A stretch of DNA of 44,254 nt. It comes from Candidatus Bathyarchaeota archaeon (GTDB lineage Archaea > Thermoproteota > Bathyarchaeia > 40CM-2-53-6 > DTDX01). Shown here one piece after another: positions 1-44,254 of the stretch. The notes under the pieces were generated by a model. The model was not told where the DNA came from. It saw only the letters and a program-made list of their open reading frames with translations, and did not search any database. The stretch is taken from contig JAGTQY010000007.1 of assembly GCA_018396815.1 (NCBI GenBank), positions 1 through 44,254 of the forward strand. Reading direction: 5' to 3'. The stretch's first letter is position 1. Each line of letters begins with the position of its first letter. The translations under genes were made by a program, and so were the position numbers.

Positions 1-1026
1 TCCTTTAGCTGATGCATTAAAGTATCCTCTAGCCTCCACATGCCTACCTTCAGGCGTAACACCAACAGCCCTAACAACACCAGGCAATTGAATAGGCAAT
101 CCATAAAGGTTTGGATCGCATTTACCTCCATATCTTACTGTACCATATATTATGGCGGGGTTTTGAGCTGCTTTAACAAGCATTATAGGCCAATTCTCAA
201 CTGGCATAGCGTTCTCTATTAATGCGGTAGTATTTTGGCTTTTTAATGGATAAGAATCTCCAAGAAAAATTTTGAAAAAGTATTTTCCAGCTATGTATGG
301 GGCTTTAATTTGGTTTATTCTAATATAGTACCATTCGCTCCATTCTCTTTCAGGGGTGAATTCTAAACCTTTCCCTGAAGCTTCTATTCTTATAATCCAC
401 CATCCTGGAGCAAAAGGATCATTCATATCAGCTTTAGAAACTAATATACGTCCATAATCATCTGTTAAAGTTGTTACTATGTTTGAGCTGTCACCTGTTA
501 ACCAATTTATTCTACCATAAGGTTCAAAACCATCTTGAATAAGTTCACCATATTTATCAATTATTGGAGCAGGTATATAAATGGAAATATTTTTGAATCT
601 AAAAATAGGTTTCGGGTTTTCAGATGTAATAAAAGCTTTAGGTTGAGAAAAATTTATAGCTATTATAAAATCTCCAACACTATCTCGAGTTAGAGTTGAA
701 GTTAAAATAGCACCTTCAGGTGAGTAAGAGTTACTAGCTAATTGAGAAGGAAACTCAAATGTTTCAAAAGGGGATTGATAACCTGGTGGATAATTTAAAT
801 TATTTAGATAAATTTTAAGTCCACTTCCCGGCCAAATATAAGCTAAAGGACCTGGAACATGCGCGTTTCCAAAGGTATTGTTTGGGTTTAATTCATGATC
901 ATTAATTTTAAAGAATGGGGATTCACCAGATATTTTACCTAAAGTTGTATGAGCTGAAACTTGAATTGTTTGAATAAATAAGAGTAAAGAAAAAAGAATT
1001 GTTAAAGCTATTTTTTTGTAACCCAC
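1..1026 (-). CDS. Secreted/surface protein, unknown function (3' end beyond window)
   Basis: The reverse strand is open without a stop from about 1056 to the window edge, so the gene is cut at its C-terminus; at least 342 residues lie inside. The GTG at 1026 starts a clean signal peptide (GYKKIALTILFSLLLF... then VSA/HTT); a TTG at 1038 is an in-frame alternative but sits too close to the GGGGG ribosome-binding-like run. The ectodomain is rich in Pro, Tyr and Asn with several N-x-S/T sequons and suggests beta-sandwich modules, but I recognise no family. It is the last visible gene of the operon that begins with the ABC ATPase at 4326 and follows another surface protein, so it is probably exported to, or acts at, the cell surface with that transporter. 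Confidence 0.7.
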   Translation of the reverse strand, partial: MGYKKIALTILFSLLLFIQTIQVSAHTTLGKISGESPFFKINDHELNPNNTFGNAHVPGPLAYIWPGSGLKIYLNNLNYPPGYQSPFETFEFPSQLASNSYSPEGAILTSTLTRDSVGDFIIAINFSQPKAFITSENPKPIFRFKNISIYIPAPIIDKYGELIQDGFEPYGRINWLTGDSSNIVTTLTDDYGRILVSKADMNDPFAPGWWIIRIEASGKGLEFTPEREWSEWYYIRINQIKAPYIAGKYFFKIFLGDSYPLKSQNTTALIENAMPVENWPIMLVKAAQNPAIIYGTVRYGGKCDPNLYGLPIQLPGVVRAVGVTPEGRHVEARGYFNASAKG

Positions 1027-1079
1027 TGAGTTATGCAATCCCCCTTTCTTGAATATTTAAACCTTAAGAAGTTTGAAGT

Positions 1080-2336
1080 TTAAAGAGGTTTTTTAAAGAT
1101 GACTCTTTTACGTTTTAAAATAAAGAGGGAAACTGCAATAATTATGACCATTGCAATTACTGCTAAAATAACTATTGAGTATCTCCATGTAACATTTATG
1201 TTTATTGGTAAAGTATCGTTAAGATTGTAGATTTCATCTTGAATCCATTCAATTCTCAAGTTTACTGTATAATTGTTTGGCGGTGTTTTTCCATCAATAT
1301 CTACTAGGAAGAAAGCTGTTTTTGATTCTCCTGGATTAATTGTACCTAGGAAATCTGTTAAAGTTCCTGAAAAATAGTTTCCAGCTAAAAGTTTTACTCT
1401 AACAGATTCAGCTTTAACATTTCCATTATTTTTTAATGTTATTTTAAATGTTACTCCTAAATCTCCAGCTTGAAAAGATGTTGGTTTAGCTTCAATTATT
1501 GTGAATTCAGCTTTTTCAGCTATAATAAAGTTTATTAAGCCTATTAAATATTTATTTGAATCTTCAATAGCATAAAGGTTTAGTGCGTAATTTCCAGGTT
1601 TAGCTTTTTTATCTACATCTATTAAAAATCGAACTTGCGTTACTTGATTTGGTTTAATAGTTCCTATAAAAGCTTCATTAGAACTTGTTGAAGATTGCTT
1701 AAAAGGTTCATTAAGCTCAAGAAAAACTTTAAGATTATTAACTGAACCTAAACCTGAGTTAACTATAAAAACGGTTAAAGCAACTTGAGCACTCCCAGGA
1801 TAAACTTTTATCGGGGTTGTAATTACATTTTGAATATGAAGTTCTCCTTTCCAAATAGGTACATCTAAATAAACAGTATCAGTTGTTTCACTTAACATTC
1901 TAGCGCTTCTATAAGTTAATTTAAAAAGCAACTTGTAAATACCTTCACTAGCGTTTTGAGCGATATTAAGTGTATATTGAAAAGTGAAGCTTCTACCTGC
2001 AGGTATATCGCCTGCAAATTTAGTAATAGATGGAACTGAATAATTTTCGCTATTAGATCGGTATTCATAGGAAAAGGGATGTTGAAGCATTAAAGTGCCT
2101 TTAACATCTCTTGCAAACTCATCTCCAGAATTAATTACAACTATTGAAAGTGTAACACCTTTATCTCCTGGGCTAGCGGTTAATGGTACAGCAGGGTTTA
2201 CACCCCAATAAACACTTGAAACAATAAGCTTTGGAATCCCAACTTGCGCTTCAACAATCGAAACGTTTACCATAATAGAGGCTAAAAAAATAATTAAAAA
2301 TATGTTTCTTAAAAATTTAAATTTTAACAATTTCAT
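1080..2336 (-). CDS. Membrane-anchored surface protein with repeated COG1361/NEW3-like beta domains
   Basis: The 418-residue protein begins with a signal peptide (about residues 8-30, ending near VEAQ), continues with about three beta-rich modules of 110-120 residues, and ends with one transmembrane helix (about 385-408) and a basic tail (KRKRVIFKKP). The modules carry phrases such as VVINSGD, VFIVNSGLG and LKNNGNVKAESVRVKL, typical of the COG1361/NEW3 'S-layer-like' domains, so the bulk faces outward. The start is well supported by GAGGTGAGAA before ATG. It follows the ABC-2 permease by 3 bases, and in archaea this family is often linked to such permeases. I infer an extracellular partner or substrate-binding component of the exporter; this is not shown by sequence. 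Confidence 0.8.
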   Translation of the reverse strand: MKLLKFKFLRNIFLIIFLASIMVNVSIVEAQVGIPKLIVSSVYWGVNPAVPLTASPGDKGVTLSIVVINSGDEFARDVKGTLMLQHPFSYEYRSNSENYSVPSITKFAGDIPAGRSFTFQYTLNIAQNASEGIYKLLFKLTYRSARMLSETTDTVYLDVPIWKGELHIQNVITTPIKVYPGSAQVALTVFIVNSGLGSVNNLKVFLELNEPFKQSSTSSNEAFIGTIKPNQVTQVRFLIDVDKKAKPGNYALNLYAIEDSNKYLIGLINFIIAEKAEFTIIEAKPTSFQAGDLGVTFKITLKNNGNVKAESVRVKLLAGNYFSGTLTDFLGTINPGESKTAFFLVDIDGKTPPNNYTVNLRIEWIQDEIYNLNDTLPININVTWRYSIVILAVIAMVIIIAVSLFILKRKRVIFKKPL

Positions 2337-2339
2337 TTC

Positions 2340-3545
2340 TCACCTCGTTAAAGCTTTTCTAAAAAGCGGAATTGCAATACTTAAAGTTATAATTGAATAT
2401 AATAAAAGAACAATTATATCCCATGCTATTTGGTTAAAGTTAGCATTTAAAACTATTACTTTTCTTAATCCATCAGCAGCGTAATAAAGCGGCATCATTT
2501 TACCTATATATTGAAGCCATTTTGGAAGCTGCTCTATAGGAAATAAAATATTGCAAATAAACATTGATGGAATTTGAAAAAGCATAATTAAAGTCATTGC
2601 TGTTTCTTGTTCAGGAGCAAGAGTTGTTGCAATTATTCCAATCCCTATAAAGCTTGAAACACCTAAAAACATTATAAGCAGCATTAAAAGGAAACTCCCA
2701 TAAATTTTAACTCCAAAAAAAGCCATTGAAATACCTAAAACTATGAATGCTTGAGCCATCCCTCTAATTGTTTGAGCTAAAACTTTACCAGTTATTATAG
2801 CGTAGCTTGAGATTGGGGCAACAAGTATTCCATCTAATGTACCTTGCTCTTTTTCTCGCGCTATAGCAGCAGCTAAACCTGAAAGCGTCCCCATAACTAT
2901 ATTTAAAGCCATAAAGCCTGGTGCTAAAAACTCAAATGAACTTGTTGTTCCAGCTATCAAGTTTCTTCTTTCAACATTTATTGGTTCAACTATAAAATTA
3001 GCATCAATTGATTCATTAACATTTTTAATTATAGATGCTGATATACTGCTTGAAATCATTTTGAAAAGCATTAAAATCTGAGAGTATACAACTGATGAAA
3101 GCTGAGAGCTTGTATCATCCATAGTAACAATAATTACAGCTTGACGGTTAGATTTTAAAGCTTCTGTAAAACCGTTTGGAACAACAATAACTCCTTTTAA
3201 TTCTCCAGCTACAATTTTCTCTCTTGCAACTTCAAAACTTGAAAAATCTTTAATTTTTAAAAGCCCAGTTGAAGAAGCTAATTGTTTAAATTGATCAGCA
3301 ACATTATGAGCGGTTGCTCCTCCATCCTCTACAACTATTCCAATTGGGATATTAGAGTAAGGTGAAGCAATTTTACCTGAATAAATATTGCTTGTTCCAA
3401 CTGTTGGAAACATAAAACCAAACAAAAACATTAAAACAATAGGAAGAGTTAAAAAAGTTATAAAAAGCATTTTCATTCTCCAAAAATATAAAAGATCTTT
3501 AAAAGCTATATCAAGAGAAGATTTAATATTATTTGAAAGACTCAT
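2340..3545 (-). CDS. ABC-2 type exporter permease
   Basis: The 401-residue integral membrane protein has the ABC-2 (YhgE/DrrB-like) layout: an N-terminal transmembrane helix (about residues 24-48), a large extracytoplasmic loop (about 50-205), then about five helices in the C-terminal half. The phrase AIAREKEQGTLDGILVAPIS between the first two helices of the C-terminal bundle is the characteristic ABC-2 coupling region. A GGAGG site precedes the ATG. It lies one base after the ATPase gene at 3547 and three bases before the surface-protein gene, so the three form one transcript. The substrate cannot be read from the sequence; exported peptides, lipids or drugs are all possible. Confidence 0.9.
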   Translation of the reverse strand: MSLSNNIKSSLDIAFKDLLYFWRMKMLFITFLTLPIVLMFLFGFMFPTVGTSNIYSGKIASPYSNIPIGIVVEDGGATAHNVADQFKQLASSTGLLKIKDFSSFEVAREKIVAGELKGVIVVPNGFTEALKSNRQAVIIVTMDDTSSQLSSVVYSQILMLFKMISSSISASIIKNVNESIDANFIVEPINVERRNLIAGTTSSFEFLAPGFMALNIVMGTLSGLAAAIAREKEQGTLDGILVAPISSYAIITGKVLAQTIRGMAQAFIVLGISMAFFGVKIYGSFLLMLLIMFLGVSSFIGIGIIATTLAPEQETAMTLIMLFQIPSMFICNILFPIEQLPKWLQYIGKMMPLYYAADGLRKVIVLNANFNQIAWDIIVLLLYSIITLSIAIPLFRKALTR

Positions 3546-3546
3546 T

Positions 3547-4326
3547 TTATATTCCTCCCATAAAACTTACTCGTATATTATTTGAAGCTGAATCTCTAAG
3601 CGTCCTTCCTGTAAGCTCAAGAAAAACTTCATGAAGAGAAGAACAATTATATTTTTTCTTAAGATTATCAGGCGTGTCTAAAGCTATTATTTTTCCATGA
3701 TCAATTATGCCAACTCTATCTGAGAGAAGCTCAGCTTCCTCCATCATATGAGTTGTTAAAACTATTGTTTTTCCATTTTTCTTAAGCTCTTTTATTAAAT
3801 CCCTAATGAATTGAACACTTTGTGGATCAAGCATAGCTGTAGGCTCATCTAAAAACACTATTTTAGGGTCATGAATTAAACCCCTAACAATATTTAATCT
3901 TTGACGCATACCACTTGAGTAACCACCAACAGGAAAATCTTTAAATCTAGTTAAAAGCACCATATCAAGCAGTTCTTTAACTCTATCTTCAAGGTGTTTC
4001 CCTCTTAACCCATATAATTTACCGAAAAACTTTAAATTCTCAACAGCTGTTAATTGTGGATATAAAATAAGTTTTTCAGCTACAAGCCCAATAATTCTTC
4101 TAACTTTCTCAGCTTGTTTAGTTACATCATAACCTCCAACAATAGCTGTTCCTTCAGTTGGTTTAGTAAGTGTACAAAGCATTCTTATAGTAGTGCTTTT
4201 TCCCGCTCCATTAGGTCCTAGAAAACCGAATATTTCACCTTCTTTAACTTCAAAATTTATATGATCAACAGCTGTAAAACTATTAAATTTTTTAGTTAAG
4301 TTTTTAGCGATTATTACTTCACTCAT
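3547..4326 (-). CDS. ABC transporter ATP-binding protein
   Basis: The 259-residue nucleotide-binding domain shows Walker A GPNGAGKST (about residues 37-45), a signature region YSSGMRQRLNIVRG, Walker B VFLDEPT with LDP, and the switch histidine in LTTHMM. It belongs to the CcmA/DrrA-type ATPases that pair with ABC-2 permeases and energises the permease encoded next. It is the first gene of the operon and has no obvious Shine-Dalgarno before ATG 4326, so the message may be leaderless or nearly so. The promoter is shared, divergently, with the PadR gene and contains a long inverted repeat. Confidence 0.93.
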   Translation of the reverse strand: MSEVIIAKNLTKKFNSFTAVDHINFEVKEGEIFGFLGPNGAGKSTTIRMLCTLTKPTEGTAIVGGYDVTKQAEKVRRIIGLVAEKLILYPQLTAVENLKFFGKLYGLRGKHLEDRVKELLDMVLLTRFKDFPVGGYSSGMRQRLNIVRGLIHDPKIVFLDEPTAMLDPQSVQFIRDLIKELKKNGKTIVLTTHMMEEAELLSDRVGIIDHGKIIALDTPDNLKKKYNCSSLHEVFLELTGRTLRDSASNNIRVSFMGGI

Positions 4327-4339
4327 TAAATATCAACCG

Positions 4340-4379
4340 ATTAAAGCTTTATATAGCAATGCGATATAATAGCTTTAAT
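4340..4379. promoter_or_regulatory. Divergent promoter with 40-bp inverted repeat; candidate PadR operator
   Basis: The core TATATAGCAATGCGATATA (4350-4368) is a 19-bp dyad with one mismatched pair. It is flanked by ATTAAAGCT (4340-4348) and its exact reverse complement AGCTTTAAT (4371-4379), offset by one base. TATA-like boxes are readable in both directions (TTTATATA for the plus gene; TATTATATC for the minus gene). Lying between the ABC operon (start 4326) and padR (start 4413), it fits an operator overlapping both core promoters, consistent with PadR autorepression and control of the exporter. The sequence is seen; the function is inferred. Confidence 0.6.
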
Positions 4380-4412
4380 AAAATATAAGTTTTATGGGCA
4401 CAGTGAAAAATA

Positions 4413-4961
4413 TTGAGTTGTAACACATTAGCTTGGGTTAAAGAAGTTTATAAAGGATACTTAAGATTAGTTATTTTAATGCTTTTAACTAAAAAACCTA
4501 TGCATGGATATGAGATAATGAATGAAGTTGAAGCTAGAACACTTGGGTTTTGGAGACCAACAGCAGGTGGGATATATCCACTTTTAAAAAAAATGGAGAG
4601 AAAAGGTGAAGTAAAAAGTAAATGGGTAAAAATATTTGGAAGAAAAAGAAAAATTTATGAAGTAACTGTTAATGGAAAAAGAAAACTTAATAATGCTTTA
4701 AAAAAACAAAAAATGTTAATGAATACTTTAAATGGGTTATTTACAGAGTTTTTAACAGAATTTTTAGATGTGAAGCTTCCATCAAAATTTAAATCTTTAT
4801 CGTTATTTCAAGATGTTTTTCCACTAGAAAATTTGAAACCGAAAACTAATAAGGATAAGAAAAAGATTTTATTAACTTTAAAGGTTAGATTAGGGGAAAT
4901 ACTTGAATCGATACAGGAAATTCTTAAAGAAATAAACCAGAAATTAAATGAAATAAAATGA
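4413..4961 (+). CDS. PadR family transcriptional regulator
   Basis: The 182-residue protein carries the PadR winged helix at about residues 15-100, with the family phrases MLLTKKPMHGYEIMNE, TAGGIYPLLKKMERKGEV and RKRKIYEVTVNGKRKL. The C-terminal part (about 140-182) is a charged helix likely to form the dimer coiled coil. The start is a TTG, chosen because GTGA lies six bases upstream and the family's N-terminus begins shortly after. It is divergent from the ABC exporter operon and probably represses it and itself through the inverted repeat between them, relieved by a hydrophobic ligand or drug as in known PadR/ABC pairs. The effector is unknown. Confidence 0.88.
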   Translation: MSCNTLAWVKEVYKGYLRLVILMLLTKKPMHGYEIMNEVEARTLGFWRPTAGGIYPLLKKMERKGEVKSKWVKIFGRKRKIYEVTVNGKRKLNNALKKQKMLMNTLNGLFTEFLTEFLDVKLPSKFKSLSLFQDVFPLENLKPKTNKDKKKILLTLKVRLGEILESIQEILKEINQKLNEIK

Positions 4962-4970
4962 AGAAAGAAA

Positions 4971-5531
4971 CTATTTTACAACTCCTATAGGGAGAATTTC
5001 CTTGTTATAAGCTTCATTTATAACTTCAGCTATAGCTAAATAGATTGCGCTGAAACCGCAGAAAACACCTTCAATACCAGCAATTCTAGTCACAATTGGT
5101 ATATATAAGCCTATAACTAAAAGGAAGAATAAAACCGCTAGAGAAATGAATACTGTTTGAAGAGCTTTATTACGTTTTAAAGTTGCTAAACTCATTAAGG
5201 CTGTGAATAAACCCCATAGAAAGAAATATGCAGCTAAGCTTGCTCTTTCAGGTGGAGGAGCCCAACCAAACCTTGGAAAAACCAGAAGAAAAACTAAAGA
5301 TAACCAGAATAAACCATAAGATGAAAAAGCTGTTGCTCCAAAAGTGTTTCCTTTTTTAAACTCCATTACTCCAGCTATTATTTGCGCTAAACCACCATAA
5401 AAAATTCCCATAGCTAAAATCATGCTTCCTAAACTATAAAACCCTATATTATGCAAGTTTAAAAGAACAGTAGTCATTCCAAAACCCATTAAACCTAAAG
5501 GCGCGGGATTAGCATATTTAAATTCACTCAA
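4971..5531 (-). CDS. GPR1/FUN34/YaaH (SatP) family acetate/succinate-type channel
   Basis: The 186-residue membrane protein begins with the family signature [14 protein letters not shown] (residues 8-21) and has six predicted transmembrane helices, the usual size for YaaH/SatP proteins. Known members move acetate, succinate or other small monocarboxylates. A second family feature is the [10 protein letters not shown] segment near residue 70. Translation probably starts at TTG 5531, preceded by GAGGCG. It is convergent with padR (9-base gap) and divergent from the dehydrogenase gene at 5648. Export or uptake of an organic acid end product of the neighbouring amino-acid catabolism is a reasonable inference. 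Confidence 0.88.
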
Positions 5532-5647
5532 TTTTGATTCGCCTCTTTATCGATTAAAGAGCTAAGTTTTAAGAAAAGCGTTTTTATAAATTTTTCGGAG
5601 GCAAAGTAACATAAAGCTTTATAGTTAATATCATTAAATTCTTTATT

Positions 5648-6628
5648 ATGAGCGTTCACGTCGCAATTTATGGTTTAGGGTATATAGGAACTTTAATAGC
5701 TAAAGCTGCTTTAAGCAAGAAAAATATTAAATTAGTTGCTGGAATAGATGTGGATTTAAGTAAAATCGGTAAGGATTTAGGGGAAGTTTTAAATTTAAAT
5801 AAGAAGCTTGGAGTGAAAGTTGCGCATGATGATGAAGCTGAAAAAATTTTAAGCGAAGCTAAACCTCAAATAGTTCTTCATTCAACATTAACTCACTTAA
5901 ATGAAATATATCCTCAATTAATTAAATGCATTAAAGTTAAAGCTAATGTCATTTCTACAGCTGAAACATTATCTTATCCATGGTATAGATACCCTAAACT
6001 TGCATCTTTGATAGATGAAGAAGCGAAAAAAGCTGGAGTTGCGGTTCTTGGAACAGGTGTTAATCCAGGGTTTATTTTTGATTCTTTACCAGCTTTTTTA
6101 ACATCTGTATGCATTAAAGTAAATAGAATTCATATCATTAGAGTTATAAACGCTGCTTTACGAAGGTATTCTTTTCAAAAAAAGTATGGTTTAGGCATGA
6201 GTTTAGAAGAGTTTAAAGATAAAGCTTCAGGTCATACAGGTTATGCTGAATCAATACTTTTATTAGCTTCAATAATAGGGGTTAAGATAGATAAAATTGA
6301 AGAAAAACAAGAACCTATATTAGCGGAGAGAAACCTGAGAACAGAGTATTTCAACATAAATCCTGGGCAAGTATGCGGTTTAAAAGGTTATGGAATTGGA
6401 TACGTTAATGGAAAAGAGTTTATTAAGCTTGAGTTAATAGCAGCTGTAAATCAAAAAGATTTTGATGAAATAATAATTGATGGAGAACCCCCGCTTAAAT
6501 GGAGAAATGAATATGGAACCTCAGGCGATATCGCTACAGCAGCGATGGTTATAAATATGATTCCTAAAGTTTTAAACGCTCCTAAAGGTTTAATAACAAT
6601 GAAGGATTTTACTCTATCCATTTTCTAG
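5648..6628 (+). CDS. 2,4-diaminopentanoate dehydrogenase (Ord)/DapB-like NAD(P)-dependent dehydrogenase
   Basis: The 326-residue protein has an N-terminal Rossmann fold (VAIYGLGYIGTLIAKAAL, residues 4-21) and the layout of the DapB-like Ord family: an acidic residue after strand 2 (AGIDVDLSKIG), the loop GTGVNPGFIFDSLP (about 136-149), and GHTGYAESI near residue 196. Known members deaminate or reductively aminate 2,4-diaminopentanoate in clostridial ornithine fermentation; archaeal relatives are mostly annotated only as DapB-like. A TATA-like CTTTATA about 30 bases upstream and no Shine-Dalgarno suggest a leaderless message. The M20 hydrolase gene follows after 19 bases. Genes for the rest of the ornithine pathway (OrA/B, OrtA/B) are absent here, so the exact substrate is open. 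Confidence 0.72.
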   Translation: MSVHVAIYGLGYIGTLIAKAALSKKNIKLVAGIDVDLSKIGKDLGEVLNLNKKLGVKVAHDDEAEKILSEAKPQIVLHSTLTHLNEIYPQLIKCIKVKANVISTAETLSYPWYRYPKLASLIDEEAKKAGVAVLGTGVNPGFIFDSLPAFLTSVCIKVNRIHIIRVINAALRRYSFQKKYGLGMSLEEFKDKASGHTGYAESILLLASIIGVKIDKIEEKQEPILAERNLRTEYFNINPGQVCGLKGYGIGYVNGKEFIKLELIAAVNQKDFDEIIIDGEPPLKWRNEYGTSGDIATAAMVINMIPKVLNAPKGLITMKDFTLSIF

Positions 6629-6647
6629 GATAATTCGGTGTGAAAAA

Positions 6648-7838
6648 ATGAATGTTTGTAATAGATTAAACAATTATGAAAAAAGGATTATTTCTTTTAT
6701 AAATAAGGAAGATATTTTAACTTTTGCAAAAAAATTAATTGAAATCCCAAGTGTCAATCCTCCTGGTAAGGAGTACCCTGTAGCTAAATTCATTTATAAA
6801 ATACTGTCTAAAGCGGGGTTTGAAGTAAAAATGCAGGAAGTTTTACCAGGTAGACCTAATATTTTAGCTTCTTTAAAAGGGAAAGATGGAAAAACATTTG
6901 TGATTAATGGGCATATGGATGTTGTTCCAGCTGGTGAAGGGTGGAGAAGTGACCCGTTTAAAGGCATAATAATTAACGATAAAATTATAGGTCGTGGAGC
7001 AGCAGATATGAAAGGGGGATTAGCATCTATACTTACAGCGCTTATCGCAATTAAAAAAGCTAATATAAAAATAAATGGAGAAATTATAGTTCATGCGGTT
7101 ATTGACGAGGAAGTTGAGAGTTGTGGAACAAAAAGCATAATTAAGGAAGGAATTAAGGCTGATTACGCTGTAATCGGAGAACCAACGAATCTTTCGATTT
7201 GTATAGCACAAAAAGGTCGATTAGTTATAAAGATGACTGCTAATGGTAAAGCTGCCCATGCAAGCATACCAGATAATGGAGTAAATGCTATTTTAGATAC
7301 TATTAAGGTATTAAATAAGATGATTTCTTATGGAAATAAACTTTCTAGAAGACAACATCCATTGTTAGGTTCTCCTACACAAACGATAACCATGATTAAT
7401 GGAGGAGTAAAATCAAATATTATACCTGAAAAATGTGAAGTTATTATAGATAGAAGATTAATCCCTGGAGAAACCATTGAAAATATAAAAACTAAATTAA
7501 AAGATGCCATAAATAAATTTCAAAAAAACGTAAAAAGCTCTTTTAAAATAAGTTTTATTGAGCATGAAGCGGATCCATTTCAAATATCTCCTAATGAAAA
7601 GATAGTTAAAATCGTACAATCAAGTGTAAATGATGTTGTTGGAAAAACAAAAATCATGGGATTTCCAGCAGTTACAGATGCTTATCTATATAATAATGTA
7701 GGAATACCAACAATAATATTCGGTCCAGGAGATATAACTCAAGCTCATAAACCAAACGAATATGTTAAAATTTCTGAATTAATTTGTGCAGCGAAGATTT
7801 ACGCCTTAATTGCAATGAGATTATTAAAAAATGAGTGA
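6648..7838 (+). CDS. M20 family zinc amidohydrolase (ArgE/DapE type)
   Basis: The 396-residue protein has the M20 motifs in order: NGHMDVVPAGEGW (first zinc His and catalytic Asp), GRGAADMKGGLA (bridging Asp), IDEEVESCG (catalytic Glu-Glu), IGEPTN, and a late zinc His in ITQAHKPNEYV. The central lid/dimerisation domain lies at about residues 185-300. Members hydrolyse N-acyl amino acids or small peptides. GGTG precedes the ATG. It appears co-transcribed with the Ord-like dehydrogenase, suggesting deacylation of an acylated amino acid feeding that enzyme; the substrate cannot be assigned from sequence. Confidence 0.87.
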   Translation: MNVCNRLNNYEKRIISFINKEDILTFAKKLIEIPSVNPPGKEYPVAKFIYKILSKAGFEVKMQEVLPGRPNILASLKGKDGKTFVINGHMDVVPAGEGWRSDPFKGIIINDKIIGRGAADMKGGLASILTALIAIKKANIKINGEIIVHAVIDEEVESCGTKSIIKEGIKADYAVIGEPTNLSICIAQKGRLVIKMTANGKAAHASIPDNGVNAILDTIKVLNKMISYGNKLSRRQHPLLGSPTQTITMINGGVKSNIIPEKCEVIIDRRLIPGETIENIKTKLKDAINKFQKNVKSSFKISFIEHEADPFQISPNEKIVKIVQSSVNDVVGKTKIMGFPAVTDAYLYNNVGIPTIIFGPGDITQAHKPNEYVKISELICAAKIYALIAMRLLKNE

Positions 7839-7845
7839 AGTTTAT

Positions 7846-9291
7846 TCAAATTGGTTCCTTAACTATTTCAATTATTTTCTCTATAGTTTCTTTTGGTAAT
7901 GGTTCAGGATGATGATCCTCCAAAATTTTCTTAGCTTTTTCTTTAGCAAGTTCTAAAGTACTTCTTTTTCCCTTTTTTATCCAAGTTTCCCATTTATTTC
8001 TTTCAGAAACTATAGGGAGCCATATTTCTTTATTAAAATACTCCCGTGTGTGTTTTTGACCAAGATAATTACTTCCAAGAGGACCAACATTTTTAATTAC
8101 TTCTAAGGATTCAAGTAAAGTTTTTTCAGATACTTCTGAACTTTTAAGTATACGAAAAACCATTCCATAAATCTCGTTATCTATAATACTTTGTTCATAA
8201 CTTATAGTCAAACAACTTTCAAGCATACCTGTATGCGCAGTGATAATGTTACTTCCAGCTAAAGCAGCTATTAAGAAGGAAATTGCTTTTTCATAACCCG
8301 ATTGAATATCAACAATTTTTGAGTCTGTTGTTCCCATTACAGTACAGAAGGGTATATTATAATAATTAGCTAATTGAGCGGAGGCTGTAACATAGATGCT
8401 TCTTTCTGGAGCCCCAAGTGATACGAGACCAGTTTTCATGTCAAGTACAGTTGGCGCAGTTGTATATATCACTGGAGTCCTAGGATTAATCAATTGTGTA
8501 AGAGTGATTCCCGCCAAAATTTCAGCATTTTGTTGAATTAATAAACCTGAAGCGGTTATCGGCGCGGTTCCACCAGCATGAGGATCAGATTCTATTAAGA
8601 TTGGGATTTTAAATTTTGCGCTTTCAACAATTACTTCTAAAACGTGTTTAGGATACTTTAAAGGGGAGGCCATATCAGCTATTATTGAAAATATAGGTTT
8701 TTTCCCAATATCCTCTATGTCTATATCGAGGATTACAGAAGCCATCCTAATTTCATCAAGAAGCTCTTTTTTTCCATCAGCTTGGTTAATAACATGTTTT
8801 TCAGTATTTTTTACAACCCCTTCATAACTTTTCTTGTATATACCCCTTAAAGGAAAATCGAGAAATCTTGTTATTGGTGTCGACATTATATGAACATTAT
8901 CTAACCCATCTTGAAGTCTAGTAAAATCTTCAAGATCTTTAAAGGTGGCGGGTCTCCTGTTTCCGTCAAAATCTAAAACGGCTACAGCATTATTTCCTGA
9001 ACCGTTGTAAACATCATTTTTTGACAAGGTTATTTCATTTAAGTTTCGTCCATATAGTTTTATAGATTTAGGAGTTTTTTTAAGAGCTTCTAAAACTAGC
9101 TCATGAGGTATTTTAACAATTTTAGTTTTATAATTTACATTAGCACCCATTTTCTCCATAAAGTTTAAGACGGTTTCATCATCCATTAAGATGCCTATTT
9201 CTTCCAGCACATTTAAACTTGCAAGATGTATGGAGTAAATTTGATTTTTTGTAAATAAGGTAAGACGGTTTTTAATCAAACTGTTACTCAA
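7846..9291 (-). CDS. MttB/COG5598 family methyltransferase (non-pyrrolysine type)
   Basis: The 481-residue protein belongs to the trimethylamine methyltransferase (MttB) superfamily: LNVLEEIGILMDDE near the N-terminus, ADMASPLKYPKHVLEV and YTTAPTVLDMKTG in the barrel, and GPLGSNYLGQKHTREYF near the C-terminus. The frame reads through at full family length with no internal TAG, so it is not a pyrrolysine MttB; characterised relatives (MtgB, MtpB, MtcB) demethylate quaternary amines such as glycine betaine or proline betaine onto a corrinoid protein. The first TTG (9291) overlaps the preceding gene by 8 bases; TTG 9279 is better spaced from GGTTGAG. It is the last gene of an FAD/Fe-S dehydrogenase operon. 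No corrinoid protein or activase gene is in the window. Confidence 0.85.
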   Translation of the reverse strand: MSNSLIKNRLTLFTKNQIYSIHLASLNVLEEIGILMDDETVLNFMEKMGANVNYKTKIVKIPHELVLEALKKTPKSIKLYGRNLNEITLSKNDVYNGSGNNAVAVLDFDGNRRPATFKDLEDFTRLQDGLDNVHIMSTPITRFLDFPLRGIYKKSYEGVVKNTEKHVINQADGKKELLDEIRMASVILDIDIEDIGKKPIFSIIADMASPLKYPKHVLEVIVESAKFKIPILIESDPHAGGTAPITASGLLIQQNAEILAGITLTQLINPRTPVIYTTAPTVLDMKTGLVSLGAPERSIYVTASAQLANYYNIPFCTVMGTTDSKIVDIQSGYEKAISFLIAALAGSNIITAHTGMLESCLTISYEQSIIDNEIYGMVFRILKSSEVSEKTLLESLEVIKNVGPLGSNYLGQKHTREYFNKEIWLPIVSERNKWETWIKKGKRSTLELAKEKAKKILEDHHPEPLPKETIEKIIEIVKEPI

Positions 9292-9580
9292 CCTTTAATT
9301 TTTTATTAGCACTAGAATTTTCTTTTGCTAAAAATTTTGCTGGAATAGGCCTTAATGGAGCGCGAGGTGTTATCAAAATAATCTCCTCATAAGGAATACC
9401 AATTGTTCTATGTAAAATCTCTTCAATTAATCGTGAACATGTTCTCCCTTGACATAACCCCATTCCAGCTCTAGTCATTCTTTTTATAGCATCTAAATTT
9501 AGTGCACCATCCTTTATAGCTTCCAATATTTCATCTTCTGTCACTTCTTCGCAACGACATATAATTTTTCTTTTTTTCAA
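9284..9580 (-). CDS. BFD-like [2Fe-2S] protein
   Basis: The small protein (98 residues from the start chosen here) has the bacterioferritin-associated-ferredoxin pattern: CRC near residue 8 and CQGRTC near residue 43, four cysteines for one [2Fe-2S] cluster. Such domains are fused to, or stand beside, the FAD subunit in HcnB/NirB/archaeal proline dehydrogenase complexes. I chose TTG 9580 because GAGGTGA lies just upstream and an apparent GTG at 9589 is part of that ribosome binding site. It starts 11 bases after the ferredoxin gene and overlaps the MttB gene. It probably passes electrons within the dehydrogenase complex. Confidence 0.83.
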   Translation of the reverse strand: MKKRKIICRCEEVTEDEILEAIKDGALNLDAIKRMTRAGMGLCQGRTCSRLIEEILHRTIGIPYEEIILITPRAPLRPIPAKFLAKENSSANKKLKVE

Positions 9581-9590
9581 AAAATTCACC

Positions 9591-10073
9591 TCATTTTAAA
9601 GGTTTTATATTTCTAGCAACTTCAAAAAACTCTTTAGGAATTGAAACTGTAATAACCCAAGTGTGATCTTCCCCTTTATTCACTTTAATAACTTTCCCTT
9701 TGCAAACAAATTTACCCTCTCGATTTAAAACATCTACCTCTTCTCCAACATCTGGTAAAGGAATAAATTCATATGGAATAGAAATCGTAGCTTCATCCTT
9801 TGAATAATTAAGGTTTACCAGAAATATTGCTAAACCAGGACAATTAGCAATACACTTTCCACATCCAATACACTTATCTTCAATAAGCATGGGTAGATTT
9901 GTAATTGGTTCTCCAACTTTTATGGCTCCAAATGGACAAGCCTCTTCACATGGATTGCATGGGATTTCTTCAGGACATTCTATTACTGCAACAGGACCTT
10001 TAAAGAATCTTTCTTTAGATGGGTAACCTGGAGATGTCTTCACTTTGTTAAGAATGGTTTGTTCATTTAACAT
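9591..10073 (-). CDS. 2[4Fe-4S] ferredoxin subunit of amino-acid dehydrogenase complex
   Basis: From the ATG at 10073 the protein has 160 residues. Eight cysteines lie in two groups, C33/39/42/46 and C68/71/74/78 (CIGCGKCIANCP), for two [4Fe-4S] clusters. The C-terminal half (about 95-160) is a beta-rich extension of unknown role, with phrases such as LPDVGEEVDVL. The ATG lies inside the end of the preceding FAD gene (ATGTTAAATGA overlap) after AGGCGA; a longer reading to 10136 is possible but would overlap that gene by 74 bases. Comparable ferredoxin subunits occur in Thermococcales proline dehydrogenase. It likely accepts electrons from the FAD subunit. Confidence 0.83.
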   Translation of the reverse strand: MLNEQTILNKVKTSPGYPSKERFFKGPVAVIECPEEIPCNPCEEACPFGAIKVGEPITNLPMLIEDKCIGCGKCIANCPGLAIFLVNLNYSKDEATISIPYEFIPLPDVGEEVDVLNREGKFVCKGKVIKVNKGEDHTWVITVSIPKEFFEVARNIKPLK

Positions 10074-11190
10074 TTTTAGTTCGCCTTTTATATTCTTCAA
10101 ATACTTTATTTTTCCCTTCTTGTCGAGGGGATCCAAAAGGACCTATTCTAAATGCTTTAAGTCTATTCTTACATTTCATTCTTTCTTTTTCAGATTCTTC
10201 TTCAGAAATATATCCTAAGGATTCAGCTGCACTTATTCCGGCAATTCTACCCTCCTCTATAGCTACTGAGGCTTCTTCAACTCCAGAAACATCCCCAGCA
10301 ACATAGACTCCTGGAATTGTTGTTTCCATATCTTCGTTATGAAGGGGAATACGCCCTCCTAAAAACGGAACATATGTAAATTCACAATTTAACATTCTAC
10401 ATAAATCTGCTTCTGGTTTTAATCCAACAGCAATACAAATTAAATCTACATCAAGCTCTTTCTCGCTTCCCTTAATTAGGTTCCAATTTTGATCTAAAGC
10501 AGCTATTGTAGCACTTTCTACTTCTTTCTCTCCTTTCGCTTCAATTATTGTATGAGAGGTTAGAATAGGAACTCCCATCCTTAATACTTTAGCTGCATGA
10601 ACAAAGTAACCTCCTATTTTAGGCATTGCTTCAACTATTGCTACAACATCTGCCCCAGCTTGAAGTAATTGATATGATACAATTAAACCAACATTACCTG
10701 CTCCTACCATTAATACTTTCTTGCCGGGAAGTACTCTATGAATATTTATCATAGTTTGAACTGCTCCTGCTCCCATGACTCCAGGAAGCGTCCAACCTGG
10801 GAAAGCTAAAGGATTTTCAGAAGCCCCAGTCGCTATTATGATTTTTTTTGGTTTAGAAATAAGAATGTCTTTCTGATCAAACAATCCTATCTTATTTTTA
10901 TCAAAAACACCAAAAGCTACTGTATTTAACTTTATTACAACTTTCAAATTTTCAGCTTCACTAAGAAGCTTACGTCCTATATCGTAACCCCTAGTTCCTG
11001 CGTAATGTTCTTTAGAACCAAAAAATTTATGAATTTGTTTAAAAAGTTGTCCTCCTGGAAGAGCATTCTCATCAATTATTTCAACATTTGCTCCATATTT
11101 AGCAGCTTCAATAGCGGCTGAAAGCCCAGCTGGACCAGCCCCTATTACTGTTATTTCAGCTTCTTTCATCTCAGTTATTTTTGCTCCCAT
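10063..11190 (-). CDS. FAD/NAD(P)-type oxidoreductase subunit (HcnB / proline dehydrogenase alpha-like)
   Basis: This subunit has two dinucleotide-binding folds: ITVIGAGPAGLSAAIEA near the N-terminus for FAD, and KKVLMVGAGNVGLIVSYQLLQAGADV in the middle. The ATG...GVYVAGDVSG motif near the C-terminus closes the FAD site. The LPGGQLFKQIHKFFGS loop is typical of the HcnB/opine-oxidase/PDH-alpha family. The reading frame extends upstream to 11247, but ATG 11190 (or 11169) is more likely, because a start at 11247 would overlap the [2Fe-2S] gene by over 70 bases. It works with the small Fe-S subunits and the DAO-type subunit at 11507 to oxidise an amino acid or N-methyl amino acid and move electrons toward ferredoxin or quinone. 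Confidence 0.85.
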   Translation of the reverse strand: MGAKITEMKEAEITVIGAGPAGLSAAIEAAKYGANVEIIDENALPGGQLFKQIHKFFGSKEHYAGTRGYDIGRKLLSEAENLKVVIKLNTVAFGVFDKNKIGLFDQKDILISKPKKIIIATGASENPLAFPGWTLPGVMGAGAVQTMINIHRVLPGKKVLMVGAGNVGLIVSYQLLQAGADVVAIVEAMPKIGGYFVHAAKVLRMGVPILTSHTIIEAKGEKEVESATIAALDQNWNLIKGSEKELDVDLICIAVGLKPEADLCRMLNCEFTYVPFLGGRIPLHNEDMETTIPGVYVAGDVSGVEEASVAIEEGRIAGISAAESLGYISEEESEKERMKCKNRLKAFRIGPFGSPRQEGKNKVFEEYKRRTKNVK

Positions 11191-11489
11191 TTTCCTAAAC
11201 CTACTTGAGTTTTTATTTTCATTCCATCTCTTACTGGCGTTACACAAGTTCTAACATTTGGAATTCCATCGACAGTCATTATACAATCGGTGCATCGTCC
11301 AATAGCACAAAAGACTCCTCTAGGTTCTTTTTCCTTTGCTGTAAAACGAAATACTCTTATTCCCGCAGCTAATAATGCGGCAGCTATAGGTTCGCCTTCA
11401 TAAGCCTCAATTTTTTTTCCATCAACTTCTATGAATACTTTTTTTCTTTCTTTTATTTTTCCAAGAATAGGATGGTCAACTATTCTCAA
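11175..11489 (-). CDS. [2Fe-2S] HcnA-like subunit (Fer2_4)
   Basis: The 104-residue protein has a plant-type [2Fe-2S] pattern, C61-x4-C66-x2-C69 and C82 (CAIGRCTDC ... C), as in HcnA, SoxA N-termini and related amino-acid dehydrogenases. The preceding beta-grasp region (VFIEVDGKKIEAYEGEPIAA) fits the same family. Start is TTG 11489 with GAGGGAG about nine bases upstream. It sits between the DAO-type and FAD/NAD subunits, the standard order for HcnABC-like clusters. Confidence 0.86.
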   Translation of the reverse strand: MRIVDHPILGKIKERKKVFIEVDGKKIEAYEGEPIAAALLAAGIRVFRFTAKEKEPRGVFCAIGRCTDCIMTVDGIPNVRTCVTPVRDGMKIKTQVGLGKWEQK

Positions 11490-11506
11490 CTCAGCTTCTC
11501 CCTCGC

Positions 11507-12715
11507 TTATAATTTTTTCAAAAATTCTGCTAAAATTGTATAGTTATATGGTTCTGGCCAGTTAATTTTTCTTTTATAAAAACGAGCGGGATTAAATGGA
11601 TCTAGAGGTAAAGAAGTTTTACCATTATGAAGAATATATTCTGAAACAAGTTTTCCAATAATAGCAACATTTGCCATTCCATTAGAGAAGCCTGCAGCGA
11701 TTAATAGTCCTTTTACATTAGGTATGGGTCCTACACAGGGTAATCCATCTGGAGTAAAACCCATAGTACCTGCCCAGGTTCGAATTATATTAACATGAGA
11801 TAAAGATGGAAATAACTTTGTGATTATGCTTGTGCTTCCCTGAATCTCCTCTAAAGAAACATCTTCTTTATAATGATCATTTCTAAATCTTGGTTGAGTT
11901 CTTAAACCTCCAACAATTACATTCCCACTTTTCGTTTGAGTAGTTGTATAAATTACATCACCTTCAATAACTGTCTCTATTGGAGATGGTTTTTCAACAG
12001 GGGAAAGTCTCTCTGTTAATATTGCAACTTGTCTAAGCGGAAGTATATCTATTTCAGGAGTTAAAAATGAAGCCCACGCATTTGTAGCATTAATTACCCA
12101 TTTAGCTTTAATAGTTTTTCCTTGTACACTTACTCCTGTAACTTCTTTATTGTTTATTAAAATTTTATCTACCTTAGTGCGTGTATATATTCTTGCTTTA
12201 TGTTTCTTAGCTGCTTTAGCCAGACCAAAGGTTAATTTAAACGGTTCAAGATTTCCATCTGTTGGACGGTATCTTGCCCCATAAATACCTTTTCTTAACA
12301 TAGGGAACATTTTTTCTACAATTTTACCTTCTAAAAATTCTATTTCTTTATCGCCTGCTTTTCTTTGTATTTCTACTAACTCATTTAATTCTTCAGCTTC
12401 CTTTTTATTAAAAGCTATATCAAAGCTACCACATCTATTTAGTTCAAAATCGTAATCCAATTCTTCAGTTAATTCATCAAGAAGCTTAGTATTTTCTTTT
12501 GTGTAAATGAGCCTTCGAGCTATAGAGTTGGGATCTTTATCTCGTCCATCAAGCTGAATTACTTGTCCCCCATTTCTTCCAGAAGCCCCAGAAGCAATAT
12601 TACGCCATTCAAAAACAACAACGTCATAATCAGCTTGAGCAAGTCTATAAGCAATTGAGCACCCTATCATTCCTCCACCGATAATTATCGCTTCGCAATT
12701 CGAAGGGAACTCCAT
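11507..12715 (-). CDS. DAO/glycine-oxidase family FAD-dependent amino-acid dehydrogenase (catalytic subunit)
   Basis: The 402-residue protein opens with AIIIGGGMIGCSIAYRLA (FAD Rossmann motif, about residues 9-26) and ASGASGRNGGQV, both typical of the DadA/glycine oxidase/sarcosine oxidase family, and closes with the MGFTPDGLPCVGPIP and LLIAAGFSNGMA segments. It is the likely substrate-oxidising (beta/HcnC) subunit, acting on proline, sarcosine, an N-methyl amino acid or a D-amino acid. It is the first gene of the six-gene operon; GGTGAT lies upstream of ATG 12715 and a TATA box about 40 bases upstream. The association with an MttB homologue makes N-methylated substrates attractive, but this is inference. 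Confidence 0.87.
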   Translation of the reverse strand: MEFPSNCEAIIIGGGMIGCSIAYRLAQADYDVVVFEWRNIASGASGRNGGQVIQLDGRDKDPNSIARRLIYTKENTKLLDELTEELDYDFELNRCGSFDIAFNKKEAEELNELVEIQRKAGDKEIEFLEGKIVEKMFPMLRKGIYGARYRPTDGNLEPFKLTFGLAKAAKKHKARIYTRTKVDKILINNKEVTGVSVQGKTIKAKWVINATNAWASFLTPEIDILPLRQVAILTERLSPVEKPSPIETVIEGDVIYTTTQTKSGNVIVGGLRTQPRFRNDHYKEDVSLEEIQGSTSIITKLFPSLSHVNIIRTWAGTMGFTPDGLPCVGPIPNVKGLLIAAGFSNGMANVAIIGKLVSEYILHNGKTSLPLDPFNPARFYKRKINWPEPYNYTILAEFLKKL

Positions 12716-12752
12716 AATCTTAAAATCACCTGAAAGTTAATTTAATTTAATT

Positions 12753-12763
12753 AAAATATATAA
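12753..12763 (-). promoter_or_regulatory. TATA box for the dehydrogenase/MttB operon
   Basis: On the minus strand, CTTATATATTTTAA lies about 40 bases before ATG 12715, the expected distance for an archaeal TATA box with a short leader containing GGTGAT. Confidence 0.5.
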
Positions 12764-12830
12764 GGTTTTCGACTTAAATTTTATAAGTTTTTATTAGTAT
12801 AACCGAAAGATTTTTAAGTTAAACCCAAGT

Positions 12831-12840
12831 ATATATAAAA
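12831..12840 (+). promoter_or_regulatory. TATA box for the APC permease gene
   Basis: AGTATATATAAAA lies about 40-48 bases upstream of ATG 12879. Together with the opposite TATA box at 12753-12763 it makes the 12716-12878 gap a divergent promoter that could coordinate transporter and dehydrogenase. A GTGAGGGGGA ribosome binding site precedes the ATG. Confidence 0.55.
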
Positions 12841-12878
12841 TTTGCTTTATTAATATTTGAAAATTAAAGTGAGGGGGA

Positions 12879-14477
12879 ATGGAAGAAAAGAAAGTATTTG
12901 TGAGAACAGCTTCTGGACTTGTAAGAGCAGTAAGCACTTTAGACGCGTTTTTCATGAGTTTCTGGGCCTTAAGTCCCTTGCTTGGTGGAGTTTTCATATT
13001 TTGGTTTTCAGCATCAGTATTTCCAGGAGGTCATCTACCTTTAGCATCGCTAGTTTCTATACCTTTTAGTTTAGCGCTTGCCTCTGTCTACGCATATTTC
13101 TGTGCAGCAATGCCCCGATCAGGAGGAGACTATATATTCGTAAGCAGAACATTACACCCAATTCTAGGTTTTTTCATGAATTTTAACTATGTATTTTGGG
13201 TTGGTATAGCGTGGTACGCATATAACGTATGGCTTACTTTAACCTTTGCATTTTCACTGGCTAACAGTATGGGATTTACAACAGTATATGAATTCTGGAC
13301 ACAACCTACACCATTCTTTATCGCTGGAATAGTATATATAACCTTAATGGGGATAATGATGATTTTAGGAATGCGCGTCTATACAAAAATTCAGCTTATA
13401 GCAGGAATTTTAGGATTTATAGCAACAATACTGGCTATTGGAGTATTTGCAGCACATTTAGGTGTTGAAAACTTTATTCCCCTGTTTAACTCATGGGCGA
13501 AGCAATACACAGAGGTGGAGAATTCATATAGTTATGTTATTGAAACAGCAAAAAATTTAGGCTATGGATTTAAAGGCTGGAACGGTTCTGAATTTCTTGG
13601 ATCCTTAGCAGTGTTATGGTTTTTAATGTGTATACCAGTTTGGAGCAATTGGGTTGCTGGAGAAATAAAAAAAGCTGATGCTGTCAAAACTCACATGATT
13701 GCGATGGGGGGGACATCAATCTTAGCAGGGATAATTTGTGCTATATTTACAGCATTACTCATGGGTGCAGTAGGATGGGAATTTTATACATCTTTTGGCG
13801 CGCTTACATTATATCCACCTGAAGGCTGGAATGTCCCCATTACTGCAGAATGGCCAAATATTATGAGGTTAATTGAGACAAATCCAGTATTATTAAGTTT
13901 AATTGATTTAGGTTTTTTTGCAGCAGCATTCATTTTAGTTCCAATGGATATTTTACTATTTACTAGATGCGCATTTGCATGGGCATTTGATAGAGTAATG
14001 CCATCATTCCTTTCTGAAGTTAATCCTAGATTTCATACACCAGTAAAAACGATAGTGATATTCACAATATTAGGATACTTTTGGTGGTGGTTCTTTCTAT
14101 ATTCAGGTATGTATAGCTTAGTAGCTGCAGTAACAATTGGAGTTTCAATCTCATTTATCCTTACTTCTATATCGGCAATAGTTTTCCCATACTTAAGGAA
14201 AGATATTTATGAGGCGTCTCCGGCAAAAAAAGAAATATTCGGAATCCCTGTAATAAGTATGGCAGGTTGCATAGCTACAATTTATATGCTTATAATGATA
14301 GGAATGTACCTAGCACATCCAGGCCTTAGAGAGCTTTCAATATCTCCTGCTGTGGCAATACTAATTGCTATTATATTTATTGTTTCTATTCTTATATTCT
14401 GTATTGCACGAACATATCACGAGAAGAGAGAAGGAATAGATATAATGTGGGCATTTAAAGAGTTGCCACCTGGATAA
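12879..14477 (+). CDS. APC superfamily amino acid/amine permease
   Basis: The 532-residue protein has about twelve hydrophobic helices and APC-family features: the helix 1 region STLDAFFMSFWALSPLLGGVF, AMPRSGGDYIFVSRTLHPILGFFMNF (the GG-Y-F segment of helix 3), and RCAFAWAFDRVMPSFLSEVNPRFHTPVKT between helices 8 and 9. APC carriers take up amino acids or amines by H+ or Na+ symport or antiport. GTGAGG precedes the ATG. It faces the dehydrogenase/MttB operon across a divergent promoter, so it probably imports that pathway's substrate. GC is slightly higher than in its neighbours. The substrate is not readable. Confidence 0.88.
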   Translation: MEEKKVFVRTASGLVRAVSTLDAFFMSFWALSPLLGGVFIFWFSASVFPGGHLPLASLVSIPFSLALASVYAYFCAAMPRSGGDYIFVSRTLHPILGFFMNFNYVFWVGIAWYAYNVWLTLTFAFSLANSMGFTTVYEFWTQPTPFFIAGIVYITLMGIMMILGMRVYTKIQLIAGILGFIATILAIGVFAAHLGVENFIPLFNSWAKQYTEVENSYSYVIETAKNLGYGFKGWNGSEFLGSLAVLWFLMCIPVWSNWVAGEIKKADAVKTHMIAMGGTSILAGIICAIFTALLMGAVGWEFYTSFGALTLYPPEGWNVPITAEWPNIMRLIETNPVLLSLIDLGFFAAAFILVPMDILLFTRCAFAWAFDRVMPSFLSEVNPRFHTPVKTIVIFTILGYFWWWFFLYSGMYSLVAAVTIGVSISFILTSISAIVFPYLRKDIYEASPAKKEIFGIPVISMAGCIATIYMLIMIGMYLAHPGLRELSISPAVAILIAIIFIVSILIFCIARTYHEKREGIDIMWAFKELPPG

Positions 14478-14561
14478 ACCTCTAAAACGTAATAAAAATT
14501 TTTTCATCCCCATTTTATTTTTTATTAAACACAAAACACATTCAGGTATTAGTGAATTAAT

Positions 14562-15764
14562 ATGGATGAGAGAGAGTTAATTCATTTGTTAAGCGCCATA
14601 AAAACATCTATGATTCAAGGAGCAAATTTTTTAATAAATAGAGTAGCTCCAAATGGTCCAATTATGCAAAAACGAAATTTAGATTATATCCATAAAGCTT
14701 GTTGGGGTATGTATGAAGCTGGAGCCCCACAAAGTTTGATTATAAAAATATTAGATTGGGTTAAACTCAATGCGCTTCAACCCAATGGAGACTTTTATTT
14801 TCCTGAAGAAGAATACGAGTATAAAAATATGCAAAGAGCTTATAGACCATTAACATTTCTTAAAGTAGCTGCTTGGTTAAATCACCCACTTTCTAAAGAT
14901 CCATTAGTTATAAGTAGAATTTTACAATATCAACACGAAACTGGAGGAGTATTTAATTATATTGGTGAAGACCCTAAAATAATTGAAGAGCAACCTACTA
15001 TAGGATGCTTAAATACTAGTTTTTTTGGGCATTTAATGATTGCCTTAAATAGAAGAGAAGAAGCGATAAAAGCTGGGGAGTGGATAAAAAAATTCATCGA
15101 GAAAAATCAGAAATATATGAGGAGAGGAGTAATGTACACACAAATGACTGTTAAAGGAGAATTAGTAACACATATTAGAGAAGGAGAAAAAATAATTAAG
15201 ATGGTTAATAATAAGGATCCAAAACAAGAATTTTGGCAAATTGGGACATGCATGGCTTATCTTTGTGTTCTCTACGAAAAAATGATAGATAAGTGGGATT
15301 TCTCAGAAAGAGAAGCCTCTCCATACCTCGAAACTTCTTTAAAGCTACTTAAATTTGAAAAAACTATGCCGTTATATACATATTTCTGGCCTTCAAAATG
15401 TAAGGTGGGATGGGGCGCTGGAGAATTACTTCGAATACTATTAAAATATAGAATAAAGGAAGAATTCATTAATGATGCATATGATATATGTAAAAAGGTC
15501 GCAATATTTACATTTATAGATAACCAATTATATGATGGGGGGTGGCCATGTATGCATTACCCATTAAGTGAAGAAACCCCAGAAATAGAGTTTAATTATA
15601 AACCTTTAAAAGGTATAGTTAATATTCCTGAAGAGAAAATACCAAACTCAAAAACTATTTTCCTTCCACGCGAAGAAATTACTGGGGAATTTTTAGGCGA
15701 AATGAAGTCAATCGAAAAAGGGATAACAGAATTATTAAAATTTAAATACAATTTTAAATGGTGA
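14562..15764 (+). CDS. Protein of unknown function, possible alpha/alpha-toroid fold
   Basis: I do not recognise this 400-residue protein. It is soluble, without signal peptide or membrane helices, and appears mostly helical with recurring hairpin-like blocks: MYEAGAPQSLIIKILDWV, QYQHETGGVFNY, GCLNTSFFGHLMIAL, QIGTCMAYLCVLYEKM, GWGAGELLRILLKY and DNQLYDGGWPCMHYPLS. Regular Gly-Gly/Gly-Trp turns between helix pairs recall alpha/alpha-toroid enzymes (terpenoid cyclase or six-hairpin folds). GTGAATTAAT precedes ATG. It ends 6 bases before the polyferredoxin gene, in tandem with the AOR gene, so it is probably an enzyme or accessory factor of the same pathway. The fold is inferred from sequence rhythm only. 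Confidence 0.7.
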   Translation: MDERELIHLLSAIKTSMIQGANFLINRVAPNGPIMQKRNLDYIHKACWGMYEAGAPQSLIIKILDWVKLNALQPNGDFYFPEEEYEYKNMQRAYRPLTFLKVAAWLNHPLSKDPLVISRILQYQHETGGVFNYIGEDPKIIEEQPTIGCLNTSFFGHLMIALNRREEAIKAGEWIKKFIEKNQKYMRRGVMYTQMTVKGELVTHIREGEKIIKMVNNKDPKQEFWQIGTCMAYLCVLYEKMIDKWDFSEREASPYLETSLKLLKFEKTMPLYTYFWPSKCKVGWGAGELLRILLKYRIKEEFINDAYDICKKVAIFTFIDNQLYDGGWPCMHYPLSEETPEIEFNYKPLKGIVNIPEEKIPNSKTIFLPREEITGEFLGEMKSIEKGITELLKFKYNFKW

Positions 15765-15770
15765 ATAAAA

Positions 15771-16295
15771 ATGGGTAAAAATATTTGGATTGCCCGAGAT
15801 TATTTAAAATGTAGCGGATGCAGAAAATGTGAAATAGCATGTTCACTTTTTCATGAAGGGAAGATTTGGCCAGAAGCATCAAGAATTAGAATATTTATGT
15901 TATTTCCAGGATTAGAAGTACCTCATCTATGTACTCAATGTGATAATTATCCTTGTGTAAATTCATGCAAGTTTAATGCGCTTTCAATTAATGAGAAAAC
16001 TGGTGCAGTTATTGTAAACAAAGAAGCTTGTACCGCATGTGGAGTTTGTATAAATGCCTGTCCAGGCAAAGTTCCATGGTTACACCCAAAGGAAAAATAT
16101 GTTTTAATATGTGATCTTTGTGGTGGAAACCCTAAGTGTGTCGAAGAATGTCATGAAGGAGGGTGGGATGCTTTAAAAATAATACCGAAAACAGTTTTGG
16201 GTTTTGAAAGAAAAAATTATAAATTGTATGCTAGAGAACCTGAGGACGTTACTAAAGAATTAGCTAAAGTGATTTATGGGGAGGAAGTGAGTTAA
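15771..16295 (+). CDS. Four-cluster [4Fe-4S] ferredoxin, electron partner of the AOR
   Basis: The 174-residue protein has sixteen cysteines in four groups: C14/17/20/24, C54/57/62/66, C87/90/93/97 and C114/117/123/127, the DmsB/PsrB/HycB-type arrangement for four [4Fe-4S] clusters. In Pyrococcus WOR5 a comparable polyferredoxin (WorS) forms a heterodimer with the tungsten subunit, and the adjacent AOR gene here, one base away, suggests the same. GGTG precedes ATG. It has no twin-arginine signal, so it acts in the cytoplasm. Confidence 0.9.
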   Translation: MGKNIWIARDYLKCSGCRKCEIACSLFHEGKIWPEASRIRIFMLFPGLEVPHLCTQCDNYPCVNSCKFNALSINEKTGAVIVNKEACTACGVCINACPGKVPWLHPKEKYVLICDLCGGNPKCVEECHEGGWDALKIIPKTVLGFERKNYKLYAREPEDVTKELAKVIYGEEVS

Positions 16296-16296
16296 A

Positions 16297-18180
16297 ATGT
16301 ATGGTTACACCGGTAAATTACTAGAAGTGGATCTTTCAAATAAAAAAATAAATGAGATAAAAATTGATGAGGAAATTTTAAAGCAATATATAGGTGGGAG
16401 AGGTTTAGCGGTTAAAATTCTTTGGGATCGAATTGGCATCAAATGGGATTCGATAAATCCTTTTAGCCCAGAAAATATTTTATTGATTTTAACTGGGCCT
16501 TTAACAGGGTTTTTTCCTGGAGGAAGAATCTGTATTTCAGGCAAGTCGCCTCAAAGTAATGGAGTCGTCGGTTCTACAGTAGGAGGCGAATTTGGAATTG
16601 AACTTAAATGCGCAGGTTACGATGGAATAATAATCTCTGGAAAAGCTGAAACACCATGCTACATTTTTATTTCAGATTCTTATGTAGAGATTAAACGAGC
16701 AAGTCACATTTGGGGAAAAGGAGGAAAAGAAACACTAAAAACTCTTTTAAATGAAGGAAGAATGATGCTTCAAAAAAATAAATTAGGAAAATGGAGGGAA
16801 CCTGCTGTTTTATATATAGGACCGGCTGGAGAACGAAAAGTTAGGTTGGCAGCAGTTATGAGTAAGTTAACTCACGCTGCTGGTTATGGCGGTTATGGAG
16901 CGGTTATGGGATCAAAAAATCTTAAAGCAATTTTAGTTAAAGGTACTGGACCACTTCCTGAAGTTTTCAATATAGAAGAGGTTAATAAACTTATTAAATG
17001 TGCTTGTAAGGAATGTTATGAAAATCAAGCATTATTTAGACAATGGGGCACAGGTTACGGTGGTTATTATTTTGGAAATGTTACAAGTTCTGAGCCTATT
17101 AAAAACTGGCAAGAGGAGTGGCATGAGGAGAAAAGTTACTCAGTTACTCAATTTGAAAGATTCTGGGTTAAACGTTACTGGGGAGATTTCGGTTGTCCAA
17201 CTACATGTCTCAAAATTTCAACTTTCAAAATGAATTCCGAAAATATAGTAAGCGATAACCCTGATTATGAATTGCAAGCTTATCTTGGAACTAACTTAGG
17301 TATATTTAACCCGGTTGAAAACATATACTTATCTAGTTTAATTGATGAATTAGGGTTATGTGGAATAAACACAGGGAATATTTTAGGTTTTGTTGGAGAA
17401 CTTTATGAAAAAGGTATTTTAACAAAAGAAGATTTAGATGGGGTAGAATTAACATGGGGAAATCTTAATGCATTTGCTTTATTAATTAAGAAGATAGCCT
17501 ACAGAGAGGATATAGGGGATATTCTTGCAGAAGGTATTTATAGAGCTGCTTTAAAACTTTCAGAAATTAAAAAGAAAGATTTACTTAAATACACTGTTCA
17601 ATCTAAAGCTATTGCAATAGGGGCTCATGGTGTGAGAAGCGGTTTGGATTATACAGATAAGATTTCCTATGCTTGCTCAACACAAGGGGGAGATCACACT
17701 TCAGTAGCTAAACTCCCTTTAGATCATCCAAATAGTGAATTGACGGTTTTATTTTATGATTCGGGCGTAGTTTGTTGGTTTAATGATTGGGCTATTCAAA
17801 AAGATTTAAAATGGAAATTTATTAAAGCGGTTACTGGTTGGGATATAACAGAGAAAAAATGGTATGAAGAGTTGGCACCAAGGATATTAAGTATTCAAAG
17901 AATCTTACTTTTAATCGGTGGTCCAGATATTAAATGGATTCCTTTAAAAGATGATGAAAATCCCCAAAGATTTTATGAACCTTTACCTTCTGGTCCAGCA
18001 AAAGGACGATATGTTGATAGAAAGAAGTTCGAAGAAGAAAGGAAAGAATACTATAAAGCTTTAGGTTGGAGTGAGAAAGGTATTCCAACAAGCGAAACTT
18101 TAATGAAACTTGGTTTAAATGATGTAGTTCAGTTTTTAAAGCAAAAAATAAATGGGTTTTATTTAGATTCTACTTCTTGA
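16297..18180 (+). CDS. aor: Tungsten-dependent aldehyde:ferredoxin oxidoreductase family protein
   Basis: The 627-residue length and the N-terminus (GYTGKLLEVDLSNKKI, YIGGRGLAVKIL) match the AOR family, as do TGPLTGFFPGGRICISGKSP, AGYGGYGAVMGSKNLKAI, the pterin motif DELGLC (350-355) and GAHGVRSGLDY. Members oxidise aldehydes to acids at a tungsten-bispterin centre with ferredoxin as acceptor. The Fe-S motif normally reads C-x2-C-x3-C; here it reads D297-F-G-C300-P-T-T-C304, so the first cysteine is Asp. A fourth ligand is likely in DSGVVC downstream. GAGG precedes ATG. The last 22 bases overlap the convergent gene. Formaldehyde or amino-acid-derived aldehydes are plausible substrates. Confidence 0.93.
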   Translation: MYGYTGKLLEVDLSNKKINEIKIDEEILKQYIGGRGLAVKILWDRIGIKWDSINPFSPENILLILTGPLTGFFPGGRICISGKSPQSNGVVGSTVGGEFGIELKCAGYDGIIISGKAETPCYIFISDSYVEIKRASHIWGKGGKETLKTLLNEGRMMLQKNKLGKWREPAVLYIGPAGERKVRLAAVMSKLTHAAGYGGYGAVMGSKNLKAILVKGTGPLPEVFNIEEVNKLIKCACKECYENQALFRQWGTGYGGYYFGNVTSSEPIKNWQEEWHEEKSYSVTQFERFWVKRYWGDFGCPTTCLKISTFKMNSENIVSDNPDYELQAYLGTNLGIFNPVENIYLSSLIDELGLCGINTGNILGFVGELYEKGILTKEDLDGVELTWGNLNAFALLIKKIAYREDIGDILAEGIYRAALKLSEIKKKDLLKYTVQSKAIAIGAHGVRSGLDYTDKISYACSTQGGDHTSVAKLPLDHPNSELTVLFYDSGVVCWFNDWAIQKDLKWKFIKAVTGWDITEKKWYEELAPRILSIQRILLLIGGPDIKWIPLKDDENPQRFYEPLPSGPAKGRYVDRKKFEEERKEYYKALGWSEKGIPTSETLMKLGLNDVVQFLKQKINGFYLDSTS

Positions 18181-18908
18181 TACCATCTTTTTTTCGCTCC
18201 TATTTTTGCTCTCATTTTCCATTTCATACTTTTAGGTTCTTTATCTATTTTTTCAAGCAATTGAGCAATTTTGTTATTTAAATCTTTAATATCATTATCA
18301 CTTAACACATTTGATTTGTTAATATGCTCTATGAAGAAATCTTTTAATCTATTTAGGTTTGTAGTCACAGTGTAATAAAATCCCCAATCATCGGCTAATA
18401 ATTCAGCAATATAATTCCAGTTTATACAATCATTATCGCTATCCTCTAATTTATGTTCTCTTAACAACATTATTACATCTATGGCATCTTTTTCAGTAAA
18501 ATTAACTATTTGTAATTTTTCTAATAATAACTCAGCCAAAGGAATTGTTGGATAATCAACTTCTAATCTCCCTCTAAAATTTATTTTATGACACATATTA
18601 AGCTCATCAAAAAACACGTCTGCCACATAAGTTTTATCTTTAGAGTAAAAAGTATATCGTTTAGCTTCATAAATTGCTAAACTTTTCTTTAAATTATAAC
18701 CAAATTTTTCGAAAAGTTTTACTATTTCAGAGGCATATTTATTGTATGCAACAAAGTCTAAATCTGAAAGTGTCCTATTAAGTTTTGTATGAATCCATGA
18801 AAAAGTAGGGGAATGCAACCTAAAAGCAACAGCGCCTAAAATTCTAATTACAACACCGCATTGTTTTGCTTCTTCTACAATTTTTATAGCTTCTTGGGAA
18901 AAATCCAA
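18159..18908 (-). CDS. Nucleotidyltransferase-like protein
   Basis: The 249-residue protein shows features of the minimal nucleotidyltransferase/AbiEii fold: RILGAVAFRLHS (residues 22-33), LSDLDFVAY with Asp49 and Asp51, and a third acidic region ADVFFDE (97-102). The C-terminal part is helical with KDAIDVIMLLREHKL, a common element of AbiEii-type proteins. Stand-alone members serve as toxins or as tRNA- or protein-modifying enzymes; no antitoxin gene is evident here. TTG 18908 follows GAGGT. It is last in the operon after the metallophosphoesterase, and its 3' end overlaps the convergent AOR gene by 22 bases. Confidence 0.68.
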   Translation of the reverse strand: MDFSQEAIKIVEEAKQCGVVIRILGAVAFRLHSPTFSWIHTKLNRTLSDLDFVAYNKYASEIVKLFEKFGYNLKKSLAIYEAKRYTFYSKDKTYVADVFFDELNMCHKINFRGRLEVDYPTIPLAELLLEKLQIVNFTEKDAIDVIMLLREHKLEDSDNDCINWNYIAELLADDWGFYYTVTTNLNRLKDFFIEHINKSNVLSDNDIKDLNNKIAQLLEKIDKEPKSMKWKMRAKIGAKKRWYQEVESK

Positions 18909-18930
18909 GATAGTTTACCTCATAGTATTT

Positions 18931-19887
18931 TTAACCCGAAGTTAACATATATCCTTTAACTTTATCTTTTTCAAGGTTTACTATAGCTCCCCTAAGTATT
19001 CCTTCTCCATACTCACTTCCAGGATTTATACATAGTGTACGACCAATTACTCGTACTCCTCTAGACTCATGTATATGGCCATGTAAACCAAGTAATGGCT
19101 GATATTTTTCTATTGCTTTTCGAACAGCTATAGATCCTACTGGAATCATTTTAAATCCATCAGCACCAGTTACTGGTTTAAAGTTTTCATTTAACTTTGG
19201 TGCTGTATCTAAACCTGAATCATATGGAGGACAATGAAAATTGAATATAGCATTTTTAACATTTTTAACATTAGAGATCATAATCTCAATCTTTTTTTCT
19301 AATTCTTCCTCAGAAATATCACGTGGGCATTTCCATGGAGTTACATTAGAGTAACCAGTACTAATCATTTCATGATATCCGTCTATTTCAACAACCTTCC
19401 CTTCTGGATTCATTACATTTATAAAATTATACTTTTCAAAGATAGTATCTATTTCAAGGCTATCATCATTACCTGGAGTAATAAACAATTTTATATTTTT
19501 ATTTTTCAATTTTTCTTCAGCTACTTTTAACCAATTTTCTACTCTTTCCACCATTAGTTTTAAAAATAAGCTCTCAACTAACCCTTTGTTAATTGTAAGT
19601 TCCTCAATTTCTTTCTCATTTGTTAAGTATGGATAGTTGCCTCCATCTTTAATCAATTGTTCAATTCTTTTAATTTCTTCTTCATTTTTTAGTATTTTAT
19701 CGACTCCAAGATAGTTTACCTTATAATATCCATCACTTTGCTTAATTATAGGGATTATCATTTTTCCAGTTATATCGCCCCCTACGATAATAACGTTAGG
19801 TTTATAAACTTCTCCTGCTCTCAATAATTTCATAAAACATTTCTCAGAACCATGAAGATCTGTAGCATAAAATATTCTAGTAAACAT
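18931..19887 (-). CDS. Calcineurin-like metallophosphoesterase
   Basis: The protein has the metallophosphoesterase motif series: YATDLHGSE (D10, H12), GGDITG, PGNDDS, FNFHCPPYDS and LGLHGHIHES. Members hydrolyse phosphomonoesters or diesters using two metal ions. I place the start at ATG 19887, five bases after GGTGA; an in-frame ATG at 19899 would lie in the ribosome binding site region and overlap the PLP-enzyme gene. The gap to that gene is four bases, so they are co-transcribed. The substrate is unknown. Confidence 0.86.
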   Translation of the reverse strand: MFTRIFYATDLHGSEKCFMKLLRAGEVYKPNVIIVGGDITGKMIIPIIKQSDGYYKVNYLGVDKILKNEEEIKRIEQLIKDGGNYPYLTNEKEIEELTINKGLVESLFLKLMVERVENWLKVAEEKLKNKNIKLFITPGNDDSLEIDTIFEKYNFINVMNPEGKVVEIDGYHEMISTGYSNVTPWKCPRDISEEELEKKIEIMISNVKNVKNAIFNFHCPPYDSGLDTAPKLNENFKPVTGADGFKMIPVGSIAVRKAIEKYQPLLGLHGHIHESRGVRVIGRTLCINPGSEYGEGILRGAIVNLEKDKVKGYMLTSG

Positions 19888-19891
19888 TTTT

Positions 19892-20782
19892 TCACCCATT
19901 TAAGTTATTAAAATTGTTAATTCTATTATTTAAAATTTTCTTCATTAACTCTGGAAATTTCATTCCAGAGCTTGTTATTGTAACACATATTCTATCATTT
20001 TTAGTAAACATTAAATGTCTTAAGGCTGCTACTGGAGCTGCAGATGCAGGTTCAGCAATAATCCCTTGTTTTGCTAAACTTATGCATGCATCTTTTATTT
20101 CGTCGTCTGAAACCTCTATAATTTCCCCTTTAGTCTCATTTATTAATTCAGAAATTTTCGGTTCTTCGAGTTTATAAAATCCTTTTATGCTATGGGCTAT
20201 GTTAGTTTTAGGTGCTATGGCTGCGACCATTTGTGCTTTTGTTCTCTTGCTTAATAAACCTTTACCTACACCTACAAAGTGTGTTCCATTGTTAGTTGGG
20301 CAAATTACTATTGTTGGTTTTATTTTTGCTATTTCCACCCCTATGTAACTATTTCCAATTAATCTTTCAGGACAATCTCCTGCATTAGCATTATAAATAT
20401 GTTTATTATTCTTTATAAAATCTTTTAGAGCTTTAACAGCAGTTAGATAATTCCCTTTAACCCTATGAATTACTGGATGGAAAATTTTTATAAGATTAAT
20501 CTTTTCATTAGGTATATCGGAGCCTATAAATATGTGAGCTTCAAAACCAACCATGTATGCATAAGCTGAAAAAGATACAGCCGCATTTCCAGAGCTGGCA
20601 CAAGCAAGTTTATTATATCCTTTCTTTTTCATATTTAAGATGACCATAACGCTTTCTCTATCTTTATGACTTCCAGTAGGATTCACTAATTCTAATTTAG
20701 CATAAATTTTACATCCAAATTCTTTGCTTTCTTTTTCAAGTTTAATTAAAGGTGTATTCCAACAGGGGTAAGTTAGAAACAA
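19892..20782 (-). CDS. Fold-type II PLP-dependent enzyme (threonine synthase-like)
   Basis: The 296-residue protein has the beta-family PLP site NPTGSHKDRES (Lys42 for the Schiff base), the substrate loop ASSGNAAVSFSAYA, and CPTNNGTHFVGVGKG in place of the usual glycine-rich phosphate loop. The late AEPASAAPVAAL segment is typical of threonine synthase and threonine dehydratase. It is shorter than canonical threonine synthases (about 350-400 residues). It lies between tdh and a phosphoesterase in a threonine-related operon, so threonine formation or deamination are the leading options. TTG 20782 is the start; the gap from tdh is 18 bases. Confidence 0.8.
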   Translation of the reverse strand: MFLTYPCWNTPLIKLEKESKEFGCKIYAKLELVNPTGSHKDRESVMVILNMKKKGYNKLACASSGNAAVSFSAYAYMVGFEAHIFIGSDIPNEKINLIKIFHPVIHRVKGNYLTAVKALKDFIKNNKHIYNANAGDCPERLIGNSYIGVEIAKIKPTIVICPTNNGTHFVGVGKGLLSKRTKAQMVAAIAPKTNIAHSIKGFYKLEEPKISELINETKGEIIEVSDDEIKDACISLAKQGIIAEPASAAPVAALRHLMFTKNDRICVTITSSGMKFPELMKKILNNRINNFNNLNG

Positions 20783-20800
20783 TATTATCAGCTCATTACC

Positions 20801-21766
20801 CTATACTATATTTTGAAGAAGTTTAAATTTTTGTTTTAACTTTTTAATCATGTCTTCTGCAACTTTGTTAAGATCGTTAAATTCTGGTTTCCAACCCCAT
20901 TCTTCTCTAGCAATAGAATCATCTAAAGATTTAGGCCAAGAATCGGCTATAATTTGCCTATAATCTGGTTTATATTCACATGAGAATGTGGGAATAAACT
21001 TTTTGATAGCTTCTTCTAATTCTCCTGCAGAAAAACTCATAGAGTTAACGTTAAAAACTCTATGTTTCAACTTTGACTCTTCTACTTTTGCTAAATTTAT
21101 TAATGCTTTAATAGCATCAGGCATATACATAATGGGGAGAACTGTATCTTTTCTTACGAAACAAGTATAATGTTTACCCTCTACAGCTGCATAAAACATT
21201 TCAACAGTATAATCGGTTGTGCCACCTCCAGGTTTAGTTTCGCTACTGATTATTCCTGGAAACCTTACGCATCGGAAGTCAACACCGTATTTTTTAAAAT
21301 AATAATTTCCCAATAATTCTTCGCAAACTTTTGTAATGCCATACATAGTTTCTGGAAACATAATTGTATCATTAGGTGTGTTAAATTTAGGGGCATTTTG
21401 ACCAAATACTGCTATAGAGCTTGCAGTTATAAGTTTTAACTTATATTTTCTTGTAACTTCAAGAATATTGTAAAAGCCATTCATGTTAACTTCATAGCAT
21501 AATTGAGGGTTTTGCTCACCAATAGCTGAAAGAATTGAAGCTAAATGATATATTGTATCAACATCATTATCCATGACTATTTTAGCTAATTGTTCTTTAT
21601 CCATAATATTTAAATAATAAAATGGTCCAGAGTTACGTAGCTTTTTAGTTGGTTTTGTAATATGCCCTGTAGCTATAACATTATCTTTTCCATATATACT
21701 TCTAAGCGCTGGAACTAATTCGCTTCCAATTTGACCGCACGCACCAGTTACAAGTATTTTAGTCAT
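20801..21766 (-). CDS. tdh: L-threonine 3-dehydrogenase, short-chain epimerase type
   Basis: The protein is an extended SDR: ILVTGACGQIGSELVPAL at the N-terminus, the strand-4 motif YHLASILSAIG, and the catalytic MYGITKVCEEL (Y-x3-K). The size (about 321 residues) and the kbl partner identify it as the epimerase-like threonine dehydrogenase, which oxidises threonine with NAD+ to 2-amino-3-ketobutyrate. I chose ATG 21766 with GGAGTGG upstream over an in-frame GTG at 21775 inside that site. It follows kbl by 21 bases. Confidence 0.88.
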   Translation of the reverse strand: MTKILVTGACGQIGSELVPALRSIYGKDNVIATGHITKPTKKLRNSGPFYYLNIMDKEQLAKIVMDNDVDTIYHLASILSAIGEQNPQLCYEVNMNGFYNILEVTRKYKLKLITASSIAVFGQNAPKFNTPNDTIMFPETMYGITKVCEELLGNYYFKKYGVDFRCVRFPGIISSETKPGGGTTDYTVEMFYAAVEGKHYTCFVRKDTVLPIMYMPDAIKALINLAKVEESKLKHRVFNVNSMSFSAGELEEAIKKFIPTFSCEYKPDYRQIIADSWPKSLDDSIAREEWGWKPEFNDLNKVAEDMIKKLKQKFKLLQNIV

Positions 21767-21787
21767 AAAAGCCACTCCGTAAAAGTC

Positions 21788-22993
21788 CTATTTAATTATT
21801 CCAAGTTTTTTGCCACATTTTTCTAGTGCTTCAATAGCTTTATCTAACTGCTCTTTATTATGTTCACTACATAATTGAATTCTTATTCTAGCTTTACCTT
21901 TAGGTACCATAGGGTAAAATATTGGTAAAACAAATATGCCTTCTTCCCAAAGTAATCTAGCGAATTCTTTAGCTTTTTCACTTTCTCCACAAATTATTGG
22001 AATAATTGGTGTTTCAGTATTGCCTGTATCGAATCCTAAATCTTTTACAGCTTTTAAAAAGTATTCTCTATTCCTCCAAAGTCTTTTAACTCTTTCAGGT
22101 TCATTTTCTAAAACATCTATAGCAGCTATGCAAGCTGCTGCTATCCCTGGAGGAAGGGCACCAGATAACAAGAATGTACGAGCTTTATTGTAAAGGAAGG
22201 CACGAATTTCTTCGCTTCCACATGAGATGTGCCCTCCAACTACTCCAAAAGCTTTGCTAAAAGTCCCCATTTCTAAATGAACTTCATCACGACTAAGACC
22301 AAAATAGTTTACAATTCCTCTTCCATTTTCACCTAATACACCTTCACCATGAGCATCGTCAACATAAACTCCAGCTCCATGTTCTTTAGCTAGCTTAACG
22401 ATTTCAGGTAAAGGCGCTATATCTCCATCCATACTGAATACTCCATCTGTTAAAATCCATATATGATTATATGGAGGGTTATGTTTTTCAGCCTCCTCTA
22501 AAACTCTAGCTAAATCATTTACATCTCTATGTTTATATACTACGCGATCTGCATGACTTAATCTAACACCATCAATTATGCTGCCATGATTAAGTTCATC
22601 TGAAATATAAAGATCACCTTTACCACAAAGCTGTGGAATAACCCCTTCATTAACCATATAACCTGTTTGAAAAGTTAATGAAGCGGGCGCACCTTTAAAT
22701 TTAGCTATACGCTTATCTAATTCTTCGTGTAAACTCATGTTACCTGCTATCGATCTATCACTTCCAGCTCCTGCTCCATATTTTCTAGTTGCATTTACCA
22801 TAGCTTCTACAACTTTAGGGTGAGTTGATAAATTTAAGTAATTATTAGCGCATAGCATAAGAACATCTTTTCCATTTACTTTACATACAGGTTGACTTGC
22901 AGTTTGAAGCTCTTTAAGTTCCCAATTTAATTGCTCCTTAACTAAACGATTATATTCTTCCACCATATATTGCGTTGGATGTCTTTTAACCAA
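21788..22993 (-). CDS. kbl: 2-amino-3-ketobutyrate CoA ligase (glycine C-acetyltransferase)
   Basis: The 401-residue alpha-oxoamine synthase shows NYLNLSTHPKVVEA, GAGSDRSIAGNMSLHEELD, TDGVFSMDGDIAPLPEIV, VYVDDAHGEGVLG and the PLP lysine in GTFSKAFGVVGGHISCG. It cleaves 2-amino-3-ketobutyrate with CoA to glycine and acetyl-CoA. The tdh gene downstream makes its substrate, which distinguishes it from BioF or HemA paralogues. Start is TTG 22993 after GTGAGGG. It is the first gene of the operon and lies divergent to a stand-alone RAM-domain protein. Confidence 0.92.
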   Translation of the reverse strand: MVKRHPTQYMVEEYNRLVKEQLNWELKELQTASQPVCKVNGKDVLMLCANNYLNLSTHPKVVEAMVNATRKYGAGAGSDRSIAGNMSLHEELDKRIAKFKGAPASLTFQTGYMVNEGVIPQLCGKGDLYISDELNHGSIIDGVRLSHADRVVYKHRDVNDLARVLEEAEKHNPPYNHIWILTDGVFSMDGDIAPLPEIVKLAKEHGAGVYVDDAHGEGVLGENGRGIVNYFGLSRDEVHLEMGTFSKAFGVVGGHISCGSEEIRAFLYNKARTFLLSGALPPGIAAACIAAIDVLENEPERVKRLWRNREYFLKAVKDLGFDTGNTETPIIPIICGESEKAKEFARLLWEEGIFVLPIFYPMVPKGKARIRIQLCSEHNKEQLDKAIEALEKCGKKLGIIK

Positions 22994-23155
22994 TATTTAA
23001 TCCCTCACGGATTTTCTTTATTTTTTATTAATTTTGCTATATTTAAATTTTACTTTTTTTCCAAAATTTTAGATTTTTTCTTAATTTTTTTAAGTTTAAT
23101 AAAGAAGAAAACATAATTTTAAATATAGGCTTAGATAATTTTATTTTGATGAAAA

Positions 23156-23386
23156 ATGGAAGCGTTTATTTTATTAAAAGTGAAGGGAGATCATAGAAAA
23201 ATTATGGAGGAAATATCAAAGTTTGATTATGTTAGACGCGTATATAATATTGCAGGAGATAGAGATGTTTTAGTTGAAGTTGAAATGAAGAAATTGGATG
23301 ATTTAAAAGATTTAATAAATAAAATTCGTTCCATCGATAATATTTTAGAAACAACCTCTTATATAGCACTTTCCCGTTATAAATAG
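23156..23386 (+). CDS. Stand-alone Lrp/AsnC ligand-binding (RAM) domain protein
   Basis: The 76-residue protein is a complete AsnC/RAM effector domain: FILLKVKGDHRKIMEEISKF, VRRVYNIAGDRDVLVEVEM and LINKIRSIDNILETTSYIAL. It lacks any helix-turn-helix. Such proteins assemble into octamers that bind amino acids and can associate with full-length Lrp proteins. It is divergent from the kbl/tdh operon and convergent with a full Lrp gene, so a role in sensing threonine or glycine is plausible. Confidence 0.85.
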   Translation: MEAFILLKVKGDHRKIMEEISKFDYVRRVYNIAGDRDVLVEVEMKKLDDLKDLINKIRSIDNILETTSYIALSRYK

Positions 23387-23419
23387 AAAAAATAAATTAA
23401 AGATTACAATATATTGGTT

Positions 23420-23887
23420 TTATTGTTCTTCTGGGATGTAACTAAATTCTTCCTTAATTGTAAATAATATTAAAATCGTGTTCGTACGAATTACTCCTTC
23501 CAAACTTCTTATTTTTTCCATAATCACTTGATGCAACTCATCTATATTACTTGTTACAATTTTTACTAAGAGATCAAAATCTCCAGTTGTACCCATAACA
23601 CTTAAAACTTCAGGGAATTTAGATATACGTTCCCCGATACTCTTTTCTTGCCCAGGAATTGTAGAAACCTGAATAAATGCAGTAACTTGCTTTCCAAATA
23701 CTTCATTCGGTATTATAACTATTTTTTTGAAAGCACAATCTTCCTTTAACTTTTTTATTCTATTATGTATAGTAACCGGACTTGTCTTAAGTTTCTCAGC
23801 AATTTCTGCATAGGTTAATTCAGGATTCTTGTATAATAATAATAAAATTTTAAAATCCATTTCATCTATATGTCTTTTTTTCTCCAA
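23420..23887 (-). CDS. Lrp/AsnC family transcriptional regulator
   Basis: The 155-residue protein has the N-terminal AsnC helix-turn-helix (IDEMDFKILLLLYKNPELTYAEIAEKLKTSPVTIHNRIKKLKE) and the C-terminal RAM domain (FIQVSTIPGQEKSIGERI, VMGTTGDFDLLVKIV, TNTILILFTIKEEF). These proteins sense amino acids and control amino-acid genes. TTG 23887 follows GGAG. It is convergent with the stand-alone RAM gene; the threonine-degradation operon next door is a candidate target. Confidence 0.9.
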   Translation of the reverse strand: MEKKRHIDEMDFKILLLLYKNPELTYAEIAEKLKTSPVTIHNRIKKLKEDCAFKKIVIIPNEVFGKQVTAFIQVSTIPGQEKSIGERISKFPEVLSVMGTTGDFDLLVKIVTSNIDELHQVIMEKIRSLEGVIRTNTILILFTIKEEFSYIPEEQ

Positions 23888-24030
23888 AATTTCTAACTCC
23901 TTTTAATAGTTATCAGTTTTTGCTTCATTTTTTTAATATTCATAACTGAAGAAATATTAATATAATTTTATAAAAAAGGAGTGAAAATTAATAAATTTTA
24001 ATTTATTTTCTAAAAAGTTTATTATAAAAA

Positions 24031-24780
24031 TTACTTGTAGGCTTTAACGTTGATGCTTAAAATTTTTCCAGTTAATTTTTCATTCATTCCAGGTTCATAA
24101 TATGGTTTTTCAGAGACTATTGTTATGTTTTTAAAACCTGCTTTTTTTATTGTTTCTAGGTACTCGTTTTTTTGCATTGCTCCAGCGATGCAATCAGCCC
24201 ATGCGTCAAGGTTTTTTCTGATTTCTTCAGGTAATTCCCCGTTTGTGACTAGATCTGAAATCATTAATCTACCGCCAGGTTTTAAAACTCTATAAGCTTC
24301 TTTAAAAGCTTTCAGTTTATCGATGCAAAGGTTTATAACGCAGTTGCTTATCACCACGTCAACTGAGTTATCTTCAATTGGTAAATTTTCTATTTCTCCA
24401 AGCTTAAATTCCACGTTTTTATATCCATATTTTTTAGCGATTTTTCTAGCTTTTTTAACCATTTCTTTAGTCATATCAACGCCTATAGCTAAACCTTTAG
24501 AACCAACTTTTTTTGAGGCTAAAAAAACATCTATTCCAGCGCCTGAACCTAAATCCAAAACTACTTCACCTTCTTTTAATTCTGCTAATGCTGTTGGGTT
24601 TCCGCATCCAAGCCCCATAAAAGCTTCTGTAGGAGCATTTTTTAATTCTTCTTCAGAATATCCAATAATCTTAGCTTGAGTTAAAGGATCTTCTATAGAA
24701 GCGCAAGAGCAGCAGCATTCATTTTTTTCAGCAATTTGAGAATACTTTTTTTGAACGTAATTTTTTATTTTTTCTTCCAA
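24031..24780 (-). CDS. arsM: Arsenite S-adenosylmethionine methyltransferase
   Basis: The 249-residue class I methyltransferase has the SAM motif VVLDLGSGAGIDVFLA (about 73-88) and the ArsM cysteines: an N-terminal CCCSC cluster, GLGCGNP (C59), SNCVINL (C147) and DCIAGA (C197), matching the As(III)-binding cysteines of known ArsM. It would methylate arsenite to methyl- and dimethylarsenicals. GGTGA precedes TTG 24780. No ArsR or arsenite pump gene is adjacent; it stands alone, divergent from the M20 gene. Confidence 0.88.
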   Translation of the reverse strand: MEEKIKNYVQKKYSQIAEKNECCCSCASIEDPLTQAKIIGYSEEELKNAPTEAFMGLGCGNPTALAELKEGEVVLDLGSGAGIDVFLASKKVGSKGLAIGVDMTKEMVKKARKIAKKYGYKNVEFKLGEIENLPIEDNSVDVVISNCVINLCIDKLKAFKEAYRVLKPGGRLMISDLVTNGELPEEIRKNLDAWADCIAGAMQKNEYLETIKKAGFKNITIVSEKPYYEPGMNEKLTGKILSINVKAYK

Positions 24781-24857
24781 TTTTTTTCACCTTTTATCTT
24801 GTAGAAAATAAAGATATAACAGCCTTATAAGCTTTTATTATATAACAATTGAGAAAC

Positions 24858-24866
24858 TATATAAAA
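24858..24866 (+). promoter_or_regulatory. TATA box for the M20 hydrolase gene
   Basis: TATATAAAA lies about 35-42 bases upstream of ATG 24900, with no Shine-Dalgarno in between, so the message probably has a very short leader. Confidence 0.45.
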
Positions 24867-24899
24867 CTTTAAATGTAAAGAACTTATTAAATAAAATTT

Positions 24900-26072
24900 A
24901 TGAATTATGAAGTTGAATTACTTGAAAAACTTATTTCTATAGATACAGATGTGAATAAAAAAACAGGCTATATTGAAATGGCTAATTTTTTAGAGAAAGA
25001 ATGCGAAGAGTTAGGGTTAAATGTTAAAGTTTATGATGGATCCAGCGTAATAAACGATGGTTTTCCAAGACCAAACATAGTAGCTTCATTAAATATGAAT
25101 GCAAAAAAAACTTTAATGTTGATTTCTCATTATGATGTTGTTCCACCTGGAGAAGGATGGAGCTTTAATCCTTTTAAACCAATTAAAAAAGGAGACTTAA
25201 TATTTGGTAGGGGAGCAGCTGATAATAAAAGCGCTATTGCAGCTGCTTTAGGAATAATTAAAAAAATTAAGGAAGCTAAAAGAAACCTTCTTTTATTGTT
25301 TACTTGCGATGAAGAAGTAGGTGGAGCAGCTGGTTTAGGATACTTAATAAATGAAGTGGGATTGAAAGCTGATGAAGCTCTTATAATGGATTCAGGTTAT
25401 GAAGCTGTTTACATAGGTGCTAGCGGAATTTTAACTGGAGAAATAAAGGTTAAAGGGGTTCAAGGTCATGCAGGTTACCCGTTTAAAGCGGTAAACCCAA
25501 TTTATCCACTTGCTAAATTAATTATGAAATTAGAGGAGTTTTCTATTTTAAGAGAAAAGAAAATATCCAAGTTTCCAGCTCCACCAGATTCCCCGAAACC
25601 TTACGTTTGGGGAAGATTCAACGTAACTGTTTTAAAAGCTGGAGAAAAATCGAATATTATACCTGGAGAAGCAAAAGCTATTTTTGATTTTAGGCTTATT
25701 CCAGAAGAAAATATTGAAGAAGCAAAAAAAGAATTTATTACATATTTAGAAGAAATCAGCAATGAATTAAATGTGAAACCTGAATTAACAAGCTTTAATG
25801 GAGGAGGAAACTATTATACTGACCCTAACCATCCTTTTGTTAAAAACTTTAAGAAAACAGTGGAAAAAGTTATGGGTAAAAAAGTTCCTTTAGCAGCTGA
25901 GCTTGGAGGAAATGATGGAAAATACACAAGCGCTAAAAATATTCCAACAGTTTGTTTCGGTCCAATAGCTAAAGATAGTAGATTTCATGGAGTAGATGAA
26001 TTCATTAGGATAAAAGATGTTTTAACAGTTAGAGATGTTGTATTAAATTATATAGTTGAAGATGCTGAGTAA
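24900..26072 (+). CDS. M20 family zinc hydrolase (ArgE/DapE/peptidase type)
   Basis: The 390-residue protein has the M20 metal site: ISHYDVVPPGEGW (His and Asp), GRGAADNKSAIAAALG, CDEEVGGAAGLGY (catalytic Glu pair) and the last His in RFHGVDEF. The lid domain spans about residues 175-290. It is only distantly similar to the other M20 protein at 6648. It is likely a single-gene unit; a peptidase or N-acyl amino acid hydrolase role is expected, substrate unknown. Confidence 0.87.
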   Translation: MNYEVELLEKLISIDTDVNKKTGYIEMANFLEKECEELGLNVKVYDGSSVINDGFPRPNIVASLNMNAKKTLMLISHYDVVPPGEGWSFNPFKPIKKGDLIFGRGAADNKSAIAAALGIIKKIKEAKRNLLLLFTCDEEVGGAAGLGYLINEVGLKADEALIMDSGYEAVYIGASGILTGEIKVKGVQGHAGYPFKAVNPIYPLAKLIMKLEEFSILREKKISKFPAPPDSPKPYVWGRFNVTVLKAGEKSNIIPGEAKAIFDFRLIPEENIEEAKKEFITYLEEISNELNVKPELTSFNGGGNYYTDPNHPFVKNFKKTVEKVMGKKVPLAAELGGNDGKYTSAKNIPTVCFGPIAKDSRFHGVDEFIRIKDVLTVRDVVLNYIVEDAE

Positions 26073-26153
26073 AATAAAGTATTTAAAAATAATGTCTAGG
26101 ATTGTGGGTAAAATTTATATTTAGGGGATAATTTCATAAATTTGGGATAAAAA

Positions 26154-26402
26154 ATGGCTATAGTTAAAATCGATGAAAGAGGAAGAATGAGTATTCCAAA
26201 AAAAATGGGGATTAAAAGCACTAAAGCAATAATTATACCCGCTGGCTCATTTTTTGTAACTATTCCATTACCAATAATCCCATATCAATATGCAGGTTCA
26301 TGGCTTACATCAAAGCGGGAAAGAGCAGAGTTAAAAGAGTTAGCTGAAAAATTAGCATTAGAAGAAGCTGTGAAAAGAGCAAGGAGAAGGAAACAAATTT
26401 GA
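26154..26402 (+). CDS. vapB: VapB-like antitoxin, AbrB/SpoVT type
   Basis: The 82-residue protein starts with the AbrB swapped-hairpin motif VKIDERGRMSIPKKMGI and ends with a basic, helical tail (AEKLALEEAVKRARRRKQI) that would wrap the PIN toxin. The unusually hydrophobic middle (SFFVTIPLPIIPYQYAG) departs from the common pattern. Its stop overlaps the start of the PIN gene (TGATG), the usual toxin-antitoxin arrangement. Confidence 0.78.
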   Translation: MAIVKIDERGRMSIPKKMGIKSTKAIIIPAGSFFVTIPLPIIPYQYAGSWLTSKRERAELKELAEKLALEEAVKRARRRKQI

Positions 26403-26815
26403 TGATTGAAACAGATTTGCTATACGCTTTTGTTAAAAAGGAAGATTGGTTAAAGGATGTTGCTGATAAAATTGTGAAAAGGATTGTTAATGGAGAGTTT
26501 GGCACTGTTTACGCCTCTAGAGAATGCCTTCATGAGCTTTACTATGTTTCAAAAGAGGAGGGCATTAGCTTAGATGAGTATATATTTAGAGCTGCAACAA
26601 TAACAGCTATAGAAAATTTAAAGTTTTTAGAAACAACATATGAGATAGATTTACTGGCATTAACATTAATGAGACAATATAATATGAAGTCAATTTTTGA
26701 CGCTTACTATGCTGCAACAGCTTTAAACCAAGTTGAAGATCATACGTTAATTTCAACGGATGAGGTATACGATGTAATACCTGGATTAATAAGAATTGAT
26801 CCTAGAAAACTTTAA
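26402..26815 (+). CDS. vapC: VapC-like PIN domain toxin
   Basis: The 137-residue PIN protein begins METDLLYAFVKKED-like (MIETD, first acidic residue at about position 4), has a mid-domain Glu in SRECLHEL, and later acidic residues in SIFDAYYAATAL and ISTDEVYDVI. PIN toxins are RNases, mostly cutting tRNA or rRNA. ATG 26402 overlaps the antitoxin stop by one base; a TTG at 26399 is an alternative. Confidence 0.8.
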   Translation: MIETDLLYAFVKKEDWLKDVADKIVKRIVNGEFGTVYASRECLHELYYVSKEEGISLDEYIFRAATITAIENLKFLETTYEIDLLALTLMRQYNMKSIFDAYYAATALNQVEDHTLISTDEVYDVIPGLIRIDPRKL

Positions 26816-26851
26816 TTATTAATAGGAATAGGTAAAATTAAAAGGTTAAAA

Positions 26852-27760
26852 ATGACTTATGCAATTTTAGCTGAAGAATTAACAAAAGAGTTTAATGGGT
26901 TTTTAGCTGTTGATCATATAAATTTTAAGATTAAGAAGAGTGAAGTATTCGGTTTTCTAGGACCTAACGGTGCAGGTAAAACAACCACTATAAGAATGAT
27001 TCAGGGAGTTTCTCCAAAAACTTCAGGAAGCTTAAAAGTGAAGGGAATGGAAGTTGAAGAACATCCTAGAGAAGTGAAGAAAATTTTAGGAGTTTTACCT
27101 CAAGAAAATAATCTTGATCCTGACTTTACTGTATTTAAAAACTTGATTATTTACGCTAGATATTATGATATTCCCCGAAGAGAAGCTGAAAAACGCGCTT
27201 TAAACTTGTTAAAGCTTGTTCATCTTGAAGAAAAAAAGGATTTCTCAATTGAGAAGCTTTCAGGTGGAATGAAAAGAAGGTTAATGCTTGCTAGAGCCTT
27301 AATAAATAACCCTGAAATACTAATTTTAGATGAACCTACAACAGGTTTAGATCCTCAAGCTAGGCATATGATATGGGATAAAATTAAAAGTTTAAAACGT
27401 GAAGGCGTTACAATCGTGTTGACTACACATTATATGGAGGAGGCTGCACAGCTATGCGATAACCTAGTTATAATGGATTTTGGAAGAATTATAGCTGAAG
27501 GAAAACCGAAAGAATTAATTTCAAAACATATTGGAGTTAAGGTTTTAGAGGTTGATAGTAAACCTGAAGTGCTAAATTTTCTTTTAGAAGCTGGAGAAGA
27601 GTTTGAACAGTTTAGCGATAGAATATGCATATTCACAAGAAAACCGAAAGAATTAATGAATGAAATTACGCGAAAAATTAAGCTTGAAAAAACTATTGTT
27701 AGAGAAGCTTCTTTAGAAGATGTTTTTCTTAAGCTTACAGGTAGAGGTTTAAGAGATTGA
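26852..27760 (+). CDS. ABC transporter ATP-binding protein (NodI/DrrA type)
   Basis: The 302-residue ATPase has Walker A GPNGAGKTT (37-45), Q-loop LPQENNLDPDFTV, signature LSGGMKRRLMLARA, Walker B LILDEPTTGLDPQ and switch TTHYMEEAA, followed by a C-terminal domain of about 80 residues common in NodI/DrrA proteins. It overlaps the permease gene by four bases and powers that exporter. The substrate is unknown. Confidence 0.92.
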   Translation: MTYAILAEELTKEFNGFLAVDHINFKIKKSEVFGFLGPNGAGKTTTIRMIQGVSPKTSGSLKVKGMEVEEHPREVKKILGVLPQENNLDPDFTVFKNLIIYARYYDIPRREAEKRALNLLKLVHLEEKKDFSIEKLSGGMKRRLMLARALINNPEILILDEPTTGLDPQARHMIWDKIKSLKREGVTIVLTTHYMEEAAQLCDNLVIMDFGRIIAEGKPKELISKHIGVKVLEVDSKPEVLNFLLEAGEEFEQFSDRICIFTRKPKELMNEITRKIKLEKTIVREASLEDVFLKLTGRGLRD

Positions 27761-28542
27761 AAAATTATTTTAAAATTCCTAATGTTTCATATAGAGCTTG
27801 GAAAGTTTGGCTTAGAAATAAAGATGCATTTATGAAAACAGCTAAAGCAAATTTTATTGTTCCATTTTTAGAGCCTATTTTTTATCTTTTAGCTATTGGG
27901 TTTGGATTAGGGTTTTATATAGGGGAAATTAACAGTGTTTCTTATCCAGTTTTTATAGCTCCAGCTTTAATTTGCATTTCAATAATGTATTCAGCTTTTT
28001 TTGAGTGTACATACGGTTCTTTCGTAAGAATGTATTACCAAAAAACTTTTGATGCTATAATAGCTACACCTTTAAATATTGATGAAGTAATTTTCGGTGA
28101 AATTTTATGGGGTTCCACTAAAAGCGTTATAAACGCATCTATAATGCTTTTAGTTGTTTCAATTTTTCATTTAGTTAAGCTTCCAGATTCAATTCTTATA
28201 ATTCCCTTAGCTTTTCTAGTTGGATTTGTTTTTTCAACAATAGCCATGTGTTTTACAGCTATATCGCCTACAATAGATTCTTTTAATTATCCAACCTTCC
28301 TATTTATTACTCCAATGTTCTTTTTCAGCGGAACATTTTTTCCTTTATCTATACTTCCAAAACCAGTTCAATTAATTTCTTTCATTGTATTTCCTTTAAC
28401 TCATGCAGTTTACATTTCAAGAGAGTTAACCACAGGAACTTTAGAGTCTAGAAGTGTAGTAAGTTTAATATGGCTTATAACAGTTGGAGTAATATTACTA
28501 ATTCTTTCTATAAACTTGATGAAGAAAAGGCTTATAGTTTAA
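27757..28542 (+). CDS. ABC-2 exporter permease (NodJ type)
   Basis: The 261-residue protein has six predicted helices and NodJ-like phrases: FLEPIFYLLAIGFGLGFYIG, SIMYSAFFECTYGSFVRMYYQKTFDAIIATPLN and FFFSGTFFPLSILPKPVQLISF. The start is TTG 27757, inside the last codons of the ATPase gene. Unlike the permease at 2340 it lacks a large outer loop, so the two exporters are of different subtypes. Confidence 0.9.
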   Translation: MKNYFKIPNVSYRAWKVWLRNKDAFMKTAKANFIVPFLEPIFYLLAIGFGLGFYIGEINSVSYPVFIAPALICISIMYSAFFECTYGSFVRMYYQKTFDAIIATPLNIDEVIFGEILWGSTKSVINASIMLLVVSIFHLVKLPDSILIIPLAFLVGFVFSTIAMCFTAISPTIDSFNYPTFLFITPMFFFSGTFFPLSILPKPVQLISFIVFPLTHAVYISRELTTGTLESRSVVSLIWLITVGVILLILSINLMKKRLIV

Positions 28543-28998
28543 TTAAATAAATGTTTATTCTCTTTAGCTTAATATTAAACATGAAGTTTTTGAACGAATA
28601 AGATTGTTACAGTGAAAGTTTCAGATAAGCTTAAAGAAAAGATGAAGAAGCTTAAGGATAGAGTAAATTCACCTAAAAGTATTAAGAAATCTTATTAATT
28701 TTATTTAAGGAAAGAAATTAAAATGAAATGAAGAAAATTAAAGCAAAACAAAAATTCATGAATAATAAAGATTAAGCCTTAAGGAATTAAAAAAATACAA
28801 GGTATAATGGTAGGATAGTGTAATAAAGTTTAGAATTTTATGAAGAATCCAACAAGAATAGCAAATTGGATAGTTTATATTACTAAACTTAAAATTAAAG
28901 ATTAAATTAAAAAGTTAAAATTCCTTAAAGGTTAAGATACTTTATTTAACAAAAAATTATAGCTGTTTTAAAATGTTTTAAGATTCAATATTTTAGGA
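28543..28998. other. 456-base gap, AT-rich, mostly non-coding
   Basis: Apart from the antitoxin remnant at 28612-28733, I see only short frames and A/T-rich DNA. It separates the plus-strand NodIJ exporter from the convergent KaiC-like gene, and probably holds both terminators. Confidence 0.5.
28612..28733 (+). pseudogene. Decayed VapB/RHH-type antitoxin remnant
   Basis: GTG 28612 begins MKVSDKLKEKMKKLKDRVN, very like the N-terminus of archaeal VapB antitoxins, but there is no ATG and a TAA appears at 28696. The frame continues after it with FYLRKEIKMK before another stop, resembling the eroded rest of the helical domain. No intact PIN gene follows. This is probably a dead toxin-antitoxin locus. 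Confidence 0.4.
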
Positions 28999-30408
28999 TT
29001 AAACTACTGGTATTAATTTGATTTCTGTTTCTCCGTTTATGTGAACTTCAATGTTTAGTAATGGGGTTTTAGGTTTTATTCCTTGAAGAAAGATTACCCC
29101 ATGGATTTCCTTAATGACTAAGTGTGAATCTGCTAAGCTGCTTAAATGATTGGTTAAAGCGCATTCAGGCCTAATAATATTTAATCTTACATCTTTAAAG
29201 TTCCTTATTTTTGCTAGGTCTTCGCCTAAAATCTTTAATAATTCATCTTTACCATACATATATTCTAGCGTGTCAAAACCAACAACTGAGAAGATTGGTC
29301 TATTACTTCTGTATCTAAACTCTGAAATAGCATTCCAAAAAGATATCATATCCTCCTTTAAAGATTTACCTTCAAACAGTATTGTGTATGGTTCAATAGT
29401 CTCAACAGGAGCAGCTTTAAAATCAACAATTTTTAAATTGTGTTTTAAAGCCTCCTCATGAACGAATGATTTAAGAGAGTTCCAAACTGTTAAAGCGCTT
29501 AAACCTTGAGGCGGAAGAATAATAACGTAGCCTCCCTGATTTAAAATATTCGAAACTGTTACCCGAAAAAGACGTTCAGGTGTTAACGCCACATTCTTCT
29601 CAAATTCTAGGAGATTATAGGATCCACGTTTAAACATTGAGCCTATAATTTTATCTAAATCGCTGATGCCTGAAGAATAATACTCGTTAGTATGCGGAAC
29701 AAGCTTAAACCTTTTTGTAGGTTCTGGAAGACCACCCATAATTAATGGTTGAAAAACCTTGAAACCATTTTTTAATGTAAAGGTTAATAATGGCCATAAA
29801 ATTTCTGTTCCACGAGTCTTAAGTATTTTTAAGTATCTTAAAAGTGCTCCATTAATTTCATCATAATTAAGGTGAATTAAGTAGTCTGATAAAAACTCAA
29901 TTGATTCAGTTTCATTAATGTTCGTCTTCTCAATTATTACCATTGTTGTGCACCCCATACCTTTAATAATCTTACCTAGAATATTATGCACTATTATTCT
30001 TACATCAGAGGGTTTCTCTATAACTTGTGATATTGCTGAAAAAGAGTCTATCACAAGCATAGTCGCATTTATATCTCTAATCTCATGCAGTATCTGCTCA
30101 AAAATATCAGTAATACCAATCTCTTTAACTGTAACCATCTCAAGAAATCTAAATTTTCCTTCATGCTCAAGCTTCTCGAAATCTAAGGTTAAATCACACA
30201 TATTTTTAATGAAACTCTTGCGTCCCTCAATAAAACTTACATACAATCCGTTCCCGCTAAATTTTTTAACACCGTTATAAATCCAGTTCGCTGCAAAAGT
30301 TGTTTTTCCTGAACCTGGAGGGCCAGAAACAGATATAAGGCTGCCAGCTGAAAAACCACCATTAAGAATAGAATCAAGTACAACGTTTCCAGTAGGTATA
30401 CGGTTCAC
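28999..30408 (-). CDS. KaiC/GvpD-like RecA-superfamily ATPase with degenerate second domain
   Basis: The 469-residue protein has an N-terminal KaiC/RadA-type domain (about 1-235) with Walker A GPPGSGKTT (29-37) and Walker B MLVIDSFSA (about 117-125). A second domain begins SSGISDLDKIIG (about 245-256), the KaiC repeat entry, but its P-loop position reads EFEKNVALTPE, so it cannot bind ATP in the usual way. Similar two-domain proteins in archaea are annotated GvpD or RAD55-like and are mainly regulatory. GTG 30408 follows GGTG. It appears monocistronic; no gas-vesicle genes are present. Confidence 0.8.
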   Translation of the reverse strand: MNRIPTGNVVLDSILNGGFSAGSLISVSGPPGSGKTTFAANWIYNGVKKFSGNGLYVSFIEGRKSFIKNMCDLTLDFEKLEHEGKFRFLEMVTVKEIGITDIFEQILHEIRDINATMLVIDSFSAISQVIEKPSDVRIIVHNILGKIIKGMGCTTMVIIEKTNINETESIEFLSDYLIHLNYDEINGALLRYLKILKTRGTEILWPLLTFTLKNGFKVFQPLIMGGLPEPTKRFKLVPHTNEYYSSGISDLDKIIGSMFKRGSYNLLEFEKNVALTPERLFRVTVSNILNQGGYVIILPPQGLSALTVWNSLKSFVHEEALKHNLKIVDFKAAPVETIEPYTILFEGKSLKEDMISFWNAISEFRYRSNRPIFSVVGFDTLEYMYGKDELLKILGEDLAKIRNFKDVRLNIIRPECALTNHLSSLADSHLVIKEIHGVIFLQGIKPKTPLLNIEVHINGETEIKLIPVV

Positions 30409-31299
30409 GATAAAACACCATATAAAATAACAAGAAATAGATCTTTAAAAATGTTTTATTTATTCTTTACGGTTTATTTTCCGTAAATTAAGAATTCCAG
30501 CATGCGCAAGTTTATTCTTGGTTTCACGCCGTAAACTACTGATTCATACTTCCATATAAGCCTTAATGCAAATCAACCGTTGTTAAGAGTATCTTTGCTA
30601 ATCTTGAATAACATGGTTTTAATATAAAGTATGCTTAAGCCTAACCCCAGGTTGTTTCGTTTTCTCCATAAGCTCCTGCTTAACCTTAAGCTATTTAATG
30701 TAGTCTTCTGAAAAGGGTTATTCCATTAGCAACAAACTCTTTTATGCCGATCTATACGGAGTTTCCACTATTAGATTGTTGTACAACCCTAGAAGCTTAA
30801 TGATTTTGGGTTAGAATAGTGTAGCACAACTTTAACCTTACGCTTCTTCTTAAATGCTTAAGTTAAGTAGTGGTTTAACTGAACTGTTACGCATAAGCTT
30901 TAAGAAGCAGTTCAAATCTAATATTTTTTGTTCCCCCCCCAATTGATGTTTTTTATCAGAAGATTTATTAAGACTTTTGCTCCAGAACCGAAAATTTTTT
31001 CTACAGCTTAAATAAAAGGTTTTAAGGATCCTCCCAAAAATACCTCGAAAGGGTCACGATCCAAATTCTTACACAAAAAACAATACTGCTTCTCCAACAG
31101 AATCATTAAGTAAAGAGCAAAGAAACTTAAAGGATTACATGAAAAACTTTAACAGCAGGAGTTTATTTTTTAGTATTAAGCTGCATAATTTAAATCGAAG
31201 AGAGTTTTAATTAGTTTTCGAAAAGTTTGATGGGGAAATATACGCCATATAGCTTTCATAACGAATATGTAAAGAGTTTCTTAGAAATAGTATTTCCAT
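30409..31299. other. 891-base gap downstream of tRNA-Met with eroded coding remnants
   Basis: The stretch has no intact gene. It contains the relic at 30474-30855, a C8 run near 30936-30943, and otherwise mixed sequence with slightly higher GC than other gaps. It lies at the 3' side of the tRNA gene, a usual place for element integration, but I found no repeat of the tRNA 3' end in the window. Confidence 0.5.
30474..30855 (-). pseudogene. Decayed reading frame, family unknown
   Basis: On the minus strand one frame (low codon coordinate divisible by 3) reads KKRKVKVVLHYSNPKSLSF near 30800-30850, then several stops, then ALRLIWKYESVVYGVKPRI and NLRMLEFLIYGK ending at TAA 30474, with one stop (TGA) before it. 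A shifted frame in the middle gives KVKQELMEKTKQPGVRLKH. The protein-like composition with stops and a frameshift suggests an eroded gene, possibly from a mobile element. I cannot name the family. Confidence 0.35.
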
Positions 31300-31396
31300 T
31301 GGTGCCGGGGGCGGGATTTGAACCCGCGACCTTTGGATTATGAGTCCAACGCTTTAACCTTTTAAAGTTTTCTGGCCACGGCTGAGCTACCCCGGC
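31300..31396 (-). tRNA. tRNA-Met (CAT), elongator-like, with D-arm intron
   Basis: On the minus strand the acceptor GCCGGGG pairs with CCCCGGC, and A-CCA is encoded. The anticodon arm TTGGA/CTCATAA/TCCAA (anticodon 31340-31342) and the T arm GCGGG/TTCAAAT/CCCGC are perfect. The D arm starts GCTC but its partner GAGC is interrupted by an A/T-rich insert of 18 nt (about 31353-31371). Removing it gives a normal 79-nt tRNA with CCA. The G1-C72 pair argues against an archaeal initiator tRNA. A TATA-like box is at 31425-31433. Confidence 0.9.
31353..31370 (-). other. Predicted 18-nt intron in tRNA-Met D arm
   Basis: The insert AAACTTTAAAAGGTTAAA splits D-stem GA|GC (the border may shift by one base, since both sides are A). 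It lies near tRNA positions 23/24, a non-canonical place known in some Thermoproteales, and would be cut by the archaeal splicing endonuclease. CTTT and AAAG within it can pair into a short hairpin. The splice sites are inferred from the need to restore the D stem. Confidence 0.65.
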
Positions 31397-31424
31397 TTTA
31401 CATTAAGGTTAATGTTATAAAGGG

Positions 31425-31433
31425 TTTTATAAG
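31425..31433 (-). promoter_or_regulatory. TATA box for tRNA-Met
   Basis: CTTATAAAA on the minus strand lies about 33 bases upstream of the tRNA 5' end, as expected for an archaeal tRNA promoter. Confidence 0.5.
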
Positions 31434-31526
31434 AATTTTTGTTTTTAAAATTTTGCAAAGTTTATTTATTTCTTTAAAACATTTACTAATTAATAAAAAT
31501 TTGTTTTTAAATGGGGAAGTTAAGGA

Positions 31527-33329
31527 ATGGGGTTGAAAATTGTCCCTGATACTTCAATTATTATAGATGGTAAAATATCGAAACTGCTTGAAGAAGGAGA
31601 ATTAAACAATGTTGAAATTATTATTCCAGTTGCGGTTTTAGATGAGCTTCAAGCTCAAGCTTCTAAAGGTAAAGAAACAGGTTTTATAGGGCTTAATGAA
31701 CTTAAAAAAATTAGGGAAATTTGCGAGAAAAAAAATATTTTAGTAAGGTTTTCAGGTGAAAGACCTAGTTTAGAAGATATTAAGCTAGCTAGATCTGGAA
31801 GGCTTGATGCATTAATAAGGGATGTAGCTAAAAAGGAGAATGCTATTCTTTATACAGCTGATTATGTTCAAGCTTTAGTAGCTGAAGCTGAAGGAGTTAA
31901 AGCTAAACATTTTCCAGCTGAAGTTAAAATTGTAACTCTTAGTTTTGAAAAGTTTTTTTCGCAGGATACTTTAAGTCTTCATTTAAAAGAGAATGTTCCA
32001 CCTTTAGCTAAAAGAGGCGTCCCAGGAAAATTCACTTTAACTACTGTAAGGAATGAGCCTTGCACTAGAGAAGAATTAGAGCAAATAATAAAGGAGATTT
32101 CTGAAGTTGCTAGAGCGGATAGAGAGTCTTCTATTGAAATTAATAGAGCTGGAGCTTTAGTTATTCAATTAAGAAATTATAGAATAGCTATAGCTAGACC
32201 GCCTTTTTCTGATGGTTTAGAAGTAACAATTGTAAGGCCAGTTGTTAAACTTACTTTAGAAGATTATAAACTTTCAAATAAGCTTATTCAAAGGTTAAAA
32301 GAGAAGGCTGAAGGAATTTTAATTGCTGGTCCTCCAGGTTCAGGAAAAACAACTTTAGCTTCATCTTTAGCTGAATTCTATGAAAAACAAGGGAAAATAG
32401 TTAAAACTTTAGAGTCGCCTAGAGATTTGCAAGTTGGTCCAGAAATAACACAGTATGGACCTTTAGAAGGTAGCTTTGAAAAAACAGCTGAAATCCTTCT
32501 TTTAGTTAGACCAGACTATTCAATTTTTGATGAAGTTAGAAAAACAGGAGATTTTAAAGTTTTTGTTGATATGCGTTTAGCTGGAGTAGGGATGGTTGGT
32601 GTTGTTCATGCTAGCGATGCTATAGATGCTATTCAAAGATTTATGACTAGAGTAGAGTTAGGTATGATACCCCATATAATAGATACAGTAATATTTGTAA
32701 AGGATGGTGAAGTAAAAAAAGTTTATGAATTAAATTTAACTGTTAAAGTTCCTTCAGGAATGACTGAAGAAGATTTAGCTAGACCAGTTGTTGAAGTTAG
32801 AGATTTTGAGACTGGAAAGCTTGAGTATGAAATTTACACTTTTGGTGAAGAAAATGTTGTTGTTCCAGCAGCTTCAACTAAAGAGGAATCTTCAATTAAA
32901 AGATTAGCTAAAGAAAGAATTCTTCAAGAAATAACTAGATTCGATAAAGACGCTGAAGTAGAAGTTGTTTCAGAAGATAAGGTTGTTGTTAAAGTTGATA
33001 ATAAGGTTATTCCTAAACTTATTGGTAAAAACGGTTCAATGATATCTTCTATAGAGAAGAAACTTGGGATACATATAGATGTTGAACCTAAAATCCCATC
33101 TTTAGGTGAAGAAGTAGATTATGAATTAAGGGAAATAGGAAATGCATTAGAGTTTCAATTTAATAATAGAATGAAAGGGAAAATTGCAAGCTTCTATATA
33201 AATAACAATTTTTTATTTTCAGCGACTATAGGGAAGAAAGGAAATATTAAAATATCTAAAGAAACAGATGTAGGGAAAGAATTGTTTAAAGCTATTTTAG
33301 CAAATAAAAAAATTAAAGTATTTATTTAA
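31527..33329 (+). CDS. PIN-domain and KH-domain ATPase (COG1855 family)
   Basis: The 600-residue protein has an N-terminal PIN domain (VPDTSIIIDG, PVAVLDEL, GRLDALIRDV, YTADYVQA; about 1-135), a PilT/VirB11-like ATPase with Walker A GPPGSGKTT (268-276) and VHASDAIDAIQRF, and a C-terminal KH-like RNA-binding segment (PKLIGKNGSMISSIEKKLGI, about 498-518). This architecture is conserved in archaea; an RNA-processing or ribosome-associated nuclease role is presumed but not established. ATG 31527 is used; TTG 31533 is possible. adk follows after 15 bases. Confidence 0.92.
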   Translation: MGLKIVPDTSIIIDGKISKLLEEGELNNVEIIIPVAVLDELQAQASKGKETGFIGLNELKKIREICEKKNILVRFSGERPSLEDIKLARSGRLDALIRDVAKKENAILYTADYVQALVAEAEGVKAKHFPAEVKIVTLSFEKFFSQDTLSLHLKENVPPLAKRGVPGKFTLTTVRNEPCTREELEQIIKEISEVARADRESSIEINRAGALVIQLRNYRIAIARPPFSDGLEVTIVRPVVKLTLEDYKLSNKLIQRLKEKAEGILIAGPPGSGKTTLASSLAEFYEKQGKIVKTLESPRDLQVGPEITQYGPLEGSFEKTAEILLLVRPDYSIFDEVRKTGDFKVFVDMRLAGVGMVGVVHASDAIDAIQRFMTRVELGMIPHIIDTVIFVKDGEVKKVYELNLTVKVPSGMTEEDLARPVVEVRDFETGKLEYEIYTFGEENVVVPAASTKEESSIKRLAKERILQEITRFDKDAEVEVVSEDKVVVKVDNKVIPKLIGKNGSMISSIEKKLGIHIDVEPKIPSLGEEVDYELREIGNALEFQFNNRMKGKIASFYINNNFLFSATIGKKGNIKISKETDVGKELFKAILANKKIKVFI

Positions 33330-33356
33330 AAAAATAAAAAAGGGGTGAAAAAGAAA

Positions 33357-34010
33357 TTGATTATTGTTCTTCTAGGAGCACCAGGTTCAGGGAAAGGAAC
33401 TTACGCTTCAATAATAAATAGAAAGTTAGGGATTCCACATATTTCAACAGGAGATTTAGTTAGGGATGAAATTAAAGCTGGAACAAAACTTGGAAAAGAA
33501 GCTGCTGAATACGTTAATCGAGGAGAACTTATTCCAGATGAGAAAATTCTTGAAATTTTAAAAAATAGAGTTTCTAAATCTGATTGTGTTAAAGGTTTTA
33601 TTTTAGATGGCTACCCAAGAACAATTAAGCAAGCTGAAGATTTAAGTAAAATCGCGAATATTGATATTGTAGTAAACTTGAATGTTCCAGATGAAGTTAT
33701 TATTGAACGGTTAGCTTATAGGCTTATATGTAGAAATTGCGGAGCTATATATAATGAGAAAACTTTAAAACCTAAAAAACCTGGTGTATGCGATAAATGT
33801 GGAGGCCCATTATATAAACGTGAAGATGATAAACCTGAAGTAATAAAGGAAAGATTAAAAGTTTATAGAGAGAAAACTCAACCTTTAATAAATTTCTATA
33901 AAAAAACAGGTTTACTTGTTGAAGTTAAAACTGAAAAAATTGATGCTTCACCTGAAGAAGTTGCTAACGAAATTTTAAAGGTTATTAATGAAAAAATTAA
34001 CGTTAAATAA
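33357..34010 (+). CDS. adk: Adenylate kinase with zinc-binding lid
   Basis: The protein has the long bacterial-type adenylate kinase plan: P-loop LLGAPGSGKGTYA, AMP site STGDLVRDE, DGYPRT, and a lid with four cysteines (CRNC ... CDKC) that normally hold zinc. It interconverts ATP+AMP and 2 ADP in the cytoplasm. I place the start at TTG 33357, eight bases after GGGGTGA, which gives the normal short N-terminus; a GTG at 33345 lies inside that ribosome binding site. It is likely co-transcribed with the PIN-KH ATPase. Confidence 0.92.
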   Translation: MIIVLLGAPGSGKGTYASIINRKLGIPHISTGDLVRDEIKAGTKLGKEAAEYVNRGELIPDEKILEILKNRVSKSDCVKGFILDGYPRTIKQAEDLSKIANIDIVVNLNVPDEVIIERLAYRLICRNCGAIYNEKTLKPKKPGVCDKCGGPLYKREDDKPEVIKERLKVYREKTQPLINFYKKTGLLVEVKTEKIDASPEEVANEILKVINEKINVK

Positions 34011-34027
34011 AAATATTTTTTTTAATT

Positions 34028-34585
34028 TTAAATTCTATCGAAATAAATGTTTTTTCCTTTAGCTGATATTGGTATGCCCATTATTACAGATGAGTTAGGC
34101 ATAAGGTTAAGGCGATTTGCAGCTGCACCTATTCTATACATTATTCGGTTATCAACATTAAGAATGCTTGCTGTTTTAACAGCTGAACCTAAAGCTATTC
34201 CTAAATCTAAAGCTTTAAAAATGCATGTTGGACCAGTAAAGTCTAAACCTTTAATTTTCTTAGTTTTCTCAAATTCTTCACATGTTTTAAATCCGCATGC
34301 ACCACAGTTTAACCCAAACTTTTTTGTTCCTTCAACCCCTATTAAAATAACAACTGAAGAATCTTTAACGTTTTTAGCATCTCTTATAAATCCTTGAATT
34401 TTGCGTTCTTCACCAATTTTAATCATTTCTTCAGCTAATTTATTTTTTTCTTCGCCATAAATAATTAACACGTGAATATCATCTTTTCCACCTGATTTAG
34501 GAGCTGTTCTAGCTGAAACAGCCATAAGCTTAGCAGCTTGAATTAAACCTTCAAATTCAGCTTCATCACTTTTAGTTATAGGCAA
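34028..34585 (-). CDS. DUF2148 (COG4739) ferredoxin-domain protein
   Basis: The protein carries the family core ARTAPKSGGKDDIHVLII (about 27-44), LNCGACGFKTCEEF and GPTCIFKALDLGIALGSAV, with four cysteines likely binding a [4Fe-4S] cluster. The family is common in archaea and anaerobes; its function is unknown. TTG 34585 follows GGTGA with normal spacing, while the GTG at 34594 is part of that site. Convergent with adk (17-base gap). Confidence 0.85.
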   Translation of the reverse strand: MPITKSDEAEFEGLIQAAKLMAVSARTAPKSGGKDDIHVLIIYGEEKNKLAEEMIKIGEERKIQGFIRDAKNVKDSSVVILIGVEGTKKFGLNCGACGFKTCEEFEKTKKIKGLDFTGPTCIFKALDLGIALGSAVKTASILNVDNRIMYRIGAAANRLNLMPNSSVIMGIPISAKGKNIYFDRI

Positions 34586-34638
34586 ATTTTTCACCTCTTA
34601 AAAATGTAAAATAAAAAATTGTTTAAATATTTATAAAC

Positions 34639-36975
34639 TTATTTACGGTTTAAAAATGCTACTGGTATAATTAAAGCTGAAAATGCAATAAAAACTATTG
34701 AAGCTAAAATTAACCATGAATAATTTAAGTAAATAAAGTATATTATTAAAAATGAAGCTAAAACACCAATTAATAATGCTAAATGCTTAAACTTTAATGT
34801 TTTTCTAGTTTTCTTTTTTATTAAGTAAAGTGTTGGAAAAGTTATTGGTGTTAAATATGTTAAACCTATTAAAAAGCTTGATGTTAATGCTGAAATTGAA
34901 TTAGCTAAGAAAGGGTTGAAAATTAGTTTTTGCGTTGTAATTGTTGCAGTTAATTTAGATAATTTAAGTGGATAAAGTAAAATTTCGTAAACATTTAAAT
35001 TTAAAACGTTTAACGAGAAGTTTTTGGGGGAGAATTTTAATATATTATTTAGGTTTATTTCAGGGAAACTATTTAAAGAAGCTTCATTCTTTTTATATAC
35101 ACCTGTAATCACATCTGTTTCTTCAATTTTTAATGGAGAAGAAACATTACCTATTAAGTTGCTTCGCCAAAACTTAAATTCATAAAGGTTTAATCCTTCA
35201 AAAAATATTTTTGGTGAAACATCAAATTCAATAGTTGAGTTTTTATCTATCCATTCTGAATGGTTAAATGGTATAGTATAATTATAGATTTTATTGTTAA
35301 TTGTTAATTCAATTTTTGTTCCATTTGGTAAACCTTCAATTGTGAAGAAGATTTTCTTTTGAGTTTTCCATAAACCAGTTAAATTTTTAGGTGAATCCAT
35401 TAAAACTTCAATTGAGGATTCAGAACTGTTAATTGAACCTATCCATCTTGAAAATAAAGCTTTAGTTCCATTTCCATAATCTATAACAGGGTTAACTGAA
35501 ATTTGAACTTTAGAGTTTTCATTATACCATCCTGAAGGATTAACAGTTAACCCTAAAGATTCAACTTTAAGTAAATATTGAAGTTTATATAAAATTGTTA
35601 AATTTAGGTTATTATCTAAATAAATTATTCTTGGATTATTTTTTTCTCCATCACTCCAGCTTGAAAATACAGCTTTAACATTAGGTTTTACATATATTTC
35701 TTTAGGAGCTTCAAGTGTATGGTTTCCAATTCTAATTGGAAGATTGATTAAACCTTCAGGGTTAGAAGTAAATGGTTTGCCATCTATTTTAATCGTTAAA
35801 TTAGGGTAACTTGTATTAATTGTTAAATTAACATTAATTGGTTTTCCTGTTCTATCAACTCTAATAAGGTAAGTTGAGTTTAAACTTGATAAAACTTCGA
35901 TTGTTAATTTAAATTTTGAATCTTGAAAAATATCTCCAGGCTTAAAAACTGCATCATTTAATGTTTCAGTTTCAGGATGCGCATCTACAACTTTAAGGAT
36001 TCCTTTCCCATCAGCTTTAGATTCATCAACATAAAAAATTAACACTCCTTCATCAGGTAGATAATTATCAAAGCCTGTTTTTGCTCTGGCTTCAATTAAA
36101 TAGTAAGTTTTATTTGTTAAAGGAATTTTAATTGCATAAATACTTGATTGAGATAAAGTTTCATGAGGCGTTAACCTTACTATTTTTTCAAAACCATCAT
36201 TAACTTCAATAATTTTGTTTTGAGGCATCCACCCTAATTGAAGTTTACTCCAAACTGATGGATGAACAGGTGTTGAACCATTATTAGCCCATAATCCATG
36301 AGCCATTAGATCCCATTCAGCTACGTAATTATCGTATCCTCCTGAAGAAGTTTTTTCAATATTATAAAGCCTTGGTAAACCAAATGTACGCATTAAATAA
36401 TGCGCGTAAGGTCCTAAAGGATCAAACTCAGATAAACATAAAACTCCAAAGCCTAATCTTCCTTCCATAGTCACTATTGGATATCTATTTCCTTTAGAGC
36501 TAAAAGAAGTTATATCATTAGGATTTCCGGATTTATCTTGATTATCACCTGCATGAACAATTATTATATATTGGTAATTTCTAAAATCTACATCTTTATC
36601 AGCAGCTTTAACAGCATCTATAACTAAAGATTCAAGTTTTTCATTCCCTAAACCATAATATTCAACACTTTTTAGGGTATACCAAACTGGTGTAACATCA
36701 CCTATTAAAGTTACATTTCCATATGAAACTTCTTTAAAATATTCATTAAGTTTATTAAAAATTAAATCTTTAATTTCATCTCTTGTTTTAACGTTTTCTA
36801 AATTTCTAAATTTAACTAAAATAACAATTATGGATTGGGGGCCTGAAGTTACATGTGTATTAATAGAGCTTGGTGAAGTTGATTCAACAGCTTTAACAAT
36901 CATAATTGAATTTGAAGCTATTAAAAAATAAGTTGAAATTAAAAATGTTAAAAGTAATATTGAGGTTTTTTTCAT
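34639..36975 (-). CDS. Secreted M6-like protein with destroyed zinc site (pseudoprotease)
   Basis: The 778-residue protein has a signal peptide (about 4-30), an M6-like domain (about 45-380), InlB-like beta repeats (about 390-640), and C-terminal transmembrane helices (from about 690). It is a clear paralogue of the 1103-residue protein at 37577: both share HAG..Q..NPNDI, WD(L/V)M..G.W, and DAHPET. At the active site, where the paralogue has YIHEFSHLLGLPDLY, this protein has YAHYLMRTFGLPRLY (190-204): catalytic Glu is Tyr193, the second zinc His is Arg196, and the downstream Asp is Arg202. It should not bind zinc or cut peptides. Many N-x-S/T sequons fit surface glycosylation. GGCGG precedes ATG. 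Confidence 0.88.
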   Translation of the reverse strand: MKKTSILLLTFLISTYFLIASNSIMIVKAVESTSPSSINTHVTSGPQSIIVILVKFRNLENVKTRDEIKDLIFNKLNEYFKEVSYGNVTLIGDVTPVWYTLKSVEYYGLGNEKLESLVIDAVKAADKDVDFRNYQYIIIVHAGDNQDKSGNPNDITSFSSKGNRYPIVTMEGRLGFGVLCLSEFDPLGPYAHYLMRTFGLPRLYNIEKTSSGGYDNYVAEWDLMAHGLWANNGSTPVHPSVWSKLQLGWMPQNKIIEVNDGFEKIVRLTPHETLSQSSIYAIKIPLTNKTYYLIEARAKTGFDNYLPDEGVLIFYVDESKADGKGILKVVDAHPETETLNDAVFKPGDIFQDSKFKLTIEVLSSLNSTYLIRVDRTGKPINVNLTINTSYPNLTIKIDGKPFTSNPEGLINLPIRIGNHTLEAPKEIYVKPNVKAVFSSWSDGEKNNPRIIYLDNNLNLTILYKLQYLLKVESLGLTVNPSGWYNENSKVQISVNPVIDYGNGTKALFSRWIGSINSSESSIEVLMDSPKNLTGLWKTQKKIFFTIEGLPNGTKIELTINNKIYNYTIPFNHSEWIDKNSTIEFDVSPKIFFEGLNLYEFKFWRSNLIGNVSSPLKIEETDVITGVYKKNEASLNSFPEINLNNILKFSPKNFSLNVLNLNVYEILLYPLKLSKLTATITTQKLIFNPFLANSISALTSSFLIGLTYLTPITFPTLYLIKKKTRKTLKFKHLALLIGVLASFLIIYFIYLNYSWLILASIVFIAFSALIIPVAFLNRK

Positions 36976-37103
36976 TATTTTACCGCCTTTTTATTTCTTA
37001 TTTAAAGTTTAGTGTTTCAACTTTATTTTAATGAAAGAGTATTAAATTGTTTTAAAAGAAGATAGCTAACTTAATATATTAAAAATTTAAATAATTTAAA
37101 GCT

Positions 37104-37556
37104 TTAATGAAAAACTTTAATTTTATTTTTTCCTTTTTTAAGGATTAAAAGTGCTGCTAAAATTGTTAAAGCTAAAACTGTTAGTATATAATTGTTGAAT
37201 TCAGGAATTGGTTCACCGCTTTGCTCTAAAACAAAATCTAAAGAAGTATCTGAACCATTAGAAACAGTTATGGTAATGTTTCTTTGTTTATATCCTGGAT
37301 GCTCAACTATTAACGTGTATGAACCTGCTGGAAGAAACATTTCATAAAAACCATTCATACTATAAGCTACTTCAACTACCTCATTATTATTTAAAGCTGT
37401 AATTGAAGCCCAACTTAATGGAGTAAGCGTATTATCCATTGTGAAACCGTAAATATAACCGCTTACTCTTCCGCCTCCTTCAGCAGTTAAACCTTCAATA
37501 GTTAAACTTGAAAAAACAATTAATAAGGTTAAAATGTAAAAAATTTTTTTAAACAA
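37104..37556 (-). CDS. Small surface protein with carboxypeptidase-regulatory-like domain and C-terminal anchor
   Basis: The 150-residue protein has a signal peptide (about 1-25), one beta-sandwich domain of the carboxypeptidase-regulatory/PEGA type (GRVSGYIYGF, YSMNGFYEMFLPAGSYTLIVEHPGYKQRNITITV), and a C-terminal PIPEFNNYILTVLALTILAA helix with a basic tail. The PEF-helix-basic ending resembles archaeal PEF-type sorting signals, though no archaeosortase gene is visible here. It starts at TTG 37556, 20 bases after the large protease gene, and is likely co-transcribed with it. Confidence 0.8.
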   Translation of the reverse strand: MFKKIFYILTLLIVFSSLTIEGLTAEGGGRVSGYIYGFTMDNTLTPLSWASITALNNNEVVEVAYSMNGFYEMFLPAGSYTLIVEHPGYKQRNITITVSNGSDTSLDFVLEQSGEPIPEFNNYILTVLALTILAALLILKKGKNKIKVFH

Positions 37557-37576
37557 TTTTAATTCCCTTTTTTTGG

Positions 37577-40500
37577 TTAGTATTTTTTAATAAATAAGTT
37601 TTTCGCAAAATTAATTATGTAAACATAAAGTAGTAAAGGAGAGAAAATTAATGTTGTTACTACTAAAAGGCTTGAAGAAAGCTTCATAATTACTGAATTT
37701 TGGAAGATTTCAGCTAAAAGTATTAAAGTGAAGCTTGAAAACCATAAAGTTAAACTTGAAAGCTTTAAAGTTTTTGTAAATTTACGTTTAATTATGAAGA
37801 AGCTTAAGGGTAAAATTAAAGGCGTTAAATATGTTAAACCTATTAAAAAGCTTGCTAAAACTCCTGAAGATATAACAGCTAATTCAGGGTTAAAACTTAG
37901 AAAGGAATAGAAAATTTTAGTTAAATAAAGAATTTTTAAAAGTGGATAAAGAATAATTTTAAAGGTTTCTTTAAGTTTACTGTTTAAATCTATAGTTTCA
38001 GCGATTTTAGGGCTAAAACTGTAATACCAAACGTTAAAAACATTCATAAAGTTTCTTCCAGCAAATGTAGCCATAACTTCTTTATCTCTAAAGTTTCTTA
38101 AGAAGTTTACTTCTGGAGAAAACTCTGAACCATACGTAGCTGTAGCAATTAAACATCCAAAAGCTTCCCTATAAACAGCAGTTATATTTTTTGGTGAATC
38201 TAAAATAAATGCATTATTGATTTTATTTCCTTTTTCATCTTTCCAATATTCAAATACGTATTTTGTTAAAGATGAAGAAACAATTTTTGTAATGTTTAAG
38301 TTTATTTCGCTATTTGAATCAAACCAATAACTGTAAATAAATGGAGTTGAAGTGTTAAATTCTTGATTATTTAATGAAATTGTTATCAATGTTCCGTTTG
38401 GTAAACCTGAACTTGATAAAACAAGTTTATATTGAGTTTTCCATTTAGCTTTTATAATTTTAGGTGAATCCATTAATATTGAACCTGAAGCTTCAGTAGA
38501 ATTTATATCGCCAATCCAACCTTCAAAAATTTTTTTTGTACCATTTGTGAATTCTAAATATTTTTGAATAGAGTAATTCGCTATACTATTGTGAATGTAC
38601 CAACCTTCACCTTCAGCTTCACCATACAAAGATTCAATTTTTAAATAATGCTCTATTCGCCAAGAAGCTTCAATAATTTTAGGTGAATCCATTAATATTG
38701 AAGCGTTTAAACCATTAAAGTTTAAATCTCCTTTCCAACAAGCAAAAATTTTTCTTGTTCCATTTTCAACTATTAACGGTTGAGAAACATATATGATGGC
38801 GGTTTCACCTTCATTGTACCAACCTTCACCTGAAACGAAACTAAAAGATGATTTAATTTCAAGATAGTACTGTTTTAACCATTTAGCTGAAATTTTGTAT
38901 GGGCGTGTTACGGTTAAACTTAATTCTGTAGAGTTAGAGTTTACATCACCAATCCAACCAATAAATATTAATCTAGTTTTTCCGTTTTGTAAAATAGATG
39001 GGTTTTCAGCTTTAATTAAAGCGGTTTCACCTTCATTGTACCAACCTTCACCTGAAACGAAACCGCCTCCAGAATCAATTGAAACTTTAAATTGTTTTTG
39101 ATAATTTGCTGATAAAAAGTAATCTTTATTTATTTTTAATGTTTTAGGGTTTGTTGAATCTCCATCGCTCCAACCTGCAAATATAAGCCTTTCATTACCG
39201 TTTAAACTAGCTGTTTTTTCAACTTCAATTGTTAAAGTAGTATTTAAAGCTGTTAATTTAACTTCCCCGAAAGCATCAGGTGTATAGCTTGTTCCATTAA
39301 TTTTTACAGTTAAATTTTCAGGAACTTTAATTACAACTATGAAGCCTACAGTAACTTCTTTTAAAGCATAATTATTGCTCCAATCCATATCAACTCCTGA
39401 AGCCCCTAAATCTATTTCAACTTTAATTATATGCCTCCCGCTTTTAGGTTTCCATTGAATTGAAAAATCTTTTATTTCTCCTTTCGCTAAAGAAGAAACT
39501 TTAATTTTCTCATATATATCATTATCTATATAAAAGTTTAAGTAAAAATTATAACTTGTTTTAAAACCTTTATTTACAACTGTAGCTTTTATTATTGTTG
39601 TTTCATTAACTCTAGGTGGATAAGGGTTAATTGTTAATTCTTGAATTGCTATATCTGGGGCTGGAGATGAGCTTCCAACCATAATTGTATAAGAGAGATT
39701 TTCATGTTTTAAAAGAATTTTTATTGAGAAATTGTTTTTAGAATCAAAGAATATTTCTCCAACTTGAAAAGCTGCATCATCTAAAGTTGATGTTTCAGGA
39801 TGAGCATCTTGAATTTTAACTATTCCTTCACCTGAACCAGCATTATCATTAATTAAACTTATTAAAACCCCTTCACTTGGTAAAGCTGCATCAAAACCTA
39901 TTTTAGCTCTAACCTCAACTAAGTAATATCTACTTGTTGAAATTTGAATCTTTAAAACTTGATAACCTTCTGTTGAAATTTCAATTGGGTTAAGAGTAAC
40001 GTTAACTCTAGAACCTAACTTAATCGTTAAAATTTTAGATTCTTCAATCCATTTGAGTTTTATTTTTCCCCAACTAGTGTAATGCGCTGGGCTTGAACCT
40101 GGTGGATTACCGTTCCAGCAGCCTCTATCCATTACATCCCAGTTTCCAACAGGTCTAGATTGGCTACCATAAACGTATAAATCTGGTAAACCTAATAAAT
40201 GAGAAAATTCATGAATATAAACTCCTAAAGGTACAGCGCCTTGAGCTTCAGTTTCCGGGATTATAGCTGCAGAACTAAAACTCCAATTATCGTTTGTTCT
40301 AAATGTTATCCCTAGGAGATAAGTTATTGACCAAATATCGTTTGGGTTTCTGCTTGATTCCTGCCCGTTTCCAGCATGAAGAACCATTAAATATTTATAA
40401 CCTGAAAAATTTACTTGTTTATCCACAGCTTTAATAGCGTCTTGAATTAAAATCCATGTATCTGGGAAACCATCGTTGTTTCCATCATCAGGTTTTAATC

Positions 40501-40888
40501 CATCTCTTCCATAGTAAACCATTGTTCGATTTAATTTAACCCAACCGAATATTTCTGTTTCAACCCAAACTTTTCCAAATGAAACCTCCATAAAGTAACT
40601 ATTTAACTTATTAAATTCATTTTTCAATTCATTAATTGATTTTGTATGGTTGTAATCTGAAAACTCCACAGCTATTACAGCAAGTTTTAATGCTCCAGCT
40701 TCAGGTACATTACTAAAGTTTAAGTTTTGAGTGAAACTATAATCTTTAGTAATGTTTAAAGAAGGAGCATAGTAATATTGAGGTTTAAAGTTATAACTGA
40801 AATTTAAACTGTTTGCTTGAATTAATAAGGGAGAAATAAAAAGGATTAAAAGAATAAACACTATTAATTTAGGTTTTATAAGAGACAC
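37577..40888 (-). CDS. Secreted M6-like metalloprotease with CARDB, InlB-like repeats and CFI-box
   Basis: The 1103-residue protein has a signal peptide (about 5-25), an M6-type catalytic domain with zinc motif HEFSHLLGLPD (H226, E227, H230, D236), WDVMDRGCWNG, a CARDB-like domain (about 408-515), four or five InlB-like repeats with GEGWYNEG and MDSPKII.A.W (about 530-930), a CFI-box-like motif CLIATATYGS with FLRNFRDKEV (about 931-985), and C-terminal transmembrane helices. It probably acts outside the cell, anchored in the membrane, digesting proteins for the amino-acid catabolism seen elsewhere in the window. Many N-glycosylation sequons are present. GTG 40888 follows GGGGA. Confidence 0.88.
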   Translation of the reverse strand: MSLIKPKLIVFILLILFISPLLIQANSLNFSYNFKPQYYYAPSLNITKDYSFTQNLNFSNVPEAGALKLAVIAVEFSDYNHTKSINELKNEFNKLNSYFMEVSFGKVWVETEIFGWVKLNRTMVYYGRDGLKPDDGNNDGFPDTWILIQDAIKAVDKQVNFSGYKYLMVLHAGNGQESSRNPNDIWSITYLLGITFRTNDNWSFSSAAIIPETEAQGAVPLGVYIHEFSHLLGLPDLYVYGSQSRPVGNWDVMDRGCWNGNPPGSSPAHYTSWGKIKLKWIEESKILTIKLGSRVNVTLNPIEISTEGYQVLKIQISTSRYYLVEVRAKIGFDAALPSEGVLISLINDNAGSGEGIVKIQDAHPETSTLDDAAFQVGEIFFDSKNNFSIKILLKHENLSYTIMVGSSSPAPDIAIQELTINPYPPRVNETTIIKATVVNKGFKTSYNFYLNFYIDNDIYEKIKVSSLAKGEIKDFSIQWKPKSGRHIIKVEIDLGASGVDMDWSNNYALKEVTVGFIVVIKVPENLTVKINGTSYTPDAFGEVKLTALNTTLTIEVEKTASLNGNERLIFAGWSDGDSTNPKTLKINKDYFLSANYQKQFKVSIDSGGGFVSGEGWYNEGETALIKAENPSILQNGKTRLIFIGWIGDVNSNSTELSLTVTRPYKISAKWLKQYYLEIKSSFSFVSGEGWYNEGETAIIYVSQPLIVENGTRKIFACWKGDLNFNGLNASILMDSPKIIEASWRIEHYLKIESLYGEAEGEGWYIHNSIANYSIQKYLEFTNGTKKIFEGWIGDINSTEASGSILMDSPKIIKAKWKTQYKLVLSSSGLPNGTLITISLNNQEFNTSTPFIYSYWFDSNSEINLNITKIVSSSLTKYVFEYWKDEKGNKINNAFILDSPKNITAVYREAFGCLIATATYGSEFSPEVNFLRNFRDKEVMATFAGRNFMNVFNVWYYSFSPKIAETIDLNSKLKETFKIILYPLLKILYLTKIFYSFLSFNPELAVISSGVLASFLIGLTYLTPLILPLSFFIIKRKFTKTLKLSSLTLWFSSFTLILLAEIFQNSVIMKLSSSLLVVTTLIFSPLLLYVYIINFAKNLFIKKY
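38454..38702. repeat. 30-nt exact direct repeat within the InlB-like modules
   Basis: The same 30 bases occur at 38454-38483 and 38673-38702 (period 219), encoding the ILMDSPKII segment on the minus strand. Synonymous positions are identical, suggesting recent module duplication or conversion. Confidence 0.75.
38799..39063. repeat. 43-nt exact direct repeat within the InlB-like modules
   Basis: Identical 43-base copies lie at 38799-38841 and 39021-39063 (period 222), encoding FVSGEGWYNEGETA on the minus strand. With the 30-nt repeat nearby this marks recent duplication of modules of about 73 residues. Confidence 0.8.
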
Positions 40889-41039
40889 TTTAAATCCCCT
40901 TTTTCTAAATCTTTAAGGTTTATAAGTTTAAAAGAAAGAAATAAAATGTTTAAACAACATAAGGGAATCATTTTGAAAGCATTTACATGTATGAAAATTT
41001 ACATGGATGGTTGAATATTAAGCAAGAAGGGAGTTTTTA

Positions 41040-42266
41040 ATGAAAATTTCAAAAAAAAGTTTTTTAATTATAATTTGTTTAGTTTTTATTGTTAAAGTTT
41101 TACTAGCAGCTTTAACAGCTTGGAGTTACGAGTTTATTTTTTTAGTTAAATCTGCTTCAATCAAGTTTAAAATTGATAAATTAAGTGCAAATCCATGGAT
41201 TATACTGGAGAATACACTTTATAATTTTTGGTTAATTTTACCGGTTAAGCATCCTTCTTTAGATAAATGGTTGATTCATTTAGAGGTTTTTCCAGAAAAT
41301 TTTGAAGGCGCCCTTTTAATTTTCATTCTTAAGCTTCCAATTTTAATTTTAGATGGTTTATGCGCATTTTTAATTTATAAAATTGCTGAAGTTTTTAATA
41401 AAGATAAAGCTTTAACAGCTTTAACTATTTGGATTTTTAATCCATATGTAACTTTAACAAGTGAAATGATTGGTTCTAATGATTTAATTATTGTTTTCCT
41501 TATTTTACTTTCAATTCTACTTATATTAAAAAGTAACTTTTTAAGTTGCTTTCCTTTAATTGTTGGAATAGCATTTAAGCTTTATCCAATTTTAATAACA
41601 CCTGTTTTAGCAATATATATGTTTAAAAAAGGTTTGAAAAGGGATTTAATATTTTTAATTTTAAGTGTTGTAATTGGTGTTTTTCTTTATGATTTTTGGT
41701 TAAAAAAAGCAGGTTTAAATTTTGATTTTACACTCGTTAACTATAGCCCATTAACTTTTCAAGCTTCAGAAATGTTTCTCAGCCAGTATACAGCTAGAGT
41801 TGGTTTAAGCGTTGCTTCAGCCACTGCTTACGCTTTATTAATTTTTGATTACTGGCAAATTAATAAAATTGAAGCTTTAATTACAAAAGGCTTGTTAGGC
41901 TTTCTTTTAGTCTACTTTGCTTTTTTCAATTGGTGGCCTCAATACTTGCTTATTTTAACAGCATTTTTAACTTTAGATTATGTTGAAAATAAAAAGTATT
42001 TTTATATGGTTTTAATTTCAGCTTTTTTTGTGGAGCTTGTTTACTTTGAGTTTGCTACTGAACAAAGCTTTTTCTTTATTTATAATTATTTTGAATGGAT
42101 GCGTAAAGCTGCTTCAGCTTTAATTAAGTTTAAATCAAGTATTGCTTCAGAAATGGTTTTAGGGCCTTTACTTAGAAGTTTATACACGGTTTTAAGCTTG
42201 ATTTACGCTTTAAAAATATTTTTTAATTTTTCATCTTTAGAGCTTAAAAAACTAGGTTTAAATTAA
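41040..42266 (+). CDS. GT-C-like integral membrane glycosyltransferase, paralogue 1
   Basis: The 408-residue protein has about ten hydrophobic helices and features of GT-C (PIG-M/DUF2029-like) mannosyltransferases: an acidic residue in the first outer loop (WSYEF), KLPILILDGLCAFLIYKIAE, LTIWIFNPYVTLTSEM and IAFKLYPILITPVLAIY. Such enzymes use polyprenyl-phosphate sugars at the outer membrane face. It is divergent from the surface-protease genes and 12 bases from its paralogue. Adding glycans to the neighbouring sequon-rich proteins is an attractive inference. Confidence 0.75.
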   Translation: MKISKKSFLIIICLVFIVKVLLAALTAWSYEFIFLVKSASIKFKIDKLSANPWIILENTLYNFWLILPVKHPSLDKWLIHLEVFPENFEGALLIFILKLPILILDGLCAFLIYKIAEVFNKDKALTALTIWIFNPYVTLTSEMIGSNDLIIVFLILLSILLILKSNFLSCFPLIVGIAFKLYPILITPVLAIYMFKKGLKRDLIFLILSVVIGVFLYDFWLKKAGLNFDFTLVNYSPLTFQASEMFLSQYTARVGLSVASATAYALLIFDYWQINKIEALITKGLLGFLLVYFAFFNWWPQYLLILTAFLTLDYVENKKYFYMVLISAFFVELVYFEFATEQSFFFIYNYFEWMRKAASALIKFKSSIASEMVLGPLLRSLYTVLSLIYALKIFFNFSSLELKKLGLN

Positions 42267-42278
42267 AGGGCGTTTAAA

Positions 42279-43547
42279 ATGGTTACTCGAAAAACTTTAT
42301 TTTTAATTATTTTAGCTTTAACTATTAAGGGTTTTCTTGCTTTAATAACACCTAGAAGCTTTGATTTCATAAATATAGCTTATATGGGTAGTTTTAAAGC
42401 TTTTAAGCTTCCATCTTTAACACCTTATTTTTTTACAGCTTTATTAATGAATTTACCTTTTAGAGTTTGGCTTTTAATGCCTATACCTCATCCATCTGTA
42501 TATAATTTTTTAAGGTATGATTTTTTCTCTGCTACAACTGAGGCTTTCCTTTACGTTGGCTTAATGAAGCTTCCAATGCTTATTTTTGATGGTTTAACAG
42601 GTTTAATAATTTATAAAATAGTTAAAATTTATACCTTGAAGAAAGAGGCTTTAACAGCTGTTTGGCTTTGGTTTTTTAATCCTTATTTAACAATTGCCAT
42701 AGAAATGGATGGAACAATAGATATTGTAAGTGTTTTCTTTGCTTCAACCAGCATTTATTTTTTCATTAAAGAAAAATTTAGTTTAAGCGGTGTTTTATTA
42801 GCGGTGGGAAGTATTGCAAGATTTTGGCCTTTAACTTTAACACCTTTTTATTTAATTGTTTTAATTTGTAGGAAAACTTGGAAGAATCTTACAGCTTTTG
42901 CATTAAGTTTTTTAATAACTATTTTAGTGTTTATAACGCCTATAGCTTTAATTAATGGTTTAAAGGTTTTTCAAGATTTATATGATATGTTAATTTCTTA
43001 TGCTGCAGAACATGAATTTAAATGGTTTTTAGGTTTCAATATTTCAGGTTTAAATAAAGTAACCATAAATATAGTAAGCCTTTTCTATATTCTTCAGGCT
43101 TTCTTAACATTAAAGTTTTGGAGAAAAAATTTAAAAACTATTTTGGAATGCGCTTTTTTAGTTTTACTAGTTTTTACAGCCTTTGCTTACTGGAACAGAT
43201 ATTATACAATTTGGGTTACACAATTATTGATTATAGATTACGCATTAAATAACGTAGCTAAACATGAGAAAAAATTAAATTATAAAGTTTTATTTATTTT
43301 ATTTTGGGTTGGTTTAGCTTTATTTAATTTTTCATTATGGTGGATTCCACCGCTTTTCTTTATTTACCCTTATACAAAATGGCTTTCAAATCTAGATATT
43401 GCTTTTAAAGCTTTTGGAGCTAAAGAATTTTCAAGCCTTTTAATTCCAACTTTTGGAAGATCAATTTCAGCTGCTTCAGCTTTAATATACTTTATGAAAA
43501 TTAATTTTAGAAACTTTAAGAAAGAATATTTATTTAAGTTTAAGTAA
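42279..43547 (+). CDS. GT-C-like integral membrane glycosyltransferase, paralogue 2
   Basis: The 422-residue protein aligns by eye with its upstream neighbour: KLPMLIFDGLTGLIIYKIVK, WLWFFNPYLTIAIEMDG and GSIARFWPLTLTPFYLIVL match the same segments, and the first loop carries Asp (RSFDF) where the neighbour has Glu. About ten membrane helices. The pair is a tandem duplication that has diverged considerably, so the two may transfer different sugars or to different acceptors. Confidence 0.75.
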   Translation: MVTRKTLFLIILALTIKGFLALITPRSFDFINIAYMGSFKAFKLPSLTPYFFTALLMNLPFRVWLLMPIPHPSVYNFLRYDFFSATTEAFLYVGLMKLPMLIFDGLTGLIIYKIVKIYTLKKEALTAVWLWFFNPYLTIAIEMDGTIDIVSVFFASTSIYFFIKEKFSLSGVLLAVGSIARFWPLTLTPFYLIVLICRKTWKNLTAFALSFLITILVFITPIALINGLKVFQDLYDMLISYAAEHEFKWFLGFNISGLNKVTINIVSLFYILQAFLTLKFWRKNLKTILECAFLVLLVFTAFAYWNRYYTIWVTQLLIIDYALNNVAKHEKKLNYKVLFILFWVGLALFNFSLWWIPPLFFIYPYTKWLSNLDIAFKAFGAKEFSSLLIPTFGRSISAASALIYFMKINFRNFKKEYLFKFK

Positions 43548-43551
43548 TACT

Positions 43552-43668
43552 CTACTTAATTTTCGCATAAACCGTTATACTATGCTTTACGCATGCTTCT
43601 TTAGCTTTATCCTTAGCATATAATGCAACAATCATTAGTTTATCAGGTTTTTCTAGTAAACCTTTCAT
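43552..43668 (-). CDS. Possible 38-residue small protein
   Basis: ATG 43668 opens a 38-codon frame (MKGLLEKPDKLMIVALYAKD...VYAKIK) ending at TAG 43552, with GAGG 11 bases upstream. It is convergent with the glycosyltransferase gene (4-base gap). The composition is protein-like, but it is short and I recognise no family; it could be a gene fragment. Confidence 0.25.
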   Translation of the reverse strand: MKGLLEKPDKLMIVALYAKDKAKEACVKHSITVYAKIK

Positions 43669-43870
43669 AAAAATTTAATTCCTCTTGAACGTTATTGCAT
43701 CTAATCACCTTATATGAAAGGTTATTTCAAGCATCTGCAACATTATGATTTTTTGAATGTTAAGATTTCTAAAATCCTTATTTTAGGAATAAAATATTGA
43801 GGAATATAAAAAATAAAGCTTAAAGAATTAAGCTTTTCGATTTTTACATAATAAATGCAAAACATCGATA

Positions 43871-43880
43871 AATATATAAA
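43871..43880 (+). promoter_or_regulatory. TATA box for the coiled-coil gene
   Basis: AAATATATAAA lies about 40-48 bases before the start at 43919. Confidence 0.45.
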
Positions 43881-43918
43881 TGCTTTAAACATTAAAGAAT
43901 GTGGGATAAGAAAAATTG

Positions 43919-44254
43919 ATGATGAGCGAATTAAAAAAAACTTTTCTTAAGCTTCTTGAAGAAGATTTAGAATTTAGATACGCTATTGCGGGTTTAATTG
44001 GGTTACGTGAGGTTTTAAATAGGCTTGATAAAGTTGAGGAAGAAATTAAAAAATTATGGGAGGAAGTAAAGGAATTAAGAATTGGGCAAAACAAGCTATG
44101 GGAGGAAGTAAGGAGTTTAAGAGAAGGACAAGAAAAACTTTGGGAGAATCAGAATAAGCTATGGGAAGAAGTTAAAGCGTTGAGAGAAGGACAGAATAAG
44201 CTATGGGAAGAAGTTAAAGCTTTAAGAGAAGGGCAAAACAAGCTATGGGAAGAA
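43919..44254 (+). CDS. DUF3782-like coiled-coil protein (3' end beyond window)
   Basis: From ATG 43919 (ATG 43922 and TTG 43916 are alternatives) the frame stays open to the window end, 112 codons. After an N-terminal helix pair (LKLLEEDLEFRYAIAGLIGL, REVLNRLDKVEEE) it becomes a repeating coiled coil with the 14-residue unit NKLWEEVKALREGQ. This matches archaeal DUF3782 proteins, where such a coiled coil precedes a PD-(D/E)XK nuclease-like domain; that part would lie beyond the window. Function unknown. Confidence 0.78.
   Translation, partial: MMSELKKTFLKLLEEDLEFRYAIAGLIGLREVLNRLDKVEEEIKKLWEEVKELRIGQNKLWEEVRSLREGQEKLWENQNKLWEEVKALREGQNKLWEEVKALREGQNKLWEE
44153..44254 (+). repeat. 42-nt tandem repeat encoding heptad pairs
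   Basis: Near-identical 42-base units begin at 44153, 44195 and 44237 and run off the window; older, diverged units precede them from about 44050. Each encodes two heptads of the coiled coil. Confidence 0.8.

Follow-up and report, generated by a model that had tools for sequence, protein, structure and literature searches.

A probable conserved M6 pseudoprotease encoded near an intact M6 metalloprotease in Candidatus Bathyarchaeota

The stretch of DNA that was analysed, referred to here as the window, comprises 44,254 nucleotides of contig JAGTQY010000007.1 from Candidatus Bathyarchaeota archaeon (assembly GCA_018396815.1, 1.49 Mb in 12 contigs, designated G000). Three genes located on its minus strand are transcribed in the order 1103-, 150- and 778-amino acid protein. 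The features of the locus, with the evidence used to define each of them, are the following:

34639..36975, minus strand: gene for the 778-amino acid M6 pseudoprotease (open reading frame, profile searches, BLASTP, column comparison)
36370..36402, minus strand: degenerate zinc motif HYLMRTFGLPR, residues 192-202 of the 778-amino acid protein (alignment to intact M6 rows)
37104..37556, minus strand: gene for a 150-amino acid protein, between the dead and active M6 genes (open reading frame, profile searches; orthologue in the sister species)
37577..40888, minus strand: gene for the intact 1103-amino acid M6 protease (open reading frame, profile searches, HExxH scan)

The initial annotation of this region had described an M6-like protease paired with a catalytically dead paralogue, and the analysis bore this out: both open reading frames were found in place, their M6 domains align, and the zinc motif is destroyed in the 778-amino acid protein. 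The active protein consists of an M6 domain carrying the motif HEFSHLLGLPD (residues 226-236), CARDB, InlB-like repeats, a CFI-box-CTERM domain and C-terminal hydrophobic segments. The dead protein has a signal-like N-terminal hydrophobic segment, an M6 domain at approximately residues 44-380, InlB-like repeats, an EGLPNGT module and C-terminal hydrophobic segments. An N-terminal hydrophobic segment is present in both proteins; the CFI-box-CTERM domain was detected by profile search in the active protein and not in the dead one. The 150-amino acid protein has a signal-like N-terminus and a carboxypeptidase regulatory-like domain, and its tail is weakly PEF-CTERM-like (TIGR03024, E 0.01, below cut-off). 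Two exosortase/archaeosortase-family genes are located in the window's genome, elsewhere than this locus (G000:C1). On the plus strand, positions 41040-43547 encode two adjoining hydrophobic, probably multi-pass membrane proteins that are about 30% identical to each other, are kept in the sister species, and matched no Pfam or NCBIfam family above cut-off. The start of another open reading frame, with a repeated coiled-coil-like unit (KLWEEVKALREGQN), is found at 43916-44254 (plus strand), where it is cut by the end of the window.

A BLASTP comparison of the dead and active proteins aligned their M6 domains over 381 residues at 36% identity (E 2e-59), and it also matched the repeats and the C-terminal segments. 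In this alignment HEFSHLLGLPD stands opposite HYLMRTFGLPR, the dead protein having lost the Asp, the second of the two His and the catalytic Glu. The TIGR03296 model of the M6 domain (cut-off 110.8 bits) scored 155.1 bits with the active protein and covered the whole domain of the dead protein with 107.2 bits (E 1.4e-30), just below the cut-off. The corresponding scores for PF05547 were 60.3 bits for the active protein and 12.9 bits, versus a cut-off of 22, for the dead protein. By profile and alignment the dead protein has the same domain as the M6 metalloproteases (TIGR03296/PF05547; immune inhibitor A, PDB 4yu5), from which it differs by the destroyed HExxHxxGxxD and by the scores below cut-off. 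Its homology to M6 metalloproteases is, on these comparisons, clear, although formal membership is narrowly missed.

The sister species of the same genus, G001, retains the whole block, with at least eight neighbouring genes in identical order; both its dead copy and its active copy matched at 80%. Orthologues of the dead gene were found in five of the 38 genomes of the order, a count that includes the window's genome. These five genomes belong to three families: f1 (G000, G001), f3 (G023, G024) and f4 (G026). A profile built from the five dead domains recovered these orthologues at 557-615 bits, and across the class (256 genomes) the runner-up scored 259 bits. A sample of 398 genomes from the phylum gave no other match above 343 bits, and the protein with that score retains an intact motif. 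An f3 copy is located on JAPWUR010000014.1 (Candidatus Bathyarchaeota archaeon isolate RSWS8), and the neighbourhood of the dead gene in f3 includes a glycosyltransferase-like (PMT_2) gene. The claim that the dead copy has an intact signal peptide and membrane anchor held in part. The N-terminal hydrophobic segment is there, but the anchor corresponds to several C-terminal hydrophobic segments that are missing from both f3 copies (2/5), and anchoring in the membrane is thus not shared by all the orthologues. Two further proteins with a damaged M6 motif were noted. A 500-amino acid M6 protein with the motif ARSTALMIGLW (L098:1519-3021, minus strand) represents a second, separate catalytic loss in G022, a genome that also carries an intact M6 protein. 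G164, from a different family of the class, encodes a 905-amino acid protein (L097:343-3060, minus strand) that combines a dead M6 domain with CARDB.

After removal of rows contained in others, 62 distinct M6 rows were available: 55 intact, five dead, and two dead but very divergent ones (L097 and L098), which were excluded from the counts. A full-length scan detected neither HExxH nor HxxxH in any of the five dead proteins, while HExxH occurs exactly once in each of the six long active proteins. The zinc/catalytic motif HExxHxxGxxD of active M6 metalloproteases is replaced in the dead proteins by HYLMRTFGLPR (window), HYLARTFGLPR (G001), HGILRNFGLEN, HGILRNFGLED and RYLLQSMGLPN. Among the intact rows, 13 columns reach a conservation of at least 98%. 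The nine non-catalytic ones, including the Met-turn methionine M224, are identical in all five dead rows, and the four catalytic ones (H192, E193, H196 and D202) are all altered among them (Fisher p 0.0014). E193 and H196 were lost in every dead row, D202 in four and H192 in one (f4), and the replacements vary from family to family. The G-L inside the motif, the Met-turn region and most other conserved M6 columns are retained, in agreement with the earlier observation that the surrounding fold motifs are kept. The dead protein thus shows what is expected of a pseudoprotease, namely a protease homologue in which the catalytic residues have gone while the remainder of the domain persists. In addition, 12 positions are invariant in the dead rows yet rare (<15%) in the intact rows, including E220, H226, A230 and V237 beside the Met-turn. 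A predicted model of the dead domain built from a four-row alignment was poor (mean pLDDT 49.7), and therefore the fold is inferred from sequence alone; a second prediction, likewise from a four-row alignment, was also weak (pLDDT 64.4).

To place the dead proteins among their relatives, one tree was built from 43 of the 62 rows (19 thinned) and another from 36 of those 43, with the longest branches as well as L097 and L098 removed. In the 36-row tree the five dead rows group into a single clade (support 100/100; recovered in all 200 bootstrap trees), apart from the active paralogues of the order, which indicates that the catalytic loss is ancient. The f4 row (L014) and the f3 rows drew a Treekit warning as long branches that meet, which affects the branching order within the dead clade. 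The nearest intact relatives of the clade are placed only weakly in this tree (61/28). In the tree of 43 rows, the branch that sets off the five dead rows also takes in L097, which itself sits at the end of a branch of length 3.28; for this reason L097 was counted as a possible far member only. The possibility that the dead copy is a recent tandem duplicate of its neighbour was rejected, since the dead rows group with one another and not with the active rows of the order. The trees show the dead copy as a lineage of its own, and an old one.

Selection on the M6 domain was assessed by pairwise Nei-Gojobori dN/dS between the two f1 species and between the two f3 species. In f1 the values were 0.161 (95% 0.106-0.238) for the dead copy and 0.202 (0.131-0.304) for the active one. 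In f3 they were 0.099 (0.066-0.142) and 0.078 (0.050-0.115), respectively, and these are less exact because dS is near 1. Tree path lengths of the dead and active lineages were 1.21 versus 1.23 between f1 and f4, 1.72 versus 1.63 between f1 and f3, and 2.06 versus 1.93 between f4 and f3. The two lineages evolve at a nearly equal rate across families; within f3 the dead domain is faster (tree distance 0.219 versus 0.152 for the active one). The reading frame is open in all five dead genes, and neutral simulation of the window's dead gene at half the observed dS produced approximately 24 stops on average, with none of 500 runs free of stops. The low dN/dS, the equal rates and the simulated stops reject relaxed selection for the dead M6 domain as a whole. 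Relaxed selection was the outcome that the initial annotation had named as contrary to its proposal, and the dN/dS values gave no sign of it. Maintenance by selection over long times, also expected of a pseudoprotease, is evident in the dN/dS values and in the rates across the three families.

These data bear directly on the idea that the gene is a decaying pseudogene of the adjoining protease. The loss of the catalytic motif and its differing replacements between families are what decay could leave behind. The open frames in all five genes, the dN/dS of 0.10-0.16, the neutral simulation and the retained non-catalytic M6 signature weigh against it, and this reading was rejected as having next to no probability. 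The earlier statement that the dead copy is not a simple pseudogene is upheld by its orthologues in three families, a dN/dS well below 1, a rate like that of the active protein and a loss confined to the catalytic residues.

The long active paralogue is present in all five genomes with the dead gene; conversely, the dead gene was found in five of the six genomes with the long active paralogue and in none of the 32 without it. As these genomes are related, the significance of a co-occurrence test is overstated, and at the level of families (f1, f3 and f4 out of six) the support is weak. A survey of relatives for the pair, as suggested previously, gave a divided answer: both genes are in all five genomes, but they are neighbours in the window's genus alone (G000, G001), and f3 and f4 carry them on separate contigs. 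The sixth genome, G025, has the active gene and no dead gene. One of the genes flanking the dead gene in G024 had no match in G025, in a search run without a positive control. A second flanking gene (100% in G024, 91% in G023) was represented in G025 only by paralogues, at 43-46% in strong matches. An assembly gap is likely in G025, given that the two flanking genes of the dead locus are missing. Neither the dead nor the active gene was found in G027, which belongs to the same family as G026 (f4) and is 98% complete. In f3, the active M6 gene is found directly behind an exosortase/archaeosortase-family gene (L047:6960-8000, plus strand; L049:3935-4948, minus strand; L050:7381-8415, plus strand). 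For the L047 and L050 proteins the best model was TIGR04297 (thaumarchaeosortase; E 5e-51 and 5e-46, respectively), which did not reach its cut-off, and TIGR04178 was above cut-off; the L049 protein matches PF09721 just below cut-off.

Orthologous active M6 genes occur in one further family of the order, f6, which has no dead copy. In four f6 genomes (G029, G030, G031 and G033), the active M6 gene is followed immediately by one for a 772-816-amino acid protein with the repeats and the EGLPNGT module of the dead protein (L051:7520-9850, L053:7507-9867, L055:9917-12235 and L136:2417-4867, plus strand). The N-terminal 270 or so residues of these companions are unrelated to the dead protein. A hidden M6 domain in them was considered and rejected, as only the repeat and C-terminal parts match. 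Companions of this type were also found in G035, G036 and G037, with no M6 gene beside them on the stretch read. A non-catalytic companion of the active M6 may thus recur in another form in f6; the repeat modules themselves are widespread in these genomes.

The 778-amino acid protein is probably a conserved M6 pseudoprotease that arose by one ancient loss, is held under purifying selection, and would bind instead of cut. An M6 paralogue would have lost its zinc ligands and catalytic glutamate once, before the split of the carrier families in this order. Purifying selection would then have preserved it as a secreted protein that in f1 and f4 is held at the membrane. As the cutting site was lost long ago yet the gene was kept by selection, the protein probably serves a purpose other than proteolysis, for instance binding at the cell surface. 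The scaffold on the substrate side, which is retained, would serve to hold a surface protein or a peptide, and E220, H226, A230 and V237 around the Met-turn would form a reworked binding face. It is very improbable that the protein is still an enzyme through migrated residues, for example by a new metal site made from H226, H238 and their neighbours. Both histidines are invariant in the five dead rows, and H226, two residues past the Met-turn methionine, occurs in none of the 55 intact rows. However, H238 is not peculiar to the dead rows, being found in 65% of intact ones; near the old site no invariant set of three acidic or histidine residues is evident; and H192 is lost in f4.

What such a pseudoprotease binds can be read in two ways. 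It is possible, but on balance doubtful, that the ligand is the active M6 enzyme or its substrate, with the dead protein acting as a scaffold, presenter or inhibitor for surface proteolysis. By analogy with iRhoms and ADAM17, a dedicated partner of this kind would serve as inhibitor, chaperone or presenter. Such a role is consistent with the long active paralogue in all five dead-gene genomes and the lack of both in G027, with the adjacency of the genes in both species of the window's genus, and with the repeats, EGLPNGT module and C-terminal segments common to both proteins. The non-M6 EGLPNGT/repeat protein right behind the active M6 in four f6 genomes fits as well. On the other hand, the genes are not adjacent in f3 and f4, f6 has an orthologous active M6 without a dead copy, the f3 dead copies lack C-terminal hydrophobic segments, and the repeat modules are common in these genomes. 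The separate loci in f3 and f4 point instead to an independent surface protein, a dead M6 domain co-opted for adhesion, peptide capture or envelope structure with no tie to the active enzyme. This alternative, which we consider about as likely as the partner role, agrees with the separate, old lineage in the trees, the clade-specific invariant residues and the PMT_2 glycosyltransferase-like neighbour in f3. What speaks against it is that, in the genomes at hand, the dead gene never occurs without the long active paralogue.

Dead M6 domains are already a known kind, as shown by the existence of NF052323 (NCBIfam, T9SS-dependent M6-like inactivated metalloprotease), which likewise describes an M6-like domain annotated as inactivated. 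This model has 1043 positions, is named for type IX secretion and has a cut-off of 600 bits. The window's dead protein did not match it even at E 1, and the f4 orthologue scored 24.9 bits. On these scores, the archaeal dead M6 lineage is separate from NF052323. Pseudoproteases are best studied in eukaryotes. In one abstract the T9SS is described as confined to some Bacteroidetes, and metzincin motifs are treated in PMC12237041; nothing on archaeal M6 pseudoproteases was found in the titles and abstract openings of the open-access literature. As outlined in abstracts, iRhoms offer a possible working analogy, a dead protease relative controlling an active membrane metalloprotease (ADAM17). They differ in that they have a rhomboid serine-protease fold, are eukaryotic and have a proven partner, whereas any partner of the archaeal dead M6 is hypothetical.

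A two-part surface protease system may also be imagined, although we consider it unlikely. In it the active M6 bearing the CFI-box would act with a dedicated non-catalytic partner, the M6 pseudoprotease in f1, f3 and f4 and the repeat-module protein behind the enzyme in f6. If true, it would be a prokaryotic counterpart of the pairing between a regulator pseudoprotease and a membrane metalloprotease. Surveys of protein degradation in archaea would overstate the number of enzymes if they took genes of this kind for M6 peptidases. A dead M6 lineage that extends over three families of an uncultured archaeal order and evolves at a rate like that of its active paralogue is a clean case of a selected function for a non-catalytic M6 scaffold.
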